From Humibacillus sp. DSM 29435 (GTDB lineage Bacteria > Actinomycetota > Actinomycetes > Actinomycetales > Dermatophilaceae): 64,000 nucleotides of DNA. The stretch lies in assembly GCF_001758225.1 (NCBI RefSeq), contig NZ_MAST01000012.1, positions 1 through 64,000 on the forward strand. Reading direction: 5' to 3'. Below are positions 1-64,000 of this stretch, piece after piece. Made by a program: the position numbers and the translations under genes. Position 1 is the stretch's first letter; each line of letters begins with the position of its first letter. The notes beneath the pieces are model-generated. The model worked only from the letters and a program-made list of their open reading frames with translations, ran no database searches and was not told the DNA's origin.

Positions 1-776
1 CCCACGTCGTGCCCGCGGCAGCTGGACCGGCGCACCGAACGGCGGATTATGGGGTCTCGCGGCGCTGGGGTCCGGCCCGGATCGGGTACCGGCTGCGGCT
101 GAACCCGGCGACCGTCCACAAGGTCCTGACCCGCCACCACGCGCCGCCGCTGTCGTGGACCGACCCGGCTACCGGGGCCCGGCTACGGGCCAAACCCGCG
201 CCGCTACGGTACGAACACGAGGCCCCCGGTGACCTGGTGCACGTGGATGTCAAGAAGCTCGGCCGGATCCCCGATGGTGGTGGGCACCGCATCCACGGCC
301 GGGCCAAAGGCAACCGGATCAAGAAGGCCGCCCGGCCGGGGACCGCGTTCATCCACAACGCGGTCGATGACCACTCCCGCCTGGCGTACGCCGAGATCCT
401 GGCCGATGAGCGGAAGGAGACCGCGTCGGGGTTCTGGGCCCGGGCGAACGCGTACTTCGTCTCGTGCGGGATCACGGTCAAACGGGTCCTGACCGACAAC
501 GGGTCTGCCTACCGCTCAGGGGCTTTCGCGGCAGCCCTCGGCCCGGTCGTACACAAACGGACCCGCCCGTACCGGCCCCAGACCAACGGCAAGGTCGAAC
601 GGTTCAACCGAACCCTCGAACAGGAATGGGCCTACGCCCGCCCGTACCGCTCCGAAACCGAGCGGGTCGCCGCGTTCCCCAGCTTCCTGCACACCTACAA
701 TCACCACCGCGGCCACACCGCACTCAAGGGCGCCTCACCAGCCGAGCGCGTACCCAACCTCTGTGGGCACAACACC
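1..776 (+). mobile_element. Right-hand part of an IS481-family insertion sequence
   Basis: The window opens inside an IS481-type element; its left end lies outside. The transposase reading frame runs to 779, and the last bases before its stop (about 756-776, aacctctgtgggcacaacacc) look like the terminal inverted repeat that ends many actinobacterial IS481 elements. The left repeat and target duplication cannot be seen. The element runs straight into the 3' end of the convergent gene at 776-1711, so that gene may have been clipped by the insertion. The right-end position is an inference from the repeat-like sequence. Confidence 0.7.
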
Positions 777-779
777 TAG
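9..779 (+). CDS. IS481-family transposase (DDE integrase core), 5'-truncated, probable frameshift
   Basis: DDE-type transposase that cuts and rejoins the ends of its own element. The 256-residue stretch has the rve integrase core: first Asp in HVDVKKL (about residue 77), second in VLTDNGS (about 163) and Glu in NGKVERFNRTL, followed by the typical WAYARPYRSETER and HTYNHHRGHTAL blocks. Homologues have about 320-350 residues, so the N-terminal helix-turn-helix part lies left of the window. The GTG at 9 is unlikely to be the real start. Frame 1 of the first 51 bases reads PRQLDRRTERRIMG, which is family-like, and the RRWGPARIG motif follows in frame 3. A one-base slip or deletion in the G run at 51-54 would join them. 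The copy may therefore be inactive or use -1 frameshifting. Confidence 0.85.
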   Translation: MPAAAGPAHRTADYGVSRRWGPARIGYRLRLNPATVHKVLTRHHAPPLSWTDPATGARLRAKPAPLRYEHEAPGDLVHVDVKKLGRIPDGGGHRIHGRAKGNRIKKAARPGTAFIHNAVDDHSRLAYAEILADERKETASGFWARANAYFVSCGITVKRVLTDNGSAYRSGAFAAALGPVVHKRTRPYRPQTNGKVERFNRTLEQEWAYARPYRSETERVAAFPSFLHTYNHHRGHTALKGASPAERVPNLCGHNT

Positions 780-1711
780 CAGGCCGCCAGCGCGCATGCC
801 GCCATGACCCGGCGCCTGAGGCCGTCAGGGTCGGACAGGTCGACCCACACCAGGCGCACGACGACCCAACCGTCACGACGGAGGACGTCCTCGCGCCGCT
901 TCTCGTCGAAGAGCACCCGACGGTCGCCATCGGCGTACTTCACGGCCCCGTCGAACTCGACGAGCACGCGGGTGCCACGAATCCGGAAGTCGGCCCGGTA
1001 CCGACGACCCTCTGCGACGACCTCGAACTGGGGCTCGAGCTCGAAACCGAGCATGGAGAGCACGAACGCGGTGCGAGACTCCCCGGGGGACTCATGCTGA
1101 GGATCGACGAGCGACAGCGCCGACCGGACGGGTCCGATGCCTGTGTGCTTCGCAAACACCGCAACGGCCCCGGAGAGCTCGGTCGCGGTCGCCGCTTGGG
1201 CTCGGAGCGCCGCATCGGCCGCCACGAGGAAGGCCTGGGGCCCCGCCAGCAGCCCGGCCTGCACCGCGGCGTAGGCGACGGGTACGGCTCGCGGGCGATG
1301 GCTCTCGAGGCTGCCGGCAACGTCGGCCGCTGGACGATGCAGGCCGGCCACCTGTCGGTGCACCCTCACGCCTGGGCGTGACACGGACACGCCTCCCGCC
1401 GCCGGCGCCCATGCGGTCAGGTGCACCGTGTCGAGGGGGGCGGCGTACGTCGGGAGGCCGGCGAGAACGAGTCTCGAGTGGTGGCTGAGGGCAGCCCGCA
1501 TGCGGAACTGGCGACCGAAGGCGATCGAACGCAGGCGATGCAGCTGCTCTCGCTCCGGGGGTGCCCCTTCGGCGATGGCGTACCAGCCGACGGCCAGCCG
1601 CAGACAGCGACCGTCCTTCACCAGCCGCCCCAGAGCATTCTTGTCCAGGCCGACGCGCGCGGCGTCGGCGGCTGCAAAGACCCCGTCACGGGCAATGAGA
1701 GTCAGGTCCAT
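776..1711 (-). CDS. AbiEi-antitoxin-like winged-helix protein with C-terminal DUF559/Vsr-like domain
   Basis: 311-residue protein. The N-terminal 45 residues (RDGVFAAADAARVGLDKNAL..) form an AbiEi-type winged helix followed by the GWYAI strand seen in type IV toxin-antitoxin antitoxin-like proteins. The C-terminal 80 residues (RVLVEFDGAVKY...LFDEKRREDVLRRDGW) look like a DUF559/Vsr-type nuclease fold with Glu and Asp in VEFDG. This two-domain architecture is common and multicopy in actinobacteria and usually has no AbiEii toxin partner; none is next to it here. ATG at 1711 is chosen over the GTG at 1729 because GGAGG lies 8 bases upstream. Its TAG stop overlaps the IS481 transposase stop convergently, so the last residues could be insertion-derived. 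Function unknown. A relative lies at 35329-36270. Confidence 0.75.
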   Translation of the reverse strand: MDLTLIARDGVFAAADAARVGLDKNALGRLVKDGRCLRLAVGWYAIAEGAPPEREQLHRLRSIAFGRQFRMRAALSHHSRLVLAGLPTYAAPLDTVHLTAWAPAAGGVSVSRPGVRVHRQVAGLHRPAADVAGSLESHRPRAVPVAYAAVQAGLLAGPQAFLVAADAALRAQAATATELSGAVAVFAKHTGIGPVRSALSLVDPQHESPGESRTAFVLSMLGFELEPQFEVVAEGRRYRADFRIRGTRVLVEFDGAVKYADGDRRVLFDEKRREDVLRRDGWVVVRLVWVDLSDPDGLRRRVMAACALAAC

Positions 1712-1873
1712 GACCAGAGCCTCCGGCACGACGGGCGCACCGTCAGGTGCTGGCCCGGCCAGCTGTGGACAACGCTGAGACCACGCAGGGAGGTGTGGAT
1801 GGGTCAGCAGAGCCGAACTGGGTCAGCGGCGCCGCAGCGCTCGGCCGCTGCTGACCCTCAGCCCGCTCACTGA

Positions 1874-3364
<1,491 letters not shown>

Positions 3365-3393
3365 CTCCCACGGTTAACGGGTACGGTCCACGC

Positions 3394-3858
3394 ATGAGTG
3401 ACGACGGAAAAATGACTGTCCACCGCGCGATCGACGCCTCGGCTGCCGACATCTTCGACGTGCTGAGCAACCCCAAGCGCCATACCGAGCTCGACGGCTC
3501 GGGCTTCGTCCGTTCCGACGAGAAGGCTGAACGCATCAAGGCGGTCGGCGACGTCTTCCGGATGAACATGGAGGGCCCGCACATGGGCGGTGAGTACCAG
3601 ACCGACAACACCGTCAGCGGCTTCGACCACAACAAGCTCATCGCCTGGAAGACCGCCCCGGCCGACACCGACCCGCCCGGGTGGGAGTGGCTGTGGGAGC
3701 TCGACCCGACGGGCCCTGACTCGACCGACGTCACCCTGACCTACGACTGGTCGAAGGTGACCGACAAGAAGATCCTGTCGATGGTGAGCTTCCCCCTCAT
3801 CACCAAGGAACAGCTCGAGGACTCCCTCGGCAACCTGGCGTCCTCCGTCTCCAGCTGA
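3394..3858 (+). CDS. SRPBCC-family (polyketide cyclase/START-like) protein
   Basis: 154-residue single-domain protein of the SRPBCC hydrophobic-ligand-binding fold: N-terminal strand MTVHRAIDASAADIFDVLSNP, central GEYQTDNTVSGFD and WEWLWELDP strands, and a long C-terminal helix after FPLITKEQLEDSLGNL. Many actinobacteria carry such proteins with no assigned ligand. Its own promoter is visible: TACGGT at 3382-3387 is followed by 6 bases and the ATG, a leaderless arrangement, although argG ends only 29 bp upstream. A strong terminator follows at 3897-3944. Ligand and role unknown. Confidence 0.8.
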   Translation: MSDDGKMTVHRAIDASAADIFDVLSNPKRHTELDGSGFVRSDEKAERIKAVGDVFRMNMEGPHMGGEYQTDNTVSGFDHNKLIAWKTAPADTDPPGWEWLWELDPTGPDSTDVTLTYDWSKVTDKKILSMVSFPLITKEQLEDSLGNLASSVSS

Positions 3859-3896
3859 GCGGCCGGCCCCCTCGGAGCACCGAACGCGAGACCATC

Positions 3897-3944
3897 CGCA
3901 CGAGCCCGCCCACTGCCCCACGGCAGCGGGCGGGCTCGCGTGCG
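3897..3944 (+). terminator. Intrinsic-type hairpin terminator after the SRPBCC gene
   Basis: Long GC-rich hairpin. Outer arms GAGCCCGCCC (3902-3911) and GGGCGGGCTC (3928-3937) are perfectly complementary, extended outward by CGCAC/GTGCG-like bases, with an inner CTGCC/GGCAG stem. It lacks a clear U-tract, as is usual for actinobacterial terminators. It separates the argG/SRPBCC unit from fasR. Confidence 0.7.
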
Positions 3945-3952
3945 TCAGAGCC

Positions 3953-3973
3953 GTTTGTGGGCCGCCCACAAAC
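3953..3973 (+). promoter_or_regulatory. 21-bp palindrome upstream of fasR, candidate FasR operator
   Basis: Perfect inverted repeat with arms GTTTGTGGGC and GCCCACAAAC around one central C. It ends 16 bp before the TAGGCT -10 box (3990-3995) of the regulator gene, so it covers the -35 region. Its outer GTTTG...CAAAC matches the second palindrome at 5268-5288 before fabD at the same overall length of 21 bp. Binding by the encoded regulator is inferred. Confidence 0.65.
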
Positions 3974-4002
3974 CACCGGCCGGCGACCCTAGGCTGGGGC
4001 GG

Positions 4003-5220
4003 GTGAACCAGCCGCCGCGTCAGCGACCGAGCGAGGTGACCGCCCTCGCGGTCGCCCAGAGTGCCGGCGAGCTCGCCACGCTGGCGGCGCAGCGGATGGA
4101 GGCGAACCTGCGCTGGTACCGCGACCTCTCGGCGCAGGAACGCTCGCAGGTGGGCCTCGTCGCCCAGGCGGGCATCTCGCAGTTCATCACCTGGTTCCAC
4201 CATGACGAGGGTCACGCACCCTCGGCGATCTCGATCTTCGCCAACGCACCCCAGGAGCTGACCCGGTCGGTCAACCTGCGTCAGACCCTCGACCTCGTGC
4301 GCACCGTGGTCGACGTCGTCGAGTCGCGCGTGGAGAGTCTGGCCGGGCCGGGCGACGAACAGCTGCTGCGCGAGTCGGTGCTGCGCTTCTCGCGCGAGAT
4401 CGCCTTCGCCGCGGCCGAGGTGTACGCCGGGGCGGCGGAGGCCCGCGGAGCCTGGGACGCCCGCCTCGAGGCCCTCGTGGTCGACGCCGTGCTGCGCGGT
4501 GAGGCAGATGAGTCGATGCAGTCGCGCGCCACGGCCCTGGGCTGGGGAGAGGTGGCCGACGTCACCTTCGTCGTCGGCGCCACCCCGGATGACCGGCTCG
4601 GGGCCGGCGGGCCGGCCGCCGCCGTCGACGATCTGCGCCGGGCGGTGCGCCACCACCGGGTCGAGGCGCTGGCCATCGTGCAGCGAACCCGACTCATCGC
4701 CATCCTCGGGGGCACGCGTGAGCCCGCGCGTGTACTGGCGGACGTGCAGGACTGCTTCGGTGAGGGGCCGATCGTGATCGGGCCCACGGTGCCGCACCTC
4801 TTCGCCGCCGGTCGTTCAGCCCGTGCGGCCCTCAGCGGTCTGTCGGCCGCACCGGCTTGGCCGGCGTCGCCACGGTTGCTCGAGGCCGATGCCGTGCTGC
4901 CCGAACGGGCCCTGGCCGGCGACGGGCCGGCGCGACGAGCGCTGGTCGACCGGGTGTTTCGCCCGCTCGCGCGCCCATCGCAGGCATCGCTTCTCGAGAC
5001 CGCGACGGCCTACCTCGAGAACGGCGGATCGATCGAGGCCACCGCCCGGATGCTGTTCGTGCACCCGAACACCGTGCGGTACCGGGTCGGCCGCATCGCC
5101 GCGGTCACCGGCTACGATCTCGGCACGCCGCGCGAAGCCTGGGCCCTGCGCATCGGGCTCTCTCTCGGCCGCCTCGACGCGAGCACCCCGGGGCGTTCGG
5201 CCCCACCTACCACGGGTTGA
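4003..5220 (+). CDS. fasR: PucR/CdaR-type transcriptional regulator, FasR-like activator of fatty-acid synthesis
   Basis: 405-residue regulator. The C-terminal 60 residues (TATAYLENGGSIEATARMLFVHPNTVRYRVGRI..TG) are an HTH_30/PucR DNA-binding domain. The middle resembles the GGDEF-like domain of CdaR-type regulators, and the N-terminal half is helical. Its position directly before fabD-fabH-acpP-fabF matches FasR of Streptomyces coelicolor, an activator of that operon; the symbol is assigned on this basis and on domain type. GTG at 4003 is preferred to the upstream in-frame start at 3940, because a TAGGCT -10 box ends 7 bases before it and the extra codons read through the palindromic operator. 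The palindrome in its own promoter suggests autoregulation. Confidence 0.82.
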   Translation: MNQPPRQRPSEVTALAVAQSAGELATLAAQRMEANLRWYRDLSAQERSQVGLVAQAGISQFITWFHHDEGHAPSAISIFANAPQELTRSVNLRQTLDLVRTVVDVVESRVESLAGPGDEQLLRESVLRFSREIAFAAAEVYAGAAEARGAWDARLEALVVDAVLRGEADESMQSRATALGWGEVADVTFVVGATPDDRLGAGGPAAAVDDLRRAVRHHRVEALAIVQRTRLIAILGGTREPARVLADVQDCFGEGPIVIGPTVPHLFAAGRSARAALSGLSAAPAWPASPRLLEADAVLPERALAGDGPARRALVDRVFRPLARPSQASLLETATAYLENGGSIEATARMLFVHPNTVRYRVGRIAAVTGYDLGTPREAWALRIGLSLGRLDASTPGRSAPPTTG

Positions 5221-5267
5221 GCAGTGCTGACCGCCGTCCATCCGGCGAGCGTATTCATTACCGAGCA

Positions 5268-5288
5268 GTTTGGAGGTTTCCTCCAAAC
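5268..5288 (+). promoter_or_regulatory. 21-bp palindrome upstream of fabD, candidate FasR operator
   Basis: Perfect 9-bp arms GTTTGGAGG and CCTCCAAAC separated by TTT, 65 bp before the fabD start and 47 bp after the regulator stop. It shares the GTTTG...CAAAC frame and 21-bp length of the palindrome at 3953-3973, as expected if the adjacent PucR-type protein binds both. Protein binding is inferred. Confidence 0.7.
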
Positions 5289-5353
5289 AATGTCATGTGA
5301 CTTGGTGACTTTCGCTGGCGCCGTCGAGGGGGCTGAGCCGCCATGGTGGAGGG

Positions 5354-6283
5354 GTGCTAGCCATCGTGTGCCCCGGACAGGGCTCCCAGACCCCCGGCTT
5401 CCTCGCCCCCTGGCTCGAGCTCGACGGGGCGCGTGAGCAGCTGACCGCGCTCGGAGGTGCCGCTAGCCTCGACCTCGTCGCGCACGGCACCGAGTCCGAC
5501 GCCGAGACCATCAAGAACACCGCCGTCGCCCAGCCGCTCATCGTCGCGGCCGGCCTGGTGGTCGCCTCGGCGCTCTTCGCCTCGCGCGATGACCTCGTCG
5601 CCACCGGCGCGGTGCTGGCCGGCCACTCCGTCGGGGAGCTGACCGCAACCGCCCTGGCGGCGGTCATCACCGACGAGCAGGCCATCACCCTCGTCGCCGC
5701 CCGCGGACGCGCGATGGCGCAGGCCAGCGCGGTCACGCCCACCGGTATGGCCGCGGTGCTGGGCGGCGACCCCGACGAAGTGCTCAGCACTCTCGAGGCG
5801 CTCGGCCTGACCCCGGCCAACGTCAACGGCGCCGGCCAGGTGGTCGCCGCGGGCACGATCGAGCAGGTCGCTGCCCTGCGTGACGCCCCGCCGGCCAAGG
5901 CCCGCGTCATCCCGTTGCAGGTGGCCGGCGCCTTCCACACTCATCACATGGCTCCCGCGGTCGAGGTGCTCGGAGCGGCAGCCGCGTCCGTCACACCTGC
6001 CGATCCGGCGCTCACCCTGCTCAGCAACGCCGACGGCACACCGGTCGAGAGCGGCGCGCAGGCCCTCGACCGGCTGGTTCGCCAGGTGAGCAACCCCGTG
6101 CGCTGGGACCTCTGCATGGAGACGATGCTCTCTCTGGGCGTGACCGGCCTGATCGAGCTCGCCCCGGCCGGCACTCTCGTCGGTCTGGCGAAACGGGCCA
6201 TGCGAGGCGTGGAGACGCTCGCCCTCAAGTCGCCCGACGACCTCGCTGCGGCCCACACCCTGATCGATGCCCACCGCGCATGA
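5354..6283 (+). CDS. fabD: Malonyl-CoA:acyl carrier protein transacylase
   Basis: Loads malonate from malonyl-CoA onto acyl carrier protein for cytosolic type II fatty-acid synthesis. The 309-residue protein begins with the family motif PGQGSQ (residues 7-12). The nucleophile elbow GHSVGE puts the catalytic Ser at 92, and GAFHT places the partner His at 195. GTG at 5354 gives the usual MLAIVCPGQG N-terminus. First gene of the fab operon, directly after fasR and its palindrome. Confidence 0.96.
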   Translation: MLAIVCPGQGSQTPGFLAPWLELDGAREQLTALGGAASLDLVAHGTESDAETIKNTAVAQPLIVAAGLVVASALFASRDDLVATGAVLAGHSVGELTATALAAVITDEQAITLVAARGRAMAQASAVTPTGMAAVLGGDPDEVLSTLEALGLTPANVNGAGQVVAAGTIEQVAALRDAPPAKARVIPLQVAGAFHTHHMAPAVEVLGAAAASVTPADPALTLLSNADGTPVESGAQALDRLVRQVSNPVRWDLCMETMLSLGVTGLIELAPAGTLVGLAKRAMRGVETLALKSPDDLAAAHTLIDAHRA

Positions 6284-6428
6284 CCCCTGCGGTCCAGACT
6301 GGCGCGAAGGGCCCCTCTAGGGGCACGCTCAGGGGTAGGGCCCCGGCCGACGGTGATCCTGCCGGTCGCCTGCTCCTGCGTCGCCGCCTGATCTCCGCAG
6401 CTCTCCGAACCCGACCCGAGAAGGCCAC

Positions 6429-7517
6429 GTGACCTCGATCCCCTCCCCCGTCTCGCCCAAGGGCACCGGCACGCTCGCCGACCTGGGCCCGGGCAGACAC
6501 TCCCGCGTCCTCGGCGTCGGCGCCTACCGCCCGGCGCGCGTGGTGACCAACGCCGAGCTCGTCGACAAGATCGACTCCAGCGACCAGTGGATCCGCGAGC
6601 GCACGGGCATCATCAGCCGACACTTCGCCGCCGAGAACGAAAGCGTCATCGACATGGCCGAGGCGGCCTCACGGCAGGCCCTCGAGCTCGCCGGCATCCG
6701 CGCCGACCAGATCGGGTTCGTGCTGCTGGCCACTGTCACCCACCCCTACCAGACTCCCGCAGCCGCCCCCGAGCTCGCCTACCGCCTGGGCTCTACGGCG
6801 CCTGCGCTCGACATCTCGGCCGCCTGCGCCGGGTACTGCTTCGGCGTGGGTATGGCCAGTGACCTGGTCAAGGCCGGGTCGGCCGACTACGTGCTCGTCG
6901 TCGGCGTCGAGAAGCTGAGTGACTTCACCGACCCCTACGACCGCGGCAGCGCCTTCATCTTCGGTGACGGCGCCGGTGCGTGCGTCATCGGTCCGAGCGA
7001 CACACCCGGCATCAGCCCCACGGTGTGGGGCTCCGACGGTTCCCAGCGCGACGCCATCACCCAGCGCGAGTCCTGGGTCGCGGTCAAGGACACCTGGCTC
7101 AACGAGGAATGGACCCCCGGCGAGGAGCAGGCCGATCTCGCGGGCCGCAGCTCGAAGGGGTGGCCCGCCATCGGCATGCAGGGTCAGTCCGTGTTCCGGT
7201 GGGCCGTCTGGGGCATGGCCCCCGTGGCGCAGCAGGCCATCGACAGGGCGGGCATCACCGCCGACGACCTCGACGCCTTCATCCCGCACCAGGCGAACGT
7301 GCGCATCATCGACGCGATGGCCAAGCAGCTGAAGCTTCCCGCCGACATCCCCATCGCCCGCGACATCGCCACCACGGCCAACACCTCGGCGGCCTCCGTG
7401 CCGCTCGCGACAGCGCGGATGCTGGCCGAGAAGGAGATCCCGAGCGGTGGCCTCGCGCTGCAGATCGGGTTCGGGGCCGGCCTCGTGTATGCCGCCCAGG
7501 TCATCGTGCTGCCCTAG
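6429..7517 (+). CDS. fabH: 3-oxoacyl-ACP synthase III (KAS III)
   Basis: Initiates fatty-acid chains by condensing an acyl-CoA primer with malonyl-ACP. The triad is intact: Cys133 in SAACAGYC, His287 in IPHQAN and Asn318 in TANTSAAS. At 362 residues it is slightly long because of a roughly 25-residue N-terminal extension before SRVLGVGAYRP. GTG at 6429 has GAGAAGG 4 bases upstream. Typical actinobacterial FabH prefers branched primers, but the sequence alone does not show specificity. 145 bp separate it from fabD; no promoter is obvious there. Confidence 0.96.
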   Translation: MTSIPSPVSPKGTGTLADLGPGRHSRVLGVGAYRPARVVTNAELVDKIDSSDQWIRERTGIISRHFAAENESVIDMAEAASRQALELAGIRADQIGFVLLATVTHPYQTPAAAPELAYRLGSTAPALDISAACAGYCFGVGMASDLVKAGSADYVLVVGVEKLSDFTDPYDRGSAFIFGDGAGACVIGPSDTPGISPTVWGSDGSQRDAITQRESWVAVKDTWLNEEWTPGEEQADLAGRSSKGWPAIGMQGQSVFRWAVWGMAPVAQQAIDRAGITADDLDAFIPHQANVRIIDAMAKQLKLPADIPIARDIATTANTSAASVPLATARMLAEKEIPSGGLALQIGFGAGLVYAAQVIVLP

Positions 7518-7602
7518 GCACGCCCAGGTTCCCGCCGGTCCGACGGGTCACATCGGACCACTGCAGAGCGCCACCACCACCGTCAACACAAGGAGCAGCC
7601 AG

Positions 7603-7851
7603 ATGGCTCAGTCCGAGCAGGAGATCCTCGCGGGTCTCGCCGACATCGTCAACGAAGAGACCGGTCTCGACACCGCGTCGGTCGAGATGGACAAGTCGTT
7701 CACCGACGACCTAGACATCGACTCCCTCTCGATGATGACCATCGTCGTCAACGCCGAGGAGAAGTTCGGGGTGCGCATCCCCGACAGCGAGGTCAAGAAC
7801 CTCAAGACCGTTCGCGACGCCGTCACGTTCATCGGCGGCGCGCAGTCCTGA
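7603..7851 (+). CDS. acpP: Acyl carrier protein
   Basis: 82-residue acidic carrier protein that holds growing acyl chains as phosphopantetheine thioesters. The attachment site DIDSLSMM places the modified Ser at 41. It has the usual four-helix ACP length and begins with ATG at 7603, preceded by AGGAG at 7591-7595. It lies between fabH and fabF in the standard actinobacterial order. A hairpin follows at 7876-7911, which may keep ACP mRNA more abundant than fabF mRNA. Confidence 0.97.
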   Translation: MAQSEQEILAGLADIVNEETGLDTASVEMDKSFTDDLDIDSLSMMTIVVNAEEKFGVRIPDSEVKNLKTVRDAVTFIGGAQS

Positions 7852-7875
7852 GCCACCGTCACCCTCGGGTGACCG

Positions 7876-7911
7876 ACGCTGGGTCACGAGCCCGATCTCG
7901 TGACCCGGCGT
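7876..7911 (+). terminator. Hairpin between acpP and fabF (partial terminator or mRNA processing/stability element)
   Basis: A 15-bp stem, with ACGCTGGGTCACGAG (7876-7890) paired to CTCGTGACCCGGCGT (7897-7911) apart from one G-T wobble, around a 6-base loop CCCGAT. It sits 24 bp after the acpP stop inside the fab operon. No U-tract follows, so partial termination or 3'-end protection of acpP mRNA is more likely than full stop. Confidence 0.6.
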
Positions 7912-7975
7912 CCGCTCGGCCCCAGCACGAACACCCAGAAACGACCACGGCTCAATCCCTAAGGAGCACCTCACC

Positions 7976-9226
7976 ATGACGTCCCTTCGCGACCGACGAG
8001 TCGTCGTCACCGGTCTCGGTGCCACCACCCCCGTGGGCGGCACCGTCCCGCAGACCTGGGACGCCATCCTCGCGGGCCAGTCCGGCGCCCGACCGATGGA
8101 GTACGACTGGGTCAGCAAGTACGAGCTGCCCGTCACCTTCGCCGCGACCATCAAGGTTCCGCCCATCGAGGTGCTGACCAAGGTCGAGACCCGCCGGCTC
8201 GACCCCTCCAGCCAGTACGCGCTGATCGCCTCGCGCGAGGCCTGGGCGGATGCCGGCTCCCCCGACGTCGACCCCGAGCGACTCGGCGTCGTGATCGGTT
8301 CGGGCATCGGCGGAGTCTGGACGCTGCTCGACCAGTGGGACAACCTGCGCGAGAAGGGCCCGCGTCGGGTCTACCCGCTGGCCGTCCCGATGCTCATGCC
8401 GAACGGCCCGGCCGCCGCCGTGTCCCTCGAGCTCGGTGCCCGTGCGGGCGCCCACACCCCCGTCAGCGCCTGCGCGTCCGGCGCGGAGGGGATGGGCTAC
8501 GCCATCGAGATGATCCGTACCGGCCGCGCCGACATCGTCGTCGCCGGTGGCACCGAGGCCGCGGTGCACGCCCTGCCGATCGCCGGTTTCGCCGCCATGC
8601 AGGCGCTCTCGACGCGCAACGACGAGCCCGAGCTCGCGTCGCGGCCCTACGACATCGACCGTGACGGGTTCGTTCTGGGTGAGGGCTCGGCTCTCATCGT
8701 GCTCGAGTCGGAGGAGCACGCGAGGGCCCGCGGTGCGCGCGTCTACGCCGAGCTCGCCAGCGTCGGCATCTCGTCTGACGCGCACCACATCACCGCGCCC
8801 GAACCGGAGGGCGCCGGCGCCTCACGGGCCATGCTGGCCGCGATCGAGCGGGCCGACCTCGACCTACGCGACATCATCCACGTCAACGCCCACGCCACCT
8901 CCACCCCGGTCGGTGACATCGCCGAGTACAACGCCATCAAGCGGGCCTTCGGCGACTTCACCGACCACCTCACCGTCACCGCCACCAAGTCGATGACCGG
9001 GCACCTGCTCGGCGCGGCCGGTGCGCTCGAGGCGGTGTTCACGATCCTGTCGGTCTACCACCGCACCGTTCCGGCGACGATCAACCTCGACCATCAGGAC
9101 CCCGCGATTGCCCTCAACGTCGTCACGGGTGAGCACCAGACGCTGCCGGCCGGCGACATCGCCGCCCTGAACAACTCGTTCGGGTTCGGCGGGCACAACG
9201 TGGCCCTGGCCATCCGCAGCATCTGA
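7976..9226 (+). CDS. fabF: 3-oxoacyl-ACP synthase II (KAS II)
   Basis: Elongating condensing enzyme of type II fatty-acid synthesis. The Cys-His-His triad is present: Cys166 in VSACASGA, His306 in VNAHATST and His343 in TGHLLGAAG. Its 416 residues match the family. ATG at 7976 has AAGGAG 9 bases upstream. Last gene of fabD-fabH-acpP-fabF, followed 41 bp later by a strong hairpin terminator. Confidence 0.97.
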   Translation: MTSLRDRRVVVTGLGATTPVGGTVPQTWDAILAGQSGARPMEYDWVSKYELPVTFAATIKVPPIEVLTKVETRRLDPSSQYALIASREAWADAGSPDVDPERLGVVIGSGIGGVWTLLDQWDNLREKGPRRVYPLAVPMLMPNGPAAAVSLELGARAGAHTPVSACASGAEGMGYAIEMIRTGRADIVVAGGTEAAVHALPIAGFAAMQALSTRNDEPELASRPYDIDRDGFVLGEGSALIVLESEEHARARGARVYAELASVGISSDAHHITAPEPEGAGASRAMLAAIERADLDLRDIIHVNAHATSTPVGDIAEYNAIKRAFGDFTDHLTVTATKSMTGHLLGAAGALEAVFTILSVYHRTVPATINLDHQDPAIALNVVTGEHQTLPAGDIAALNNSFGFGGHNVALAIRSI

Positions 9227-9267
9227 GCGGGCGGGCCACCTCCTTCCGACGCAGACCCGAAGAACGT

Positions 9268-9310
9268 ACGACGAAGGCCCGGAGGCACGAACCCTCCGGG
9301 CCTTCGTCGT
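9268..9310 (+). terminator. Terminator hairpin between fabF and the convergent DUF3145 gene
   Basis: Perfect 18-bp stem: arm ACGACGAAGGCCCGGAGG at 9268-9285 and its exact complement at 9293-9310 around a 7-base loop. It lies between convergent genes and is symmetric enough to act in both directions. Confidence 0.85.
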
Positions 9311-9370
9311 CCCGGTGTCGCCGCACTGGAGGTCGCGACGGCCGGGAGGTCGGAGAGGCGTTCTGGCTGC

Positions 9371-9886
9371 TCAGCCCACCTGGTGCAGCCAGCGCACCGG
9401 GGCGCCGTCTCCGGCGTACCGGAACGGCTCCAGCTCGTCGTCCCAGGGGGCGCCGAGCAACAGGTCGATCTCGTCCTGCAGAGCGAGCACGTCGCCCTTG
9501 GTGCGGGCGATGGCCTCTCGCAACCGGTCCTCCTGCACGACGGCATCCCCCGAGACGGAGGTCATCGTGTGGTGGATGCCAAGGCTCGGGGTGTATGACC
9601 AACGGCCCCCGTCGGCGTGCGCAGACGGGTCCTCGGTCACCTCGTAGCGCAGACCGTCCCACCCACGAAGGGCGCTGGCGAGGTGAGCCCCGGTGCCGAC
9701 CGGGCCGCTCCAGCCCAGCTCGGCGCGCATCGACCTCGGCGCCACCGGTTGGGGCGACCACTCGAACGAGACCTGCTCACCGAGCACGGCCTCGACCGCC
9801 CAGGTGATGTGCGGGCAGAGCGCGGCGGGGGTCGCGTGAACGAACACGACCCCGCGCGTGGTGACACGCGACCTCACGGCAGACAT
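9371..9886 (-). CDS. DUF3145 protein
   Basis: 171-residue actinobacterial protein of unknown function, recognisable as DUF3145 from the N-terminal TTRGVVFVHATPAALCPHITWAVE and the C-terminal GDVLALQDEIDLLLGAPWDDELEPFRYAGDGAPVRWLHQVG. No membrane segment or signal peptide. The start at 9886 is fixed by AGGAGG 6 bases upstream; the open frame extends much further (to 10357), but that part is low-complexity read-through. The family commonly neighbours fab genes in actinobacteria, yet its role is not established. Confidence 0.85.
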   Translation of the reverse strand: MSAVRSRVTTRGVVFVHATPAALCPHITWAVEAVLGEQVSFEWSPQPVAPRSMRAELGWSGPVGTGAHLASALRGWDGLRYEVTEDPSAHADGGRWSYTPSLGIHHTMTSVSGDAVVQEDRLREAIARTKGDVLALQDEIDLLLGAPWDDELEPFRYAGDGAPVRWLHQVG

Positions 9887-10273
9887 CCGAACCTCCTGGG
9901 TGTGTGAGGGACGTCTTCCCCAACGACCTCTCACACCCGGGCCAGCCATACCACCGAACGATCTTCGCCGGCGTCCGCCCGAACTCTGAGCGGATGCCGC
10001 CGTGCCCACCGGAGCGGGCATGGGGCCCATTGTGCACCACGAGCCCCCGCGTGCACCAGAGGCACCATCAGTCACAGCGTCGGTACAACGGCTCGGTGGC
10101 AGCAGACACGGCCGACCAGGCGCCGGCCGCAACCGTCGGAAACGGCATCTCGGCAGTCCTGGTGGTCCACAATGGGTACAACGCCGGATCGCGGCCGGGC
10201 CCAGTGCGCCCGCCGGGGTCAGCGTCGGGCTCGAGGTGCGAGCCGGCAGCAGACCAAGGAGGTGTCGACCGTG
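9887..10273. other. 387-bp divergent intergenic region
   Basis: Region between the DUF3145 and alpha/beta hydrolase starts. It is somewhat less GC-biased than the flanks and holds open frames on both strands that lack ribosome sites or conserved content. A possible weak -10 (TACAAC near 10177) faces the hydrolase. I see no convincing gene, repeat or RNA. Confidence 0.5.
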
Positions 10274-11155
10274 ATGGGTCCGCAGACCATGTCCCTGCAC
10301 GGCAACGCCTTGAGCTACGTCGACAGCGGCAGCGGGGACGTCGTGCTCTTCGTGCACGGACTGCTCGGCTCACACCGCAACTGGCGCACGCTGATCGACC
10401 GCATCGACGACACGCACCGGGTCATCGTCCCCGACCTGTTCGGGCACGGGTCTTCAGCCAAGCCGCAGGGCGACTACTCCCTCGGCGCCCACGCCGGCAT
10501 GCTGCGCGATCTGATCGATGCCCTCGGCGTCGACAAGGTCACGCTCGTCGGCCACTCCCTGGGCGGCGGCATCTCGCTGCAGTTCTGCTACCTCTTCCCC
10601 GAGCGGGTCGAACGGCTCGTTCTCGTCGGCTCCGGCGGGCTGGGCCGTGAGGTCATCCCGGCCCTGCGGGCCGCCACCCTGCCGGGAGCCGAGTGGGTCC
10701 TTCCCCTCATCGCCTCCACCAGGGTGCGCGGTGGGGTCGAGACCATCGGACGCGGCCTTGCGCGGGTGGGTTGGCGAGCCAGCCACGACATGCGCGCTGC
10801 CTGGGAGGGGTTCACGGCGCTCAACGACGCCGACAGCCGACGCGCCTTCCTGGCCACCACCCGTGCCGTGATCGACCCGGGGGGGCAGAGTGTCACCGCA
10901 AAGGACTACCTGCCTGACCTCGCCGACCTGCCCGTGCTGGTCGTCTGGGGAACCAACGACATGGTCATCCCGGTCTCGCACGCCGAGCGGGCCAGGGAAG
11001 CGATTCCCGGGTGTCGCGTCGAGCTGTTCGACGGGGCCGGACACTACCCGCACCTCGATGACCCCGACCGCTTCGCGATGCTGTTGCGCGACTTCATCGC
11101 TGTGACCGGGCCGGGCCAGGAAGAACCCGCCCCGAACACGAAAGCCGCAGGCTGA
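10274..11155 (+). CDS. Alpha/beta-fold hydrolase
   Basis: 293-residue cytosolic alpha/beta hydrolase of the epoxide hydrolase/esterase-like group. The nucleophile elbow GHSLGGG places Ser at 95; the acid is likely Asp229 (VVWGTNDMVIP) and the base His257 (GAGHYPHLDDP). The oxyanion HG motif is at FVHGLLG. ATG at 10274 is used; GTG at 10271 is equally compatible with the AAGGAGG at 10256-10262. Substrate cannot be deduced. It stands alone, convergent with a Rieske protein. Confidence 0.85.
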   Translation: MGPQTMSLHGNALSYVDSGSGDVVLFVHGLLGSHRNWRTLIDRIDDTHRVIVPDLFGHGSSAKPQGDYSLGAHAGMLRDLIDALGVDKVTLVGHSLGGGISLQFCYLFPERVERLVLVGSGGLGREVIPALRAATLPGAEWVLPLIASTRVRGGVETIGRGLARVGWRASHDMRAAWEGFTALNDADSRRAFLATTRAVIDPGGQSVTAKDYLPDLADLPVLVVWGTNDMVIPVSHAERAREAIPGCRVELFDGAGHYPHLDDPDRFAMLLRDFIAVTGPGQEEPAPNTKAAG

Positions 11156-11198
11156 CCGAGCGGTTGGTTCGGCTCGCCACCGGGCCGCGGGGCCGCAG

Positions 11199-11537
11199 TC
11201 AGGCGGCCGGCACCCCCACGAAGAGGAACACGTCGTCATCGCGCACCTCGACCTTGTGGGTGCGCACCGGCTTGGTGGCCGGCAGGCACTGTGGCACCCC
11301 GTCGGCCAGGCAGAACCGAGTCGCGTGGAGCGGACACTCGACCTCGCCGGCCTCGACCCACCCCTCGGAGAGGCTGGCGTCCTCGTGGGAGCAGGTGTCA
11401 TCGAGCGCGTAGTACGTGCCGTCGTCGTCGCGAAAGAGCGAGATCGGCTCAGCCGACCCGGTCAGCTCCATCGGAAGCAGCAGGGCCTCCCCCGGCTCGA
11501 CATCGCCCACCGCGGCGGCGCGGATTCCCTCGCTCAT
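11199..11537 (-). CDS. Rieske [2Fe-2S] ferredoxin-like protein
   Basis: 112-residue soluble single-domain Rieske protein. Cluster ligands are Cys49 and His51 (TCSHEDASL) and Cys68 and His71 (CPLHATRF), the classical C-X-H...C-X2-H pattern. This size matches the small electron-transfer ferredoxins that serve aromatic-ring dioxygenases, or SUF-linked Rieske proteins; no oxygenase or suf genes are adjacent, so the partner is unknown. ATG at 11537 follows GGAGGAG and is preferred to the in-frame ATG 7 codons upstream. Confidence 0.88.
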   Translation of the reverse strand: MSEGIRAAAVGDVEPGEALLLPMELTGSAEPISLFRDDDGTYYALDDTCSHEDASLSEGWVEAGEVECPLHATRFCLADGVPQCLPATKPVRTHKVEVRDDDVFLFVGVPAA

Positions 11538-11658
11538 CTGGCTCCTCCCGTGCATCACGTGCCCGCTCAGGGCTCTCGTGCGAGCCTAGGCGATCCAGGG
11601 CAGGGCGCGGGCCCCGGCTAGGATCATCGCGTCCTGGCGCGAGGTCGGCGTGAGGTCA

Positions 11659-11735
11659 GGGGCAGTAGCTCAGCCGGTCAGAGCAGCGGACTCATAATCC
11701 GTCGGTCCAGGGTTCAAGCCCCTGCTGCCCCACCA
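11659..11735 (+). tRNA. tRNA with CAU anticodon (elongator tRNA-Met most likely; tRNA-Ile2 possible)
   Basis: Full cloverleaf. Acceptor GGGGCAG (11659-11665) pairs with CTGCCCC (11725-11731), discriminator A, and the CCA end is encoded (11733-11735). The anticodon stem GCGGA/TCCGT holds the loop CTCATAA with anticodon CAT; the T arm carries GGTTCAAGCC. The paired G1-C72 excludes the initiator tRNA. CAU is shared by elongator Met and lysidine-modified Ile tRNAs, and sequence alone does not settle this. Confidence 0.93.
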
Positions 11736-11757
11736 GTACCACGCAGCAGTATCTCAC

Positions 11758-11786
11758 TTGGGTCCCTTTTGTGGCACTCATACTAT
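11758..11786 (+). promoter_or_regulatory. Sigma70-type promoter for the S8 protease gene
   Basis: -35 TTGGGT (11758-11763) and -10 TACTAT (11781-11786) with an ideal 17-bp spacer, directly after the tRNA and in a locally AT-richer stretch. The predicted transcript start near 11793 gives a leader of about 35 bases to the ATG at 11828. Confidence 0.65.
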
Positions 11787-11827
11787 TTGGGCGCGCGAAG
11801 ACGCATTTGTTCAGGTAAGTGTGTTTC

Positions 11828-14719
11828 ATGCATTCGAACACGCGCCGTTCGGCGCCTCAGGGGTTCACCAAGATGCGTTCCGTACGTGGCGCCATGACCT
11901 TCGTCGTGGTAGCCGCCATGTCACTACCACTCACCGCGGCCGCTCTCACGCCGCCTGACCGACCTGTCGCCCGCCCGGTCGTCTTGCCGGGCCAGATGCC
12001 CGCCACCAGCTCGGCCCAGATCGCCGCACTCCAGAAGATCAAGTCCTCGCTCACCGGGGCCGAGCGCAAGCTCGACAGCCGGCTGGCCGTCTCGCTGCGG
12101 GCGCGCAGCAACGGCGCCCTGCGTGCCGCCCTGCCCGCCCTCGACGCGGCGTCGGCGACCAAGGGCGCCACGGTCGCGGTCGACATCGACGTCAGCACGG
12201 TCACCGACTCGCTGCTCGCCCGCCTGCGCGCGACCGGGGCGAGCGTCGTCTACTCCTCGCCGACCGTGCGCTCGGTACGGGCGAACGTTCCGCCCGACGC
12301 GCTCACCACCGTGGCGGGCTGGAAGGAGGTGCGTTCGGTTCGTGAGGCCGGCGGCGCGATGACCAGCGATGACGACCGCCGAGCCCCGGGCCGCATGGTC
12401 GACCCGAACAGTGCGACGTCGGAGAAGCAGCAGCGCACCGCGCGCGTGGAGGCCGCCCTGAAGAGGGCGCTCAAACCCACGACCAACAAGCTGGCCGCCG
12501 GCTCGGTCACCTCCGAGGGCGACAAGGCGCACGCCGCCGACACCGCTCGCCAGCGGTTCAAGGTGACCGGCACCGGCGTCAAGGTGTGCGCTCTCTCTGA
12601 CGGCGTCGACTCGCTGGCCGCCTCGATCGCCTCGGGCGATCTGCCCCCGGTCGACGTGCTGCCGGGGCAGGAGGGTAGCGGCGACGAGGGCACCGCGATG
12701 CTCGAGATCATCCACGACCTCGCCCCTAACGCCGAGCTGGGCTTCGCCAGTGCGTTCATCAGCGAGGCCTCCTTCGCCGACAACATCCGGGCCCTGCGCT
12801 CGCAGGCCGACTGCGACATCATCGTCGACGACGTCCTCTACTACGCCGAGTCGCCGTTCCAGGACGGCCCCGTCGCCCAGGCGGTCAACACCGTGACCGA
12901 CGACGGTGCGCTCTACTTCAGCTCGGCCGGCAACGAGGGCAACGTCATCGACGGCACCTCAGGCAACTACGAGGGCGACTTCGTCTCCTCCGGTCAGGGC
13001 GTCGGCAAGTTCGCGGGTACGGCTCACGACTTCGACCCCGGCCCCGGGGTGCAGGTGTTCGAGCCGCTGTCCGACGAGAGCTCCGGCGTCGTGGTGCCGC
13101 TGTTCTGGGCGAACCCGCTGGGGGCGGCCACCGACGACTACGACCTCTACCTGTTCGACTCGGCCGGCAACGTCACCGACTTCTCGCAGCAGGTGCAGAA
13201 CGGCACCCAGGACCCCTTCGAGATCCTCCAGACCGGGTTCGGAGCCGGACAGCGGCTCGCCGTGGTCAAGTTCTCCGGCGCCGACCGCTACTTCCAGCTG
13301 TCTGCGTTCCGAGGTCGCTACTCCGACTCCGCCGACGGCCTCAAGGCCTACGTCACCCCCGGCATGACCCGCGGTCACTCGGCCACGGTCAACGCCTTCA
13401 GCACCGCGGCAGCGCCCGCCGCCGACCCCCTGCCCTTCGCCCTGGAGACCGGCGACCCACCGAACCCCTCGGGACCGTTCCCGAACGCGTTCACCCGCAA
13501 CCAGCTGCCGGAGCGGTTCACCTCCGACGGCCCCCGCCGGGTCTTCTTCCAGGCCGACGGCACCCCGTACACGCCGGGTAACACCAGCTCGACCGGTGGC
13601 GTCGTGCGCCAGAAGCCCGACATCACCGCGGCCGACGGGGTGTCGACCACGGTGCCCGGCTTCTCGCCCTTCTTCGGCACCTCGGCGGCCGCTCCGCACG
13701 CGGCCGCTCTGGCCGCGCTGGTGCTGTCGGGCAACCCCCGCATCTCGCTGGCAAGCGTGCGCAGCGCGCTGACGTCAACCGCGATCGACCTCGCTCCCGC
13801 CGGGGTCGACAACCGCACCGGCCACGGTGTGGTGCTCGCCACGAGGCTCCTGCGGCAGACCGGGGCCACCCCGCAACCGCTCGTCAGGGCGGGCCAGGCC
13901 ACGGTGGCCCCCGCCGGTGACGGAGACCCGTACCTCGAGCCGGGTGAGAGCGGTGTGCTCACGCTGCCGGTCACCAACGTCGGCGACGGGCGGGCGACCT
14001 CGGTCAGTGCCCGGCTCAGCTCCGACGACCCCCAGGTCACGATCACGCCGGCGTCACGCGGTTACGGCGCCATCGCTGCGGGGGCCACGACGTCGCGGAC
14101 GTTCACAATCACGCTGGCCGCCGACTACCCGCTGGGCAAACCGATCTCCGTCGCTGCGCAGGTCGCCTTCGTCGGCATCCTGTCGCCGACGACGGAGACC
14201 GTCGCACTCCAGTCAGGCCAGCCGGCATCCTCGCCCACGGCCTACTCGTACACCGGTCCGCCGGTTGCGATCCCCGACAGTGACGAGGCCGGAGCCTCCG
14301 TCACCATCCCGGTGGCCGGCTCGGAGTACGCGTCCGCGATCACGTTCTCGGTCGACGGAACGACGTGCTCGACCGACATCGGGTCGACGGCGGTGGGCAT
14401 CGACCACACCTGGGTCGGCGATCTCACCGGCACGCTGACCTCGCCGTCAGGCGCGACAGCGACCGTGTTCAGTCGCAACGGCGGCTCGGGCAACAACCTG
14501 TGCCAGGTCGTCTTCGACGACAGTGCCGCCACCAGCATCACGTCGGTCCTGTCGAGCGACGCCCCGTTCACCGGCACGTGGAAACCGGTCAGCCCGCTCT
14601 CGTCCCTGCTGTCCGCCCCGGCGAACGGTGACTGGACCTTCACTTTCACCGACGGGGCCTTTGGGGACACGGGCACGGTTCGGGCGGTGACCCTCAACCT
14701 CACCGGGTACGTGCAGTAG
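11828..14719 (+). CDS. Secreted S8-like (subtilisin-fold) protease with Glu in the His position and a C-terminal P-domain
   Basis: 963-residue exported protein. The signal peptide is around residues 15-45 (MTFVVVAAMSLPLTAAALTPP). A 200-residue propeptide-like part precedes an S8 core: Asp258 in CALSDGVD, oxyanion Asn369 in SSAGNEGN and Ser619 in FFGTSAAAPH. The block aligned with the catalytic-His motif HGT reads DEGTAML, with Glu287 in the His place. About 180 extra residues, probably a beta-sandwich, sit between the Asn and Ser blocks. A CARDB-like stretch (around 690-785) and a proprotein-convertase P-domain (WVGDLTGTLTSPSG...NGDWTFTF) complete it. No propeptidase partner is nearby. The upstream GTG at 11819 and the downstream ATG at 11873 are alternative starts. 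Confidence 0.82.
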   Translation: MHSNTRRSAPQGFTKMRSVRGAMTFVVVAAMSLPLTAAALTPPDRPVARPVVLPGQMPATSSAQIAALQKIKSSLTGAERKLDSRLAVSLRARSNGALRAALPALDAASATKGATVAVDIDVSTVTDSLLARLRATGASVVYSSPTVRSVRANVPPDALTTVAGWKEVRSVREAGGAMTSDDDRRAPGRMVDPNSATSEKQQRTARVEAALKRALKPTTNKLAAGSVTSEGDKAHAADTARQRFKVTGTGVKVCALSDGVDSLAASIASGDLPPVDVLPGQEGSGDEGTAMLEIIHDLAPNAELGFASAFISEASFADNIRALRSQADCDIIVDDVLYYAESPFQDGPVAQAVNTVTDDGALYFSSAGNEGNVIDGTSGNYEGDFVSSGQGVGKFAGTAHDFDPGPGVQVFEPLSDESSGVVVPLFWANPLGAATDDYDLYLFDSAGNVTDFSQQVQNGTQDPFEILQTGFGAGQRLAVVKFSGADRYFQLSAFRGRYSDSADGLKAYVTPGMTRGHSATVNAFSTAAAPAADPLPFALETGDPPNPSGPFPNAFTRNQLPERFTSDGPRRVFFQADGTPYTPGNTSSTGGVVRQKPDITAADGVSTTVPGFSPFFGTSAAAPHAAALAALVLSGNPRISLASVRSALTSTAIDLAPAGVDNRTGHGVVLATRLLRQTGATPQPLVRAGQATVAPAGDGDPYLEPGESGVLTLPVTNVGDGRATSVSARLSSDDPQVTITPASRGYGAIAAGATTSRTFTITLAADYPLGKPISVAAQVAFVGILSPTTETVALQSGQPASSPTAYSYTGPPVAIPDSDEAGASVTIPVAGSEYASAITFSVDGTTCSTDIGSTAVGIDHTWVGDLTGTLTSPSGATATVFSRNGGSGNNLCQVVFDDSAATSITSVLSSDAPFTGTWKPVSPLSSLLSAPANGDWTFTFTDGAFGDTGTVRAVTLNLTGYVQ

Positions 14720-14736
14720 CACCACGCACCAACGCT

Positions 14737-14764
14737 GGCCCCGGTCGCTCTCGCGGCCGGGGCC
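14737..14764 (+). terminator. Hairpin terminator after the S8 protease
   Basis: GGCCCCGG (14737-14744) pairs perfectly with CCGGGGCC (14757-14764) around a 12-base loop, 17 bp after the stop and before the convergent GH15 gene. Confidence 0.6.
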
Positions 14765-14813
14765 GGCGGCGTCCGGTGGACTCTGTAGGCGGTACGTGGG
14801 CGGTTGCGACCGG

Positions 14814-16706
14814 TCAGTCGTCGCGGTCGTCGGCCTCCATGGCGCGTTCGGCCGCCATGATGTGCAGCACGGCGTTGATCAGCCCGAGATGGGTGAAGGC
14901 CTGCGGGAAGTTGCCGAGGTGCCGGCCGCTCTCGGCGTCGAGCTCCTCGGCGTAGAGCCCCAGCGGGCTGGCCATGCGCAAGAGCTTCTCGCACAGGTGG
15001 CGCGCCTTGTCGACCTCGCCGATGAGCGCCCAGGCGCTGACCAGCCAGAACGAGCAGATGGTGAAGGTGCCCTCCTCGCCCGACAGCCCGTCGTCGGTCG
15101 ACTCCACCCGATAGCGCAGCACCAGCCCGTCGTGGGTCAGCTCCTCGGCGATCGCGTGAACGGTCGCGACGAGGCGCGGGTCGTCGTAGGGCAGGAAGCC
15201 GACCAGCGGGATGAGCAGCGCTGAGGCGTCGAGCCCGGACGTGGCGTAGTGCTGCACGAACACTCCGCGGTCGTCGACACCGTGCTGCAGTACGTCGTTC
15301 TTGATCTCGTCGGCTTCACGCTGCCAGCCGGCCGCCCGATCGTCCTGGCCTCGAGAACGGGCGAGCCTGGCCCCCCGGTCGACCGCCACCCAGCACATCA
15401 CCTTGGATGCCGTGAAGTGCTGGGGCTTGCCGCGCACCTCCCAGATGCCCCGGTCGGGTTCGCGCCAGTTCTTGATGGCGTCGTCGACGAAGCGGCAGAG
15501 GATGGTCCACATCCGGTCGTCCAGCCGGTCGCTGCCGCGGGTGTGTAGATAGACGGTGTCGAGCAGGGCGCCCCAGACGTCGTGCTGCTTCTGGTCGAAG
15601 GCCCCGTTGCCGATGCGCACCGGTCGCGACCGCTCGTAGCCCTCGAGGTGGTCGAGGGTGCCCTCGGTGAGCTGTCGCTCCCCGTCGATGCCGTACATGA
15701 TCTGCAGGTCGTCACCGGTGCCCGTGACGTCGGCGATGAAGGAGAAGAAGTCGTCGGCCTCCCAGTCGAAGCCGAGGCGGTCCATGGCCCAGAGGGTGAG
15801 GGTCGAGTCGCGGATCCATGTGTAGCGGTAGTCCCAGTTCCGTTCTCCCCCGGGGTCTTCGGGCAAAGAGGTGGTGGCCGCGGCGACCAGCGCACCCGAC
15901 GGCGCGTACGTCAGGCCCTTGAGGGTGAGGGCGCTTCGCTCGAGGTACTCGCGCCATGGGTGGTCGGGGAAGCGTCCGCGAGCAAGCCAGTGCTGCCAGT
16001 GGTGAGCGGTCCACACCTGCCGGTTGTAGGCCCCCTCGTAGGTCGTCGGGGGCTCGTGCTCACTCCATGACAGCGCCACGAAGCGGGTGTCGCCTTCCTT
16101 GACGAGCGTGCGTGCGACGGCGCGACCACCCTCGAACCCGACCCGTAGGTCGGTCGTGAGACGCAGCACCGGGTCGTCGTCACCGCCTCGGGCGGAGGCG
16201 TCGGAGTAGCCCTCGCCGTTGTACTGCCACGCGGCCGGTGTGCGCCCGTAGTCGAACACGGGGCTGCAGTCGAGCGAGACCTGCACCTCTCCGTCGACAC
16301 ATCGGACCGTACGGAGCAGCACGTGGTCGCAGTCGTAGTCGGTCGGGGCACGCCGGTGGCTGGCGGACCGTTCGGCGTCGTGGTGCCACGGCCCGATCAG
16401 CAGCGCGTCGCGCACGATGATCCAGCCGGTCGGGGTGCCCCATGACGTCTCGAGGATCATCGTGCCGGGAAGATAACGCCGCGCTGCCGGCACGCGCACG
16501 TCGGCCGGCCCGAGCCGGAAGCCACCCGCGTCGCGGTCGAGGATCGAGCCGAACACGCTGGGGCCGTCCATCCGGGGCAGGCACATCCACTCGACGTTGC
16601 CGCTCGGAGCCACCAGGGCGGTCACCTCGCAGTCAGACAGGAAGCCGTAGTCGGCAATGGGGGGGTAGGTGGAGCTCCTCCGGGTGTGCCCGGTGCCAGC
16701 AGCCAT
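14814..16706 (-). CDS. Glycoside hydrolase family 15 protein (trehalase/glucoamylase-like)
   Basis: 630-residue cytosolic enzyme with the two-part GH15 layout: an N-terminal beta-sandwich (YPPIADYGFLSDC..ALVAPSGNVEWMCLPRMD) and a C-terminal (alpha/alpha)6 barrel. Barrel signatures include GGERNWDYRYTWIRDS. The presumed general acid Glu is in IWEVRGKPQHFTASKVMCW, and the base Glu is in LYAEELDAESGRHLGNFPQAFTHL. Mycobacterial and archaeal members of this architecture hydrolyse trehalose, so trehalase is the best guess; glucoamylase activity cannot be excluded. ATG at 16706 has GGAGG upstream; the long open frame further 5' is spurious. A paralogue lies at 22655-24481. Confidence 0.88.
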   Translation of the reverse strand: MAAGTGHTRRSSTYPPIADYGFLSDCEVTALVAPSGNVEWMCLPRMDGPSVFGSILDRDAGGFRLGPADVRVPAARRYLPGTMILETSWGTPTGWIIVRDALLIGPWHHDAERSASHRRAPTDYDCDHVLLRTVRCVDGEVQVSLDCSPVFDYGRTPAAWQYNGEGYSDASARGGDDDPVLRLTTDLRVGFEGGRAVARTLVKEGDTRFVALSWSEHEPPTTYEGAYNRQVWTAHHWQHWLARGRFPDHPWREYLERSALTLKGLTYAPSGALVAAATTSLPEDPGGERNWDYRYTWIRDSTLTLWAMDRLGFDWEADDFFSFIADVTGTGDDLQIMYGIDGERQLTEGTLDHLEGYERSRPVRIGNGAFDQKQHDVWGALLDTVYLHTRGSDRLDDRMWTILCRFVDDAIKNWREPDRGIWEVRGKPQHFTASKVMCWVAVDRGARLARSRGQDDRAAGWQREADEIKNDVLQHGVDDRGVFVQHYATSGLDASALLIPLVGFLPYDDPRLVATVHAIAEELTHDGLVLRYRVESTDDGLSGEEGTFTICSFWLVSAWALIGEVDKARHLCEKLLRMASPLGLYAEELDAESGRHLGNFPQAFTHLGLINAVLHIMAAERAMEADDRDD

Positions 16707-16926
16707 GCAGACCTCCGTCAACGATGCGCGGTGATGTCCGGTCAGGTGGTGCGATCCGGTCGTCGCAGTCTGGCCCCAAACAGCCGCCGCGTCGAGCAGA
16801 GCGGCAGGCCGTGGAGCTGCCCCAGCCGACACTCTGGTCACTCCCGTCCCGGTATCTGACAAAAGTTTCGCAACCACCGCGCGGCGGGCCCGGCCGAGAC
16901 CTATGGTTGGCAAATCGGAGGTCGAC

Positions 16927-18399
16927 GTGGCGCCGGGGGTCGGTGCACGTCGTCTTGCGAGCCGGGGGCGGCGATGCTCTCGGAACCAGTCGACCAGCCT
17001 CACCGGGAGTGACCTGCGGATGCAGGAAGCGAAGCAGTCCGAGCGAGATCTCGTCGTGCTCAACATCCGGCTCCGGGTTCGGGCCGCGCCTCTCGGCGCG
17101 CTGCTGCTCCTGTTCGCCCTGCTCCCGTTCCTGGCCGGTAGTGCCAGCCCGGCCCTCAGCCAGCAGAACGTCGTTCTCGCGGCGGGCACGCCCGAGGCGG
17201 TGGAGTCGGCGGCCGCCGCCATCGTGGCCGCCAACGACCAGATCACCCAGCAGCAGGCCCTGGTCGTCAGTGACGCGGCGGCCCTGGGCGGCGGGCAGAT
17301 CGTCTTTCCCGAGCTGGCTCTTCCGGGAACACCTGGCGCGCCTGCTGCCTTCGGATCCGACGGTGTCGTTGTGGCCGGCAGTGCCGGTCCGGAGTTCGGG
17401 AGCACCCTCCTTGCCGGGTCGATGGCTGGCTCGGTGGGCTTCATCCGCCCCGTCAACGCGCCCGAGACCTCCGGCTTCGGGCCTCGGATCCACCCACTGC
17501 TCGGCCGCGCCATGTTCCACACCGGCATCGACCTCGGAGCGGTGTGTCGTACGCCGATCAGGGCGGCGGCCGACGGAACGGTCGTGTACGCGTCGACGAC
17601 TCCCTCGTGGGGCAACCGCATCATCATCGCCCACTCCGCCACGCTCAAGACCGCCTACGGGCACCAGTCGAAGATGATCGCCAAGGTCGGCGACGTGGTG
17701 AAGCAGGGCCAGGTCATCGGGCTGGTCGGCACGACCGGCTGGTCGACCGGCTGCCACCTGCACTTCGACGTCATCGTCAACAACCACTACGTCGACCCCG
17801 CTCCCTACCTCGGCCTGGCCGGCACGCACGCCGCCGCGATCCCGTTCTACTCCCCGGCCCCGGGTCGCTCCGGCAGCTCGCCCAGCAAGCCGGTCGTGAA
17901 GAACCCCAACCCGCCGGTCATCGACGGCGACGTGCCGATTCCGCCCGCGCCGACCACGTCGACCGCAGCGCCGGCGGCCGAACCTTCCACCACGCCGACG
18001 AAACCGACCAAGACGCCGCCCCCCACCAGCACGACACCGCCGCCCGTCACCACCACGACGCCCAAGCCGTCGATGACCACGACGCCGCCGCCCGTCACCA
18101 CCACCACGACACCGCCCGTCACCACCACGACGCCGCCGCCCGTCACCACCACGACGACACCGCCCGTCACCACCACGACGGCGCCGCCCGTAACCACGTC
18201 GACCACCTCGTCTCCGACGCCGACGGAGTGTTCTTCGACAGAGACGCCCAGCCCTACGCCGACCACGGGTGACGGAGGCCAGGTCCCGACGCCCACCTGC
18301 ACGGTCTCGACGCCCCAGTCGGCTAAGTCCCCCGCCGCGACCGTGACGCAGGCCGCCGAGGCCGTGCTGGAGACGGCGTCGAACATCGTCGCCCGCTGA
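16927..18399 (+). CDS. Secreted M23-family (LytM) peptidase with Pro/Thr-rich tail
   Basis: 490-residue exported protein, probably a cell-wall hydrolase or a LytM-type regulator of one. The signal/anchor segment is APLGALLLLFALLPFLAGSASPALS (about 52-76). The M23 domain runs from about 175 to 285, with zinc-binding His and Asp in HTGIDLGA and the HLH motif in GCHLHFDV, so it looks catalytically complete. About 100 residues of PPPVTTTT-type repeats follow, then a short Ala-rich end. GTG at 16927 is chosen because TCGGAGG lies 5 bases upstream and a TATGGT -10 box (16902-16907) places the transcript start just before it; the ATG at 17020 is an alternative. Confidence 0.85.
   Translation: MAPGVGARRLASRGRRCSRNQSTSLTGSDLRMQEAKQSERDLVVLNIRLRVRAAPLGALLLLFALLPFLAGSASPALSQQNVVLAAGTPEAVESAAAAIVAANDQITQQQALVVSDAAALGGGQIVFPELALPGTPGAPAAFGSDGVVVAGSAGPEFGSTLLAGSMAGSVGFIRPVNAPETSGFGPRIHPLLGRAMFHTGIDLGAVCRTPIRAAADGTVVYASTTPSWGNRIIIAHSATLKTAYGHQSKMIAKVGDVVKQGQVIGLVGTTGWSTGCHLHFDVIVNNHYVDPAPYLGLAGTHAAAIPFYSPAPGRSGSSPSKPVVKNPNPPVIDGDVPIPPAPTTSTAAPAAEPSTTPTKPTKTPPPTSTTPPPVTTTTPKPSMTTTPPPVTTTTTPPVTTTTPPPVTTTTTPPVTTTTAPPVTTSTTSSPTPTECSSTETPSPTPTTGDGGQVPTPTCTVSTPQSAKSPAATVTQAAEAVLETASNIVAR
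18029..18203 (+). repeat. In-frame Pro/Thr repeat within the M23 peptidase gene
   Basis: Tandem degenerate units of about 27-33 bp of the type CCGCCCGTCACCACCACGAC encode PPPVTTTT repeats. They form an extended wall-spanning linker and are prone to copy-number change by slippage or recombination. Confidence 0.8.
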
Positions 18400-18507
18400 G
18401 CGGCATCCACTGCCTGGCCGGCCTGCCGGGTGACGGCTCGCTCACGATTCGGCTTCGCTGTGCCCGCAATCCCGCTTGAGGCCCCTGTGACCTAGTAGGT
18501 TGCCCGC

Positions 18508-19305
18508 ATGGACGCAGCGCAGCATGACAGGGTCGATTTGTCGAAAGGCCAAAAAGCGGGAGGCAACCGCGAGCCGATGGTCGTCGTGAAAGACGTCAAC
18601 AAGCACTTCGGCGACCTGCACGTGTTGCGCGACATCAACCTGACCGTCGGGAGGGGCGAGGTCGTCGTCGTTCTCGGCCCGTCGGGGTCGGGAAAGTCGA
18701 CGCTCTGCCGCGCCATCAACCGTCTCGAGACGATCGAGGGCGGCACCATCACCATCGACGGCAAGGTGCTGCCCGAGGAGGGCAAGGGCCTGGCGCAGCT
18801 GCGGGCCGACGTCGGCATGGTGTTCCAGTCGTTCAACCTGTTCGCGCACAAGACGATCCGTGACAACGTCACGCTCGGGCCGATCAAGGTGCGCAAGACG
18901 AGCAAGAGTGATGCGAAGAAGCAGGCCGAGGCCCTGCTCAAGCGGGTCGGCATCGAGGCTCAGGCCGACAAGTTTCCGGCTCAGCTCTCCGGTGGCCAGC
19001 AACAGCGCGTCGCCATCGCCCGTTCCCTCGCGATGGGCCCCAAGGTGATGCTCTTCGACGAGCCGACCTCGGCCCTCGACCCCGAGATGGTCGGTGAGGT
19101 GCTCGACGTCATGGTCGCCCTCGCGAAGGAGGGCATGACCATGATCGTGGTCACCCACGAGATGGGCTTCGCCCGCAAGGCCGCCGACCGCGTCGTGTTC
19201 ATGGCCGACGGCCAGATCGTCGAGGTCGCGACCCCCGAAGAGTTCTTCACCAGCCCGAAGAGCAACCGCGCCAAGGACTTCCTCGGCAAGATCCTCACCC
19301 ACTGA
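18508..19305 (+). CDS. gluA: Glutamate/polar amino-acid ABC transporter, ATP-binding protein
   Basis: 265-residue cytosolic ATPase that energises uptake of a polar amino acid. Walker [10 protein letters not shown], signature [14 protein letters not shown], Walker [13 protein letters not shown] and the switch His in VTHEMGF are all present. Gene order ATPase, binding protein, permease, permease copies corynebacterial gluABCD, hence the symbol; glutamate as substrate is inferred from order and similarity. It has about 22 extra residues before [12 protein letters not shown]. The ATG at 18508 is supported by TAGGTT at 18496-18501, exactly 6 bases upstream, so the mRNA should be leaderless. Confidence 0.93.
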
Positions 19306-19441
19306 CCCCCGAGCGCCCGGCTTCCTTCGCGGATGCCGTCCGCCGGGCCACGACCGTCCCCGCGCCGGGGGCCGCACCGCCGACCGAAATGCACAACTCA
19401 CAGCCGCCAGCACGACACGGCAACACCTCTGGAGGAAATCA

Positions 19442-20281
19442 GTGAAGACACGACGAATCGGAGCGATCGCAGCAGGAGCGGCGCTCGCCCTGACCCTCGC
19501 CGCTTGTGGGTCCGACAGCGGAGGCGGCTCCGGCTCCGGTGGCGGAGACAGCAAGGGCCTGAAGATCGGTATCAAGTTCGACCAGCCCGGCATGGGCCTG
19601 AAGAAGGGCAGCGACTTCACCGGCATGGACGTCGACGTCGCCAAGTACGTTGCCAAGAAGCTCGGCACCGACGAGGGCAACATCACCTGGGTGCAGGCGC
19701 CCAGCGCTCAGCGCGAGACGCTGATCTCGACCGGCCAGGTCGACATGATCGTCGCCACCTACTCGATCACCGACACCCGCAAGGAGAAGGTCAGCTTCGC
19801 CGGCCCCTACTTCATCGCTGGGCAGGACCTCCTCGTGCGCGCCGACGACTCCTCGATCACCGGTCCCGACTCGCTCAAGGGCAAGAAGCTGTGCTCGGTG
19901 ACCGGGTCGACCTCGGCGCAGAACGTGCTGAAGAAGGTGCCCGGGGTCAACCTGCAGGAGTTCGGCACCTACTCCGAATGTGTGGCGGCCCTCGCCTCCG
20001 GTTCCATCGACGCCCTCACCACCGACGACACGATCCTGGCCGGCTACGCGGCGCAGGAACAGTACAAGGGCAAGCTCAAGGTGGTCGGCAAGCCGTTCTC
20101 CACGGAGAACTACGGCATCGGCCTCAAGAAGGGTGACACCGCCCTGTGCGGCAAGATCACCGACGCGATCAAGTCGATGATCTCCGACGGCTCCTGGCAG
20201 AAGGCGGTCGACAGCAACCTCGGGCCCGCCGGCTACAAGCCCGGCGAGGGCAACCCGCCCACCCCGGCCGCCTGCTCCTGA
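19442..20281 (+). CDS. gluB: Glutamate/polar amino-acid ABC transporter, substrate-binding lipoprotein
   Basis: 279-residue extracytoplasmic solute receptor. The lipobox LTLAAC is at residues 17-22, followed by a Gly/Ser linker and an SBP_bac_3 domain: IKFDQPGMG..FTGMDVDVAKYVAKKLG, VDMIVATYSITDTRKEKVSFAGPYF and a C-terminal GIGLKKGD block. GTG at 19442 is preceded by GGAGGAAATCA. The 136-bp gap after gluA carries no clear promoter, so it is probably cotranscribed. Confidence 0.93.
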   Translation: MKTRRIGAIAAGAALALTLAACGSDSGGGSGSGGGDSKGLKIGIKFDQPGMGLKKGSDFTGMDVDVAKYVAKKLGTDEGNITWVQAPSAQRETLISTGQVDMIVATYSITDTRKEKVSFAGPYFIAGQDLLVRADDSSITGPDSLKGKKLCSVTGSTSAQNVLKKVPGVNLQEFGTYSECVAALASGSIDALTTDDTILAGYAAQEQYKGKLKVVGKPFSTENYGIGLKKGDTALCGKITDAIKSMISDGSWQKAVDSNLGPAGYKPGEGNPPTPAACS

Positions 20282-20356
20282 CCGACCACCCGGTGCGGGG
20301 TGCCGACGACGTGAGTCGCGGCGCCCCGCCCACGGGCTCACCACGAGAGGTGATGC

Positions 20357-21022
20357 ATGGGCGACATCCTGAGCAAGTACGACATCCTCGGTGCCTTCTG
20401 GGTGACGATCCAGCTCTCCTTGCTGGCCGCCATCGGCGCCTTGGTTCTGGGCACCATCGTCGCGATCCTGCGGGTGTCGCCTGTCGGCGTGCTGCGCTTC
20501 ATCGGCACGAGCTACGTCAACATCTTCCGCAACACCCCGCTGACCCTCCTGATGGTGTTCAGCATCCTCGGCATCTCCTTCATCCTCGGCATCAGCCTTA
20601 GCCAGGACCTCAGCCGCAACGCCTACTGGTGGGCGGCCATCGTGCTGTCGGTCTACCACGCGGCGTTCGTGTGCGAGGCGTTGCGTAGCGGTGTCAACAC
20701 CATTCCGACCGGCCAGGCCGAGGCGGCCCGCTCGATCGGGCTCACCTTCAACCAGTCGCTCACCGAGGTGCTGCTCCCCCAGGCCTTCCGAGGCGCCATC
20801 GCACCCCTGGGCTCGGTACTCATCGCGCTCATCAAGAACACGACCGTCGCGGCCGTCATCCTCGGCACCTCCGAAGCCGCGGGCCTGCTCGCTCAGATCA
20901 CCGAGAACGAGGGGGCCAGCCTGCCGACCTTCTTCCTCTTCGCGCTCGGCTTCGTCATTCTCACGCTGCCCCTCGGCATCCTGTTCACGAACCTCTCTAG
21001 GCGCCTGGCGGTGAAGCGATGA
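20357..21022 (+). CDS. gluC: Glutamate/polar amino-acid ABC transporter permease
   Basis: 221-residue inner-membrane permease with about five transmembrane helices of the HisM type. The ATPase-docking EAA loop is GQAEAARSIGLTFNQSLTEVLLPQAFRGAIAPLGS. ATG at 20357 follows GAGAGGTG. Its TGA overlaps the gluD ATG (ATGA at 21019-21022), so the two permeases are translationally coupled and form a heterodimer. Confidence 0.92.
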   Translation: MGDILSKYDILGAFWVTIQLSLLAAIGALVLGTIVAILRVSPVGVLRFIGTSYVNIFRNTPLTLLMVFSILGISFILGISLSQDLSRNAYWWAAIVLSVYHAAFVCEALRSGVNTIPTGQAEAARSIGLTFNQSLTEVLLPQAFRGAIAPLGSVLIALIKNTTVAAVILGTSEAAGLLAQITENEGASLPTFFLFALGFVILTLPLGILFTNLSRRLAVKR

Positions 21023-21918
21023 GCTCCGAGATCGTTCTGTTCGATGCTCCCGGCCCCAAGGCCCGGCGACGGCACGCCATCCTCACGGTGGTGGGCATCG
21101 TCATCGCCCTCGCGATCGCCTGGCTCGTCCTACGAAAGATGGGCGAGGCGAACCAGCTCGAGAAGTCGCTGTGGACGCCCTTCGTGACCGACCCGGAGGT
21201 CTGGACCCAGTACCTGCTGACCGGCCTCTGGGGCACCATCAAGGCCGCCGCGTTGTCGGTGGTGTTCGCCGGCATCTTCGGCCTCGTCTTCGGCATGGGC
21301 CGGCTCTCGGGCAACCGGTGGATCAGCGGCCTCTGCGGGGCGGTCGTCGAGTTCTTCCGTTCGGTGCCCGTGCTGATCATGATGGTGTTCGCCTACTTCG
21401 GCTACTTCGCCACGAGCGACCTGGTCTCCGCCAGCACCGCCCCGCTGGCCTCGGTCGTGCTGGCGCTGACGCTCTACAACGGGTCGGTCATCGCCGAGCT
21501 GGTGCGCTCCGGCGTGTTCAGCCTGCCATCGGGCCAGCGCGAGGCCGGCCTGTCGATCGGCCTGTCACCGTCGCAGACCCTCCGGTCGATCCAGCTGCCG
21601 CAGGCGTTGACGGCCATGCTCCCGGCTCTCGTCGGACAGCTCGTCGTCGTGCTCAAGGACACCGCCCTCGGGGTGGTCATCACCTACCCCGAGCTGCTCA
21701 ACGCGGCCAAGACGTTGGGCTCGGCCTACGCCAACACGGTGCCGGCCTACATCGTGGCCGCGCTCATCTTCATCGTCATCAACTACGCGTTGACCCGGGT
21801 CGCAGCGGCCGTCGAACGGTGGCTCAAGAGCCGGGGTCAGGGCCCGCAGAAGGCTGGTCCTGCGGGCATCACCGCTGCGGCGGTTGCGGAGGCAGAGTCG
21901 GCCTCCCACGGCCACTGA
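21019..21918 (+). CDS. gluD: Glutamate/polar amino-acid ABC transporter permease
   Basis: 299-residue second permease. An N-terminal cytosolic stretch with PKARRR precedes TM1. The EAA loop reads GQREAGLSIGLSPSQTLRSIQLPQALTAMLPALV, with about five membrane helices. The Lys/Gln-rich C-terminal tail (KSRGQGPQKAG..) is typical of actinobacterial GluD. Last gene of the operon; a perfect 20-bp hairpin follows at 21962. Confidence 0.92.
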   Translation: MSSEIVLFDAPGPKARRRHAILTVVGIVIALAIAWLVLRKMGEANQLEKSLWTPFVTDPEVWTQYLLTGLWGTIKAAALSVVFAGIFGLVFGMGRLSGNRWISGLCGAVVEFFRSVPVLIMMVFAYFGYFATSDLVSASTAPLASVVLALTLYNGSVIAELVRSGVFSLPSGQREAGLSIGLSPSQTLRSIQLPQALTAMLPALVGQLVVVLKDTALGVVITYPELLNAAKTLGSAYANTVPAYIVAALIFIVINYALTRVAAAVERWLKSRGQGPQKAGPAGITAAAVAEAESASHGH

Positions 21919-21961
21919 GCCCTCTAGGCTGCTGACCTACTCAACGGGCGCCGTGGCCCCG

Positions 21962-22005
21962 ACGACCGAAGGCCCCGACACGATGGTGTCGGGGCCTTCG
22001 GTCGT
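21962..22005 (+). terminator. Perfect 20-bp hairpin terminator between gluD and tRNA-Asn
   Basis: The arm at 21962-21981 (ACGACCGAAGGCCCCGACAC) is exactly complementary to 21986-22005 around the loop GATG. It lies between convergent units (gluABCD and tRNA-Asn) and probably terminates both. Confidence 0.9.
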
Positions 22006-22010
22006 GTCGG

Positions 22011-22083
22011 CTCCCCCGATTGGACTCGAACCAATAACCTGCCGGTTAACAGCCGGCTGCTCTGCCAATTGAGCTACAGGGGA
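22011..22083 (-). tRNA. tRNA-Asn (GUU)
   Basis: Minus-strand cloverleaf with acceptor TCCCCTG paired to CGGGGGA, discriminator G, anticodon loop CTGTTAA with GTT, and T arm GGTTCGAGTCC. CCA is not encoded. The 3' end abuts the bidirectional hairpin at 21962-22005. Confidence 0.95.
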
Positions 22084-22175
22084 ATGCTGCGGGGCAAACA
22101 TAGCAAAGGGGCAGGGCCGTCGCTAAATCGGCCAGGCCGCCGGCCGGCCGGGACAACGGGGATGGCCACGCGGGT

Positions 22176-22658
22176 TCAGGCGGCCAGCGAGATCAGCCCA
22201 CCGACCAGGGCCCCGTAGGCGATATGGGCGGCGATGGTGATCTCCGGAGTGCGCGCGCCGTAGTTGCGCATCAGGAACCCCGGTGGCTCCAGCAGCGGGG
22301 ACGATCCGGCGGCGGTGTAGGTCGAACCCATCCGTGGGTGCACCACCGGCAACAGCACGTTGACCAGGGCCGTGATCGAGAACAGTCCGTGGGTGAGGCC
22401 GAAGACTGCTCCCAGGAGCCAGCCGGAGTGGCCGATCACGACGAACATCCCGAGATAGCCGAAGGCGAAGAGCTGACCCACCGCGAAGTGCAGCACGTAG
22501 CCCAGCGCCTTGGCCCGACTGCGGTCGCTGGTCAGAGCGGTGCCCAGCAGGAAGGGCAGGTCGATGCGGGTCAGAGACAGCTCGCCGGCCGCCCGTAGCA
22601 GGGTCGTGAGCACCAGCGTTCCGGCGAAACCTCCCGCGACGGCGCCCCACAGCATCAC
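22176..22658 (-). CDS. Conserved hypothetical multi-pass membrane protein
   Basis: 160 residues with about four hydrophobic segments (AVAGGFAGTLVLTTLL; VLHFAVGQLFAFGYLGMFVVI; LLGAVFGLTHGLFSITALVNVLL; IAYGALVGGLISLAA). No catalytic motif is recognisable. The start GTG-ATG at 22658/22655 overlaps the stop of the upstream GH15 gene, so it is translationally coupled and the last gene of the DoxX-tal-GH15 unit. Function unknown. Confidence 0.7.
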   Translation of the reverse strand: MMLWGAVAGGFAGTLVLTTLLRAAGELSLTRIDLPFLLGTALTSDRSRAKALGYVLHFAVGQLFAFGYLGMFVVIGHSGWLLGAVFGLTHGLFSITALVNVLLPVVHPRMGSTYTAAGSSPLLEPPGFLMRNYGARTPEITIAAHIAYGALVGGLISLAA

Positions 22659-24481
22659 GGCCGGTACCCTTCACCGGCCAGGGCCGTGGCTGCGCTGATC
22701 AACGCCAGATGGGTCAGGCCCTGAGGGAAGTTGCCGAGGAACGCACCCGTTTCAGGGTCGACCTCCTCGGCGTAGAGCCCGACGTCGTTGGCGTGGCTGA
22801 GCAGCTGCTCGAACAGGGCGGTGGCCCGGGCTCGTCGACCGGTGCGGGCCAGCGCCTCCACGAGCCAGAAGGAGCAGGCCAGAAACGCTCCTTCGGTGCC
22901 GGCCAGTCCGTCGTCACCGGTGTACCGCGCCACGAAGGGCCCCTGCGCCAGGCGTTCGCCGATGACGTCGACGGTCGACCGCAGGCGCTCGTCGTCGGGT
23001 GGGGAGTAGCCGAACAGCACCGCCAGCAAGACCGAGGCGTCCACATCGGTGCTCCCGGCCGAGCGAACGTAGGCACCGGCATCCTGCGACCAGCAGTTGC
23101 GCTCGACGAAGTCGCGCACCGCACGCGCCTCGGCTAGCCAGCGGGCGACGTGCCGGCTCGGCAACGCGCCGAGATCGGCCAGCGCGGCGGCCCGCTCGAG
23201 TGCGATCGCGCACATCATCTTGGAATGGGTGAAGTGCTGCGGCTCGCTGCGCACCTCCCACATGCCGGAGTCTGGTCGGGGCCAGATCTCGGCCACGAGG
23301 TCAGCCGTCTGGGCCAGCCGGCGGGCGATCTCGGGGTCGATGGTGCCGCAGGTGTGGGCGTAGCGCCACGCCGCCTCCAACAGGTCGCCGTAGACGTCGA
23401 GCTGGAGCTGCCCCGAGGCGCCGTTGCCCACGCGTACCGGGCGCGACCCGCGGTAGCCGTCCAGGGCCAGCTCGGTCTCGGTCGCCTGGGCGCCACCGTC
23501 AAGTCGGTAGAGCACCTGCAGACGCGGGTGGGTCAGCGCGGAGGCGTGCATGAGCCACCAGAAGAACGCCTCAGCCTCCGGCGCACAGCCCAGGGAGGTC
23601 AGGGTGTCGAGGATGAACGCCGAGTCGCGCACCCAGCAGTAGCGGTAGTCCCAGTTGCGTTCGCCGCCGAGCATCTCGGGCAGGGCGGTCGTGGCCGCCG
23701 CAGCCAGCGCCCCCGACGGGGCGTAGACCAACAGCTTGAGCGCCAGCGCGCTGCGCACCACCGCCTCTCTCCACGGTCCGTCGTGGTGGCGGCTCTGCGC
23801 CCACTCCCGCCACGTGCGACAGGTCTCGCGCAGCCGCTCGTCGACCTCCTCCCGCGGCGGCAGCACCAGCGGCTCACCACGCGCGTAAGCCAGCAGGATG
23901 CCGGCTGACTCGCCCGCGTCGAGGGTGAACTGCGCCGCCAGCTGGGTCGGGCGCAGCTCGGGGTCGCCGGCTCCCCAGCTGCACACGGCCAGAGCCTGAC
24001 CGCGCCCCTGCGCCACGGGGACGCCGGCCCGCCGCACCAGGCGGGTCGGGGTGCGACCGAAGTCGAAGCGCGGTGCGAGCTGCCAGCGCATCATCACCTG
24101 ACCGGCCACGCCGTCGACCCGTCGATAGAGCTCGCGAAGCGGCGCGAGGCCAGGTTGGCCGAGCAGCAGCGCGTCGGTGACCCGGACCGCGCCGGTGGCG
24201 GTGGTGAACGTCGTCTCCAGCACGTTGGTGTTCGTGACATAGCGGCGCGAAACGGTGTAGGCCGCGGTGGGCGCCAGCGTGAACCGCCCGCCGCTGTCGG
24301 CGTCAAGCATCGACCAGCACACCGCCGCCGAGTCGATGTCGGGCAGGCACCACCAGTCGATCGCCCCGTCGGCGGCGACCAGCGCCACCGTGCGACCGTC
24401 GCCGATCGCCGCGTACTGCTCGATCGGGGCGTAGCCATCAGTCCGGCGCGGCACCACCGGGACCCCCTGACCCCAGCTCAT
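22655..24481 (-). CDS. Glycoside hydrolase family 15 protein (trehalase/glucoamylase-like), second copy
   Basis: 608-residue GH15 enzyme. Same architecture as the 14814-16706 protein: N-terminal IEQYAAIGDGRTVALVAADGAIDWWCLPDID, then a barrel with GGERNWDYRYCWVRDS. The presumed acid Glu is in MWEVRSEPQHFTHSKMM and the base Glu in LYAEEVDPETGAFLGNFPQGLTHLALI. The two copies are clearly diverged, so this is not a recent duplication. The start ATGA overlaps the transaldolase stop. Coupling to a transaldolase suggests glucose released from trehalose or a glucan feeds sugar-phosphate metabolism; that link is inference. Confidence 0.87.
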   Translation of the reverse strand: MSWGQGVPVVPRRTDGYAPIEQYAAIGDGRTVALVAADGAIDWWCLPDIDSAAVCWSMLDADSGGRFTLAPTAAYTVSRRYVTNTNVLETTFTTATGAVRVTDALLLGQPGLAPLRELYRRVDGVAGQVMMRWQLAPRFDFGRTPTRLVRRAGVPVAQGRGQALAVCSWGAGDPELRPTQLAAQFTLDAGESAGILLAYARGEPLVLPPREEVDERLRETCRTWREWAQSRHHDGPWREAVVRSALALKLLVYAPSGALAAAATTALPEMLGGERNWDYRYCWVRDSAFILDTLTSLGCAPEAEAFFWWLMHASALTHPRLQVLYRLDGGAQATETELALDGYRGSRPVRVGNGASGQLQLDVYGDLLEAAWRYAHTCGTIDPEIARRLAQTADLVAEIWPRPDSGMWEVRSEPQHFTHSKMMCAIALERAAALADLGALPSRHVARWLAEARAVRDFVERNCWSQDAGAYVRSAGSTDVDASVLLAVLFGYSPPDDERLRSTVDVIGERLAQGPFVARYTGDDGLAGTEGAFLACSFWLVEALARTGRRARATALFEQLLSHANDVGLYAEEVDPETGAFLGNFPQGLTHLALISAATALAGEGYRP

Positions 24482-25563
24482 CGGGGGTCCAGCGCCGCAG
24501 TCTTGACCGAGATGGCCGCCAGCAGCGTTGACCAGTCGGCTTCGAAGGCGCGGGCTCCGCGCCGTTGCAGAGACTGTGCCAGTGCGTCGATGTCGATACC
24601 GTGCCCGGCGACATCCGCGAGGAAGCGTGCGGCCGCCGCGTCGTCGGCCTCCATCGGCTGCACCGGACCACCATGGTCGGCGTAGGCCAGCAGAGTCTGC
24701 TCGGGCATGGTGTTGATGGTGTCGGCGGCCGCGAGATGGTCGACGTAGTAGGTGTCAGGAAGGTTCGGGTCTTTGGTGGCCGTCGATGCCCACAGCCCCC
24801 GCTGAGGTCGGGCGCCCGCCGCAGCCAGCGCGGCCCACCGCTCAGTGGTGAGCAGCGATCGGTAGGAGGAGTAGACCTGCCCGGCGACAGCCAGCCCGAG
24901 GCGCCCCCGCAGCTGCGCGGGCAGCTGCGGGTCGGCGGCAACATCCCAGCGGCTGACGAACACCGAGGCCACGCAGGGCACGTCGAGCGGCGCATCGCCC
25001 CGCCCCCGCCGCTCCAGCGCCCGGAGGTAGGCCTCCGCGGTCTGCCGATAGTGCGTGTCGGAGAACAACAGGGTCACGTTGATCCCGATGCCCTCGGTCA
25101 CCAGCTGTTCCATCGCCACCAGGCCCGCAGGTGTGCCGGGGATCTTCACCAGCACGTTCGCCCGGTCTGCCTGCCGATGCAACCGGCGGGCGACCTCGAT
25201 GCTGGCGTCGGCATCGTCGGCCAGACCGGGCGGCACCTCGATCGAGACGTACCCGTCGACGCCCCCGGAGCCCTCCCACGCCGGTCGGAACAGGTCAGCC
25301 GCTGCGGTGATGTCCTCCAGCGCCACCGAGAGCACCAGCTGCTCCGGCTCCCGGCATCCGGCTGCGAGGTGGGCTCGGAGCGAGCCGTCGTAGCCGGTGC
25401 CGGCAGCCATGGCCCGGCCGAGGATGGTCGGGTTCGACGTGAGCCCGGTCAGGTCGAGCTCGTCGATGTAGCCGGCCAGGGTGCCGTTCGTCAGCATCGC
25501 GGCGTTGATCGAGTCCAGCCACAGGCTCTGCCCGGCGTGGTGCAGCTGCCGCGTGGGATTCAT
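24478..25563 (-). CDS. tal: Transaldolase
   Basis: Transfers a dihydroxyacetone unit between sugar phosphates in the non-oxidative pentose phosphate pathway. The 361 residues match the actinobacterial Tal type. SLWLDSI and GLTSNPTI near the N-terminus, the Schiff-base Lys in NVLVKIPGTPAG and GLWASTATKDPNLPDTYYV are visible. ATG at 25563 is preceded by GAAGGAGAT. Tal usually sits with tkt and zwf in actinobacteria; here it is in a GH15/DoxX unit, so it may be a second, accessory copy. Confidence 0.93.
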   Translation of the reverse strand: MNPTRQLHHAGQSLWLDSINAAMLTNGTLAGYIDELDLTGLTSNPTILGRAMAAGTGYDGSLRAHLAAGCREPEQLVLSVALEDITAAADLFRPAWEGSGGVDGYVSIEVPPGLADDADASIEVARRLHRQADRANVLVKIPGTPAGLVAMEQLVTEGIGINVTLLFSDTHYRQTAEAYLRALERRGRGDAPLDVPCVASVFVSRWDVAADPQLPAQLRGRLGLAVAGQVYSSYRSLLTTERWAALAAAGARPQRGLWASTATKDPNLPDTYYVDHLAAADTINTMPEQTLLAYADHGGPVQPMEADDAAAARFLADVAGHGIDIDALAQSLQRRGARAFEADWSTLLAAISVKTAALDPR

Positions 25564-25620
25564 CAGGATCTCCTTCTCGTCAGAGGCGGGCGCATCCGGG
25601 CGACCGCCCCCGCTTCGCTT

Positions 25621-26106
25621 TCAGTGGTGCCGGCGCCGTACGCGGTCGATCGGGTGGCGGCCAGCCCAGGCGTGGTCGTAGGTCGCGGCCAGTCGTGCCA
25701 ACGCCAAGGCCCCGATCAGCAGCCCGAAGTCACGCAGGGCCACGTCGTAGAAACCCGAGTAGGTCAGCAGGTTGACGACGATCCCCGCCAACCAGGCAGC
25801 AACGACGTAGGCGGCGTACCGGGGCGTGAGCGCGACGAGCACCCCAGCCACGATCTCGACCACCCCGATCAGGTACATCGCGGTCTGCGCCGAGAACGGC
25901 AACAGGTGAACGACCCACGGGGCCAGGTAACCCGGCCAGTCGGGGTTGAGAACCTTGGCGAACTTGTCGATCCCCATCAGCAGCGGGAGCGCCACGTAGC
26001 CGATGTGCAGCAACACGTAGGCCCCGTAGGCCGGCTCGCCGATGCTGTGGTTCCAGACGCTGCCGAGCCGGTGCAGACCAGACGGTGGTGCGGTGGTCGA
26101 GGTCAT
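25621..26106 (-). CDS. DoxX-like membrane protein
   Basis: 161 residues with four predicted membrane helices (YVLLHIGYVALPLLMGIDKF; AMYLIGVVEIVAGVLVAL; YAAYVVAAWLAGIVVNLL; DFGLLIGALALARLA), the DoxX/SURF4-like layout. ATG at 26106 has GGAGAGG 6 bases upstream. First gene of the minus-strand unit leading to tal, GH15 and the small membrane protein, and divergent from a cysteine-rich regulator. Family members are linked to redox or oxidative-stress complexes, but no partner is identifiable here. Confidence 0.78.
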   Translation of the reverse strand: MTSTTAPPSGLHRLGSVWNHSIGEPAYGAYVLLHIGYVALPLLMGIDKFAKVLNPDWPGYLAPWVVHLLPFSAQTAMYLIGVVEIVAGVLVALTPRYAAYVVAAWLAGIVVNLLTYSGFYDVALRDFGLLIGALALARLAATYDHAWAGRHPIDRVRRRHH

Positions 26107-26200
26107 GTGGATCCTCTCCTTCTAACGATTGTTTGAACCATTTTTAGAATGGTCCTCGTCAGGATCTTTTGTCAATGGGTGCTGGTGTTAGAATTTGGGC
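26107..26200. promoter_or_regulatory. Divergent control region with GTTAGAA inverted repeats
   Basis: 94-bp AT-richer region between the DoxX gene and the regulator. TTCTAAC (about 26120-26126) and GTTAGAA (26187-26193) form a widely spaced inverted pair. A further TTAGAAT with ACCATT...AATGGT symmetry lies at 26137-26153. The regulator -10 TAGAAT (26189-26194) overlaps one copy. This looks like an autoregulated shared operator; the binding protein is inferred to be the adjacent regulator. Confidence 0.5.
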
Positions 26201-26896
26201 ATGGTCAACAACCCGGTCCAGGACGACGCACTCGCTGACCTCAGCGCCCTCACCGACCCGGTGCGTCGCCGGCTGTACGCCTACGTCTCCACCCAGGACC
26301 GGCCGGTGCGCCGCGACGACGCGGCTACCGCCACGGGGATCAGCCGCGCCCTGGCGGCCTACCACCTCGACCTGCTGGCCGCGGCCGGCCTGGTCGCCAC
26401 CAGCTACGCCCGCCCGGCCGGTCGCGGCGGCCCCGGGGCCGGACGTCCGGCCAAGCACTACGAACCGGTTCGGCAGGAGGTGAGCCTGTCGATCCCGCCG
26501 CGCAACTACACGCTGCTTGCCCGGCTGCTCGCCGACGCGGTCGCCGCCGACCCCTCCGGAGCCGTGCGCTCCGCCGTGCTCGCCGCCGCCGCCGCCGAGG
26601 GCGAGTCATCAGCAGAACCGGAGCGAGACCTGCTCACCACGCTGACCGCGAGCGGCTACACCCCCACCGAGAACGACCAGGGCGACATCGAGCTGACCAA
26701 CTGCCCCTTCCACCAGCTGTCCCAGCGTCAGACCGAGCTGGTGTGCGGCCTCAACCACGCCCTTCTGCGCGGCACCCTGAAGGGGCGCGGAGACAATCCC
26801 GACCGGGCCGAGCTGGCCCCCTGCCCCGGCCGCTGCTGCGTCATCATCCACCCCGAACGCAGCGCAGCATCCGAAGCCCCTGCACCCACGACGTGA
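26201..26896 (+). CDS. ArsR/SufR-like winged-helix regulator with cysteine-rich C-terminus
   Basis: 231-residue regulator. The N-terminal winged helix (ALTDPVRRRLYAYVSTQDRPVRRDDAATATGISRALAAYHLDLLAAAGLV) resembles ArsR/SufR proteins. The C-terminal half holds NCPFHQL (Cys near 166), LVCGLNHALL (Cys near 181) and PCPGRCCVII (three Cys near 209-216). Such Cys patterns bind Fe-S clusters or metal in SufR-like proteins, so redox or metal sensing is likely but unproven. No suf genes are adjacent. The ATG at 26201 follows a TAGAAT -10 box by exactly 6 bases (leaderless), which excludes the TTG 2 codons upstream. Confidence 0.78.
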   Translation: MVNNPVQDDALADLSALTDPVRRRLYAYVSTQDRPVRRDDAATATGISRALAAYHLDLLAAAGLVATSYARPAGRGGPGAGRPAKHYEPVRQEVSLSIPPRNYTLLARLLADAVAADPSGAVRSAVLAAAAAEGESSAEPERDLLTTLTASGYTPTENDQGDIELTNCPFHQLSQRQTELVCGLNHALLRGTLKGRGDNPDRAELAPCPGRCCVIIHPERSAASEAPAPTT

Positions 26897-26914
26897 CGCT
26901 CGACTCTTGGGCCG

Positions 26915-27433
26915 TCAAAGGCCCACTTCAGAGCGCAACCGCGCCAGGCGGGCCGTGGCCTCGGCTGCCACGGCCGGGTCGCGGAGGTCGGCGCCCCTGC
27001 CGGGCACGATCTGCTCGATGAAACTGCCGGTGGCGAGGTTCTGGCGCAGCACGACCCGCACCGTACGCCGGTTCTCGGTGCGAAACTCGTCGGCCAGCAC
27101 CACGCTCGCCTGAAGTCGCTCGCGCAGAGTCTGCTGCAGCAGTGACGGCTCCCGGACCAGCCACTGGGTCGGTCGACGATGGTCGACCCAGACCACGGTG
27201 AGCAGGCCTGAGTCACCCTGCCAGGTGCCCGACTCCGCCTCGTGCCAGGGGCGCTGCCACACCAGTCCGCCGTCGGCCCCGACGAGGCCAAGGTGGTAGG
27301 TGGTGGCCACCGCGTAGTCACCGGTGTTCTCGTCGGTGGCCCACGCCAGCACCCGCTCACCGGAACCGAGTGGCACGGCATCGCGCACCGCCTGGGGAAG
27401 GTCGGGTCGGCGACGTCGTTCGAACAGTGCCAT
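26915..27433 (-). CDS. Conserved actinobacterial hypothetical protein downstream of dnaG
   Basis: 172-residue soluble protein (MALFERRRRPDLPQAVRDAVPLGSGERVLAWA...). The repeated strand pattern LAWATDENTGDYAVATTYHLGLV and WLVREPSLLQQTLRERLQASVVL suggests a PH-like or mixed alpha/beta fold, but I recognise no named domain. Its ATG overlaps the dnaG TGA by one base, so it is coupled to primase. Similar proteins follow dnaG in related genomes to my knowledge; function unknown. Confidence 0.75.
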   Translation of the reverse strand: MALFERRRRPDLPQAVRDAVPLGSGERVLAWATDENTGDYAVATTYHLGLVGADGGLVWQRPWHEAESGTWQGDSGLLTVVWVDHRRPTQWLVREPSLLQQTLRERLQASVVLADEFRTENRRTVRVVLRQNLATGSFIEQIVPGRGADLRDPAVAAEATARLARLRSEVGL

Positions 27434-29373
27434 CAGCCCATCGCCGCCTTGATCGTCGCCAGCTCGCGTTGCAGCACCTGCAGGCTCATGGAGAGCTCGC
27501 GGGCGCGCTCGGGGTCGGGCGTCTCGGCGTGGTCGAGCCGGCGCATCTCGCTCAGGGCGTCGGCGATCCGCCGAGTCAACGCGATGGTGCGCACCCGGTC
27601 GAAGAGCTCACTGACGTAGCGAGAGGTCGGCAGCCCGGTCAGGGGGTCCATCCGGCTCGGCAGGTTGGCTACGGCGAGCTCACTGACCAGACCGGCGACG
27701 GCGCTCGGCGCTGCCTCGATGACCGACGAGGTCCAGGCGCGCACGGTGGCGTGGTCAGTGCCCTGCTGAGCATCGTGACGAGCGATGCGGATGCCGTCGA
27801 ACACCGCCCGATGGGCCGGCGCCGAGAACGACTCGGGCGTCAGCGCGTCGAACGACGCGGCGGCGAAGACCGTTGGGAACTGGAGCAGCACCTGAAGCAG
27901 CTGACGCTCGGCTCGCACGACCGGGTCCCGTGAGTCGGGCACCGGTATCGCGTCGCGCAGCTCGCCCTCCCCCGGCTCGAGCGACTCCTCGACCATCCGG
28001 TCGGGCTGGCGTTCGGGCTTGCGCTCCTCGTCGACCTTGAGACGCCCGGCCCGCGACACCTCGCTCGCGACCTGCTCCACCTCGAGGCCGAGCAGGCCCG
28101 ACACCTCTCGGGTGTACTCCGGCTGCAGCGACTGGTCACGGATCGAGGCCACGATCGGCGCCACCGCTCGCACCGCCTGGATGCGGCCCTCGGCGGTGGC
28201 GAGGTCGAAGCGCTTGATCGTGGTGCGCACCGCAAACTCGAACATCGGCACGGCATCCTCGATGAGCGCCTGCACGGCGGGGTCTCCCCCGGCCTGGCGC
28301 AGCTCGCAGGGGTCCTTGCCCGACTTCTCGACCGCGACGAACGACTGCGAGCTCCACTTCTGGTCGTCGGCGAAGGCGCGCATGGCCGCCTTCTGACCGG
28401 CAGCGTCGCCGTCGAAGGTGAAGATCACCTTCGCGGGGGCTCGGTCGGCCTCGTCGCGCATCATCCGGCGCAACACCTTGATGTGCTCGGCGCCGAACGC
28501 GGTGCCGCAGGTGGCGACCGCGGTCTCGACCCCCGCGAGGTGGCAGGCCATGACGTCGGTGTAGCCCTCGACGATGACCGCCTGGCGATCTGCGGCGATG
28601 CGCTTCTTGGCGAGGTCGAGTCCGTAGAGCACAGCCGACTTCTTGTAGATCGGGGTCTCTGAGGTGTTGAGGTACTTCGCCTCGATGCGGTCGTCGTCGA
28701 ACAGCCGGCGGGCCCCGAAGCCCACCGTGTCGCCGGTGATGTCGCGGATCGGCCACACCAGCCGCCCCCGGAACCGGTCGTAGAGGCCGCGTGAACCACG
28801 ACCGGCCAGACCGCCTGCCACCATCTCGTCGTCGCTGAACGACTTGGCCCGCAGGGCCCGCACGAGGTCTTCACCCCCACGCGGGGCGAAGCCGACCCCG
28901 AAGCGCTTGGCGACAGCGCCGTCGAAGCCGCGCGCGCGCATGAAGTCACGACCGGCTCGCGCGACCGGCAGGTTGAGCAGCGCGTCGGCGTAGAACTCCT
29001 GAGCCACCCGGTGGGCCTCGACCAGGCGCGTGCGACGACCGAGCCCCTCCTGGCGTGGGCCGGACCCGCCGTCTTCGTAGCGCAGCTCCATGCCGAGCTT
29101 CTGCGCCAGTCGCTCGACGGCCTCGGAGAAGCTCAGGTGCTCGGTCTTCTGCACGAACGAGATGACGTCGCCACCCTCACCGCACCCGAAGCAGTGGAAG
29201 AAGCCGGCGCCCGGGTTGATACCGAACGAGGGGCTCTTCTCGTCGTGGAAGGGACAGAGTCCGACGAGACGGGCACCCGAGCGCCGAAGGGTGACGTGCT
29301 CACTGACGACGTCCTCGATCGACGACCGGTCTTTCACGGTCGCGATGTCCTCGCTCTTGATCAACCCCGCCAT
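27433..29373 (-). CDS. dnaG: DNA primase
   Basis: Synthesises RNA primers for replication. 646 residues: N-terminal zinc-ribbon with CPFHDEKSPSF and FHCFGCGEGGD; TOPRIM catalytic core with VIVEGYTDVMAC and FTFDGDAAGQKAA; C-terminal helicase-interaction region ending LQRELATIKAAMG. ATG at 29373 (MAGLIKSEDI) is the conserved N-terminus; the open frame extends 34 codons further without support. A TAGACT -10 box at 29405-29410 gives a short leader of about 25 bases. Together with dgt upstream it is the usual actinobacterial pair. Confidence 0.96.
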   Translation of the reverse strand: MAGLIKSEDIATVKDRSSIEDVVSEHVTLRRSGARLVGLCPFHDEKSPSFGINPGAGFFHCFGCGEGGDVISFVQKTEHLSFSEAVERLAQKLGMELRYEDGGSGPRQEGLGRRTRLVEAHRVAQEFYADALLNLPVARAGRDFMRARGFDGAVAKRFGVGFAPRGGEDLVRALRAKSFSDDEMVAGGLAGRGSRGLYDRFRGRLVWPIRDITGDTVGFGARRLFDDDRIEAKYLNTSETPIYKKSAVLYGLDLAKKRIAADRQAVIVEGYTDVMACHLAGVETAVATCGTAFGAEHIKVLRRMMRDEADRAPAKVIFTFDGDAAGQKAAMRAFADDQKWSSQSFVAVEKSGKDPCELRQAGGDPAVQALIEDAVPMFEFAVRTTIKRFDLATAEGRIQAVRAVAPIVASIRDQSLQPEYTREVSGLLGLEVEQVASEVSRAGRLKVDEERKPERQPDRMVEESLEPGEGELRDAIPVPDSRDPVVRAERQLLQVLLQFPTVFAAASFDALTPESFSAPAHRAVFDGIRIARHDAQQGTDHATVRAWTSSVIEAAPSAVAGLVSELAVANLPSRMDPLTGLPTSRYVSELFDRVRTIALTRRIADALSEMRRLDHAETPDPERARELSMSLQVLQRELATIKAAMG

Positions 29374-29465
29374 GACGTCGCCGGCCCTCCTCTTCCTGAC
29401 CGCGAGTCTAGGTCGTGAGGCCGACGGCGGGACCGCGGCCCAACGCTCGGCGCCAGGGGTAGCGC

Positions 29466-30695
29466 TCAGGCCCACTGCTGGTGCAGCAGCAGTGCCCGCA
29501 CGTCGGTGAGCGAGGCCACCTGGTCGACCACCACGCGCAACCGGTCGGCGTCGGTGTCAGCCGTGACGAGGTCGGCGCGCAGCGGTGGATCGAGGCGGGC
29601 CTCGGGCTCGGACCGGTAGGCCGCCACGAGCGCCGCCACGACGTCGCGCTGCGTGGCCATCACCGTAAGCCGCTCGTCGGTGGTCATCACGAAATGGTTG
29701 GCCAGCGCCTTGAGCACCGAGCACTCGGCTCGCGTGTCGTCGGGCACGACCAGGTTGGCCTCGAAACGGGTCAACGGTCCAGGCCCGTGCCGTTCCCGGG
29801 TCGCCTGCTCAACGACAAGCACGAAGCGACCGATCAACCGGCTCGTCATGTCTTTGAGCCGGGCCAGGTCGCGTCGCGACCCGCCGTAGTCGGGCGGGAT
29901 CGCCCCCGTGCCGATCACCCGTTGGAGCGCCTCACCGAGGGCGTTCGGGTCGAGGTCGGGGGCGTACGTGCGAGCGGCCACTGCGACGACGGTCGCCATG
30001 TCGGTGGTCGAGGTCAGCACGCGCGGGTCGATCCAGCCGGAGGCGATCCCGTCCTCCACGTCGTGAACCGAGTAGGCCACATCGTCCGACCAGTCCATCA
30101 CCTCCGCCTCGAGGCACCGGCGGGCCGGCTCGGCCCCGTCTCGAACCCAGTCGAAGACCGGCAGGTCAGACGCGTACACCCCGAACTTGGCCGTCTCGTG
30201 AGGTGCCTGCCCCCGCGCCCAGGGGTACTTGGTCGTGGCGTCGAGACTGGCCCGGGTCAGGTTGAGGCCGGCCGAGGTGCCGTCGGGGTGCGAGCGCTTG
30301 GCCTCCAGTCGGGTGAGCAGCCGCAGGGTCTGAGCGTTGCCCTCGAACCCCCCGATGGGCGAGGCGATCTCGTTGAGCGCCGTCTCACCGTTGTGGCCGA
30401 AGGGCGGGTGACCGAGGTCGTGCGCGAGACACGCGGTGTCGACGACGTCGGCGTTGCAGCCGAGGGCCGCACCGAACTCGCGACCGATCTGGGCGACCTC
30501 GAGCGAGTGGGTGAGCCGGTTGCGCACGAAGTCGTCGTGGGCCGGCGCGAGCACCTGGGTCTTGGCGGCGAGCCGACGCAGGGCAGACGAGTGCACGACC
30601 CGTGCGCGGTCGCGCGCGAAGTCGTCGCGGTCGGCCCGTTTCTGGGCAGGGTCCTCCGCCACCCAACGCTCCCGGTCTCGACCCTGGTAGCTCAC
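29466..30695 (-). CDS. dgt: dGTP triphosphohydrolase-like HD protein
   Basis: 409-residue HD-domain enzyme that hydrolyses dNTPs to nucleosides and triphosphate. The metal-binding set is intact: His63 in LTHSLEV, His92-Asp93 in AHDLGHPPFGHNGE and Asp in DWSDDVAYSVHDVEDG. GTG at 30695 lies exactly 6 bases after a TAGGGT -10 box (30702-30707, minus strand), a leaderless start. It precedes dnaG with 92 bp between. Confidence 0.93.
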   Translation of the reverse strand: MSYQGRDRERWVAEDPAQKRADRDDFARDRARVVHSSALRRLAAKTQVLAPAHDDFVRNRLTHSLEVAQIGREFGAALGCNADVVDTACLAHDLGHPPFGHNGETALNEIASPIGGFEGNAQTLRLLTRLEAKRSHPDGTSAGLNLTRASLDATTKYPWARGQAPHETAKFGVYASDLPVFDWVRDGAEPARRCLEAEVMDWSDDVAYSVHDVEDGIASGWIDPRVLTSTTDMATVVAVAARTYAPDLDPNALGEALQRVIGTGAIPPDYGGSRRDLARLKDMTSRLIGRFVLVVEQATRERHGPGPLTRFEANLVVPDDTRAECSVLKALANHFVMTTDERLTVMATQRDVVAALVAAYRSEPEARLDPPLRADLVTADTDADRLRVVVDQVASLTDVRALLLHQQWA

Positions 30696-30777
30696 GCCCT
30701 GACCCTATGCGGGAGGCCCACCTCCGAGGGCATACTGGTGGCGAAGCCGTTCGGGCTTCCGACTCAAGGAGTTCGTC

Positions 30778-30909
30778 ATGGGCGACAAGTCACCGAAGTC
30801 CCACATGTCAGAGAAGGCCAAGTCTCTGAAGGAGAAGCGCGCTGACAAGCACGCGAAGTCGGCGGCGAAGGACCACCCGGAGATCATCGCCCCCAAGGCC
30901 AAGCGCTGA
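30778..30909 (+). CDS. 43-residue lysine-rich small protein
   Basis: ATG at 30778 is preceded by AAGGAG at 30766-30771 (6-base spacing), and TGA ends at 30909. The product starts MGDKSPKSHMSEKAKSLKEK and contains about 13 Lys and 3 Arg against 4 Glu and 3 Asp, ending in PKAKR. It is too short for the usual gene cut-off but has ideal start signals and strong coding-type codon use (AAG, GCG). Short Lys-rich proteins of this type occur across actinobacteria without assigned function; nucleic-acid binding is a guess from charge. Confidence 0.75.
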   Translation: MGDKSPKSHMSEKAKSLKEKRADKHAKSAAKDHPEIIAPKAKR

Positions 30910-30941
30910 CCCGTACGGGCTCGAGCGCAGATCACGTCCGC

Positions 30942-31580
30942 TCAACCCAGCTCTGAGTGCAGGCGACGCACCCACGCGGGTTCGTCGCCGTAGCGCTGCG
31001 ACGGAATGAGGCGAAGGTGAGTGCAGTCGTCGACGAGCTGCGCCATGCGCCGGCGCTGGGTCGACTCCTGCTTGGCGGTGACGACCCAGTTCGTCGCCAC
31101 CTTGCGGTAGCTCGGGGTCGCGGCGTCCCAGAAGAGGGATGCCGTGTCGCTGGCCCGCAAGAGCGCCTCGAACTCGGGGGGCCAGACCCGGTCGCGGTTC
31201 TCGTAGGCGTAGACCCCGGACCGGTCTGCCCGTCGTCGTTCGAAGGCTGCGAGCCCGGCCGGCCACATGCGACCGGAAGCGGTCAGCTCGGCGACGGAGT
31301 CGATGTTGATCGTGCTCCAGTTGCTGCCCGGCTTGCGGGGGGTCCACCGCTGCCGCACCGCGTCATCGTCGATGCGCTGGGCCATGGAGTCGATCCAGCC
31401 GAAGCACAGGGCCTCGCGCACCGCCTCGGCCCACTGCAGGCCCCTGGGCTCGACATGCTTCTTGTGCAGGCCCATCCAGAGCTCGGTGGCGCGCTCGTGG
31501 TTGACCTCGAGCCACGCACGGAAGTCGTCGGCGTCGTCGAAAAAGGTGGCCGGCCGCTCGCTCGTGCCTCCGTCACGCAT
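30942..31580 (-). CDS. YdeI/OmpD-associated-family protein
   Basis: 212-residue soluble protein. Family features are FDDADDFRAWLEVNHERATELWMGLHKKH, EALCFGWIDSMAQRIDDDAVRQRWTPRKPGSNWS and the C-terminal FWDAATPSYRKVATNWVVTAKQESTQRRRMAQLV with the bacteriocin-protection-like tail. ATG at 31580 (MRDGGTSERP) gives the conserved N-terminus. No operon partner. The family's biochemical role is not established. Confidence 0.85.
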   Translation of the reverse strand: MRDGGTSERPATFFDDADDFRAWLEVNHERATELWMGLHKKHVEPRGLQWAEAVREALCFGWIDSMAQRIDDDAVRQRWTPRKPGSNWSTINIDSVAELTASGRMWPAGLAAFERRRADRSGVYAYENRDRVWPPEFEALLRASDTASLFWDAATPSYRKVATNWVVTAKQESTQRRRMAQLVDDCTHLRLIPSQRYGDEPAWVRRLHSELG

Positions 31581-31650
31581 GACTCGATCGTGCCAGCCAC
31601 CACCGACAGGTGACCACCCGGCACAGCACCGCACCTGCGAGGATCGAACG

Positions 31651-32358
31651 GTGACCGACCGCATCCTCATTGCCGCCCACAACAACGCCCTCTGGTGCGA
31701 CGCCGTCTGCCGAACCTACCGACTGCGCACCACCATCGATGACCGGGCCTGGAGCGTGCAGAGTCGCACACCGCCGTACTACCCCGATGCCGTCACCCTC
31801 TCCCCCGACCTCGACGAGCTCGAGCTGCTGGGTCGCATCGACGGCTCTGACGGTGCATCGGTCAAGGACAGCTGGAGTGCACTCGACCTCACGGGCGACG
31901 ACTTCGCCCGACTGGTGGCCGGCCAGTGGCTGTGGCACGACGGCACGAGACACGTGCCCGCACCGGAACCAGCGCTCGTCTGGCGCCAAGCGCACACGCA
32001 CGAAGACATGATGGCCTGGACCGCGGCCTGGGCAGACGAGCCCGACGCCGCCAGCATCCTGCACCCGAGCCTCGTCGACGAGCCCGGGGTGCACGTGCTC
32101 GCCGCCTCCGCGACCGGCGCACCGGACGCGCCCATCGTCGCGGGCTGCATCGTCAACGTCACCGGCGACGTGGCCGGTCTGGGCAACCTCTTCAGCCGCT
32201 CCGGCACCGCCGGCTCAGCCTGGGGGTCGGCGGTCACCGCGGCCCGCGAGGTCGTCGGCGGCATCCCGATCGTGGGTTGGGAGGCCGGCGACAGCATCGC
32301 TGCGGCGGTGGCGGCAGGGTGCGAGGCCATCGGCCCCGTGACGGTGTGGGTGCGCTGA
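31651..32358 (+). CDS. Hypothetical protein with GNAT-like C-terminal half
   Basis: 235 residues starting GTG at 31651 (VTDRILIAAHNNALWCDAVCRT), with GAGGA 8 bases upstream. The C-terminal part (IVAGCIVNVTGDVAGLGNLFSRSGTAGSAWGSAVTAAREVVGGIPIVGWEAGDSIAAAVAAGCEAIGPVTVWVR) has the strand-helix-strand and hydrophobic pattern of a degenerate acetyltransferase, but the canonical Q/RxxGxG/A loop is missing. The N-terminal half (YYPDAVTLSPDLDELELLGRIDGSDGASVKDSWSALDL) is also seen in small actinobacterial GNAT-like proteins. Function unknown. Confidence 0.65.
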   Translation: MTDRILIAAHNNALWCDAVCRTYRLRTTIDDRAWSVQSRTPPYYPDAVTLSPDLDELELLGRIDGSDGASVKDSWSALDLTGDDFARLVAGQWLWHDGTRHVPAPEPALVWRQAHTHEDMMAWTAAWADEPDAASILHPSLVDEPGVHVLAASATGAPDAPIVAGCIVNVTGDVAGLGNLFSRSGTAGSAWGSAVTAAREVVGGIPIVGWEAGDSIAAAVAAGCEAIGPVTVWVR

Positions 32359-32385
32359 AGCCCGACCTTCTGGCGTGCCCCCGGC

Positions 32386-33654
32386 TCAGCCGCCGCTGAC
32401 CGAGAGCTCGGCCTCGGCGATCGTGCGCCGGTGCGTCTCGGAGAGCTCGCGCGACTCGAGCCACTGCTCGGGCAGGGCCACCCTGCGAGGTGAGCCGGCT
32501 CGTCCGCGCTGGCCCTCAGCTGCGTCGCCCGGCCACGGCACATCGGGGTCGAGCATGGCGATCAGGGCATCGAGTGAGCTCAGGGAGTCGACGAGGGCCA
32601 ACGAGTTGCGCACCGTCGAACCGGCCGGAAAACCCTTGAGGTACCAGGCAATGTGCTTGCGGATGTCGCGGCAGGCGCGCCCCTCCTCGCCGTAGAAGTC
32701 ACAGAGGTAGGTGGCATGCGTGCGTAGCGCGTCGGTCACCTCGCCCAGGTTCGGCGTCACCCGAACGTCGCTGCCGGCGAACGCGGCCGCGAGGTCGGCG
32801 AACAGCCACGGCCGGCCGAGGCAGCCGCGGCCGACGACCACCCCGTCGCACCCGGTCTCGGCGACCATCCGAAGGGCGTCCTCCGCCGACCAGATATCGC
32901 CGTTGCCGAGCACCGGAACGGTGGTCACCGTCTGCTTGAGCAGCCGGATGGCCGCCCAGTCTGCGGTGCCCGAGTAGGCCTGGGATGCCGTTCGGCCGTG
33001 CAGTGCGACCGCGGCCACCCCCTCCTGTTCGGCCGCGAGCGCAGCGTCAAGGTAGGTCAGGTGCTCGTCGTCGATGCCCTTGCGCATCTTGACGGTGACC
33101 GGCACGTCGCCGCGCGCGCCCTCCTCGACGACGGCGCCGACGATGGCACGGAACAGGTCCTTCTTCCAGGGCAGCGCCGCGCCACCACCCTTGCGCGTCA
33201 CCTTGGGCACGGGGCAGCCGAAGTTGAGGTCGATGTGGTCGGCGCGGTCTTCGGTCACGAGCATGCGGGCCGCGGCCCGGGCGGTGGCGGGGTCGACGCT
33301 GTAGAGCTGGATCGAGCGAGGGTGCTCGTCAGGGTCGTGCTCGATCAGGCGCATCGACTCCGGTGTGCGCTCGACGAGCGCCCGTGAGGTGATCATCTCG
33401 CTGACGTAGAGGCTGCTCGCGCCCGACACCCCGGCAGCGGGGGCCCCTGGGCGGTCGGGTCCGAAGCGGGTGCCCGACTCGCGACACAGTCGGCGGAAGG
33501 CGCGGTTGGTGATGCCGGCCATCGGCGCGAGCACGACGGGTGAGTCGATGACGTGACGACCGATACGCAGTGGAGGCAGGACCGCGCCGACGCGTGCGGA
33601 ACCGTCGACGGCGGTCAATCCAGCGTCGCGCTCGGGGGTCAGTACGGCAGTCAC
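32386..33654 (-). CDS. dusB: tRNA-dihydrouridine synthase (DusB-type)
   Basis: FMN-dependent reduction of uridines in tRNA. 422 residues with a TIM barrel: LAPMAGITNRAFRRLC near the N-terminus; the catalytic Cys147 in NFGCPVPKVTRKGGGAALP; VTVKMRKG; ALHGRTASQAYSG; the phosphate-binding VLGNGDIWSAEDA and GVVVGRGCLGRPWLF; and the C-terminal HIAWYLKGF domain. GTG at 33654 is used. It lies 18 bp downstream of a hydrolase on the same strand. Confidence 0.94.
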   Translation of the reverse strand: MTAVLTPERDAGLTAVDGSARVGAVLPPLRIGRHVIDSPVVLAPMAGITNRAFRRLCRESGTRFGPDRPGAPAAGVSGASSLYVSEMITSRALVERTPESMRLIEHDPDEHPRSIQLYSVDPATARAAARMLVTEDRADHIDLNFGCPVPKVTRKGGGAALPWKKDLFRAIVGAVVEEGARGDVPVTVKMRKGIDDEHLTYLDAALAAEQEGVAAVALHGRTASQAYSGTADWAAIRLLKQTVTTVPVLGNGDIWSAEDALRMVAETGCDGVVVGRGCLGRPWLFADLAAAFAGSDVRVTPNLGEVTDALRTHATYLCDFYGEEGRACRDIRKHIAWYLKGFPAGSTVRNSLALVDSLSSLDALIAMLDPDVPWPGDAAEGQRGRAGSPRRVALPEQWLESRELSETHRRTIAEAELSVSGG

Positions 33655-33672
33655 AGGAGAGATTTTCGCAGA

Positions 33673-34389
33673 TCAGCAGCGCGGCACCGAATCGGCGAAG
33701 CGCAGGAGGGCCTCGGCGAACGCCGCGGGCTGGTCGAGGTTCGAGAGGTGACCGGCCCGCCTGATCACCTCCACCCTGGCCTGGGGGCACGCCTTGACAT
33801 ACCGCCGCGTTCCGAGCCGGAACTGGTCGTACCGACCGTTCAGCAGCAGCACCGGGCAACCGACGTCGAGGAGCATCGAGGGCCGGCACAGGCGCATCAC
33901 CTCGCTCCAGGCGGCAGCCGTCGGGTCGAACCAGTAACCGCCCGCGATGACCGGGTCGATCCGTTCGGCCGGGTAGAGGCGGTGCAGCACCCGGTCGTTG
34001 ACGCGCGTCATCCGCACCGGTCCCAGGAGGTCGGTCAGCGCCGCCACGCCGCGGTAGACGGCGGCACCCGGGCCGGTCGGGGTCGTGCTGCACCCGGCGA
34101 GCACGAGGCCGTGCGGCTCGGCGGGGTGCTGGGCGGCGTACGCCATCGTGGCGTAGCCGCCGAGCGAGTGCCCAACGACGACAGCCTCCTCGCCGGCGGG
34201 CACCCCAGAGACGGCCTCGTGGATCACCTCGGCGCAGCGGGCCAGGGTGAAGCCCTCGCCTCCACGGGCCCCGTGGCCCGGCAGGTCCACCAGTGTCAGA
34301 GCGACCCGGCCCTCGAGCAGCGGCAGCTGCGGCGCCCACTGCGCACTCGACAGGCGTGAACCGTGCACGAGAACAAGATGGGCGGCCAC
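33673..34389 (-). CDS. Alpha/beta-fold hydrolase
   Basis: 238-residue hydrolase starting almost directly with the first strand (HLVLVHGSRLSS, oxyanion HG). The nucleophile Ser is in VVVGHSLGGYATM, the likely acid Asp in LLNGRYDQFRLG and the base His in RRAGHLSNLDQPAAF. Substrate unknown. The GTG at 34389 and the ATG of the divergent sulfurtransferase at 34407 are only 17 bp apart, so their promoters must overlap the opposite genes, or one start lies further in. Confidence 0.82.
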   Translation of the reverse strand: MAAHLVLVHGSRLSSAQWAPQLPLLEGRVALTLVDLPGHGARGGEGFTLARCAEVIHEAVSGVPAGEEAVVVGHSLGGYATMAYAAQHPAEPHGLVLAGCSTTPTGPGAAVYRGVAALTDLLGPVRMTRVNDRVLHRLYPAERIDPVIAGGYWFDPTAAAWSEVMRLCRPSMLLDVGCPVLLLNGRYDQFRLGTRRYVKACPQARVEVIRRAGHLSNLDQPAAFAEALLRFADSVPRC

Positions 34390-34406
34390 CTCCCGAGGAT
34401 GCCACG

Positions 34407-35258
34407 ATGGGGGGCGTGACCAACCTCATCAGCGCGTTCCGGCTCGCCCACGAGATCGAAGAGGTCGTGGTCATCGACGTGCGGTGGGCGCTGACCATCG
34501 GCCGAGCCCCCGGCGCCGCCCCCGTGGGTCGGGCCGACTACGCGGCGGCACACGTGCCGGGCGCCTTCTTCGTCGACCTCGACTCCGAGCTGGCCGGCCC
34601 GCCCGGCGAGCGCGGACGGCATCCCCTTCCCGAGGCCGCGACCGTCGAGGCCACCCTGCGGCGCTGCGGCGTCAGCGAGCACACGCGCGTCGTGGTCTAC
34701 GACGGGCGTGACTCCTGGGCCGCGTCGCGGGCGTGGTGGGTGTTCCGCTGGGCCGGTCTGGCGGATGTGCGGGTGCTCGACGGTGGGTTCGCCGCGTGGT
34801 CGGCGGCCGGCCTGCCGGTGAGCGCCGAGCAGCCGGAACCGCGGCACGGCGATGTCACGGTGCGGCCCGGCTCGATGCCGGCCATCGACGTCACCGAAGC
34901 GGGGGTCTGGGCGCGGGATGGCCTGCTGCTCGATGCCCGCTCGGCCGAGCGGTATGCCGGTGAGGGCGAGACCCTCGACCCGGTCGGCGGCCACGTACCT
35001 GGCGCGGTGAGCTCACCGCTGACGACCTGGCAGGCGGGCGACGGCCGGTTCCGGCGCGACCTGGCCAGCCGTTGGGCGCAGGTGAGTGCCGGCCACTCCG
35101 GAGAGGTGGCCGTCTACTGCGGGTCGGGCATCACGGCGGCGCACCAGGTGCTGGCCCTCGCCGAGATCGGCGTTCACGCCAGCCTCTACCCAGGTTCGTG
35201 GAGCGAGTGGTCGCTCGACCCGGAACGCCCGGTGGCCACCGGCCCCGAGCCCGGCTGA
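34407..35258 (+). CDS. Sulfurtransferase (tandem rhodanese domains, thiosulfate/mercaptopyruvate type)
   Basis: 283 residues with two rhodanese domains. The first (VVIDVRWAL...DYAAAHVPGAFFVDLDSELAGPP...RVVVYDGRDSWAASRAWWVFR) lacks a catalytic Cys. The second (LLLDARSAERYAGE...GHVPGAVSSPL...VAVYCGSGITAAHQVLAL) carries the active Cys in YCGSGITA, as in thiosulfate sulfurtransferases (CysA/SseA type). ATG at 34407 has GAGGA 7 bases upstream; GTG at 34416 is an alternative. No sulfur-pathway partner nearby. Confidence 0.88.
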   Translation: MGGVTNLISAFRLAHEIEEVVVIDVRWALTIGRAPGAAPVGRADYAAAHVPGAFFVDLDSELAGPPGERGRHPLPEAATVEATLRRCGVSEHTRVVVYDGRDSWAASRAWWVFRWAGLADVRVLDGGFAAWSAAGLPVSAEQPEPRHGDVTVRPGSMPAIDVTEAGVWARDGLLLDARSAERYAGEGETLDPVGGHVPGAVSSPLTTWQAGDGRFRRDLASRWAQVSAGHSGEVAVYCGSGITAAHQVLALAEIGVHASLYPGSWSEWSLDPERPVATGPEPG

Positions 35259-35283
35259 CCGGCTGACCGGCCGCCCCCGAGCC

Positions 35284-35335
35284 GGGGTGGTGAAGGCTTT
35301 TGGCCCCCCGGCGGGCGAAAACCCTTCACTATCCC
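35284..35335. repeat. Long palindromic repeat, copy A (downstream of AbiEi-like gene)
   Basis: GTGAAGGCTTTTGGCCC (35290-35306) and GGGCGAAAACCCTTCAC (35313-35329) form a 17-bp stem with two mismatches, lengthened outward by G-C and G-T pairs. The right arm is identical to that of copy B at 36323-36372. The stop codon of the 35329-36270 gene falls on its edge. Confidence 0.75.
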
Positions 35336-36270
35336 CGTCTGACCGCGCAGTCCGAGCGTCTGCAGGGGTGAACATGTCCCTTCCATCCCCTTGACCTGAA
35401 GATCGTCTCGAGCTCGAGGGCGAACCCGCAGCGGCCACCGGCCACATCGGGCCAGAAGCCGCGCACCGTGAGGTAGGAATCGGCGGCGGCCTGACGGTCG
35501 CGCCGACCGTCCCGCTGCTGAGCCCGCCACCCGGCGTGAGCCCTTCGTCCGTCGATCTCCACGATGACCTTGATCTCGTCGTAGACGTTGTCGCGACGCG
35601 TGCCTCCTCGCGCGGCTGCTTGCCGACGCCCGCGGGGCAACGCGTGAGCGATCTCGACATCCCGGATGTATCGACGCTCCGCACTGCTCTCGGCACCTCC
35701 CTGCACATCGCCGATCACGTCGTAGAGCAGAGACCGCGACGTCTGGGTGGGACGGTGGTCAAGAGCCTGACGCAGGTTGCGGGCCGTGGTCAGACCGAGC
35801 TGGTCGGCCCTGGCGATCAGACCGACGGCGACGTCGAGCGGTTCGCCGTGGGCGAGGTCGAAGATCGTATGCTCCACCGTGGTGCGATGCGGCCAGGCCG
35901 TCTCGTGGGTGCGGTCGATCGCATGCTTGCTGCGTCGCACGACGACACCCCTGACGGGGCCAGGATTTCGAGAGGCACCCACGACGACCTCGACGGTGGG
36001 GCCCGGAGCGGGGGCCAGTCGCCAGAGGTACGCGGCGCTGGCTCGACACAGTGCCGACGGCGTGCCGATGTGGAGCAGCACCGCCAGCGCCCTCACCTGC
36101 CAGTCGTCTCGACCGGGAACGGTGAGATACACCCCGGGATGAACCCGCACCCACCTGCCCGAGTCGACCTTCCAGCGCACCGCTTTGTCACTCAGCCCGA
36201 AGGCAAGAGCCTGCGTGCGCGTGACGAGACCGAGCTGCCCGTCGATGCGAGCGGTAAGACGCCGGTCCAT
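35329..36270 (-). CDS. AbiEi-antitoxin-like winged-helix protein with DUF559/Vsr-like C-terminus
   Basis: 313 residues. N-terminal winged helix (LVTRTQALAFGLSDKAVRWKVDSGRWVRVHPGVYLTVPG), a middle block HRTTVEHTIFDLAHGEPLDVAVGLIARADQLGLTT, and a C-terminal nuclease-like segment KVIVEIDGRRAHAGWRAQQRDGRRDRQAAADSYLTVRGFW with Glu, Asp and basic residues as in Vsr/DUF559 folds. The last 15-20 residues run into a palindromic repeat, so the native C-terminus may have been altered. No toxin gene is adjacent; the family occurs as orphans. It is framed on both sides by near-identical long palindromes, unlike any other gene here. A relative lies at 776-1711. Confidence 0.75.
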   Translation of the reverse strand: MDRRLTARIDGQLGLVTRTQALAFGLSDKAVRWKVDSGRWVRVHPGVYLTVPGRDDWQVRALAVLLHIGTPSALCRASAAYLWRLAPAPGPTVEVVVGASRNPGPVRGVVVRRSKHAIDRTHETAWPHRTTVEHTIFDLAHGEPLDVAVGLIARADQLGLTTARNLRQALDHRPTQTSRSLLYDVIGDVQGGAESSAERRYIRDVEIAHALPRGRRQAAARGGTRRDNVYDEIKVIVEIDGRRAHAGWRAQQRDGRRDRQAAADSYLTVRGFWPDVAGGRCGFALELETIFRSRGWKGHVHPCRRSDCAVRRG

Positions 36271-36322
36271 GGCCCTATCGTGATCGCCGACGACCCGGAC
36301 GCGCCTGCCTCATCCACAGGCA

Positions 36323-36372
36323 GGGTGGTGAAGGGTTTTCGCCCGCCCAGGGGCGAAAACCCTTCACCACCC
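36323..36372. repeat. Long palindromic repeat, copy B (upstream of AbiEi-like gene)
   Basis: Perfect 22-bp stem: the arm 36323-36344 begins GGGTGGTGAAGGGTTTTC and its exact complement occupies 36351-36372, around a 6-base loop GCCCAG. It shares the core GTGAAGG-TTTT-GCCC with copy A at 35284-35335. It lies 52 bp upstream of the gene start, and 26 bp beyond the stop of the permuted ROK-like gene (36399). Confidence 0.85.
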
Positions 36373-36398
36373 ACGGTGTCCCGTGCCTTGGGCTCCGG

Positions 36399-37451
36399 TC
36401 ACGCGATGTCAGGGGCGAGACTGCAGCCGATCGCCGTGCCGAGCACGATCGCGACATCCGCGTCGGGCTGCTCGACCTGAGCACCGAGCAGAGCGGCAGC
36501 GCCGTCGTGGAGCACGGTCACCGTAACGCGCCCGTTCACCGTCCGCCCGATCGCGTCGGCGAGCCCAGCCCGGAGGTCTACCTCGCCCAGCGGTGCGTAC
36601 GGACCGAGCTGGCCTGCGTACGGCTGACCAGTCCTGTCGACGTACGTGGCGATGGCCAGCGCCACCTCGACCGGCCCGGGGGACGCTGCCCGGGCCACGG
36701 CGTGCGCGATGACGTCGATGACCGCTTGGGCTCCCACGCGACCGGGGGCCGGCAAAGGCCCCAGCGTTTCGACGTGTCGGCCGTGTGCGTCACACCGCAC
36801 CAGTGCGCGCTTGATGGCCGTGCCGCCACAGTCGAGCGCGACCCCGGATGCGTGCAGCAGGGATGCCGCTCCACGCAGCCCCAGCCCAGCGGCATCCGTC
36901 GCCCTCGTGAGACGAGCGTCGACACCCATCTGCTGCAGTCGTGCACCGGCCCGGTCGACGACGTGGGCACCGAGCATCCCCCGCACGACACCACCACCGA
37001 TGACGACCCTGCGCACCGACCGCCACCTGTCCCAGTACTCCGGCGGCCAGTCGGGCCTGGCGCGCCGGGCATCCTCGGGGCCCACGATGAGGGAGGCCAC
37101 CAGTGCAGCCAGTGCGTCGCCGAGCTCGTCGGCGACGGGCAGCGCTCTCGCGTCTCCGGCCACCACCAACGCGTCCAGCGCTGCCGGCCACACGGCCGCC
37201 GCCTCCATGAGGGCAGCCGAGACCGGAGCTCCGCCGGGCAACGGCGCGACCTTGAGGCCGTGCTCGATCAGCGCGGCTACGACTTCGGGCCGGGCAGCCA
37301 TCGAGCGGGCGATGCTCCAGGTGGCCAGCCAGTCTCGGGCCGCGGTGCCCGCCAGGTGCGCCGGCAACCCGGCGAGGTCGCCGAACACGGTGGGGTTGAG
37401 GCTCGGCGACCGCAGCAGCCGCACCGGGTTCGGGGGTCGGCGCAGCGGCAT
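36399..37451 (-). CDS. ROK-like (actin-fold sugar kinase-like) protein with circularly permuted domain order
   Basis: 350 residues. Residues 95-200 match the C-terminal half of ROK kinases: a GDARALPVADELGDALAALVASL helix, the adenosine motif VVIGGG (149-154), then LTRATDAAGLGLRGAASLL. Residues 205-345 match the N-terminal half: phosphate-1 DCGGTAIKRALV (207-218), catalytic-type Asp316 in VLHDGAAALLGA and phosphate-2 VLGTAIG (336-342). The order is thus reversed relative to glucokinase or Mlc. The ROK zinc motif CXCGXXGCXE is absent. The first 90 residues are helical and unassigned. The start lies 14 bp after glyS. Whether it phosphorylates a sugar is unknown. Confidence 0.72.
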   Translation of the reverse strand: MPLRRPPNPVRLLRSPSLNPTVFGDLAGLPAHLAGTAARDWLATWSIARSMAARPEVVAALIEHGLKVAPLPGGAPVSAALMEAAAVWPAALDALVVAGDARALPVADELGDALAALVASLIVGPEDARRARPDWPPEYWDRWRSVRRVVIGGGVVRGMLGAHVVDRAGARLQQMGVDARLTRATDAAGLGLRGAASLLHASGVALDCGGTAIKRALVRCDAHGRHVETLGPLPAPGRVGAQAVIDVIAHAVARAASPGPVEVALAIATYVDRTGQPYAGQLGPYAPLGEVDLRAGLADAIGRTVNGRVTVTVLHDGAAALLGAQVEQPDADVAIVLGTAIGCSLAPDIA

Positions 37452-37465
37452 CCTCAGGTCGCGGG

Positions 37466-38860
<1,395 letters not shown>

Positions 38861-38925
38861 GAGGCTAGGTTATCGGGCTCACAGCCAGTGACCACGCCGT
38901 GTCCGACCTCACCTACGCTGAGCGC
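38861..38925. promoter_or_regulatory. Divergent leaderless promoters of glyS and the DUF6703 gene
   Basis: 65-bp gap. The minus-strand -10 TAACCT is at 38867-38872, 6 bases before the glyS ATG. The plus-strand -10 TACGCT is at 38914-38919, 6 bases before the GTG at 38926. There is no room for 5' leaders on either transcript. Confidence 0.7.
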
Positions 38926-39222
38926 GTGGCCCTTGGTTTTCGATCCCGCGTCGAGCACGCCTCCTACCCGTTGATGGAGCGGCTCAACTCGCTGCCGCGA
39001 GCCGTGTCGTTGGTCGCGCTGCTCGCTGCGCTGGCGGTCGGGCTGCTCGCGCCCCGACCCTTCGGGGGCCTCGCGTTCCTGCTTGTGACGGTCTTCGTGG
39101 GTTGGCTGCTCTTTCTCACCTGGCCCCGCCTGACGATGCCGGAGCGGATGATGCGGTTGGCGGTGCTGGTGCTGACGCTCGCCGTTGCGGTCGTGCGGAC
39201 CGTGCCCGGAACGGGCGGCTGA
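38926..39222 (+). CDS. DUF6703-type small membrane protein
   Basis: 98 residues: a short N-terminus RSRVEHASYPLMERLNSLP, then hydrophobic segments AVSLVALLAALAVGLLAP, GGLAFLLVTVFVGWLLFL and MMRLAVLVLTLAVAVVRTV, giving about three membrane helices. The pattern matches DUF6703, a small actinobacterial membrane family of unknown function. GTG at 38926 is preferred to the GTG 9 codons upstream because TACGCT is positioned exactly 6 bases before it. Confidence 0.78.
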   Translation: MALGFRSRVEHASYPLMERLNSLPRAVSLVALLAALAVGLLAPRPFGGLAFLLVTVFVGWLLFLTWPRLTMPERMMRLAVLVLTLAVAVVRTVPGTGG

Positions 39223-39228
39223 CCGAAC

Positions 39229-39262
39229 TTGACAATCGTTCTCATAATGAGAACCATTGTCA
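39229..39262 (+). promoter_or_regulatory. Double Zur box overlapping the znuA promoter
   Basis: TGACAATCGTTCTCAT (39230-39245) and ATGAGAACCATTGTCA (39247-39262) form a 16-bp inverted repeat around one A with a single mismatch. Each half resembles an actinobacterial Zur/FurB box (TGAAAATCATTTTCA type). The consensus -35 hexamer TTGACA is embedded at 39229-39234, and the structure ends 2 bases before the ATG. Zinc-bound Zur, encoded in the same operon, should repress here. Confidence 0.85.
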
Positions 39263-39264
39263 TC

Positions 39265-40239
39265 ATGAGACGAACCCTCAACCGACTGCCGATGCTCGCC
39301 GGCGCGGCTGCCCTTCTGCTGGCCGTGAGCGCGTGCGGCAGCTCCTCGGGCTCGTCCGAGGGTGGCGACAGCGGGCGGCCGGTTGTGGTGACCTCGTTCT
39401 ATCCCCTGGCGTTCGCCACCACCCAGATCGCCGGTGGAGCGGTCGACGTCTCGGTGCTGACCAAGCCCGGCGCCGAACCGCACGATCTCGAGCTCGGCGC
39501 TCAGGACATCGTGGCCATGACGAAGGCCAGGCTGGTGATCTACGCCGACGGCTTCCAGCCGGCCGTCGACGACGCCACCGCGCAGGTCGACCCGGGCCAT
39601 CTGCTCGATGTCGCAGCGGCGGCCGACCTCACCCTCGAGTCGACCGAGGACGGCCACAAGCATGGCGGCGAGAGTCCTGCCCAGCTCGCGCAGCAGGACA
39701 AAGAGCACGACCACGCCGGCAACGACCCGCACTTCTGGCTCGACCCGCTCCGCTACGCCGCGGTGGCCAAGACGATCGGGCTGCGCCTGGCCACCGACGA
39801 CCCCGCGAACGCTGCCGCCTACGGCAAGAACACCGACGCCTTCGTGGCGAAGCTGACCGCGCTCGACCGCGACTACCGGGCCGGCCTCACGTCATGCACC
39901 CACAAGGTGATCGTCACGAGCCATTCGGCCTTCGGCTACCTGGCGCAGCGGTACGGGCTCGACCAGCACGGCATCGCGGGGCTCTCCCCCGAGGTCGAGC
40001 CGAGTGCGGCCGGACTCAAGCAGATCAACGACCTCGTGCGCACCGAGGGGATCACCACCGTCTACCAGGAAACCCTGGTGGAAGGCCGCTTCGCGGAGAC
40101 GGTCGCGGCCAGCACCGGCGCGAAGCTCGCCACTCTCGACCCCATCGAGGGGATCAACGACAAGTCCGCAGGCAGCGACTACTTTGAGGTCATGCGCAGC
40201 AACCTCAAAGCCCTTCGTGCGGGCCAGGGGTGCGCGTGA
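39265..40239 (+). CDS. znuA: Zinc ABC transporter, substrate-binding lipoprotein
   Basis: 324-residue extracytoplasmic receptor of the cluster 9 (ZnuA/AdcA) family. Lipobox LLAVSACGS with lipidated Cys24. Zinc ligands are expected at His73 (EPHDLEL), His156 (GNDPHFWLD), the His in TSHSAFGYLAQRYGL and a late Asp/Glu. A His-rich loop (GHKHGG, HDHAGND, 130-156) is diagnostic of zinc rather than manganese receptors. ATG at 39265 is chosen because the two upstream in-frame starts (39229, 39247) lie inside the Zur box. First gene of znuA-znuC-znuB-zur. Confidence 0.93.
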   Translation: MRRTLNRLPMLAGAAALLLAVSACGSSSGSSEGGDSGRPVVVTSFYPLAFATTQIAGGAVDVSVLTKPGAEPHDLELGAQDIVAMTKARLVIYADGFQPAVDDATAQVDPGHLLDVAAAADLTLESTEDGHKHGGESPAQLAQQDKEHDHAGNDPHFWLDPLRYAAVAKTIGLRLATDDPANAAAYGKNTDAFVAKLTALDRDYRAGLTSCTHKVIVTSHSAFGYLAQRYGLDQHGIAGLSPEVEPSAAGLKQINDLVRTEGITTVYQETLVEGRFAETVAASTGAKLATLDPIEGINDKSAGSDYFEVMRSNLKALRAGQGCA

Positions 40240-41111
40240 CGCTCGCCCCCGCTCCCACCCCGGCGCCCACCCCGGCCCCGGCGACCGAGGCCGTGCTCAG
40301 CCTGCGTGCCGCCTCGTTCGGCTACGGTGACCGGCCCGTGCTGGCGGACGTAAACCTGATGGTGCGCCCCGGCGAGGTCGTGGCCGTACTGGGGCCCAAC
40401 GGTGCCGGCAAGTCGACGTTGATGAAAGGCATCCTGGGGCTCAACGAGCTCGTGTCGGGTTCGGTCACCCTCTTCGGCGTCCCCAGCACCGAGTTCCACG
40501 ACCGCGCCAGGATGGGCTACGTCCCCCAACGTCACACGCTCTCGGCGTCGGTCCGGGCCACGGTGGAGGAGATCGTCTCGTCGGGCCGACTGCCTCGGCT
40601 CGGCCGGCTGGGCCGGATGCGAGCCACCGACCGCCAGATCGTCGCGCGCGCCCTCGACGTGGTCGGCCTCGCCGACCGGGCCGCGACGGAGGTCAGCACG
40701 CTCTCGGGCGGCCAGCAGCGACGCGTGCTGATCGCGCGCGCGCTCGCGTCCCAACCTGACGTGCTCATCATGGACGAACCGACCGCAGGGGTCGATGCTG
40801 CGAACCAGCGCGTCCTGGCCGCAGTGCTCGAACGGCTGGCCGACCGCGACGTCACCATGGTCATCGTCACGCACGAGATCGGGGCCCTGAAGCGGCTGTT
40901 CACCCGTGTCGTCGTCGTGGATGCCGGGCGCATCCAGTTCGACGGCACCCCTCAGCAGTACGCTGCCCGGCGAACCGTGGCGCGCCACGACGACGGCAAC
41001 GGCTGCGACACCCACCCCGTCGACCAGCAGGACGGGCGCGGAACGAACCGTGGAACGCTCGCCCTGGGGCCCCTCGACCACCTCCGTGGACACCATGGGT
41101 GGTCGGCGTGA
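40230..41111 (+). CDS. znuC: Zinc ABC transporter, ATP-binding protein
   Basis: 293-residue ATPase. Walker A GPNGAGKST, Q-loop YVPQRHTL, signature LSGGQQRRVLIARAL, Walker B VLIMDEPTAGVD and switch His VTHEIG. The C-terminal 40 residues are polar and variable. The GTG at 40230 or 40236 overlaps the znuA stop (GTGA), so it is coupled to the receptor. About 18 Ala/Pro residues precede the ABC core. Confidence 0.93.
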   Translation: MRVTLAPAPTPAPTPAPATEAVLSLRAASFGYGDRPVLADVNLMVRPGEVVAVLGPNGAGKSTLMKGILGLNELVSGSVTLFGVPSTEFHDRARMGYVPQRHTLSASVRATVEEIVSSGRLPRLGRLGRMRATDRQIVARALDVVGLADRAATEVSTLSGGQQRRVLIARALASQPDVLIMDEPTAGVDAANQRVLAAVLERLADRDVTMVIVTHEIGALKRLFTRVVVVDAGRIQFDGTPQQYAARRTVARHDDGNGCDTHPVDQQDGRGTNRGTLALGPLDHLRGHHGWSA

Positions 41112-41129
41112 CCAGTAGGAGCGGCCACC

Positions 41130-42146
41130 ATGAGTGACCTGCTCAGCATCGACTTCATGCAGCGAGCACTCATCGCCGCGCTGCTCGTCGGCACCGTCGC
41201 CCCGATGGTCGGCATCTTCCTCGTTCAACGACGGCTGTCGCTCATCGGCGACGGGATGGGTCACGTGGCCCTGGCCGGAGTCGCCATCGGTCTCGTCACC
41301 GGGCAGGGGCCGGTGCTCACCGCTCTCGTCGCGGCGGTGATCGCGGCGGTCGTCATCGAGCTGTTGCGCGACCGGGGCCGCACCAACGGCGACGTCGCTC
41401 TCGCGGTGATCTTCTACGGCGGAATCGCGGCCGGGGTCGTCATCATCAGCAAGGCTCCTGACGGCACCCCGGCCAACCTGACGAAGTACCTCTTCGGCTC
41501 GATCCTGACGACCCAGCGCGAAGACCTCTACGTCTTCGCCGCGCTGGCGGCGGTGATCTCGTTCACCACCTGGGCGTTGCGGCCACGACTGTTCGCCGTG
41601 GCCAACGACGAGGAGTACGCCCGGGCCGTCGGGTTGCCGGTGCTCGCCCTCAACATCGTGCTGGCCGTGCTCACCGCGGCCACCGTCGTCATCGCGATGC
41701 GGGTCGTCGGACTGCTGCTGATCAGCGCCCTGATGATCGTGCCGAACGCCGCGGCGCAGCTGATCGCGCGCAGCTTCAGCAGCGGGGTGCGCTGGGCCGT
41801 CGCCTTCGGCCTGGTCTCGGCCGTCGGGGGGGTGGCCGTGTCGTACCCGCTCAACACCCCCTCCGGCGGCACGATCGTGCTCGTGGCCGTGGCGATCTTC
41901 ATCGTCACGGCCGCCGTCGCTGCAGCCATCGCTCGCGTGAGCCAGCACCGTCACGCCGTTGCCGAGCGCCACGACCACGAACACGGGCTCGACTGCGGTC
42001 ACCTCGCCGTTCCGCACGGTGACCACGTCGACTACGTGCACGACGGCCACCGGCACGCACCCCACGAGGGTCACTACGACGAACACGGAGACCCGCAGAC
42101 CGCCGGATCGAGCGGCGCCGAGACCACCGGAACGAGGCGAGGATGA
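41130..42146 (+). CDS. znuB: Zinc ABC transporter permease with His-rich C-terminal tail
   Basis: 338-residue permease of the ABC-3 family with about eight membrane helices: FMQRALIAALLVGTVAPMVGIFLVQRRLSLIGDGMGHVALAGVA is the conserved N-terminus, and SALMIVPNAAAQLIARSF lies near the C-terminus. After the last helix about 60 residues hold some 15 His (HRHAVAERHDHEH, HGDHVDYVHDGHRH), likely binding zinc on the cytosolic side. ATG at 41130 has TAGGAG upstream. The stop overlaps the zur ATG (ATGA at 42143-42146). Confidence 0.93.
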   Translation: MSDLLSIDFMQRALIAALLVGTVAPMVGIFLVQRRLSLIGDGMGHVALAGVAIGLVTGQGPVLTALVAAVIAAVVIELLRDRGRTNGDVALAVIFYGGIAAGVVIISKAPDGTPANLTKYLFGSILTTQREDLYVFAALAAVISFTTWALRPRLFAVANDEEYARAVGLPVLALNIVLAVLTAATVVIAMRVVGLLLISALMIVPNAAAQLIARSFSSGVRWAVAFGLVSAVGGVAVSYPLNTPSGGTIVLVAVAIFIVTAAVAAAIARVSQHRHAVAERHDHEHGLDCGHLAVPHGDHVDYVHDGHRHAPHEGHYDEHGDPQTAGSSGAETTGTRRG

Positions 42147-42547
42147 GCAGCCCCCTGACCCGACGCCCGACCCGCCAGCAGGCCGCCGTCGCAGAGCTGC
42201 TCGGCCGCAGCAACGACTTCACCTCGGCCCAGACGGTTCATGCGCGGCTGCGCGAGGCCGGCGAAGGAGTGGGGCTCGCCACCGTCTACCGCACCCTGCA
42301 GGCCATGGTCGAGGCCGGCGCCGTCGACGTGCTGCGCACCGACGACGGGGAGGCCGTCTACCGGGCCTGCTCCACCCACCACCACCACCATCTCGTGTGC
42401 CGCTCGTGCGGCAAGACCGTGGAGGTCGAGGGCCCGGCGGTCGAGACCTGGTCAGACCGCGTGGCTCAGGAGCACGGGTTCACCGAGGTGACCCACAGCC
42501 TCGAGATCTTCGGCACCTGCTCCGACTGCGCTGCAGCCCGCCCGTAG
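42143..42547 (+). CDS. zur: Zinc uptake regulator (Fur family)
   Basis: 134-residue Fur-family repressor. Winged helix TRQQAAVAELLGRSNDFTSAQTVHARLREAGEGVGLATVYRTLQ, regulatory site CSTHHHHHLVCRSCGK, and structural zinc Cys pairs CRSC and CSDC. The His/Cys pattern and its position as last gene of the znu operon identify it as Zur (FurB) rather than Fur. It is the likely ligand of the double box at 39230-39262, giving negative feedback. Confidence 0.93.
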   Translation: MSSPLTRRPTRQQAAVAELLGRSNDFTSAQTVHARLREAGEGVGLATVYRTLQAMVEAGAVDVLRTDDGEAVYRACSTHHHHHLVCRSCGKTVEVEGPAVETWSDRVAQEHGFTEVTHSLEIFGTCSDCAAARP

Positions 42548-42556
42548 CCCTCGCCG

Positions 42557-43330
42557 TCAGCTCGTCGGCACGTCGACGGCGCCTCCGTAGCGCCGGTCGC
42601 GGGCCGCGTACTCCTCGATGGCCGCCCACAGGTCGCGTCGGTCGTAGTCGGGCCAGAGCTGGTTCTGGAACACCATCTCGGCGTAGGCCGACTGCCACAG
42701 CAGAAAGTTGCTCGTGCGCTGCTCTCCCGAGCTGCGGACGAAGAGGTCGACGTCGGGCATCGTCGGCTCGTCGAGGTATCGCTGGATCGTCTTCTCGTCG
42801 ACCGAACCGGGCCGCAGACGACCGTCCTTGACGTCGTGGGCGATGCGCTGCACGGCATCCGCGATCTCGGCCCGCCCGCCGTAGTTGACGCAGAAGTAGA
42901 GGGTGAGCCCGGTGTTGTGCGCGGTGAGGTTCTGCGCGACCTCGAGCTCCTTGATGACCGAGCGCCAGAGCCGTGGTGCACGACCGACCCAGCGCATCCG
43001 CACCCCCCACTCGTTCAGCTGGTCGCGCCGCCGCCGGATGACGTCGCGGTTGAAGCCCATCAGGAACCGCACCTCATCGGGTGACCGTCGCCAGTTCTCG
43101 GTCGAGAACGCATAGGCCGACAGGTGAGTCACTCCCACCTCGATCGCGCCGGCCACGACGTCGAGCAGCGACGCCTCCCCTGCCTCGTGGCCCTTCGTTC
43201 GGGGCAGCCCGCGGGCGTTCGCCCAGCGCCCGTTGCCGTCCATCACGATGGCCACGTGCCGGGGCAGGATCTCGGCGGGAATGGTGGGGGCCGTCGCACC
43301 GCTCGGGTGCAGGAAGGGTCTGGTCGTCAT
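42557..43330 (-). CDS. uppS: Isoprenyl transferase (polyprenyl diphosphate synthase, UPP synthase family)
   Basis: cis-Prenyltransferase that makes the polyprenyl carrier of cell-wall synthesis. 257 residues with [27 protein letters not shown] (catalytic Asp in MDGNGRWA), [28 protein letters not shown] and [28 protein letters not shown] at 43330 follows CGGAG; the frame opens 19 codons earlier without signals. It follows recO on the same strand, 49 bp apart. Confidence 0.95.
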
Positions 43331-43379
43331 CGACGCTCCGGTTCTGGCTCGTGTCGCAGCTGTCGGATCCGACTGCGAG

Positions 43380-44108
43380 TCAAGCACGTTCGACGAGCCG
43401 AAGCGACCTCAACCCGCGCTCGATGTGCCACTGCAGAAAGGCGGCGACGAGGCCGTTGCCCTGGCGACGGTGACGCGGGTCGCTGGCGTCGGCGACCTCC
43501 CAGTCGCCGCTGAGCAGAGCCGCAAGCAGCACGAAGGTCTCCGGAGCCGGCGCGCTCGAGCCGGGTGGACGGCATCCGGAACACACCGCCCCTCCGGCCT
43601 GCACGTTGAAGGCGCGGTGCGGCCCGGGCGCGCCGCACTTGGCGCAGTCGTGAAAGCTCGGCGCCCACCCGGCGACGGCCAGCGACCGCAGCAGGAACGC
43701 GTCGAGCACGAGCTCGGGGTCGTGGGCGTGCTCGGCGATCGAGCGCAGTGCCCCCGCCAGCAGGAGGTACTGCTGGGTCTGCGGCTCGTGCTCCTCGGTC
43801 AGCTGTAGAGCGGTCTCGAGCATGACGGTCGCGGTGGTGTACGCCACGTAGTCGCGCGCAATCGCGTCACCGTACGGCGCAAGGGTCTCGACCTGCGTCA
43901 CCGTGTCGAGGTTGCGTCCCTCGTAGCACTGCACGTCGATGACCATCCCCGGCTCGAGGCGCGAGCCGAAGCGTGACTTCGTGCGCCGCACGCCTTTGGC
44001 GACCGCCCGCACCCGGCCCCGACTGCGGGTGAGCATCGTGATGATGCGGTCGGCCTCACCCAGCTTGTGGGTGCGCAGGACGATCGCCTCGTCTCGATAG
44101 AGCGGCAT
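43380..44108 (-). CDS. recO: DNA repair protein RecO
   Basis: Mediates RecA loading and annealing in RecFOR recombination. 242 residues: OB-fold N-terminus [48 protein letters not shown], a helical middle, and a zinc finger [28 protein letters not shown] at 44108 gives the conserved N-terminus; two earlier in-frame starts are rejected. The uppS-recO pairing is standard in actinobacteria. Confidence 0.93.
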
Positions 44109-44248
44109 ACCCCTCATTGTCCACCCGACGGCGGCGCTGGGGCACCGCGCGCGCCGCGACGGCGGAGGCGAGACCGCCACGATTGCCACTAAAGCCACGA
44201 CCGTCAGCGGGGTCGAACAGGCGTTCGACCATGGGCTATCGTGGGCGG

Positions 44249-44899
44249 ATGGACCTCGCTCTCCAAGGATCCCTACTCGACCTCACCGACGAGATGACCC
44301 TGCGCGACGTCGGCACGGGGCTGCGTCGAGCCGAGCTCGGCAACGGCGCGTGGGTCGACGTGCGACCCGGGTGGCTGGCAGCCGGCGACGACCTGTTCAC
44401 CTCCCTCCTGCGCGACGTGCCCTGGCACGCCGAACGTCGCCAGATGTACGACTCCGTGGTGGCCGTGCCCCGCCTGACCAGGTTCTACGGCGCCGACGAG
44501 CGTCTCCCCCACCCGATGCTGGCCATCGCTCGTGACGCGCTCAGTGCGCACTACGCGACCGAGCTGGGCGAGCCGTTCGCCACCGCCGGCCTGTGCCTCT
44601 ACCGCGACGGCCACGACAGCGTCGCCTGGCACGGCGACCGGGTGGGCCGGTCGAGCAGCCACGACACCATGGTCGCCATCCTCTCGCTCGGGTCGGCGCG
44701 GGTGCTTGCCCTGCGGCCTCGCGACGGGGTCGGCGCCCTGCCCAGCGGCGTAAAGAGCTTGCGCTTCCCACTCGCCCATGGTGACCTCGTCGTCATGGGC
44801 GGGTCGTGCCAACGCCGTTGCGACCACGCCATCCCCAAGACCGCAGAGCCCGTCGGGCCCCGCATCTCGGTGCAGTTCCGAGTGGCGGGCGTCCGCTGA
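44249..44899 (+). CDS. AlkB-like 2-oxoglutarate/Fe(II) dioxygenase
   Basis: 216-residue dioxygenase of the AlkB DNA/RNA-demethylase family. The iron ligands are His and Asp in AWHGDRVG and His in RRCDHAIPK; the 2-oxoglutarate Arg is in PRISVQFR. The N-terminal [20 protein letters not shown] and PRLTRFYG are typical of the bacterial ALKBH2-like branch. ATG at 44249 is exactly 6 bases after TATCGT (44237-44242), hence leaderless; the upstream open frame is discarded. It ends 15 bp before the next gene. Confidence 0.9.
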
Positions 44900-44914
44900 C
44901 AGAGAGATGACCGG

Positions 44915-45754
44915 ATGCCGCACAGCTCGACGCAGCCCAGCCCCACCTTCGCGTACTTCCTCGAACACCTCGCCGACGAGTCGGCCCGGTTCCGGGAGGT
45001 GCTGGCCGACGCTCGGGCGGGCGTGCGGGTGCCCACCTGCCCCGACTGGGACGCCGACGACCTGTTGTGGCACCTCGGTGAGGTGCAGTGGTTCTGGGGC
45101 GAGATCGCCGAGCGAGGCCTGACGACCGGCGAACAGGTCGAGGCGATGAACGCCGACCGCGACCCCCGACCCGCCGACCGCGACGGACTGCTCGCCTTCT
45201 ACGACCGGTCGAGCGAGCGGCTGCACCGGGTGCTGTCGGGCCTCGCGCCCGAGACCGAGCTGTGGATGTGGGCCGACGACCACACGGCCGGCTACATCGC
45301 TCGTCGTCAGGCTCACGAGGCACTCATCCACCGCCTCGACGCCGAGCTGACCGCCGGTGTTGAGCGCTCGCCCTTCGACCCGGCACTGGCGGCCGACGGC
45401 GTCGACGAGGCCCTGAACGTCATGCGCGGGCACGAGGACGACCCTGACGAGCCCGGTATCCGGTCTACGCCCCTCGGCCGGCCCGTCGTCATCTCGGCGG
45501 TCGACACGATGCACAGCTGGACCGTCACTCCCCTGCGGGTCCTCGGCACCGACCACGACGGCGAAGCGCTCGACGAACCCGCCTTCGGGGTCGAGCAGGG
45601 CGCCGTCGGCGACGCGACGACCGAGATCTGCGGCACGGCAGCCGAGCTCGACTGCTGGCTGTGGAACCGACCGGCGATTGGCGAGATCACCCGTCGGGGC
45701 GACGAGGCCACCCTCGCTGCCGTCGACCGGGTGATCGACGACTCGCTCGACTGA
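44915..45754 (+). CDS. DinB-fold maleylpyruvate isomerase-type protein (probably mycothiol-dependent)
   Basis: 279-residue protein of the TIGR03083/MDMPI family: helical DinB-type N-terminal domain (FLEHLADESARFREVLADARAGVRVPTCPDWDADDLLWHLGEVQWFW) with metal-type His in LLWHLGE and RRQAHEALIHRLDAE, then a C-terminal MDMPI domain. Such proteins use mycothiol as cofactor in actinobacteria, but most, like this one, have no known substrate. Its stop TGA falls at the junction of the first two units of a 16-bp tandem repeat. Confidence 0.83.
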   Translation: MPHSSTQPSPTFAYFLEHLADESARFREVLADARAGVRVPTCPDWDADDLLWHLGEVQWFWGEIAERGLTTGEQVEAMNADRDPRPADRDGLLAFYDRSSERLHRVLSGLAPETELWMWADDHTAGYIARRQAHEALIHRLDAELTAGVERSPFDPALAADGVDEALNVMRGHEDDPDEPGIRSTPLGRPVVISAVDTMHSWTVTPLRVLGTDHDGEALDEPAFGVEQGAVGDATTEICGTAAELDCWLWNRPAIGEITRRGDEATLAAVDRVIDDSLD

Positions 45755-45784
45755 CGACTCGCTCGACTGACGACTCGCTCGACT
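45737..45784. repeat. Three perfect copies of a 16-bp tandem repeat across a stop codon
   Basis: The unit GACGACTCGCTCGACT occurs at 45737-45752, 45753-45768 and 45769-45784, followed by a degenerate copy to about 45798. The gene's TGA is at 45752-45754, made at the unit 1/2 junction, so extra copies downstream do not change the protein. Confidence 0.9.
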
Positions 45785-45803
45785 CACGACTCACTCAGCC
45801 CAC

Positions 45804-45836
45804 GCTGGTATCAGGTGAAACACACCTGATACCAGC
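45804..45836. terminator. Bidirectional hairpin between convergent genes
   Basis: GCTGGTATCAGGTG (45804-45817) and CACCTGATACCAGC (45823-45836) form a perfect 14-bp stem with loop AAACA, between the MDMPI-type gene and leuA, which converge on it. Confidence 0.82.
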
Positions 45837-45848
45837 GGCGCTCGCCGG

Positions 45849-47703
<1,855 letters not shown>

Positions 47704-47895
47704 ATCAGCACCGTATGCCGCTGAGCCGGTTCGCGTCCACCCCTTGGGACCGCCGCCCGCATCCTGAGACCGGGCCTCCAGCGCCACTGTCTGGCGCTCA
47801 ACCGAACGGGGGGCGTTGGCCGGCAACGGAACCCCGAGTGCCGGGTGGGTCGGTCACCCCGTAGTTGCGGTCGTCGCGGGCCGGCCCGACCGCGC

Positions 47896-48756
47896 TCAGA
47901 ACAAACGGGCAGCAGGTGCCAGGCCGGCCGCGTCGAAGGCCGACGCCTCCTCGGGCGTCAGCTCGGAGTCAGCTTCGACCAGGTCTCGAGCCATCGTCGG
48001 GCGTCGGCCGGGTTCATCCGGTCGACGAGCTGGTGAGGTGTCTCGACATCACCGGCAGGGATACTGAGCGCCCGCCAGGCGACGACCCGCTCCACCGCGG
48101 CATCCTTGTCGTCGTCCACCGACCACGACACGGCCCAGACCCAGCCTGGGGCCTGGGCAGGGGTCGAGCCCGGCGCCCCCCTCGGCGATCGGAGCCGTCA
48201 GACGCTGGGCGTGGTGTGGGTGCAGCCCGGCCTGCGCGAACGCCGCGACCTCCTCCCCGGTGCGGCCCTCGTGGCGCCAGCCTTCGACGGCCGCTCGCTG
48301 AGACGTCGATAGATGACTCAGCACGCCTGCCTCGTCGAACCTGAGCAGCTCACGGGCCGCCCCGACGGCGATGCCGGGCGCGGCGTCGGCGTCATGGTCG
48401 TCGCGCACGTCGCGCACGTCGCGAAGCAGACGGAATACGTTCAGCACCAATGACATTCCGAGGCCGGGCCAGGGCGAGCGCAGCAGCCACAGCCGACCCG
48501 GTGGAGCGCCGGGCAGGCCCGCACGGCGTGCGTTCTCGTTGAGCTCGGCGAGCACCTCCGTGTTTCGCCCCGGCGGGTGCGGCACCAGCTACCGGCGACG
48601 ACTCGGCATCTCCAGGCGTGTGCCGATGCCCGGCAACCGGTCGGGCAGCCAACCGCGGTGCTCGAGGGGCCACACCGCGGGCAGCAGCTCGAGCTCGGGG
48701 TTGGCAGCGAGAGCACGCCAGCCCGCCCCGCGCAGATCAGCCGGCTGCTCACTCAT
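47896..48756 (-). pseudogene. Decayed conserved hypothetical gene (amber codon plus two compensating frameshifts)
   Basis: ATG at 48756 starts MSEQPADLRGAGWRALAANP.. and runs 55 codons to an in-frame TAG (48589-48591). The same frame continues LVPHPPGRNTEVLAELNENARRAGLPG..AAFAQAGLHPHHAQRLTAPIAEGGAGL. Near 48165 protein-like sequence moves to another frame (TPAQAPGWVWAVSWSVDDDKDAAVERVVAW..MNPADARRWLE), and near 47986 it returns to the first (DLVEADSELTPEEASAFDAAGLAPAARLF, stop 47896-47898). Stitched together it would be about 285 residues with repeated GL(T/H)PxxA-type helical motifs. Either a genuine pseudogene or base-call errors; the family is not recognised. Confidence 0.65.
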
Positions 48757-48865
48757 CCGGCGCGTCGGCGGCCGACGGCGCGTCGGCGATCTCCTCCTCG
48801 GGGCGCGGCGGCACCGTCTGGTCCTCCTCGAGAACCTCGAGCTCGTGGTCAGGCTGCTCGACCAT
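48749..48865 (-). CDS. 38-residue acidic small protein
   Basis: ATG at 48865 (MVEQPDHELEVLEEDQTVPP...) with a GAGGGAGA-type ribosome site; ends TGA at 48749, overlapping the start of the pseudogene at 48756. About 13 of 38 residues are Asp/Glu. A TAGACT -10 box lies about 40 bases upstream on the minus strand. Plausible small gene, cotranscribed with the decayed gene; no family recognised and it may be non-functional. Confidence 0.45.
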   Translation of the reverse strand: MVEQPDHELEVLEEDQTVPPRPEEEIADAPSAADAPDE

Positions 48866-48980
48866 CTCGTCTCCCTCGTCGGTGCCGATTCGCTGCCACG
48901 AGTCTAGGCCCGCCGCCTCGCGATCGCCGATGCCTGCGCACCTGGATCGGCACCCGACCGAAGCCGAGCACCGCAAGCCC

Positions 48981-49991
48981 CTAGAAGCCCAGCCGCTGCA
49001 TCTGCTTGGGGTCGCGCTGCCAGTCCTTGGCCACCTTGACGTGCAGGTCGAGGTAGACCCGCTGGCCGAGCAGGGCCTCGATCGCCGTGCGCGAGCGGGT
49101 ACCGACCTCGCGCAGGCGAGAGCCGCCGCGACCGATGATGATGGCCTTCTGGCTCGAGCGTTCGACGAACACGTTGACGCGCACGTCGAGCAGGGGGCTG
49201 TCGTCGGGGCGGCCCGCACGGGGCAGCATCTCCTCGACCACGACCGCCAGCGAGTGCGGCAGCTCATCGCGCACGCCCTCGAGCGCGGCCTCCCGCACCA
49301 GCTCGGCGATCATGACGATGTCCGGCTCGTCGGTGAGCACACCGTCGGGGTAGAGCTGCGGTGAGAGCGGCAGATACGAGCTGAGCAGGTCGCGCACCTG
49401 CGTCACCTGCTCTCCCGAGACGGCCGAGCAGGGAATGATGGCGTCCCACTCCCCCAGCCGGTCGATGGCGATGAGGTGTTCGGCGACCTTCTCGCGGCTG
49501 ACCCGGTCGGTCTTGGTGGCAATGGCCACGACCGGGCGTTTGCGCACCGACCGCAGCTCACGCAGCTCGTTCGCGATGTAGGCGTCACCCGGCCCCGGCC
49601 GCTCGTCGACCGGCAGGCAGAACCCGATGACGTCAACCTCGAGCAGGGTCGCCCGCACGAGGTCGTTGAGCCGCTCTCCCAACAGCGTGCGCGGCTTGTG
49701 CAGACCGGGCGTGTCGACGAGAACGAGCTGAGCGGCATCCGTGGTGGAGATACCCCGGATCGTGTGACGCGTCGTCTGCGGCTTCGAGCTGGTGATCGCG
49801 ACCTTCTGCCCGACGAGGGCGTTGGTCAGGGTCGACTTGCCGGCGTTGGGTCGGCCGATGAGGCAGGCGAACCCAGCCCGGTAGGAGTCGGGCCGGCCTC
49901 CCACCGCAAGCCCAGTCAGCCCATGCTCGGATCCGGCGTCAGAGCCGGAATCGGGGCCCGAGCCCGCGGGCCCATCGTCAGTGCTGGCCAT
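48981..49991 (-). CDS. era: GTPase Era
   Basis: Ras-like GTPase that checks 16S rRNA 3'-end maturation. 336 residues: an acidic Ser/Gly N-terminal extension of about 38 residues, G1 GRPNAGKST, G2 TTRHTIRG, G3 DTPGLH, G4 ATKTD (Thr replaces the usual Asn of NKXD), then a C-terminal KH domain with IIIGRGGSRLREVG. ATG at 49991 overlaps the stop region of the CNNM gene (49978), so it is cotranscribed. Part of phoH-ybeY-CNNM-era. Confidence 0.95.
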   Translation of the reverse strand: MASTDDGPAGSGPDSGSDAGSEHGLTGLAVGGRPDSYRAGFACLIGRPNAGKSTLTNALVGQKVAITSSKPQTTRHTIRGISTTDAAQLVLVDTPGLHKPRTLLGERLNDLVRATLLEVDVIGFCLPVDERPGPGDAYIANELRELRSVRKRPVVAIATKTDRVSREKVAEHLIAIDRLGEWDAIIPCSAVSGEQVTQVRDLLSSYLPLSPQLYPDGVLTDEPDIVMIAELVREAALEGVRDELPHSLAVVVEEMLPRAGRPDDSPLLDVRVNVFVERSSQKAIIIGRGGSRLREVGTRSRTAIEALLGQRVYLDLHVKVAKDWQRDPKQMQRLGF

Positions 49992-51285
49992 GAGCTGCCT
50001 CGGTTTCGGTGTCCACGTCGTCAGTCTCCTTCGTTTCGGCCCGGCCCACGATGACCGACGCGACCCGGTGTCGACGACCGGCCATCCGCTCGGCGGTGAG
50101 CGTCAGCCCCGCGACGGTCGCCGACGACCCCACGATCGGAACCCGGCCGATCATCTTGGTCAGCAGTCCGCCGACCGTGTCGACGTCCTCCTCCTCGATC
50201 TCGACGTCGAACAGCTCGGCCAGGTCGTCGATGTCCATCGACGCAGGCACGCGCAGGGTGCCGTCGGGAAGGTGCTCGACCACGGGTGCGTCGCGGTCGT
50301 GCTCGTCGGAGATCTCGCCCACGATCTCTTCGATGATGTCCTCGATCGTGACCAGCCCCGCCGTGCCGCCGTACTCGTCGACGACGATCGCGAAGTGGGT
50401 CTGGTCGAGCTGCATCTCGCGCAGCAGGTCATCGACCGGTTTGCTCTCAGGTACGAAGTGCATCGGGCGCATCACCTCGGCGGCCAGGTGCTTGGCGTCG
50501 TCGGGGGCGGCGTTGAGACGCCGGGCGACGTCCTTGAAGTAGAGCAGGCCGCGCACGTCGTCGCTGTCGTCGCCGACGACGGGGATGCGCGAGAAGCCCG
50601 ACCGCAGGAAGAGCGACATGGCGCTGCGCAGCGTCTTGTCGGCGTCGAGCACGACCATGTCGGTGCGGGGCACCATGACCTCACGGGTCACGGTGTCTCC
50701 CAGCTCGAACACCGAGTGCAGCATCTCGCGCTCATCGGCCTCGATGACCGCGGAGTCACCGGCCAGGTCGAGCAGGTCACGCAGCTCGGACTCGGTCTGG
50801 AACGGCCCGTTCGTGTAGCCCGCCCCCGGCGTGACGGCGTTGCCGAGCACGACGAGCAGCTTGGCGATCGGGCCCAGCACCCGACGCAGCCCGACCGCGA
50901 ACGGGGCGGCCCAGAGCGCGACCGTGTCGTAGTTCTGGCGGCCGAGGGTGCGGGGCGAGACCCCGACGATGACGAACGAGACCACCGCCATGATCGCAAT
51001 GCTGATCAGGGCACGCCACCAGGTCGCCTCGAACTGCCCGGCGACGGCGAGCGTGACGAGCACCGCAGCAGTGGCCTCGGCGACCACGCGCAGAAAGGCG
51101 ATGACCGCGAGATAGGCCGGTGAGTCGCCGACGACGGTGATCAGCGACTTGGCTCCTGACCGACCCTCCTCGAACAGCTCGTGCGCCCGCACTCGCGACA
51201 TGCGGAAGATGGCTGCCTCGGAGGCAGACAGCAGGAAGGCGATGACAATGCTGATCAGCGCCGGGAGAACCAGTTGCGGGAGCAT
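49978..51285 (-). CDS. Hemolysin-like CNNM/CBS-domain membrane protein (CorC/HlyC family)
   Basis: 435 residues. N-terminal DUF21/CNNM membrane domain with about four helices (LVLPALISIVIAFLLSASEAAIFRMSR..), then two CBS domains (REVMVPRTDMVVLDADKTLRSA; VMRPMHFVPESKPVDDLLREMQ) and a CorC_HlyC C-terminal domain (FDVEIEEEDVDTVGGLLTKMIGRVP). Related proteins are linked to magnesium or cobalt efflux or resistance. ATG at 51285 starts at the first helix; the longer open frame overlaps ybeY and is rejected. The position between ybeY and era is standard in actinobacteria. Confidence 0.92.
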   Translation of the reverse strand: MLPQLVLPALISIVIAFLLSASEAAIFRMSRVRAHELFEEGRSGAKSLITVVGDSPAYLAVIAFLRVVAEATAAVLVTLAVAGQFEATWWRALISIAIMAVVSFVIVGVSPRTLGRQNYDTVALWAAPFAVGLRRVLGPIAKLLVVLGNAVTPGAGYTNGPFQTESELRDLLDLAGDSAVIEADEREMLHSVFELGDTVTREVMVPRTDMVVLDADKTLRSAMSLFLRSGFSRIPVVGDDSDDVRGLLYFKDVARRLNAAPDDAKHLAAEVMRPMHFVPESKPVDDLLREMQLDQTHFAIVVDEYGGTAGLVTIEDIIEEIVGEISDEHDRDAPVVEHLPDGTLRVPASMDIDDLAELFDVEIEEEDVDTVGGLLTKMIGRVPIVGSSATVAGLTLTAERMAGRRHRVASVIVGRAETKETDDVDTETEAAHGQH

Positions 51286-51299
51286 CTCGGGAACGGCGC

Positions 51300-51767
51300 T
51301 CAGTCGCTCGGTCGGTTGCGGCTGGCGAGGAAGGTGAGCAGCAGCTGGCGCTGCAGCTCGAACATCTCCCGCTCCTCGTCGGCCTCGGCATGGTCGTAGC
51401 CGAGCAGGTGCAGGATGCCGTGGGTGGTCAGCAGCAGCATCTCCTCGACCGCGGCGTGACCCGCTTCGAGCGCCTGCTTGGCCGCGACCGACGGGCACAG
51501 CACGATGTCACCGAGGGTGCCCTCCTCCGGATCCTGGCCTTCGCGCCCGGGCCGCAGCTCGTCCATCGGGAAGCTCATGACGTCGGTCGGGCCGGGGAGG
51601 TCCATCCACTGCACGTGCAGCACCTCCATCGCCGGCTCGTCGACGAGCTTGATGCACAGGTCGGCCTGGGGGTGGACCTTCATCTCCGAGAGCACGTAGC
51701 GAGCACACGCGAGAAGCTCGAGCTCGTCGACCTCGGCATCGGTCTCGTTGAGCACGTCGATGCTCAC
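51300..51767 (-). CDS. ybeY: Endoribonuclease YbeY (rRNA maturation factor)
   Basis: 155-residue zinc endoribonuclease for 16S rRNA 3'-end processing and quality control. The zinc motif [11 protein letters not shown] (three His) and the upstream [11 protein letters not shown] block are intact. Start ATG at 51767 overlaps the phoH stop (ATGA at 51764-51767), so it is translationally coupled. Confidence 0.96.
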
Positions 51768-52900
51768 GCGCGTGACTCCTTCGCCGACAGCTGCGCCGAC
51801 GTTGACCTGGCCGGCCGCGCCGAACCGGCGGCCTGTTCTGCGCCGCGCCGACGCGTCTCGGTACGCACGTCATCACGCTCGTAGGCCTCGACGATCGCGC
51901 TCACCAGCCGGTGCCGCACGACGTCGTGCGAGGTGAGCTCGGCGAAGTGGATGTCGTCGACGTCGCCGAGGATGTCGCGCACGATGCGCAGCCCCGACTT
52001 CGTGCCGCCGGGCAGGTCGACCTGGGTGATGTCGCCGGTGACGACCATCTTGGAGCCGAAGCCGAGGCGGGTCAGAAACATCTTCATCTGTTCGCTGGAG
52101 GTGTTCTGGGCCTCGTCGAGAATGATGAAGGCGTCGTTGAGCGAACGCCCGCGCATGTAGGCGAGCGGCGCCACCTCGATCTGCCCTGAGGCCATCAGCC
52201 TCGGGATCGTCTCGGGGCTGACCATGTCGTGCAACGCGTCGTAGAGCGGTCGCAGGTACGGGTCGATCTTGTCGTTGAGGGTTCCGGGCAGAAAGCCCAG
52301 CCGCTCTCCGGCCTCGACCGCCGGCCGGGTCAGGATGATGCGGCTCACCTGCTTGGCCTGCAGCGCCGCCACGGCCTTGGCCATCGCGAGGTAGGTCTTG
52401 CCCGTGCCGGCCGGACCGATACCGAACACGACGGTGTGCTGGTCGATGGCGTCGACGTAGCGCTTCTGGTTCAGGGTCTTGGGCCGGATGGTGCGGCCCC
52501 GGTTGCTCACGATGTTGAGGGTGAGCACGTCGGCCGGTCGCTCGGCCGTCTGGCTGCGCAGCATCCCGATCGAACGCTCCACGGCGTCACGGTTGAGCGG
52601 CTGCCCGGTGGCCACGATGGTCAGCAGCTCATCGACGAGCCCGTCGATGATCTCGAGCTCACCGGCGGGCCCGGCGAAGCTCATCTCGTTGCCACGCACG
52701 TGGGTGTCGACGAGCGGGAACTGCCGCTCCAGGGTGCGCAACAGCTCATCTCGCGGGCCGAGCAGGGCCACCATCTCGGTCGGCGGCGGCACCTGCCGAA
52801 GCAGAAGGGAGCCCACGGTGGCGGCGGCCGGACGCTGACGGCGCTCGTCGGCGGGGGTGGCAGGCGTGAGATCGGGGTTCACGGGTTCGGCATCAGTCAT
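51764..52900 (-). CDS. phoH: PhoH-family ATPase
   Basis: 378-residue PhoH-like P-loop ATPase associated with RNA metabolism. Walker [10 protein letters not shown], Walker B ILDEAQN and [24 protein letters not shown]-terminal extension with a KH-like segment. A TAGAAT -10 box lies 10 bases before the ATG at 52900, and its TAG is also the stop codon of the upstream S10 gene, so phoH can be transcribed from within the operon with a leader of only a few bases. Confidence 0.94.
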
Positions 52901-52913
52901 GTTGCCCCTGATT

Positions 52914-54431
52914 CTACGGTCCCTGGGTCGCTGCCCTCACCAGGAAATCGGCGAGATCGGCGCTCTGCTGCACCCGGGAGGGCTCGTGGACGTACATCAT
53001 GTGCCCGGCCGGGTAGTAACGGTGCTCGATGTTGGCCGTCAGCGCGGCCGGCAGCTGCAGGTGCGCGATCACGTCCTGGGCCGCGAAGTAGGGGGTGGCG
53101 CCGTCGTACCAGCCGTAGGCGACGTGCACCTGAAGGTGCGGGTTCTGGCGCATCGCCCTCTCGAGCAGCGGGGAGACGTCGATGGGCCGGCCCTCGAAGT
53201 CCTTGAACGACCAGGGGTGAACGCGTGAGCTGATCTGCTCGTAGTGGAGGTCGCTCTCGTAGCCGAGCTCGTCGCGGACGTAGTGGTTCCAGGCCGCGGC
53301 GTACGGCCCGGCGATCGCGTCCATCGACGGGTCGGCATCCATCTCCTCCGCAATCGCTCGGGCGGCCGGCCCGGTGAACCGTCCGTCGAGTCGACCCACG
53401 CTCAGACGGTCGTCGCGCAGCAGCTCGGTGAAGTAGCGCCAGTGCTCGATGCGCAGGTCGGCCCGGTCGACGTAGGCCGGCGTGAGGCCGCTGAGCCGGG
53501 CGAGGGTGGCCACCGCGTCGCTGCGTTCGGATGCCGTGAGCCGCGACCCGCGACCGAGCACCCACGGGTAGTCGCGGGCCGCGTAGGCCTCCGCCTCGGC
53601 CAGCACGTCCTCGAGCGGGCGGCCCGGGTGGCGACCGTGGACGTGCGCGATGGCGGCGTAGGTCGGCAGGTAGAGGGCGTGCGCCCGGTCGTTCCGTTGC
53701 TTCTCGAAGTCGACCGAGCTCAGGTCGAGCACGCTGGAGATGAGGATGAGCCCGTTGAGAAACATGCCGTAGCGATCCTGCAGGTGAGCGGTCAGGGCGG
53801 CCCCGCGCAGCGTGCCGTACGACTCCCCGGCGACGAACTTCGGTGACATCCAGCGACGGTTGCGCGAGGTCCAGAGCCGGATCAGCTCGCCGACCGACTC
53901 GATGTCCTTCTGGTAGCCGTGGTACTCGCCCGGCTTGCCGCCCTCGACCGACCTCGAGTAGCCGGTGGAGACAGGGTCGATGAAGACGAGGTCGCTCACC
54001 GCGAGCAGCGACTCGGCGTTGGGTACCAGCTCGTAGGGTGGCGGCGCGAGCGCATCGACATCGCCACTGACGACCCGGCGCGGCCCGAGCAGACCCAGGT
54101 GCAGCCAGACGCTCGAGCTGCCGGGGCCGCCGTTGAACGCGAACGTGACCGGTCGCGTGCGTGGGTCGGCGTCGTCCAGCACATAGCTCGTGATCGACAG
54201 CTCTGCCCGGGCCCGGTTGCCGCCGAACGTGCCGTCGGTGTGCTCCTCCTCGCGCAGCACGATGCGACCGGTCGTCGCCGTGTACTCGAGGCGAAGCCCG
54301 CCCACCTCGAGCGCGTGGTGGGTGGTGACGGTGTCGTCTACCGGGTCGGGCTTCTCGGCGGCCGATGTCACGCCGGTCGCCGAGACGCCTTCGGGCTTCT
54401 TCGCTGCCGTGTCGTCGGTGTTGGGGGCCAC
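52914..54431 (-). CDS. S10-family serine carboxypeptidase-like protein
   Basis: 505-residue alpha/beta-hydrolase-fold peptidase. The S10 features are GGPGSSSVWLHLGLLGP (oxyanion), the catalytic Ser in VAGESYGTLRG, the Asp in YGWYDGATPYFA and the His in YYPAGHMMYVHEPS. There is no signal peptide, so a cytosolic peptidase is likely, unlike vacuolar carboxypeptidases. The start GTG at 54431 begins one base after the HIT stop (TGA-C-GTG); the 16 preceding codons overlap HIT. It is an insertion in the otherwise standard HIT-phoH-ybeY order. Confidence 0.87.
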   Translation of the reverse strand: MAPNTDDTAAKKPEGVSATGVTSAAEKPDPVDDTVTTHHALEVGGLRLEYTATTGRIVLREEEHTDGTFGGNRARAELSITSYVLDDADPRTRPVTFAFNGGPGSSSVWLHLGLLGPRRVVSGDVDALAPPPYELVPNAESLLAVSDLVFIDPVSTGYSRSVEGGKPGEYHGYQKDIESVGELIRLWTSRNRRWMSPKFVAGESYGTLRGAALTAHLQDRYGMFLNGLILISSVLDLSSVDFEKQRNDRAHALYLPTYAAIAHVHGRHPGRPLEDVLAEAEAYAARDYPWVLGRGSRLTASERSDAVATLARLSGLTPAYVDRADLRIEHWRYFTELLRDDRLSVGRLDGRFTGPAARAIAEEMDADPSMDAIAGPYAAAWNHYVRDELGYESDLHYEQISSRVHPWSFKDFEGRPIDVSPLLERAMRQNPHLQVHVAYGWYDGATPYFAAQDVIAHLQLPAALTANIEHRYYPAGHMMYVHEPSRVQQSADLADFLVRAATQGP

Positions 54432-54432
54432 G

Positions 54433-54783
54433 TCAGAGCCCCAGCCCGTGGTCGGAGAAGTCGACCCCGCCCAGCACATGAGCGTGAGCGTGGAAGATGG
54501 TCTGTCCGGCTCCGGCGCCGGTGTTGAAGACGAGCCGGTGGTTCTGGGCCACCCCCTGCGCCTGCGCGACCTGCGACACCATCGCGAACAGGTCGGCGAG
54601 GTCGTCGCTCGAGGCCGCGGCCAGCGCGCCGATGTTGGGCTCGTGGCGCCGGGGAACGACGAGCACGTGCACCGGAGCCTGCGGGCTGATGTCGCGGAAC
54701 GCGATCGATCGTTCGCTCTCGGCCAGCAGATCGGTGGGCAGGGCGCCGGACACGATGCGGCAGAACAGGCAGTCTTCGCTCAT
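54433..54783 (-). CDS. HIT-family nucleotide-binding protein
   Basis: 116-residue histidine-triad hydrolase/transferase of the Hint type, acting on purine nucleotide phosphoramidates. N-terminal zinc-like CLFCRIVSGALPTDLL, and the triad HAHAHVLGG near the C-terminus. ATG at 54783 lies exactly 6 bases after TACAGT (54790-54795), so leaderless. It heads the HIT-S10-phoH-ybeY-CNNM-era operon, divergent from a sigma factor. Confidence 0.92.
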   Translation of the reverse strand: MSEDCLFCRIVSGALPTDLLAESERSIAFRDISPQAPVHVLVVPRRHEPNIGALAAASSDDLADLFAMVSQVAQAQGVAQNHRLVFNTGAGAGQTIFHAHAHVLGGVDFSDHGLGL

Positions 54784-54850
54784 CCCCGAACTGTAGAGAG
54801 GTCAACCCGAAGCCGCACCCGCGCGTCTTGAGTCCGTGAGAGCGTTGGGC

Positions 54851-55510
54851 ATGGCTGAGAGCGAGCTGGGTGGTGCCCACCCTGGGCAGCGGCGGTCGGT
54901 CGGCACCGGTCCGGTCGGGTCTACCGGTGGTACTGCGCCGGCGAACGTGTCGGCCGACCGTGGCATCGCCGACCTCTACACCGCCCACTGGCATCGGCTC
55001 GTGCGTCTGGCCTGGTTGCTGTTGCGCGACCAGCTGGCGGCCGAGGACGTCGTGCAGGACGCCTTCGTGGCCACCCACCGCCACTGGAGCTCGATCCGCG
55101 AGGGCGGCCGGGTGGTGGGCTACCTACAGACCGCGGTCGTCAACGGCTGCCGATCGGTGCAACGGCACAGCGTGGTCGTCAACCGGCAGAACGTCAAGGA
55201 CGCCGCCGCGGCCGATGCGCCCGGCCGGGCCAGCCTCGACAGCGCCGAGGCCAAGGTCATGGATGCCGTCGAGCGCGAGGCCATGATCGATGCCCTGGGC
55301 ACCCTCCCGACCCGCCAGCGCGAGGTGCTCGTGCTGCGCTACTACGCCGACCTCAGCGAGGCCCAGATCGCCGCCGCCCTCGACATCTCAGCAGGCACCG
55401 TCAAGGCGCACGCCCATCGTGGGCTCAGCACGCTCCGACGCTCGATGACCGACCACACCCCTCACGCCCAGCCTTCTGAGCGCTCGAACGACCCCACGGA
55501 GCAGTCATGA
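54851..55510 (+). CDS. ECF-type RNA polymerase sigma factor (SigE-like)
   Basis: 219-residue sigma factor. A 35-residue Gly/Ser N-terminal stretch precedes region 2 (LYTAHWHRLVRLAWLLLRDQLAAEDVVQDAFVATHRHW) and region 4 (ALGTLPTRQREVLVLRYYADLSEAQIAAALDISAGTVKAHAHRGLSTLRRSM). Sequence resembles the actinobacterial SigE-like ECF group. ATG at 54851 is used; GTG at 54836 is an alternative. The stop overlaps the next gene's ATG (ATGA at 55507-55510), whose product is probably its membrane partner. Target promoters unknown. Confidence 0.88.
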   Translation: MAESELGGAHPGQRRSVGTGPVGSTGGTAPANVSADRGIADLYTAHWHRLVRLAWLLLRDQLAAEDVVQDAFVATHRHWSSIREGGRVVGYLQTAVVNGCRSVQRHSVVVNRQNVKDAAAADAPGRASLDSAEAKVMDAVEREAMIDALGTLPTRQREVLVLRYYADLSEAQIAAALDISAGTVKAHAHRGLSTLRRSMTDHTPHAQPSERSNDPTEQS

Positions 55511-56739
55511 ACCCCGACGAGCAGGTCCCCCACGAGCGCGCCGGGAGGGCGCCCCGCCACCCGGCATCCGTTGACCCGGTCATGATCGGCTCAGAGCTGC
55601 GCGACGTCGAGATCGGTCTGCGCACCGCTCTGCACGACGAGGCCGAGCGCATCACCCCAAGCAACCGCCTCGACGCCATTCTTGCCGCCGGTCGGGTGGA
55701 GGCGAGCACCGCCCGCGGCCACCGCCGCTGGCTGCTGCCCGTCGCAGCTGCCGCCGCCGCCGTCGTCGTCGTCGGGGGCGCCCTGGTGGTGGGCAGCCGG
55801 CAGACCTCCCCACCTCCGGTGGTCGGCGGGCCGACGGGCTCGGTCAGCACCTCGTCGTCCGGGCCGGTCACGCCCTCCACACAACCCACTGCCACCGGCC
55901 CCTCGACCGTGCCCACCCAGACGGCCTCCCAGCCGGTCGTGGTCCCACCCGTCTCACCGCCTCCGGCCACCACCTCGCCCACGACGTCCGTGCCCCCGGC
56001 GGTGGTACCCACCTCGGTGCCCGTCTACTACGTCGGCACGCGCCTGGGCAACGACGTGCTGTTCCGGGAGTTCGTCGTGGCCGCTGTGGCGAAGCCGGTC
56101 TCGCCGACCACCAAGGTCGAGGCCGCCGTACGCACCGCCATGGGCGGGGTACCTGACGGCTCCGGCTACCAGCCCCGGTGGCAGGGCGTCGACCTGGTCG
56201 GCTCCGAGGTGAAGGCTGACGGCATCCGTCTCACGCTCTCGCGCGGCCTCAGCGGGTTGTCGAGCACCCGTGCCTCGGTCGTCGTGCAGCAGCTCGTCTG
56301 GACCGCTCAGGCGGCCGCGGCCCAAGGGCTGCTACCGGTCACGTTCGCCTTGGCCGACGGTGGCGACACCGTGGCACCGGGTCAGCCGGTGGGTCGCACG
56401 TACAACCGCCCCACCGACCCGGCAGCCGTGTACTCACTTCTCTCACCGCTGTGGATCGACAGCCCGGCCCGCGGTCAGGTCATCAAGGCGGGCACCGCGG
56501 TCAAGGTGACCGGCGTCGCGAGCACGAACGAGGCGAGCGTGACGTGGCAGCTGCTTCAGGGCACGAAGGTCGTCGCCAAGGGCGCGGTCCAGGCTGACAA
56601 GACGGCCCCGGCGCGGGGCGGTTTCTCGGTCCCGCTGGGCAGGATCGACGCCGGCGAATACAGCATCAGGGTCTACGAGGAGAGCGCGAAGGACGGGTCG
56701 GTCAGCGCCCAGCAGCAGCTGCCCTTCACCGTCAAGTAG
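55507..56739 (+). CDS. Membrane-anchored GerMN/Gmad2-domain protein, likely partner of the sigma factor
   Basis: 410 residues. The N-terminal cytosolic part (IGSELRDVEIGLRTALHDEAERITPSNRLDAILAAGR) resembles an anti-sigma segment, followed by one membrane helix (LLPVAAAAAAVVVVGGALVVG, about 78-98). Outside, a Pro/Thr/Ser-rich linker leads to a GerMN-like domain (VYYVG..VEAAVRTAM..SGYQPRW) and an Ig-like Gmad2 domain (LWIDSPARGQVIKAGTAVKVTGVAS...INSP-type strands). GerMN and Gmad2 were named in spore germination proteins, but non-sporulating actinobacteria carry them widely. Translational coupling to the sigma gene supports an anti-sigma or sensor role, which is inferred. Confidence 0.8.
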   Translation: MNPDEQVPHERAGRAPRHPASVDPVMIGSELRDVEIGLRTALHDEAERITPSNRLDAILAAGRVEASTARGHRRWLLPVAAAAAAVVVVGGALVVGSRQTSPPPVVGGPTGSVSTSSSGPVTPSTQPTATGPSTVPTQTASQPVVVPPVSPPPATTSPTTSVPPAVVPTSVPVYYVGTRLGNDVLFREFVVAAVAKPVSPTTKVEAAVRTAMGGVPDGSGYQPRWQGVDLVGSEVKADGIRLTLSRGLSGLSSTRASVVVQQLVWTAQAAAAQGLLPVTFALADGGDTVAPGQPVGRTYNRPTDPAAVYSLLSPLWIDSPARGQVIKAGTAVKVTGVASTNEASVTWQLLQGTKVVAKGAVQADKTAPARGGFSVPLGRIDAGEYSIRVYEESAKDGSVSAQQQLPFTVK

Positions 56740-56772
56740 GGCAAGGCCGGTTGACGGGTGGGCCGTGCGGGT

Positions 56773-57516
56773 TCACCGCCAGCGGTGCCGGGCGCTGAGC
56801 ACGGCCAAGGCGGCCGGGCCGGCCGACGACGCCCGCAGGATGGTGCGACCCAGTCGCACCGGCCTCGCCCCGGCGGCCACGAGGGCCTCGAGCTCACGCT
56901 CGCTGATGCCACCTTCGGGGCCCACCACGACGAGCACCTCGCCCGCGTCGGGCAGCGGAACGCTCGACAGCGCAGGAGCGGCATCCTCGTGCAGCACCAG
57001 CGTGAGGCTGCTGCGGGTGACCCGCTCGACGAGGCCGGCCAGGTCGACGGGGGCGGCTGTGAGCGGCATCCGGGATCGGCGCGACTGCTTGGTCGCTCGA
57101 GTCACCACCGCCTCCCACCGCGCCAGCGACCGCGCCACCCGGTCGGGGCGCCACACGACGACGCTGCGCTCCGCCTGCCAGGGCACCACCTCGTCGACGC
57201 CCAGCTCGGTGGCCGCCTCGACGGCCTGCTCGTCACGGTCACCTTTGGCCAGGGCCTGCACGAGCACGAAAGCCGGCGATGCCGCAGGTTCGTCGCTCAC
57301 CTCGACCACGACGCCATTGACGACCGAACGCTCGACGGATGCCGCCTCCACGAGCACCCGACGGCCGTGACCGTCAGAGACGTAGAACTGTTGACCCGCG
57401 CGCACCCGGACCACCGTCGCCGCGTGGCGGCCCTCGGCGCCGTCCAGAACGATCGGCTCCCCCACCACGGCAGCCCGCACCACCGCCGGATCCCCCAGGA
57501 AGAGCAGGTGGGTCAC
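56773..57516 (-). CDS. rsmE: 16S rRNA (uracil1498-N3)-methyltransferase
   Basis: SPOUT-class methyltransferase of U1498 in 16S rRNA. 247 residues: N-terminal PUA-like domain (HAATVVRVRAGQQFYVSDGHGRRV) and a C-terminal knotted SAM site with LVVVGPEGGISERELEAL and RLGRTILRASSAGPAALAVL. GTG at 57516, 37 bp after dnaJ, as in most actinobacteria. Confidence 0.94.
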   Translation of the reverse strand: MTHLLFLGDPAVVRAAVVGEPIVLDGAEGRHAATVVRVRAGQQFYVSDGHGRRVLVEAASVERSVVNGVVVEVSDEPAASPAFVLVQALAKGDRDEQAVEAATELGVDEVVPWQAERSVVVWRPDRVARSLARWEAVVTRATKQSRRSRMPLTAAPVDLAGLVERVTRSSLTLVLHEDAAPALSSVPLPDAGEVLVVVGPEGGISERELEALVAAGARPVRLGRTILRASSAGPAALAVLSARHRWR

Positions 57517-57553
57517 GGGTGTCGGCTTCGGCGGGTCAGGCGGGTCAGCGGCC

Positions 57554-58681
57554 TCACTTGTCCTTGAGCGCGTCGCGGATCTTGCCGAACAGCCCCTTGT
57601 TCGGCTGCAGCCGACCCTCAGGGCGTTCTTCTCCCCGAAGGGTCGCGAACTGCCTCAGCAGCTCGGCCTGCTCGTCAGTGACCTTGGTGGGCGTGAGCAC
57701 GTTGGCGTGCACATGCAGGTCGCCGCGGCCGCCATGACGCAGGTGGGTCACGCCCAGACCGCGCAGGGTCATCACCTCGCCGGTCTGGGTGCCGGCACGA
57801 ATCTCGAGGTCCTGCATACCGTCGAAGGTCGTCAGCTTCATCGACGTGCCGAGGGCCGCCGCCGCCATCGGCAGCGGCACGGTTGCGTGCAGGTCGTCGC
57901 CGCGCCGGGTGTAGGTGTCGTGGTTCGCCACCTTGATCTCGACGTAGACGTCACCGGCCGGACCGTTGCCCGGGCCCACCTCACCCTCGCCGGTGAGCTG
58001 GATGCGGGTGCCGGTGTCGACGCCCGCCGGCACCTTGAGCTTCAGGGTGCGACGCATCCGCACCCGGCCGTCGCCCGAGCACTCGTGGCAGGGGTCGGTG
58101 AGGGTGGAGCCGAACCCCTGGCAGTTGACGCACGGACGGGAGGTCATGACCTGCCCGAGGAAGCTGCGCTGCACCTGCTGCACCTCGCCGCGTCCCTGAC
58201 AGATCGGGCACGTCTGGCGGCCGGTGCCCGGCTGAGCACCGTCGCCACCACAGGTGGAGCACCCGGTCGCCGTGTCGATGACCAGCTCCTCCTCGGAGCC
58301 GAACACCGCCTTCGACAGGTCGAGGTCGAGGCGCACGAGGGCGTCCTGTCCTCGCTGGACGCGGGCGCGCGGGCCGCGCCCGCCCGCGGTGGCGCCGGCG
58401 CCGAAGAACGCGTCCATCACGTCGCTGAACGAGAAGCCCTGGCCGGCGCCGCCTGCACCTGCGCCGGTGGCGAACGGGTCGGCGCCCATGTCGAACGACT
58501 GGCGCTTCTCGGGGTCGGAGAGCACCTCGTAGGCCTGCGACACGCCCTTGAACTCCTCCTCCGCGTCAGCGCCGGGGTTGACGTCGGGGTGCAGCTTTCG
58601 GGCCTGGCGGCGGTAGGCCTTCTTGATCTCCTCCTGGCTGGCGTTGCGGGAGACACCGAGCACGGCGTAGTAGTCGTTCAA
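57554..58681 (-). CDS. dnaJ: Molecular chaperone DnaJ (DnaJ2 type)
   Basis: 375-residue Hsp40 co-chaperone. J domain with [34 protein letters not shown] (HPD motif), a Gly-rich linker, and four zinc motifs [24 protein letters not shown] and CHECSGDG, then the substrate-binding domains. The start is TTG at 58681 (NDYYAVLGV follows); AGGA about 8 bases upstream supports this rare codon. It is second in hrcA-dnaJ-rsmE and the heat-shock copy of the actinobacterial DnaJ pair. Confidence 0.94.
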
Positions 58682-58818
58682 GCGGGTAGTCCTGTCAGTG
58701 CGGTTGGTGCGGTCGGTTCGGCTGGTTCGGGTCAGATCATGGGGACGAGGAGGTGTGGGGACTCAGGTCTGGGCGTGGTGGCCGGGCGCGGTGGGCGCCG
58801 GGTCGGTCACAAGGGGCC

Positions 58819-59862
58819 TCACGTCGACGAGTTCTGGTCGAGGATCTCGGAGACATAGCGGGCCACCGCTCGCACCGAGGCCATCGTGGTCGGGTAGTCC
58901 ATGCGGGTCGGCCCGAGCACGCCGAGGCTGGCCACCCGCTCGACGCCCGAGCCGTAGCCCATGGAGACGAGCGAGGTCGACTGCAACCCGCTGACGGGGT
59001 TCTCGGCGCCGATGCGCACGGAGACGAGGTCTGGTTCGTCGGTCAGCTGCCCGAGCAGGCGCAGCAGTACGACGTGCTCCTCGAGGGCCTCGAGGATCGG
59101 GCCGATCGAGCGGGGGAAGTCGGAGCCGGCGCGCGCGAGGTTGGACTGGCCGGCCAGCACGACGCGCTCCTCCCGCTCCTCGACCAGGGCGTCGGCGAGC
59201 GCCGAGACGACGGTGCGCAGAACGGGGCGGTCGGCTTCGTCGGCGGTGTCGACCAGCGCTCGGAGGCGGGTGGCCGCCGCCATGAACGGAACTCCGGAGG
59301 CGACCTCGTTGATCGAGGAGCGCAGCCTCGAGACGACCGCGTCGCCCTCGGCGACCGACAGCGCCGGTTCGATCTCGATGACGCGCTGTTCGACGCGTCC
59401 GGTGTTGACGATGAGCACGACCATGAGGTGGCGAGGACCCAGTGGCACGAGCTCGATGTGGCGAACGGTCGAGCGGGTCAGCGACGGATACTGCACCACG
59501 GCCACCTGACGGGTGAGGCTCGCGAGCAGCCGCACCGTGCGGTCGACGACGTCGTCGAGGTCGACGGCGCCCTCGAGGAACTGGCTGATCGCACGCTTCT
59601 CGCCCTGGCTGAGCGGTTTGATGGCGCTCAGCCGGTCGACGAACACCCGGTAACCGGCGTCGGTGGGAACCCGCCCGGCCGAGGTGTGCGGCGCGTGGAT
59701 GAGGCCCTCCTCCTCGAGCAGGGCCATATCGTTGCGTACGGTCGCGGCGCTCACCCCGAGGTGGTGACGTTCGACGAGGGCCCTGCTGCCCACCGGCTCG
59801 GAGGTGTGGACGTAGTCCTGCACGATCGCGCGCAGCACCATCAGTCTGCGTTCGTCGCTCAT
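58819..59862 (-). CDS. hrcA: Heat-inducible transcription repressor HrcA
   Basis: 347-residue repressor of class I heat-shock genes. Winged helix [68 protein letters not shown], followed by the GAF-like dimerisation domain. ATG at 59862 has GGGAGGAGG upstream. A CIRCE element sits at 59881-59905 within its promoter, giving autoregulation; dnaJ follows 137 bp downstream. Confidence 0.95.
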
Positions 59863-59880
59863 CTCACCCTCCTCCCGTTC

Positions 59881-59905
59881 TGGCACTCTCTCGATTCGAG
59901 TGCCA
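59881..59905 (-). promoter_or_regulatory. CIRCE operator with hrcA promoter
   Basis: TGGCACTC (59881-59888) and GAGTGCCA (59898-59905) are separated by 9 bases, the canonical CIRCE geometry (TTAGCACTC-N9-GAGTGCTAA type). The minus-strand -10 TAGACT is at 59906-59911, so the predicted transcript start falls inside the operator. Confidence 0.93.
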
Positions 59906-59963
59906 AGTCTACGACGCTGCGGCGTCAGTTCCGATTTCACCACGGTATGCCGCCCTCCCGTCG

Positions 59964-60035
59964 ATCTGAGTGCAGCATTCGTTCTCGACAACCGCGCTGG
60001 AACACCGAGTTCGAGAACGAACGCCGCGTTCAGAT
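59964..60035. repeat. 72-bp imperfect palindrome (25-bp arms)
   Basis: The arm 59964-59988 (ATCTGAGTGCAGC then TTCGTTCTCGA) is complementary to 60011-60035 (TCGAGAACGAA ... TTCAGAT). The inner 11 bp are perfect and the outer 14 bp have four differences, mostly G-T-compatible. It lies upstream of hrcA and outside any gene. Could be a bidirectional terminator-like structure or a mobile palindrome; no second copy is seen in the window. Confidence 0.7.
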
Positions 60036-60038
60036 GCC

Positions 60039-60117
60039 GGGTGGGGTGGGAGGCGGCGTGGGGTGGGGCGGCGCGGGTAGGGCGGCGCGGGTAGGGCGGC
60101 GTGGTTGGGGCGGGTGT
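60039..60117 (+). repeat. G-rich repeat tract with G-quadruplex potential
   Basis: 79-bp run of GGGG/GGG blocks on the plus strand with a repeated unit GGGTAGGGCGGCGC (two copies near 60075-60104). More than eight runs of three or more G at short spacing can form G-quadruplexes on the coding strand of DUF3097, ending about 50 bp before its start. The whole 59906-60166 gap holds only the hrcA promoter, the palindrome, this tract and the next promoter. Confidence 0.7.
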
Positions 60118-60166
60118 CCGCGTGGCGCAGACACCTGGGCGTGACGACGGCCTACGCTCACTGATC

Positions 60167-61066
60167 GTGTCGCTGCCACCACCCCGTCCGACCGATCGCT
60201 ACGGCGCCAACGTGCTCTCCGGTGACTGGAAGGCGCCCAAACAGGGCCGGTCGACCCCGGTGGCCGCCGAGCGCGACCTCGTCGTCGAGGATGTCGAGAC
60301 CGGCTGGGTCGGCGCTGTCGTGCGGGTCGAGAAGGCCGGTGGGCTGCATGTCGTGCACCTCGAGGACCGCCGCGGGCGCACCAAGGGCTTCCCGCTCGGT
60401 CCGGGTTTTCTCATCGACGGGCGACCTGTCACGCTCACGGCGCCGAGAGCGGCATCCACGGCGGCGCTGGATGCCGCTCGGCAGGAGCAGGCCCGTACGG
60501 CCAGTGGGTCGGTGGCCGTGCACGGAGCCCGGGCCCGGGTCGCGAGCGGCTCGCGCCTCTACGTCGAGGGCCGCCACGACGCCGAGCTCGTCGAGAAGGT
60601 CTGGGGCGACGACCTGCGCGTCGAGGGAGTCGTCGTCGAGCTGATGGACGGCGTCGACGACCTCGCCGGCATCATCTCCGAGTTCGGACCCGGACGAGGG
60701 CGACGGATGGGGGTGCTCGTCGACCACCTCGTGCCCGGCACCAAGGAGGCGCGCATCGTGCAACAGGCCCGTGCGCTGCCGGGAATCGCGAACGACGTGC
60801 TCGTGCTCGGCCACCCCTACGTCGACGTGTGGCAGTCAGTTCGACCCGAGCGACTCGGCTGGGAGCGCTGGCCGGTCATTCCCAGGGGAACCTCGTGGAA
60901 GCACGGCATCTGCGCCGCCCTGGGCTGGCCGCACGACACCCAAGCCGACATCGCCCGGGCCTGGAAACGCATTCTCGGCACCGTGCGCACCTACTCCGAC
61001 CTCGAGCCCACCCTGCTCGCCAGCGTGGAGGAGCTCATCGACTTCGTCACCGCGCCGAGCACGTGA
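60167..61066 (+). CDS. DUF3097 protein
   Basis: 299-residue actinobacterial protein of unknown function. The central [68 protein letters not shown] resembles a TOPRIM-like fold with EGRHD and VDHL acidic motifs. The C-terminal [20 protein letters not shown] is family-specific. GTG at 60167 is chosen because a TACGCT -10 box (60153-60158) ends 8 bases upstream; the frame opens earlier at 60101 within the G-rich tract. Beside hrcA, as in related genomes. Confidence 0.83.
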
Positions 61067-61075
61067 CCGGCCCGG

Positions 61076-62866
61076 TCACTGCTTGACGTAGCCCTGCACG
61101 TCGGCGATCAGGTGCGACCCCTTCGAGGTGAAGAGCCGGACCGTCCCGTCGGAGCCGACCTTGGCCAGCACCGAGTTCGCCACTGCGCGCCCGGTCGTGT
61201 AGTTGAGGTTGGAGGCCACCGGCCGGGTGGCACCGGACGGGTAGGCCGTCTCGTACCCTTCGCCCTGAGGGGAGTCGACCGTCAGCGTCAGCATGACCGC
61301 CTTGACGCCGGTGGAGGGCACCCCACCCACCCCGGTCACCTTCAGGCTCACCGTCCCCCCTGCCGACACCGCGCCGGCCCGAGAGGTTCCGGCGCCCGTG
61401 CGGGTGTCGAGAACGCGCGCGGGCGTTCCGGCCACGACGTCGGACGTACTGGGGACCCAGCCGAGCACGTCGGCGAGCAGGTGTGACCCGGCCGACGTGC
61501 CGACGCTCACCTTGCCCCCTGCCCCCACCTTCGCGACGACCAGCCCGGCCACCACGTCGCCGGCGGAGTAGTTGAGGTTCGAGGTCGAAGGCTGGCTGGT
61601 ACCGGCCGGCCAGACCGTGGCGTAGCCCGCCTTCGACGGTGTGACGGCTGTGACGTTGAGCACCACCGCTGCCGCGTTGCTGGGCACCCCGCCGCGACCG
61701 GCCACGGTGAGGTCGACCCGGGAGCCCGCCGCCACCGGCCCGGTGCCTGCGCCCAGGCCCAGTCTCGTGTCGAGCAGTCGTGTCGGGCTGAGCGTCGACA
61801 TCATCTGGGTCGAGGCGTAGTAGCCGGCCACGTCGACCACGACATCGGAGTCGGCTGAGCTGTAGACGCGCACCTTGCCGTCGTAGCCGACCTTGGCGAT
61901 GACCTGGTTGGCGATGGTGCGACCCTTGGTGTAGTTGAGGTTCGACGAGGTGGGTCGTGAGCCGCTGTCGGGCCGGACGGTCAGGTAGCCGGCCCACTGG
62001 GGGGCGACGGCCGTCACGTTGAGCACCACCGACTGCACGCCTGCGCTCGGCAGCCCGGCTCGACCTGCCACCTGCACGGCGATCTCGGTGCGGCCGGTCA
62101 CCTGGCCCCGGCTCGCCCCCAGGCCCACCCGGGTGTCGACGAGCCGCGCCGGCGTGATCGCCTGGTAGGGCGCCGGCCCAGGGGCAGGAGGCGCGACGTC
62201 CTTGAGGTGGATGAAGCCCTGCGGCCACCGTCCGCCGGTGCGGGTGATCTTGCGCCACCGGAAGTCGCCACCCCAGTTGTCCTCGGAGACGTAGATCTCC
62301 GAGGAGGACACGACCCGCTCGACGTAGGCCACGTGGCCCGACGACGAGAACGAGCTGTCCCACCAGGCTACGGAGCCGACCGTCGGCGAGTCGTTCGTCT
62401 GGCTGGCGAGGGCCACCCCCCAGTTGAGGGCGTTGCCACGAATTGCGGCAGGCCTGGTGCTCGACATGCCGTTGCGGATCATCCGGTAGGCCACGTAGTT
62501 GGTGCAGTTGTGGCCGCTGTACTGCGACCAGTAGCTCGTCTGGTAGACGGCGTCGTACCCGTCGTTGCCGTAGCCGGCGGCCTTGCACGGCGAGAAGCTG
62601 GTGCAGAGCACGATCCACTCCGACGAGGTCGCGTTCTGCACCGGGTCGACCATCGGAGCGGGCTCGGGGCCCTGAACCGACTGCGGGCTCTCCTGTTCAC
62701 TCGTCACGGAGTGGTCGCCCGCCCCGACGTGGTCGTCGGCGACGGCCGAGGTGGCCGGGCCGACCCCCGCCACGAGGGCCAGAACGGTGCTGACGACGAG
62801 CAGGCCGACGCTGCTGCGCCGCCTTCTCGGTCGGCGCGGGGCGGGGCGTACGTCAAGATCAGTCAC
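61076..62866 (-). CDS. Secreted CHAP-domain amidase/peptidase with three C-terminal repeat domains
   Basis: 596-residue exported protein. Signal segment after RRPRRRRSSVGLLVVSTVLALVAGVGPATSAVA. CHAP domain with catalytic Cys in SGHNCTNYVAYRM, His in SSGHVAYVERV and a polar residue in SEDNWGG, typical of peptidoglycan amidases. Then three repeats of about 105 residues, each opening PARLVDTRVGLGA or PTRLLDTR and containing SNLNYTKGR..AN..IAKVG and a final VDVAGYY-like strand; these probably bind the envelope. GTG at 62866 has GGAGA 7 bases upstream. A weak -10 TACCTT may lie near 62898-62903. Confidence 0.84.
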   Translation of the reverse strand: MTDLDVRPAPRRPRRRRSSVGLLVVSTVLALVAGVGPATSAVADDHVGAGDHSVTSEQESPQSVQGPEPAPMVDPVQNATSSEWIVLCTSFSPCKAAGYGNDGYDAVYQTSYWSQYSGHNCTNYVAYRMIRNGMSSTRPAAIRGNALNWGVALASQTNDSPTVGSVAWWDSSFSSSGHVAYVERVVSSSEIYVSEDNWGGDFRWRKITRTGGRWPQGFIHLKDVAPPAPGPAPYQAITPARLVDTRVGLGASRGQVTGRTEIAVQVAGRAGLPSAGVQSVVLNVTAVAPQWAGYLTVRPDSGSRPTSSNLNYTKGRTIANQVIAKVGYDGKVRVYSSADSDVVVDVAGYYASTQMMSTLSPTRLLDTRLGLGAGTGPVAAGSRVDLTVAGRGGVPSNAAAVVLNVTAVTPSKAGYATVWPAGTSQPSTSNLNYSAGDVVAGLVVAKVGAGGKVSVGTSAGSHLLADVLGWVPSTSDVVAGTPARVLDTRTGAGTSRAGAVSAGGTVSLKVTGVGGVPSTGVKAVMLTLTVDSPQGEGYETAYPSGATRPVASNLNYTTGRAVANSVLAKVGSDGTVRLFTSKGSHLIADVQGYVKQ

Positions 62867-63028
62867 GACATCTCCAGAAGTTGGGTGCTCCCGGGACAAG
62901 GTAGTCAAGTCAACACGCCGTGTGTGTCTTGAGTCGCAACAATCTTTCTGTGAATCCTGAGTCGTAGCGTGACGGATGTGGTAGCCCCTCAAAGACCGGC
63001 GTACCGGACATGACGGACCTTGCCGACG

Positions 63029-64000
63029 TCAGCGCTTCCGACGGGGTGCCATCAGCGTCTCGACCAGGCGTCGTTTCAGCCCCGCGAACGGGGGATAGAT
63101 CAGGGCTGTCGTGTCGACTCGGGTGGGATGGGTCAGCACCCCCTTGGCGTGCGTGAACGTCTCGATCGAGGCCCTGCCGTGATACGCCCCCATGCCACTT
63201 GGCCCCACGCCACCGAACGGCAGATCGGGCACCATCAGATGGGCAAGTGGGATGTTGACCCCCAGAGCACCGGAGGAGGTCTCACGCTCGAAGCGCCGCC
63301 GGGTGGACGAGTCCGCCGTGAACAGATAGAGGGCCAGGGGCCGGTCCCGGTCGTTGATGAAGTCGATGGCCCCGTCGATGCCGGCCACCTCCACCAGTGG
63401 CAGCACCGGGCCGAAGATCTCCTCCTGCATCACGCCGTGCTCACGCGTGACGCCATCGAGCACCGTCGGCTCGATGTAGCGGTGACGGGCGTCGGTGCCG
63501 CCTCCCGAGACGACGAGCGACGGCTCGATGAGGCCGCACAACCGGTCGAAGTGACGCCCGTCGATGATGCGGCCGTAGTCGGGCGAGGATGCCGGGTCGT
63601 CACCGAAGAAGTCACCGATCGCCTTCGACAACAGCGGCTTCAGACGATCGAGCACCTCGCGGGTGGCGAGCACGTAGTCGGGCGCCACACAGGTCTGGCC
63701 GGCGTTGGTGAACTTGCCCAGCACGATCCGGCGGGCCGCCACCTCGAGGTCGGCGCTGTCGTCGACGTAAGTCGGTGATTTGCCGCCCAGCTCGAGGGTC
63801 ACCGGGGTCAGGTGCTTCGCCGCGGCCTCGAGGACGATGCGCCCGACCGTGCCGTTGCCGGTGTAGAAGATGTGGTCGAAGCGTTCGGCGAGCAGCGCCG
63901 TGGTCTCGGGCACCCCACCCTCGACCACCTGCACGGCGTTCGGGTCGAGATGCTCTCGGAGCAGCCGGGCCAGCGCGTGCGAGGTCGCGGCGGCCACCTC
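63029..64000 (-). CDS. Aldehyde dehydrogenase (class 3-like), 5' part beyond the window
   Basis: NAD(P)-dependent oxidation of an aldehyde. The visible 320 or so residues hold TGNGTVGRIVLEAAAKHLTPVTLELGGKSPTYVD (catalytic Glu in ELGGK), the nucleophilic Cys in NAGQTCVAPDYV, EEIFGPVLPLVEV and the C-terminal SSGALGVNIPLAHLMVPDLPFGGVGPSGMGAYHGRASIETFTH. This pattern and the short C-terminus fit class 3/fatty aldehyde dehydrogenases. A full enzyme has about 460-480 residues, so roughly 140 N-terminal residues lie right of the window. Confidence 0.9.
   Translation of the reverse strand, partial: EVAAATSHALARLLREHLDPNAVQVVEGGVPETTALLAERFDHIFYTGNGTVGRIVLEAAAKHLTPVTLELGGKSPTYVDDSADLEVAARRIVLGKFTNAGQTCVAPDYVLATREVLDRLKPLLSKAIGDFFGDDPASSPDYGRIIDGRHFDRLCGLIEPSLVVSGGGTDARHRYIEPTVLDGVTREHGVMQEEIFGPVLPLVEVAGIDGAIDFINDRDRPLALYLFTADSSTRRRFERETSSGALGVNIPLAHLMVPDLPFGGVGPSGMGAYHGRASIETFTHAKGVLTHPTRVDTTALIYPPFAGLKRRLVETLMAPRRKR

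Follow-up and report, generated by a model that had tools for sequence, protein, structure and literature searches.

The open reading frame at positions 36399-37451 (minus strand, stop codon included) of the window, that is, the whole 64,000-nucleotide stretch of DNA analysed here, encodes a 350-aa protein that very likely belongs to the ROK/hexokinase branch of the ASKHA (actin-like) superfamily as a naturally arisen circular permutant, and is probably a kinase; its fold is predicted and its phosphotransferase activity inferred. In normal ROK kinases, the motifs follow one another in the order PHOSPHATE 1, catalytic Asp, PHOSPHATE 2, ADENOSINE and C-terminal helix. In this protein, the order is ADENOSINE, C-terminal helix, PHOSPHATE 1, catalytic Asp316 and PHOSPHATE 2, all within one frame devoid of internal stop codons. 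The true start codon is uncertain, given that residues 1-13 are modelled with low confidence by AlphaFold2 (AF2); GTG codon 10 (V10), which aligns with the start of the 45% identical homologues, is an alternative start.

The N-terminal half (residues 1-200; 36852-37451, minus strand, as for all segments of this gene) corresponds to the canonical ROK C-terminal half (residues 141-302 of the glucokinase GlkA), as judged from the AF2 model of this half alone, VIA-align and hhalign. Conservation was assessed in an alignment of 36 rows, some of which duplicate one protein, and the positions referred to below as invariant are identical in all 36. The N-terminal half includes a family-specific Arg/Trp insert (residues 129-145; 37017-37067), in which R129, R132, W135, W140 and W143 are conserved in 32-36 rows and which sits just before the ADENOSINE strand. 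The ADENOSINE motif itself, VVIGGG (residues 149-154; 36990-37007), with invariant G153 and G154, is followed by the canonical C-terminal helix AGLGLRGAASLL (residues 188-199; 36855-36890; the helix motif AAGLGLRGAASLL spans residues 187-199), which is here joined to the canonical N-terminus. The C-terminal half (residues 201-350; 36402-36851) corresponds to the canonical ROK N-terminal half (residues 1-145), as supported by VIA-align, the profile match and hhalign. It carries the PHOSPHATE 1 motif DCGGTAIKRALV (residues 207-218; 36798-36833), with invariant D207 and G209 and with K214 in 35 rows, the catalytic-aspartate loop VLHDGAAALLGA (residues 313-324; 36480-36515), with invariant D316, and the PHOSPHATE 2 motif VLGTAIG (residues 336-342; 36426-36446), with invariant G338 and T339, just beyond which the protein ends.

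The permuted homology is apparent from the comparison of a profile of 18 family members with that of 11 canonical ROK/PPGK proteins (hhalign). When the two profiles were compared in order, only the C-terminal half of the family aligned, to the canonical N-terminal half, with a score of 92.5. Re-cutting the canonical profile after PHOSPHATE 2 yielded a score of 119.3 over 281 columns, and with a duplicated canonical profile the alignment crossed the copy boundary (312 columns, score 107.3). Compared half by half, the family C-half scored 99.8 against the canonical N-half and the family N-half scored 32.4 against the canonical C-half, whereas for the N-half none of 300 column shuffles exceeded 18.5 and the reversed profile gave 15.0; the uncrossed pairs scored 14.9 and 11.9. 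In the profile search against PDB, the best match of the family C-half was polyphosphate/ATP glucomannokinase (1woq; E 2.1e-6), and hexokinases and ManNAc kinases were matched as well, mostly in their N-terminal halves. For the family N-half alone, no significant sequence match was found in PDB, and its hhalign probability against the canonical C-half is only 48%, so that the identity of this half rests on the structure match described below and on the shuffle test.

These results bear on the possibility that the motifs arose by chance in a protein unrelated to sugar kinases. The absence of any Pfam, NCBIfam or PDB match in single-sequence searches with the protein speaks for this reading, but the profile matches to 1woq and hexokinases (2e-5 for the latter), the hhalign P value of about 3.5e-16 and the structure matches all but exclude it. 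An earlier note, made from the sequence alone, had claimed a permuted motif order in one uninterrupted frame. This claim held: the motifs it quoted are all present at the residues it gave. Chance is countered by the order in the homologues and by the N-half score relative to the shuffles.

The whole-chain AF2 model, built from 11 natural sequences, is a single compact chain (pLDDT 89.4, pTM 0.88). VIA-align matches its residues 200-349 to residues 1-145 of ROK kinases, with Z up to 12.6; on Streptomyces griseus GlkA (3vgk), residues 201-349 superimpose onto 2-142 (Z 11.4, 135 residues, 2.6 A). Predicted alone (pLDDT 85.7, pTM 0.83), residues 1-200 align to the C-terminal half of ROK kinases, the best match being 3r8e 144-290 (Z 11.0), and further to 1z05, an Mlc homologue (234-380, Z 9.7), GlkA (residues 8-191 onto 141-302, Z 9.0, 137 residues, 3.3 A) and human ManNAc kinase 2yhy (553-705, Z 8.6), in which the counterpart of the C-half is 406-554. 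All top 20 rows for the N-half are ROK-type sugar kinases or repressors. The ranges matched by the two halves are complementary and meet at a single point, 141/142 in GlkA and 553/554 in 2yhy, a hallmark of a complete fold that has been circularly permuted once. On tandem hexokinase I, residues 29-350 of the model align to 37-691 across the domain boundary with an rmsd of 31, because two copies are used; such boundary crossing is expected of a permuted query. The in-order Foldseek search with the full model, which should be read together with the half-model search, returned low TM-scores (0.20-0.36) because only one half can be superposed in order, and with the N-half model alone Foldseek gave no match at E <= 0.001. 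The earlier note had proposed as its own test that the N-terminal 200 residues should pack as the C-terminal ROK lobe, and the predicted structure passes it, with the 3r8e match as the best. Its suggestion that the permutation is tolerated since the lobes are adjacent held only in part, lobe adjacency being of secondary importance. The likelier reason is the position of the C-terminal helix, which canonical structures show embedded in the N-lobe (PMC2742894); this brings the old termini near each other, where they can readily be connected.

Alternatively, the protein could exist only as a domain-swapped dimer, each chain lending its N-half to complete the C-half of its partner. ROK kinases often are dimers, the new termini and the short linker could favour swapping, and our evidence comes from a monomer model only. 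However, the monomer prediction is already one compact chain with high pTM, and the N-lobe of canonical structures already accommodates the C-terminal helix (PMC2742894), which renders the swapped arrangement unlikely relative to a permuted monomer.

The permutant is not a singleton. We identified about 30 distinct homologues of about 300-400 aa, full-length or nearly so, in Actinomycetota, Chloroflexota and Clostridia, all with the permuted order and each with exactly one complement of each half and no duplicated segment. The genome search recovered proteins of 45-46% identity encoded beside glyS in two other genomes from the same family of organisms and divergent homologues in Serinicoccus. 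The members from Chloroflexota and Eubacteriales came from an alignment-based scan of genome contigs; the contig scan with the single protein as the query had produced no match, and it was the later, alignment-based one that detected the family. Full-length members are present in 14 of the 56 genomes from one Chloroflexota order. Elsewhere the family is rare, with members in two of 291 genomes from the class that includes the Eubacteriales member. In the Actinomycetota sample, the host genome alone had a member (1/396), a count that is a lower bound, since scoring was confined to a few top candidates from each genome. The phylogenetic tree gives good support to the Serinicoccus, the glyS-linked and the Clostridia groups, and only weak support to the deep forks. 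The dN/dS values between close members (0.19-0.51) indicate that the family is under selection yet evolves fairly fast.

The distribution of the family is also informative with respect to an accidental fusion of two half-genes, or an indel or assembly error reshuffling a normal ROK gene, that would have produced a non-functional hybrid. Permutants usually arise by tandem duplication followed by trimming of the ends, which makes an ancient fusion step likely, and one homologue, from genome G134, is frameshifted and contains an internal TAG. Against this reading stand the same order and complementary halves in about 30 distinct members across three phyla, the compact model and the invariant catalytic residues. 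A hybrid of this kind is thus very unlikely: fusion as a recent or non-functional event is refuted and is retained only as an evolutionary route. The remnant of two fused ROK genes, which the earlier note had named as a possible refutation to be sought in homologues, is likewise contradicted by them, each having a single complement of the two halves.

The G134 homologue (L004/L017; G134:C1:967259-968265) has its frameshift near residue 138, and might be either a decaying gene or the product of assembly errors; intact copies exist in other genomes of the family. Several further candidates were not counted as members. The G108 match (L015) was dropped because its open frame belongs to another gene region and it scores only marginally; the short G784 fragment (L055) contains a TGA, and L031 and L036 contain internal TGA codons. 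Matches at profile positions ~153-322 in other genomes correspond to ordinary ROK, PPGK or glucokinase genes with the normal order.

Fold and catalytic residues are ROK/ASKHA-like, the fold as predicted, but the definition of a ROK protein is not met. Measured against the ROK signatures listed in PMC5458393, the strictly conserved catalytic aspartate is present (D316 in HDG/NDG, 36/36 rows), and the predicted structure contains the two lobes that make up the ROK kinase fold. The DxGxT motif is not in the N-terminal region, DCGGT occupying residues 207-211, and many family members have DxGHS/T or DxGQT/S at the DxGGT position. The ExGH sugar-binding motif is absent from the equivalent segment (residues 8-45) and is conserved nowhere in the family alignment. 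The zinc motif CxCGxxGCx(E/D) is absent from the protein, as the earlier note had stated (no CxCGxxGC could be found), and some accepted ROK kinases also lack it (PMC5458393). The ROK/ASKHA linear order PHOSPHATE 1, PHOSPHATE 2, ADENOSINE is met neither in the protein nor in its homologues. The Pfam ROK model PF00480, which detects eight other genes in the host genome, including a separate canonical PPGK-type gene (L064), matches neither the permuted kinase nor its homologues. No Pfam family matches the protein at E <= 1, and there was no Pfam, NCBIfam or PHROGs family match to it; the homologues yielded only a few sub-threshold hits at chance level. With the definition unmet, we class the family as ROK-like and permuted, within the ASKHA superfamily; to call its members ROK proteins outright would be too strong a claim of membership.

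Among known systems, the closest is PPGK/PPGMK (polyphosphate/ATP gluco(manno)kinase, 1woq; ROK group B), which among solved structures gives the C-terminal half its best sequence match and is the type to which most of the best canonical matches in the relatives' genomes belong. Both families have DxGGTxIK, the catalytic Asp and GTxIG, and both are devoid of the zinc cysteines. By contrast, PPGK/PPGMK are proteins of about 250 aa with the canonical order and ELGH and without the Arg/Trp insert. The ROK glucokinase GlkA matches both lobes of the predicted fold, but identity over the aligned residues is low (23% and 18%), and, relative to GlkA, the permuted protein has the order swapped at 141/142 and neither ExGH nor the zinc motif. 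The tandem human hexokinases HK1 and HK2 share the ASKHA sugar kinase fold, and the query aligns across the boundary between their tandem units; however, they consist of two complete canonical units rather than one permuted unit.

In the proposed mechanism, the chain would begin where normal ROK kinases are just past PHOSPHATE 2 (about GlkA residue 141), proceed through the C-lobe, the ADENOSINE strand, the C-terminal helix and a short linker to the normal N-terminus with PHOSPHATE 1, and then pass through the connecting region and catalytic Asp316 to end at PHOSPHATE 2. The folded protein would have two lobes with the nucleotide in the cleft, where PHOSPHATE 1 (D207, T211, K214) and PHOSPHATE 2 (G338-T339) may hold the metal and phosphates, G153-G154 may hold the adenosine, and Asp316 may act as general base, activating a hydroxyl group on a small sugar-like acceptor. 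Motif order in the gene, conservation, permuted homology and predicted fold are shown; phosphotransferase activity is inferred from the conservation of the phosphate-, metal- and adenosine-binding positions together with the catalytic base, which makes an active phosphotransferase the most likely function, with the substrate unknown. Since the protein has the Arg/Trp insert and has lost ExGH, we infer that the enzyme is probably not a standard glucokinase and that its acceptor is unlikely to be plain glucose.

It remains possible that the fold is permuted as proposed and that the protein acts as a sensor or regulator, as the non-kinase ROK repressors do, or is a pseudokinase that binds a nucleotide or sugar without phosphorylating it. 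Consistent with this alternative, the ExGH and zinc motifs are absent, DxGHS or DxGQ replaces DxGGT in several lineages, the adjacent genes have housekeeping roles (glyS; ABC-F and nei; ligA and moeA), and dN/dS is moderate (0.2-0.5). However, the invariance of the PHOSPHATE 1 Asp, Asp316, the PHOSPHATE 2 Gly-Thr and the ADENOSINE glycines would be unexpected in a pseudokinase, and the protein has no DNA-binding domain. An active kinase thus remains the preferred reading.

Comparison of gene neighbourhoods across lineages, as a guide to function, revealed no common pathway and none pointing to a sugar pathway. The neighbours are glyS in the host lineage, the ABC-F and nei-type glycosylase genes, between which the kinase gene lies, in Serinicoccus, and ligA and moeA in Chloroflexota; the neighbour of one Clostridia member encodes a GFO/IDH/MocA oxidoreductase. 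In Chloroflexota (L115, L118, L119, L120, L121, L122), the kinase gene often directly follows a ligA-like gene and precedes a moeA-like one, most of these loci having gaps of 0-70 nt; the assignment of the neighbours as ligA-like (NAD-dependent DNA ligase) and moeA-like rests on their sequences rather than on a profile search. In Serinicoccus (L005, L009, L006), the kinase gene closely follows the ABC-F gene and overlaps the start of the nei/Fpg-type glycosylase gene by a few bases, suggesting translational coupling.

A bolder reading is that this is the first described natural circularly permuted lineage of ASKHA proteins (actin, Hsp70, sugar kinases), a catalytically active family spanning at least three phyla, with new termini beside PHOSPHATE 2 and an Arg/Trp insert conferring a new substrate or phosphate donor; taken jointly, these propositions are as likely to fail as to hold. 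Searches of the open-access literature for circular permutation among ROK, ASKHA, hexokinase or actin-like proteins returned no such case, which is weak evidence of novelty and does not exclude a description elsewhere; the earlier note, likewise, knew of no described ROK protein with this order. In PMC1079889, the phrase 'related by circular permutation' merely states a general rule by which folds are grouped. Circularly permuted GTPases of the YlqF/RsgA type exemplify the same kind of event, with rotated motifs and a preserved fold, and belong to the P-loop fold, which is unrelated to the permuted kinase. ASKHA includes actin, Hsp70 and hexokinase, for none of which did our literature search turn up a rotated member, and a natural permutant would imply that this duplicated fold can form without a fixed chain order. 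The family provides a naturally occurring case in which to ask whether the starting point of the chain matters for folding and hinge closure. It is unnamed in Pfam and NCBIfam, and in-order profile searches either miss its members or see half a match.

In the window, the gene for glycyl-tRNA synthetase, glyS (37466-38860, minus strand), lies upstream of the kinase gene on the same strand, 14 nt away, and glyS also adjoins the kinase gene in the two genomes with the 45% identical homologues. Directly downstream of the kinase gene is a strong hairpin with a 22-bp stem (36320-36369, minus strand; RNA fold -47.1 kcal/mol, z -8.0), likely the terminator of the glyS unit. The hairpin is a near-perfect 22-bp inverted repeat, and the core of one of its arms, GTGAAGGGTTTTC, occurs again exactly at 35317-35329, by the end of the neighbouring gene, so that it is perhaps a terminator of a repeated type. 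Relatives of the host include an Intrasporangiaceae MAG, Nostocoides and Serinicoccus, from which we infer that the host is an actinobacterium belonging to that family. The neighbouring gene itself (35329-36270, minus strand) encodes a protein whose N-terminal domain is of the AbiEi_4 antitoxin type (Pfam E 2e-10).
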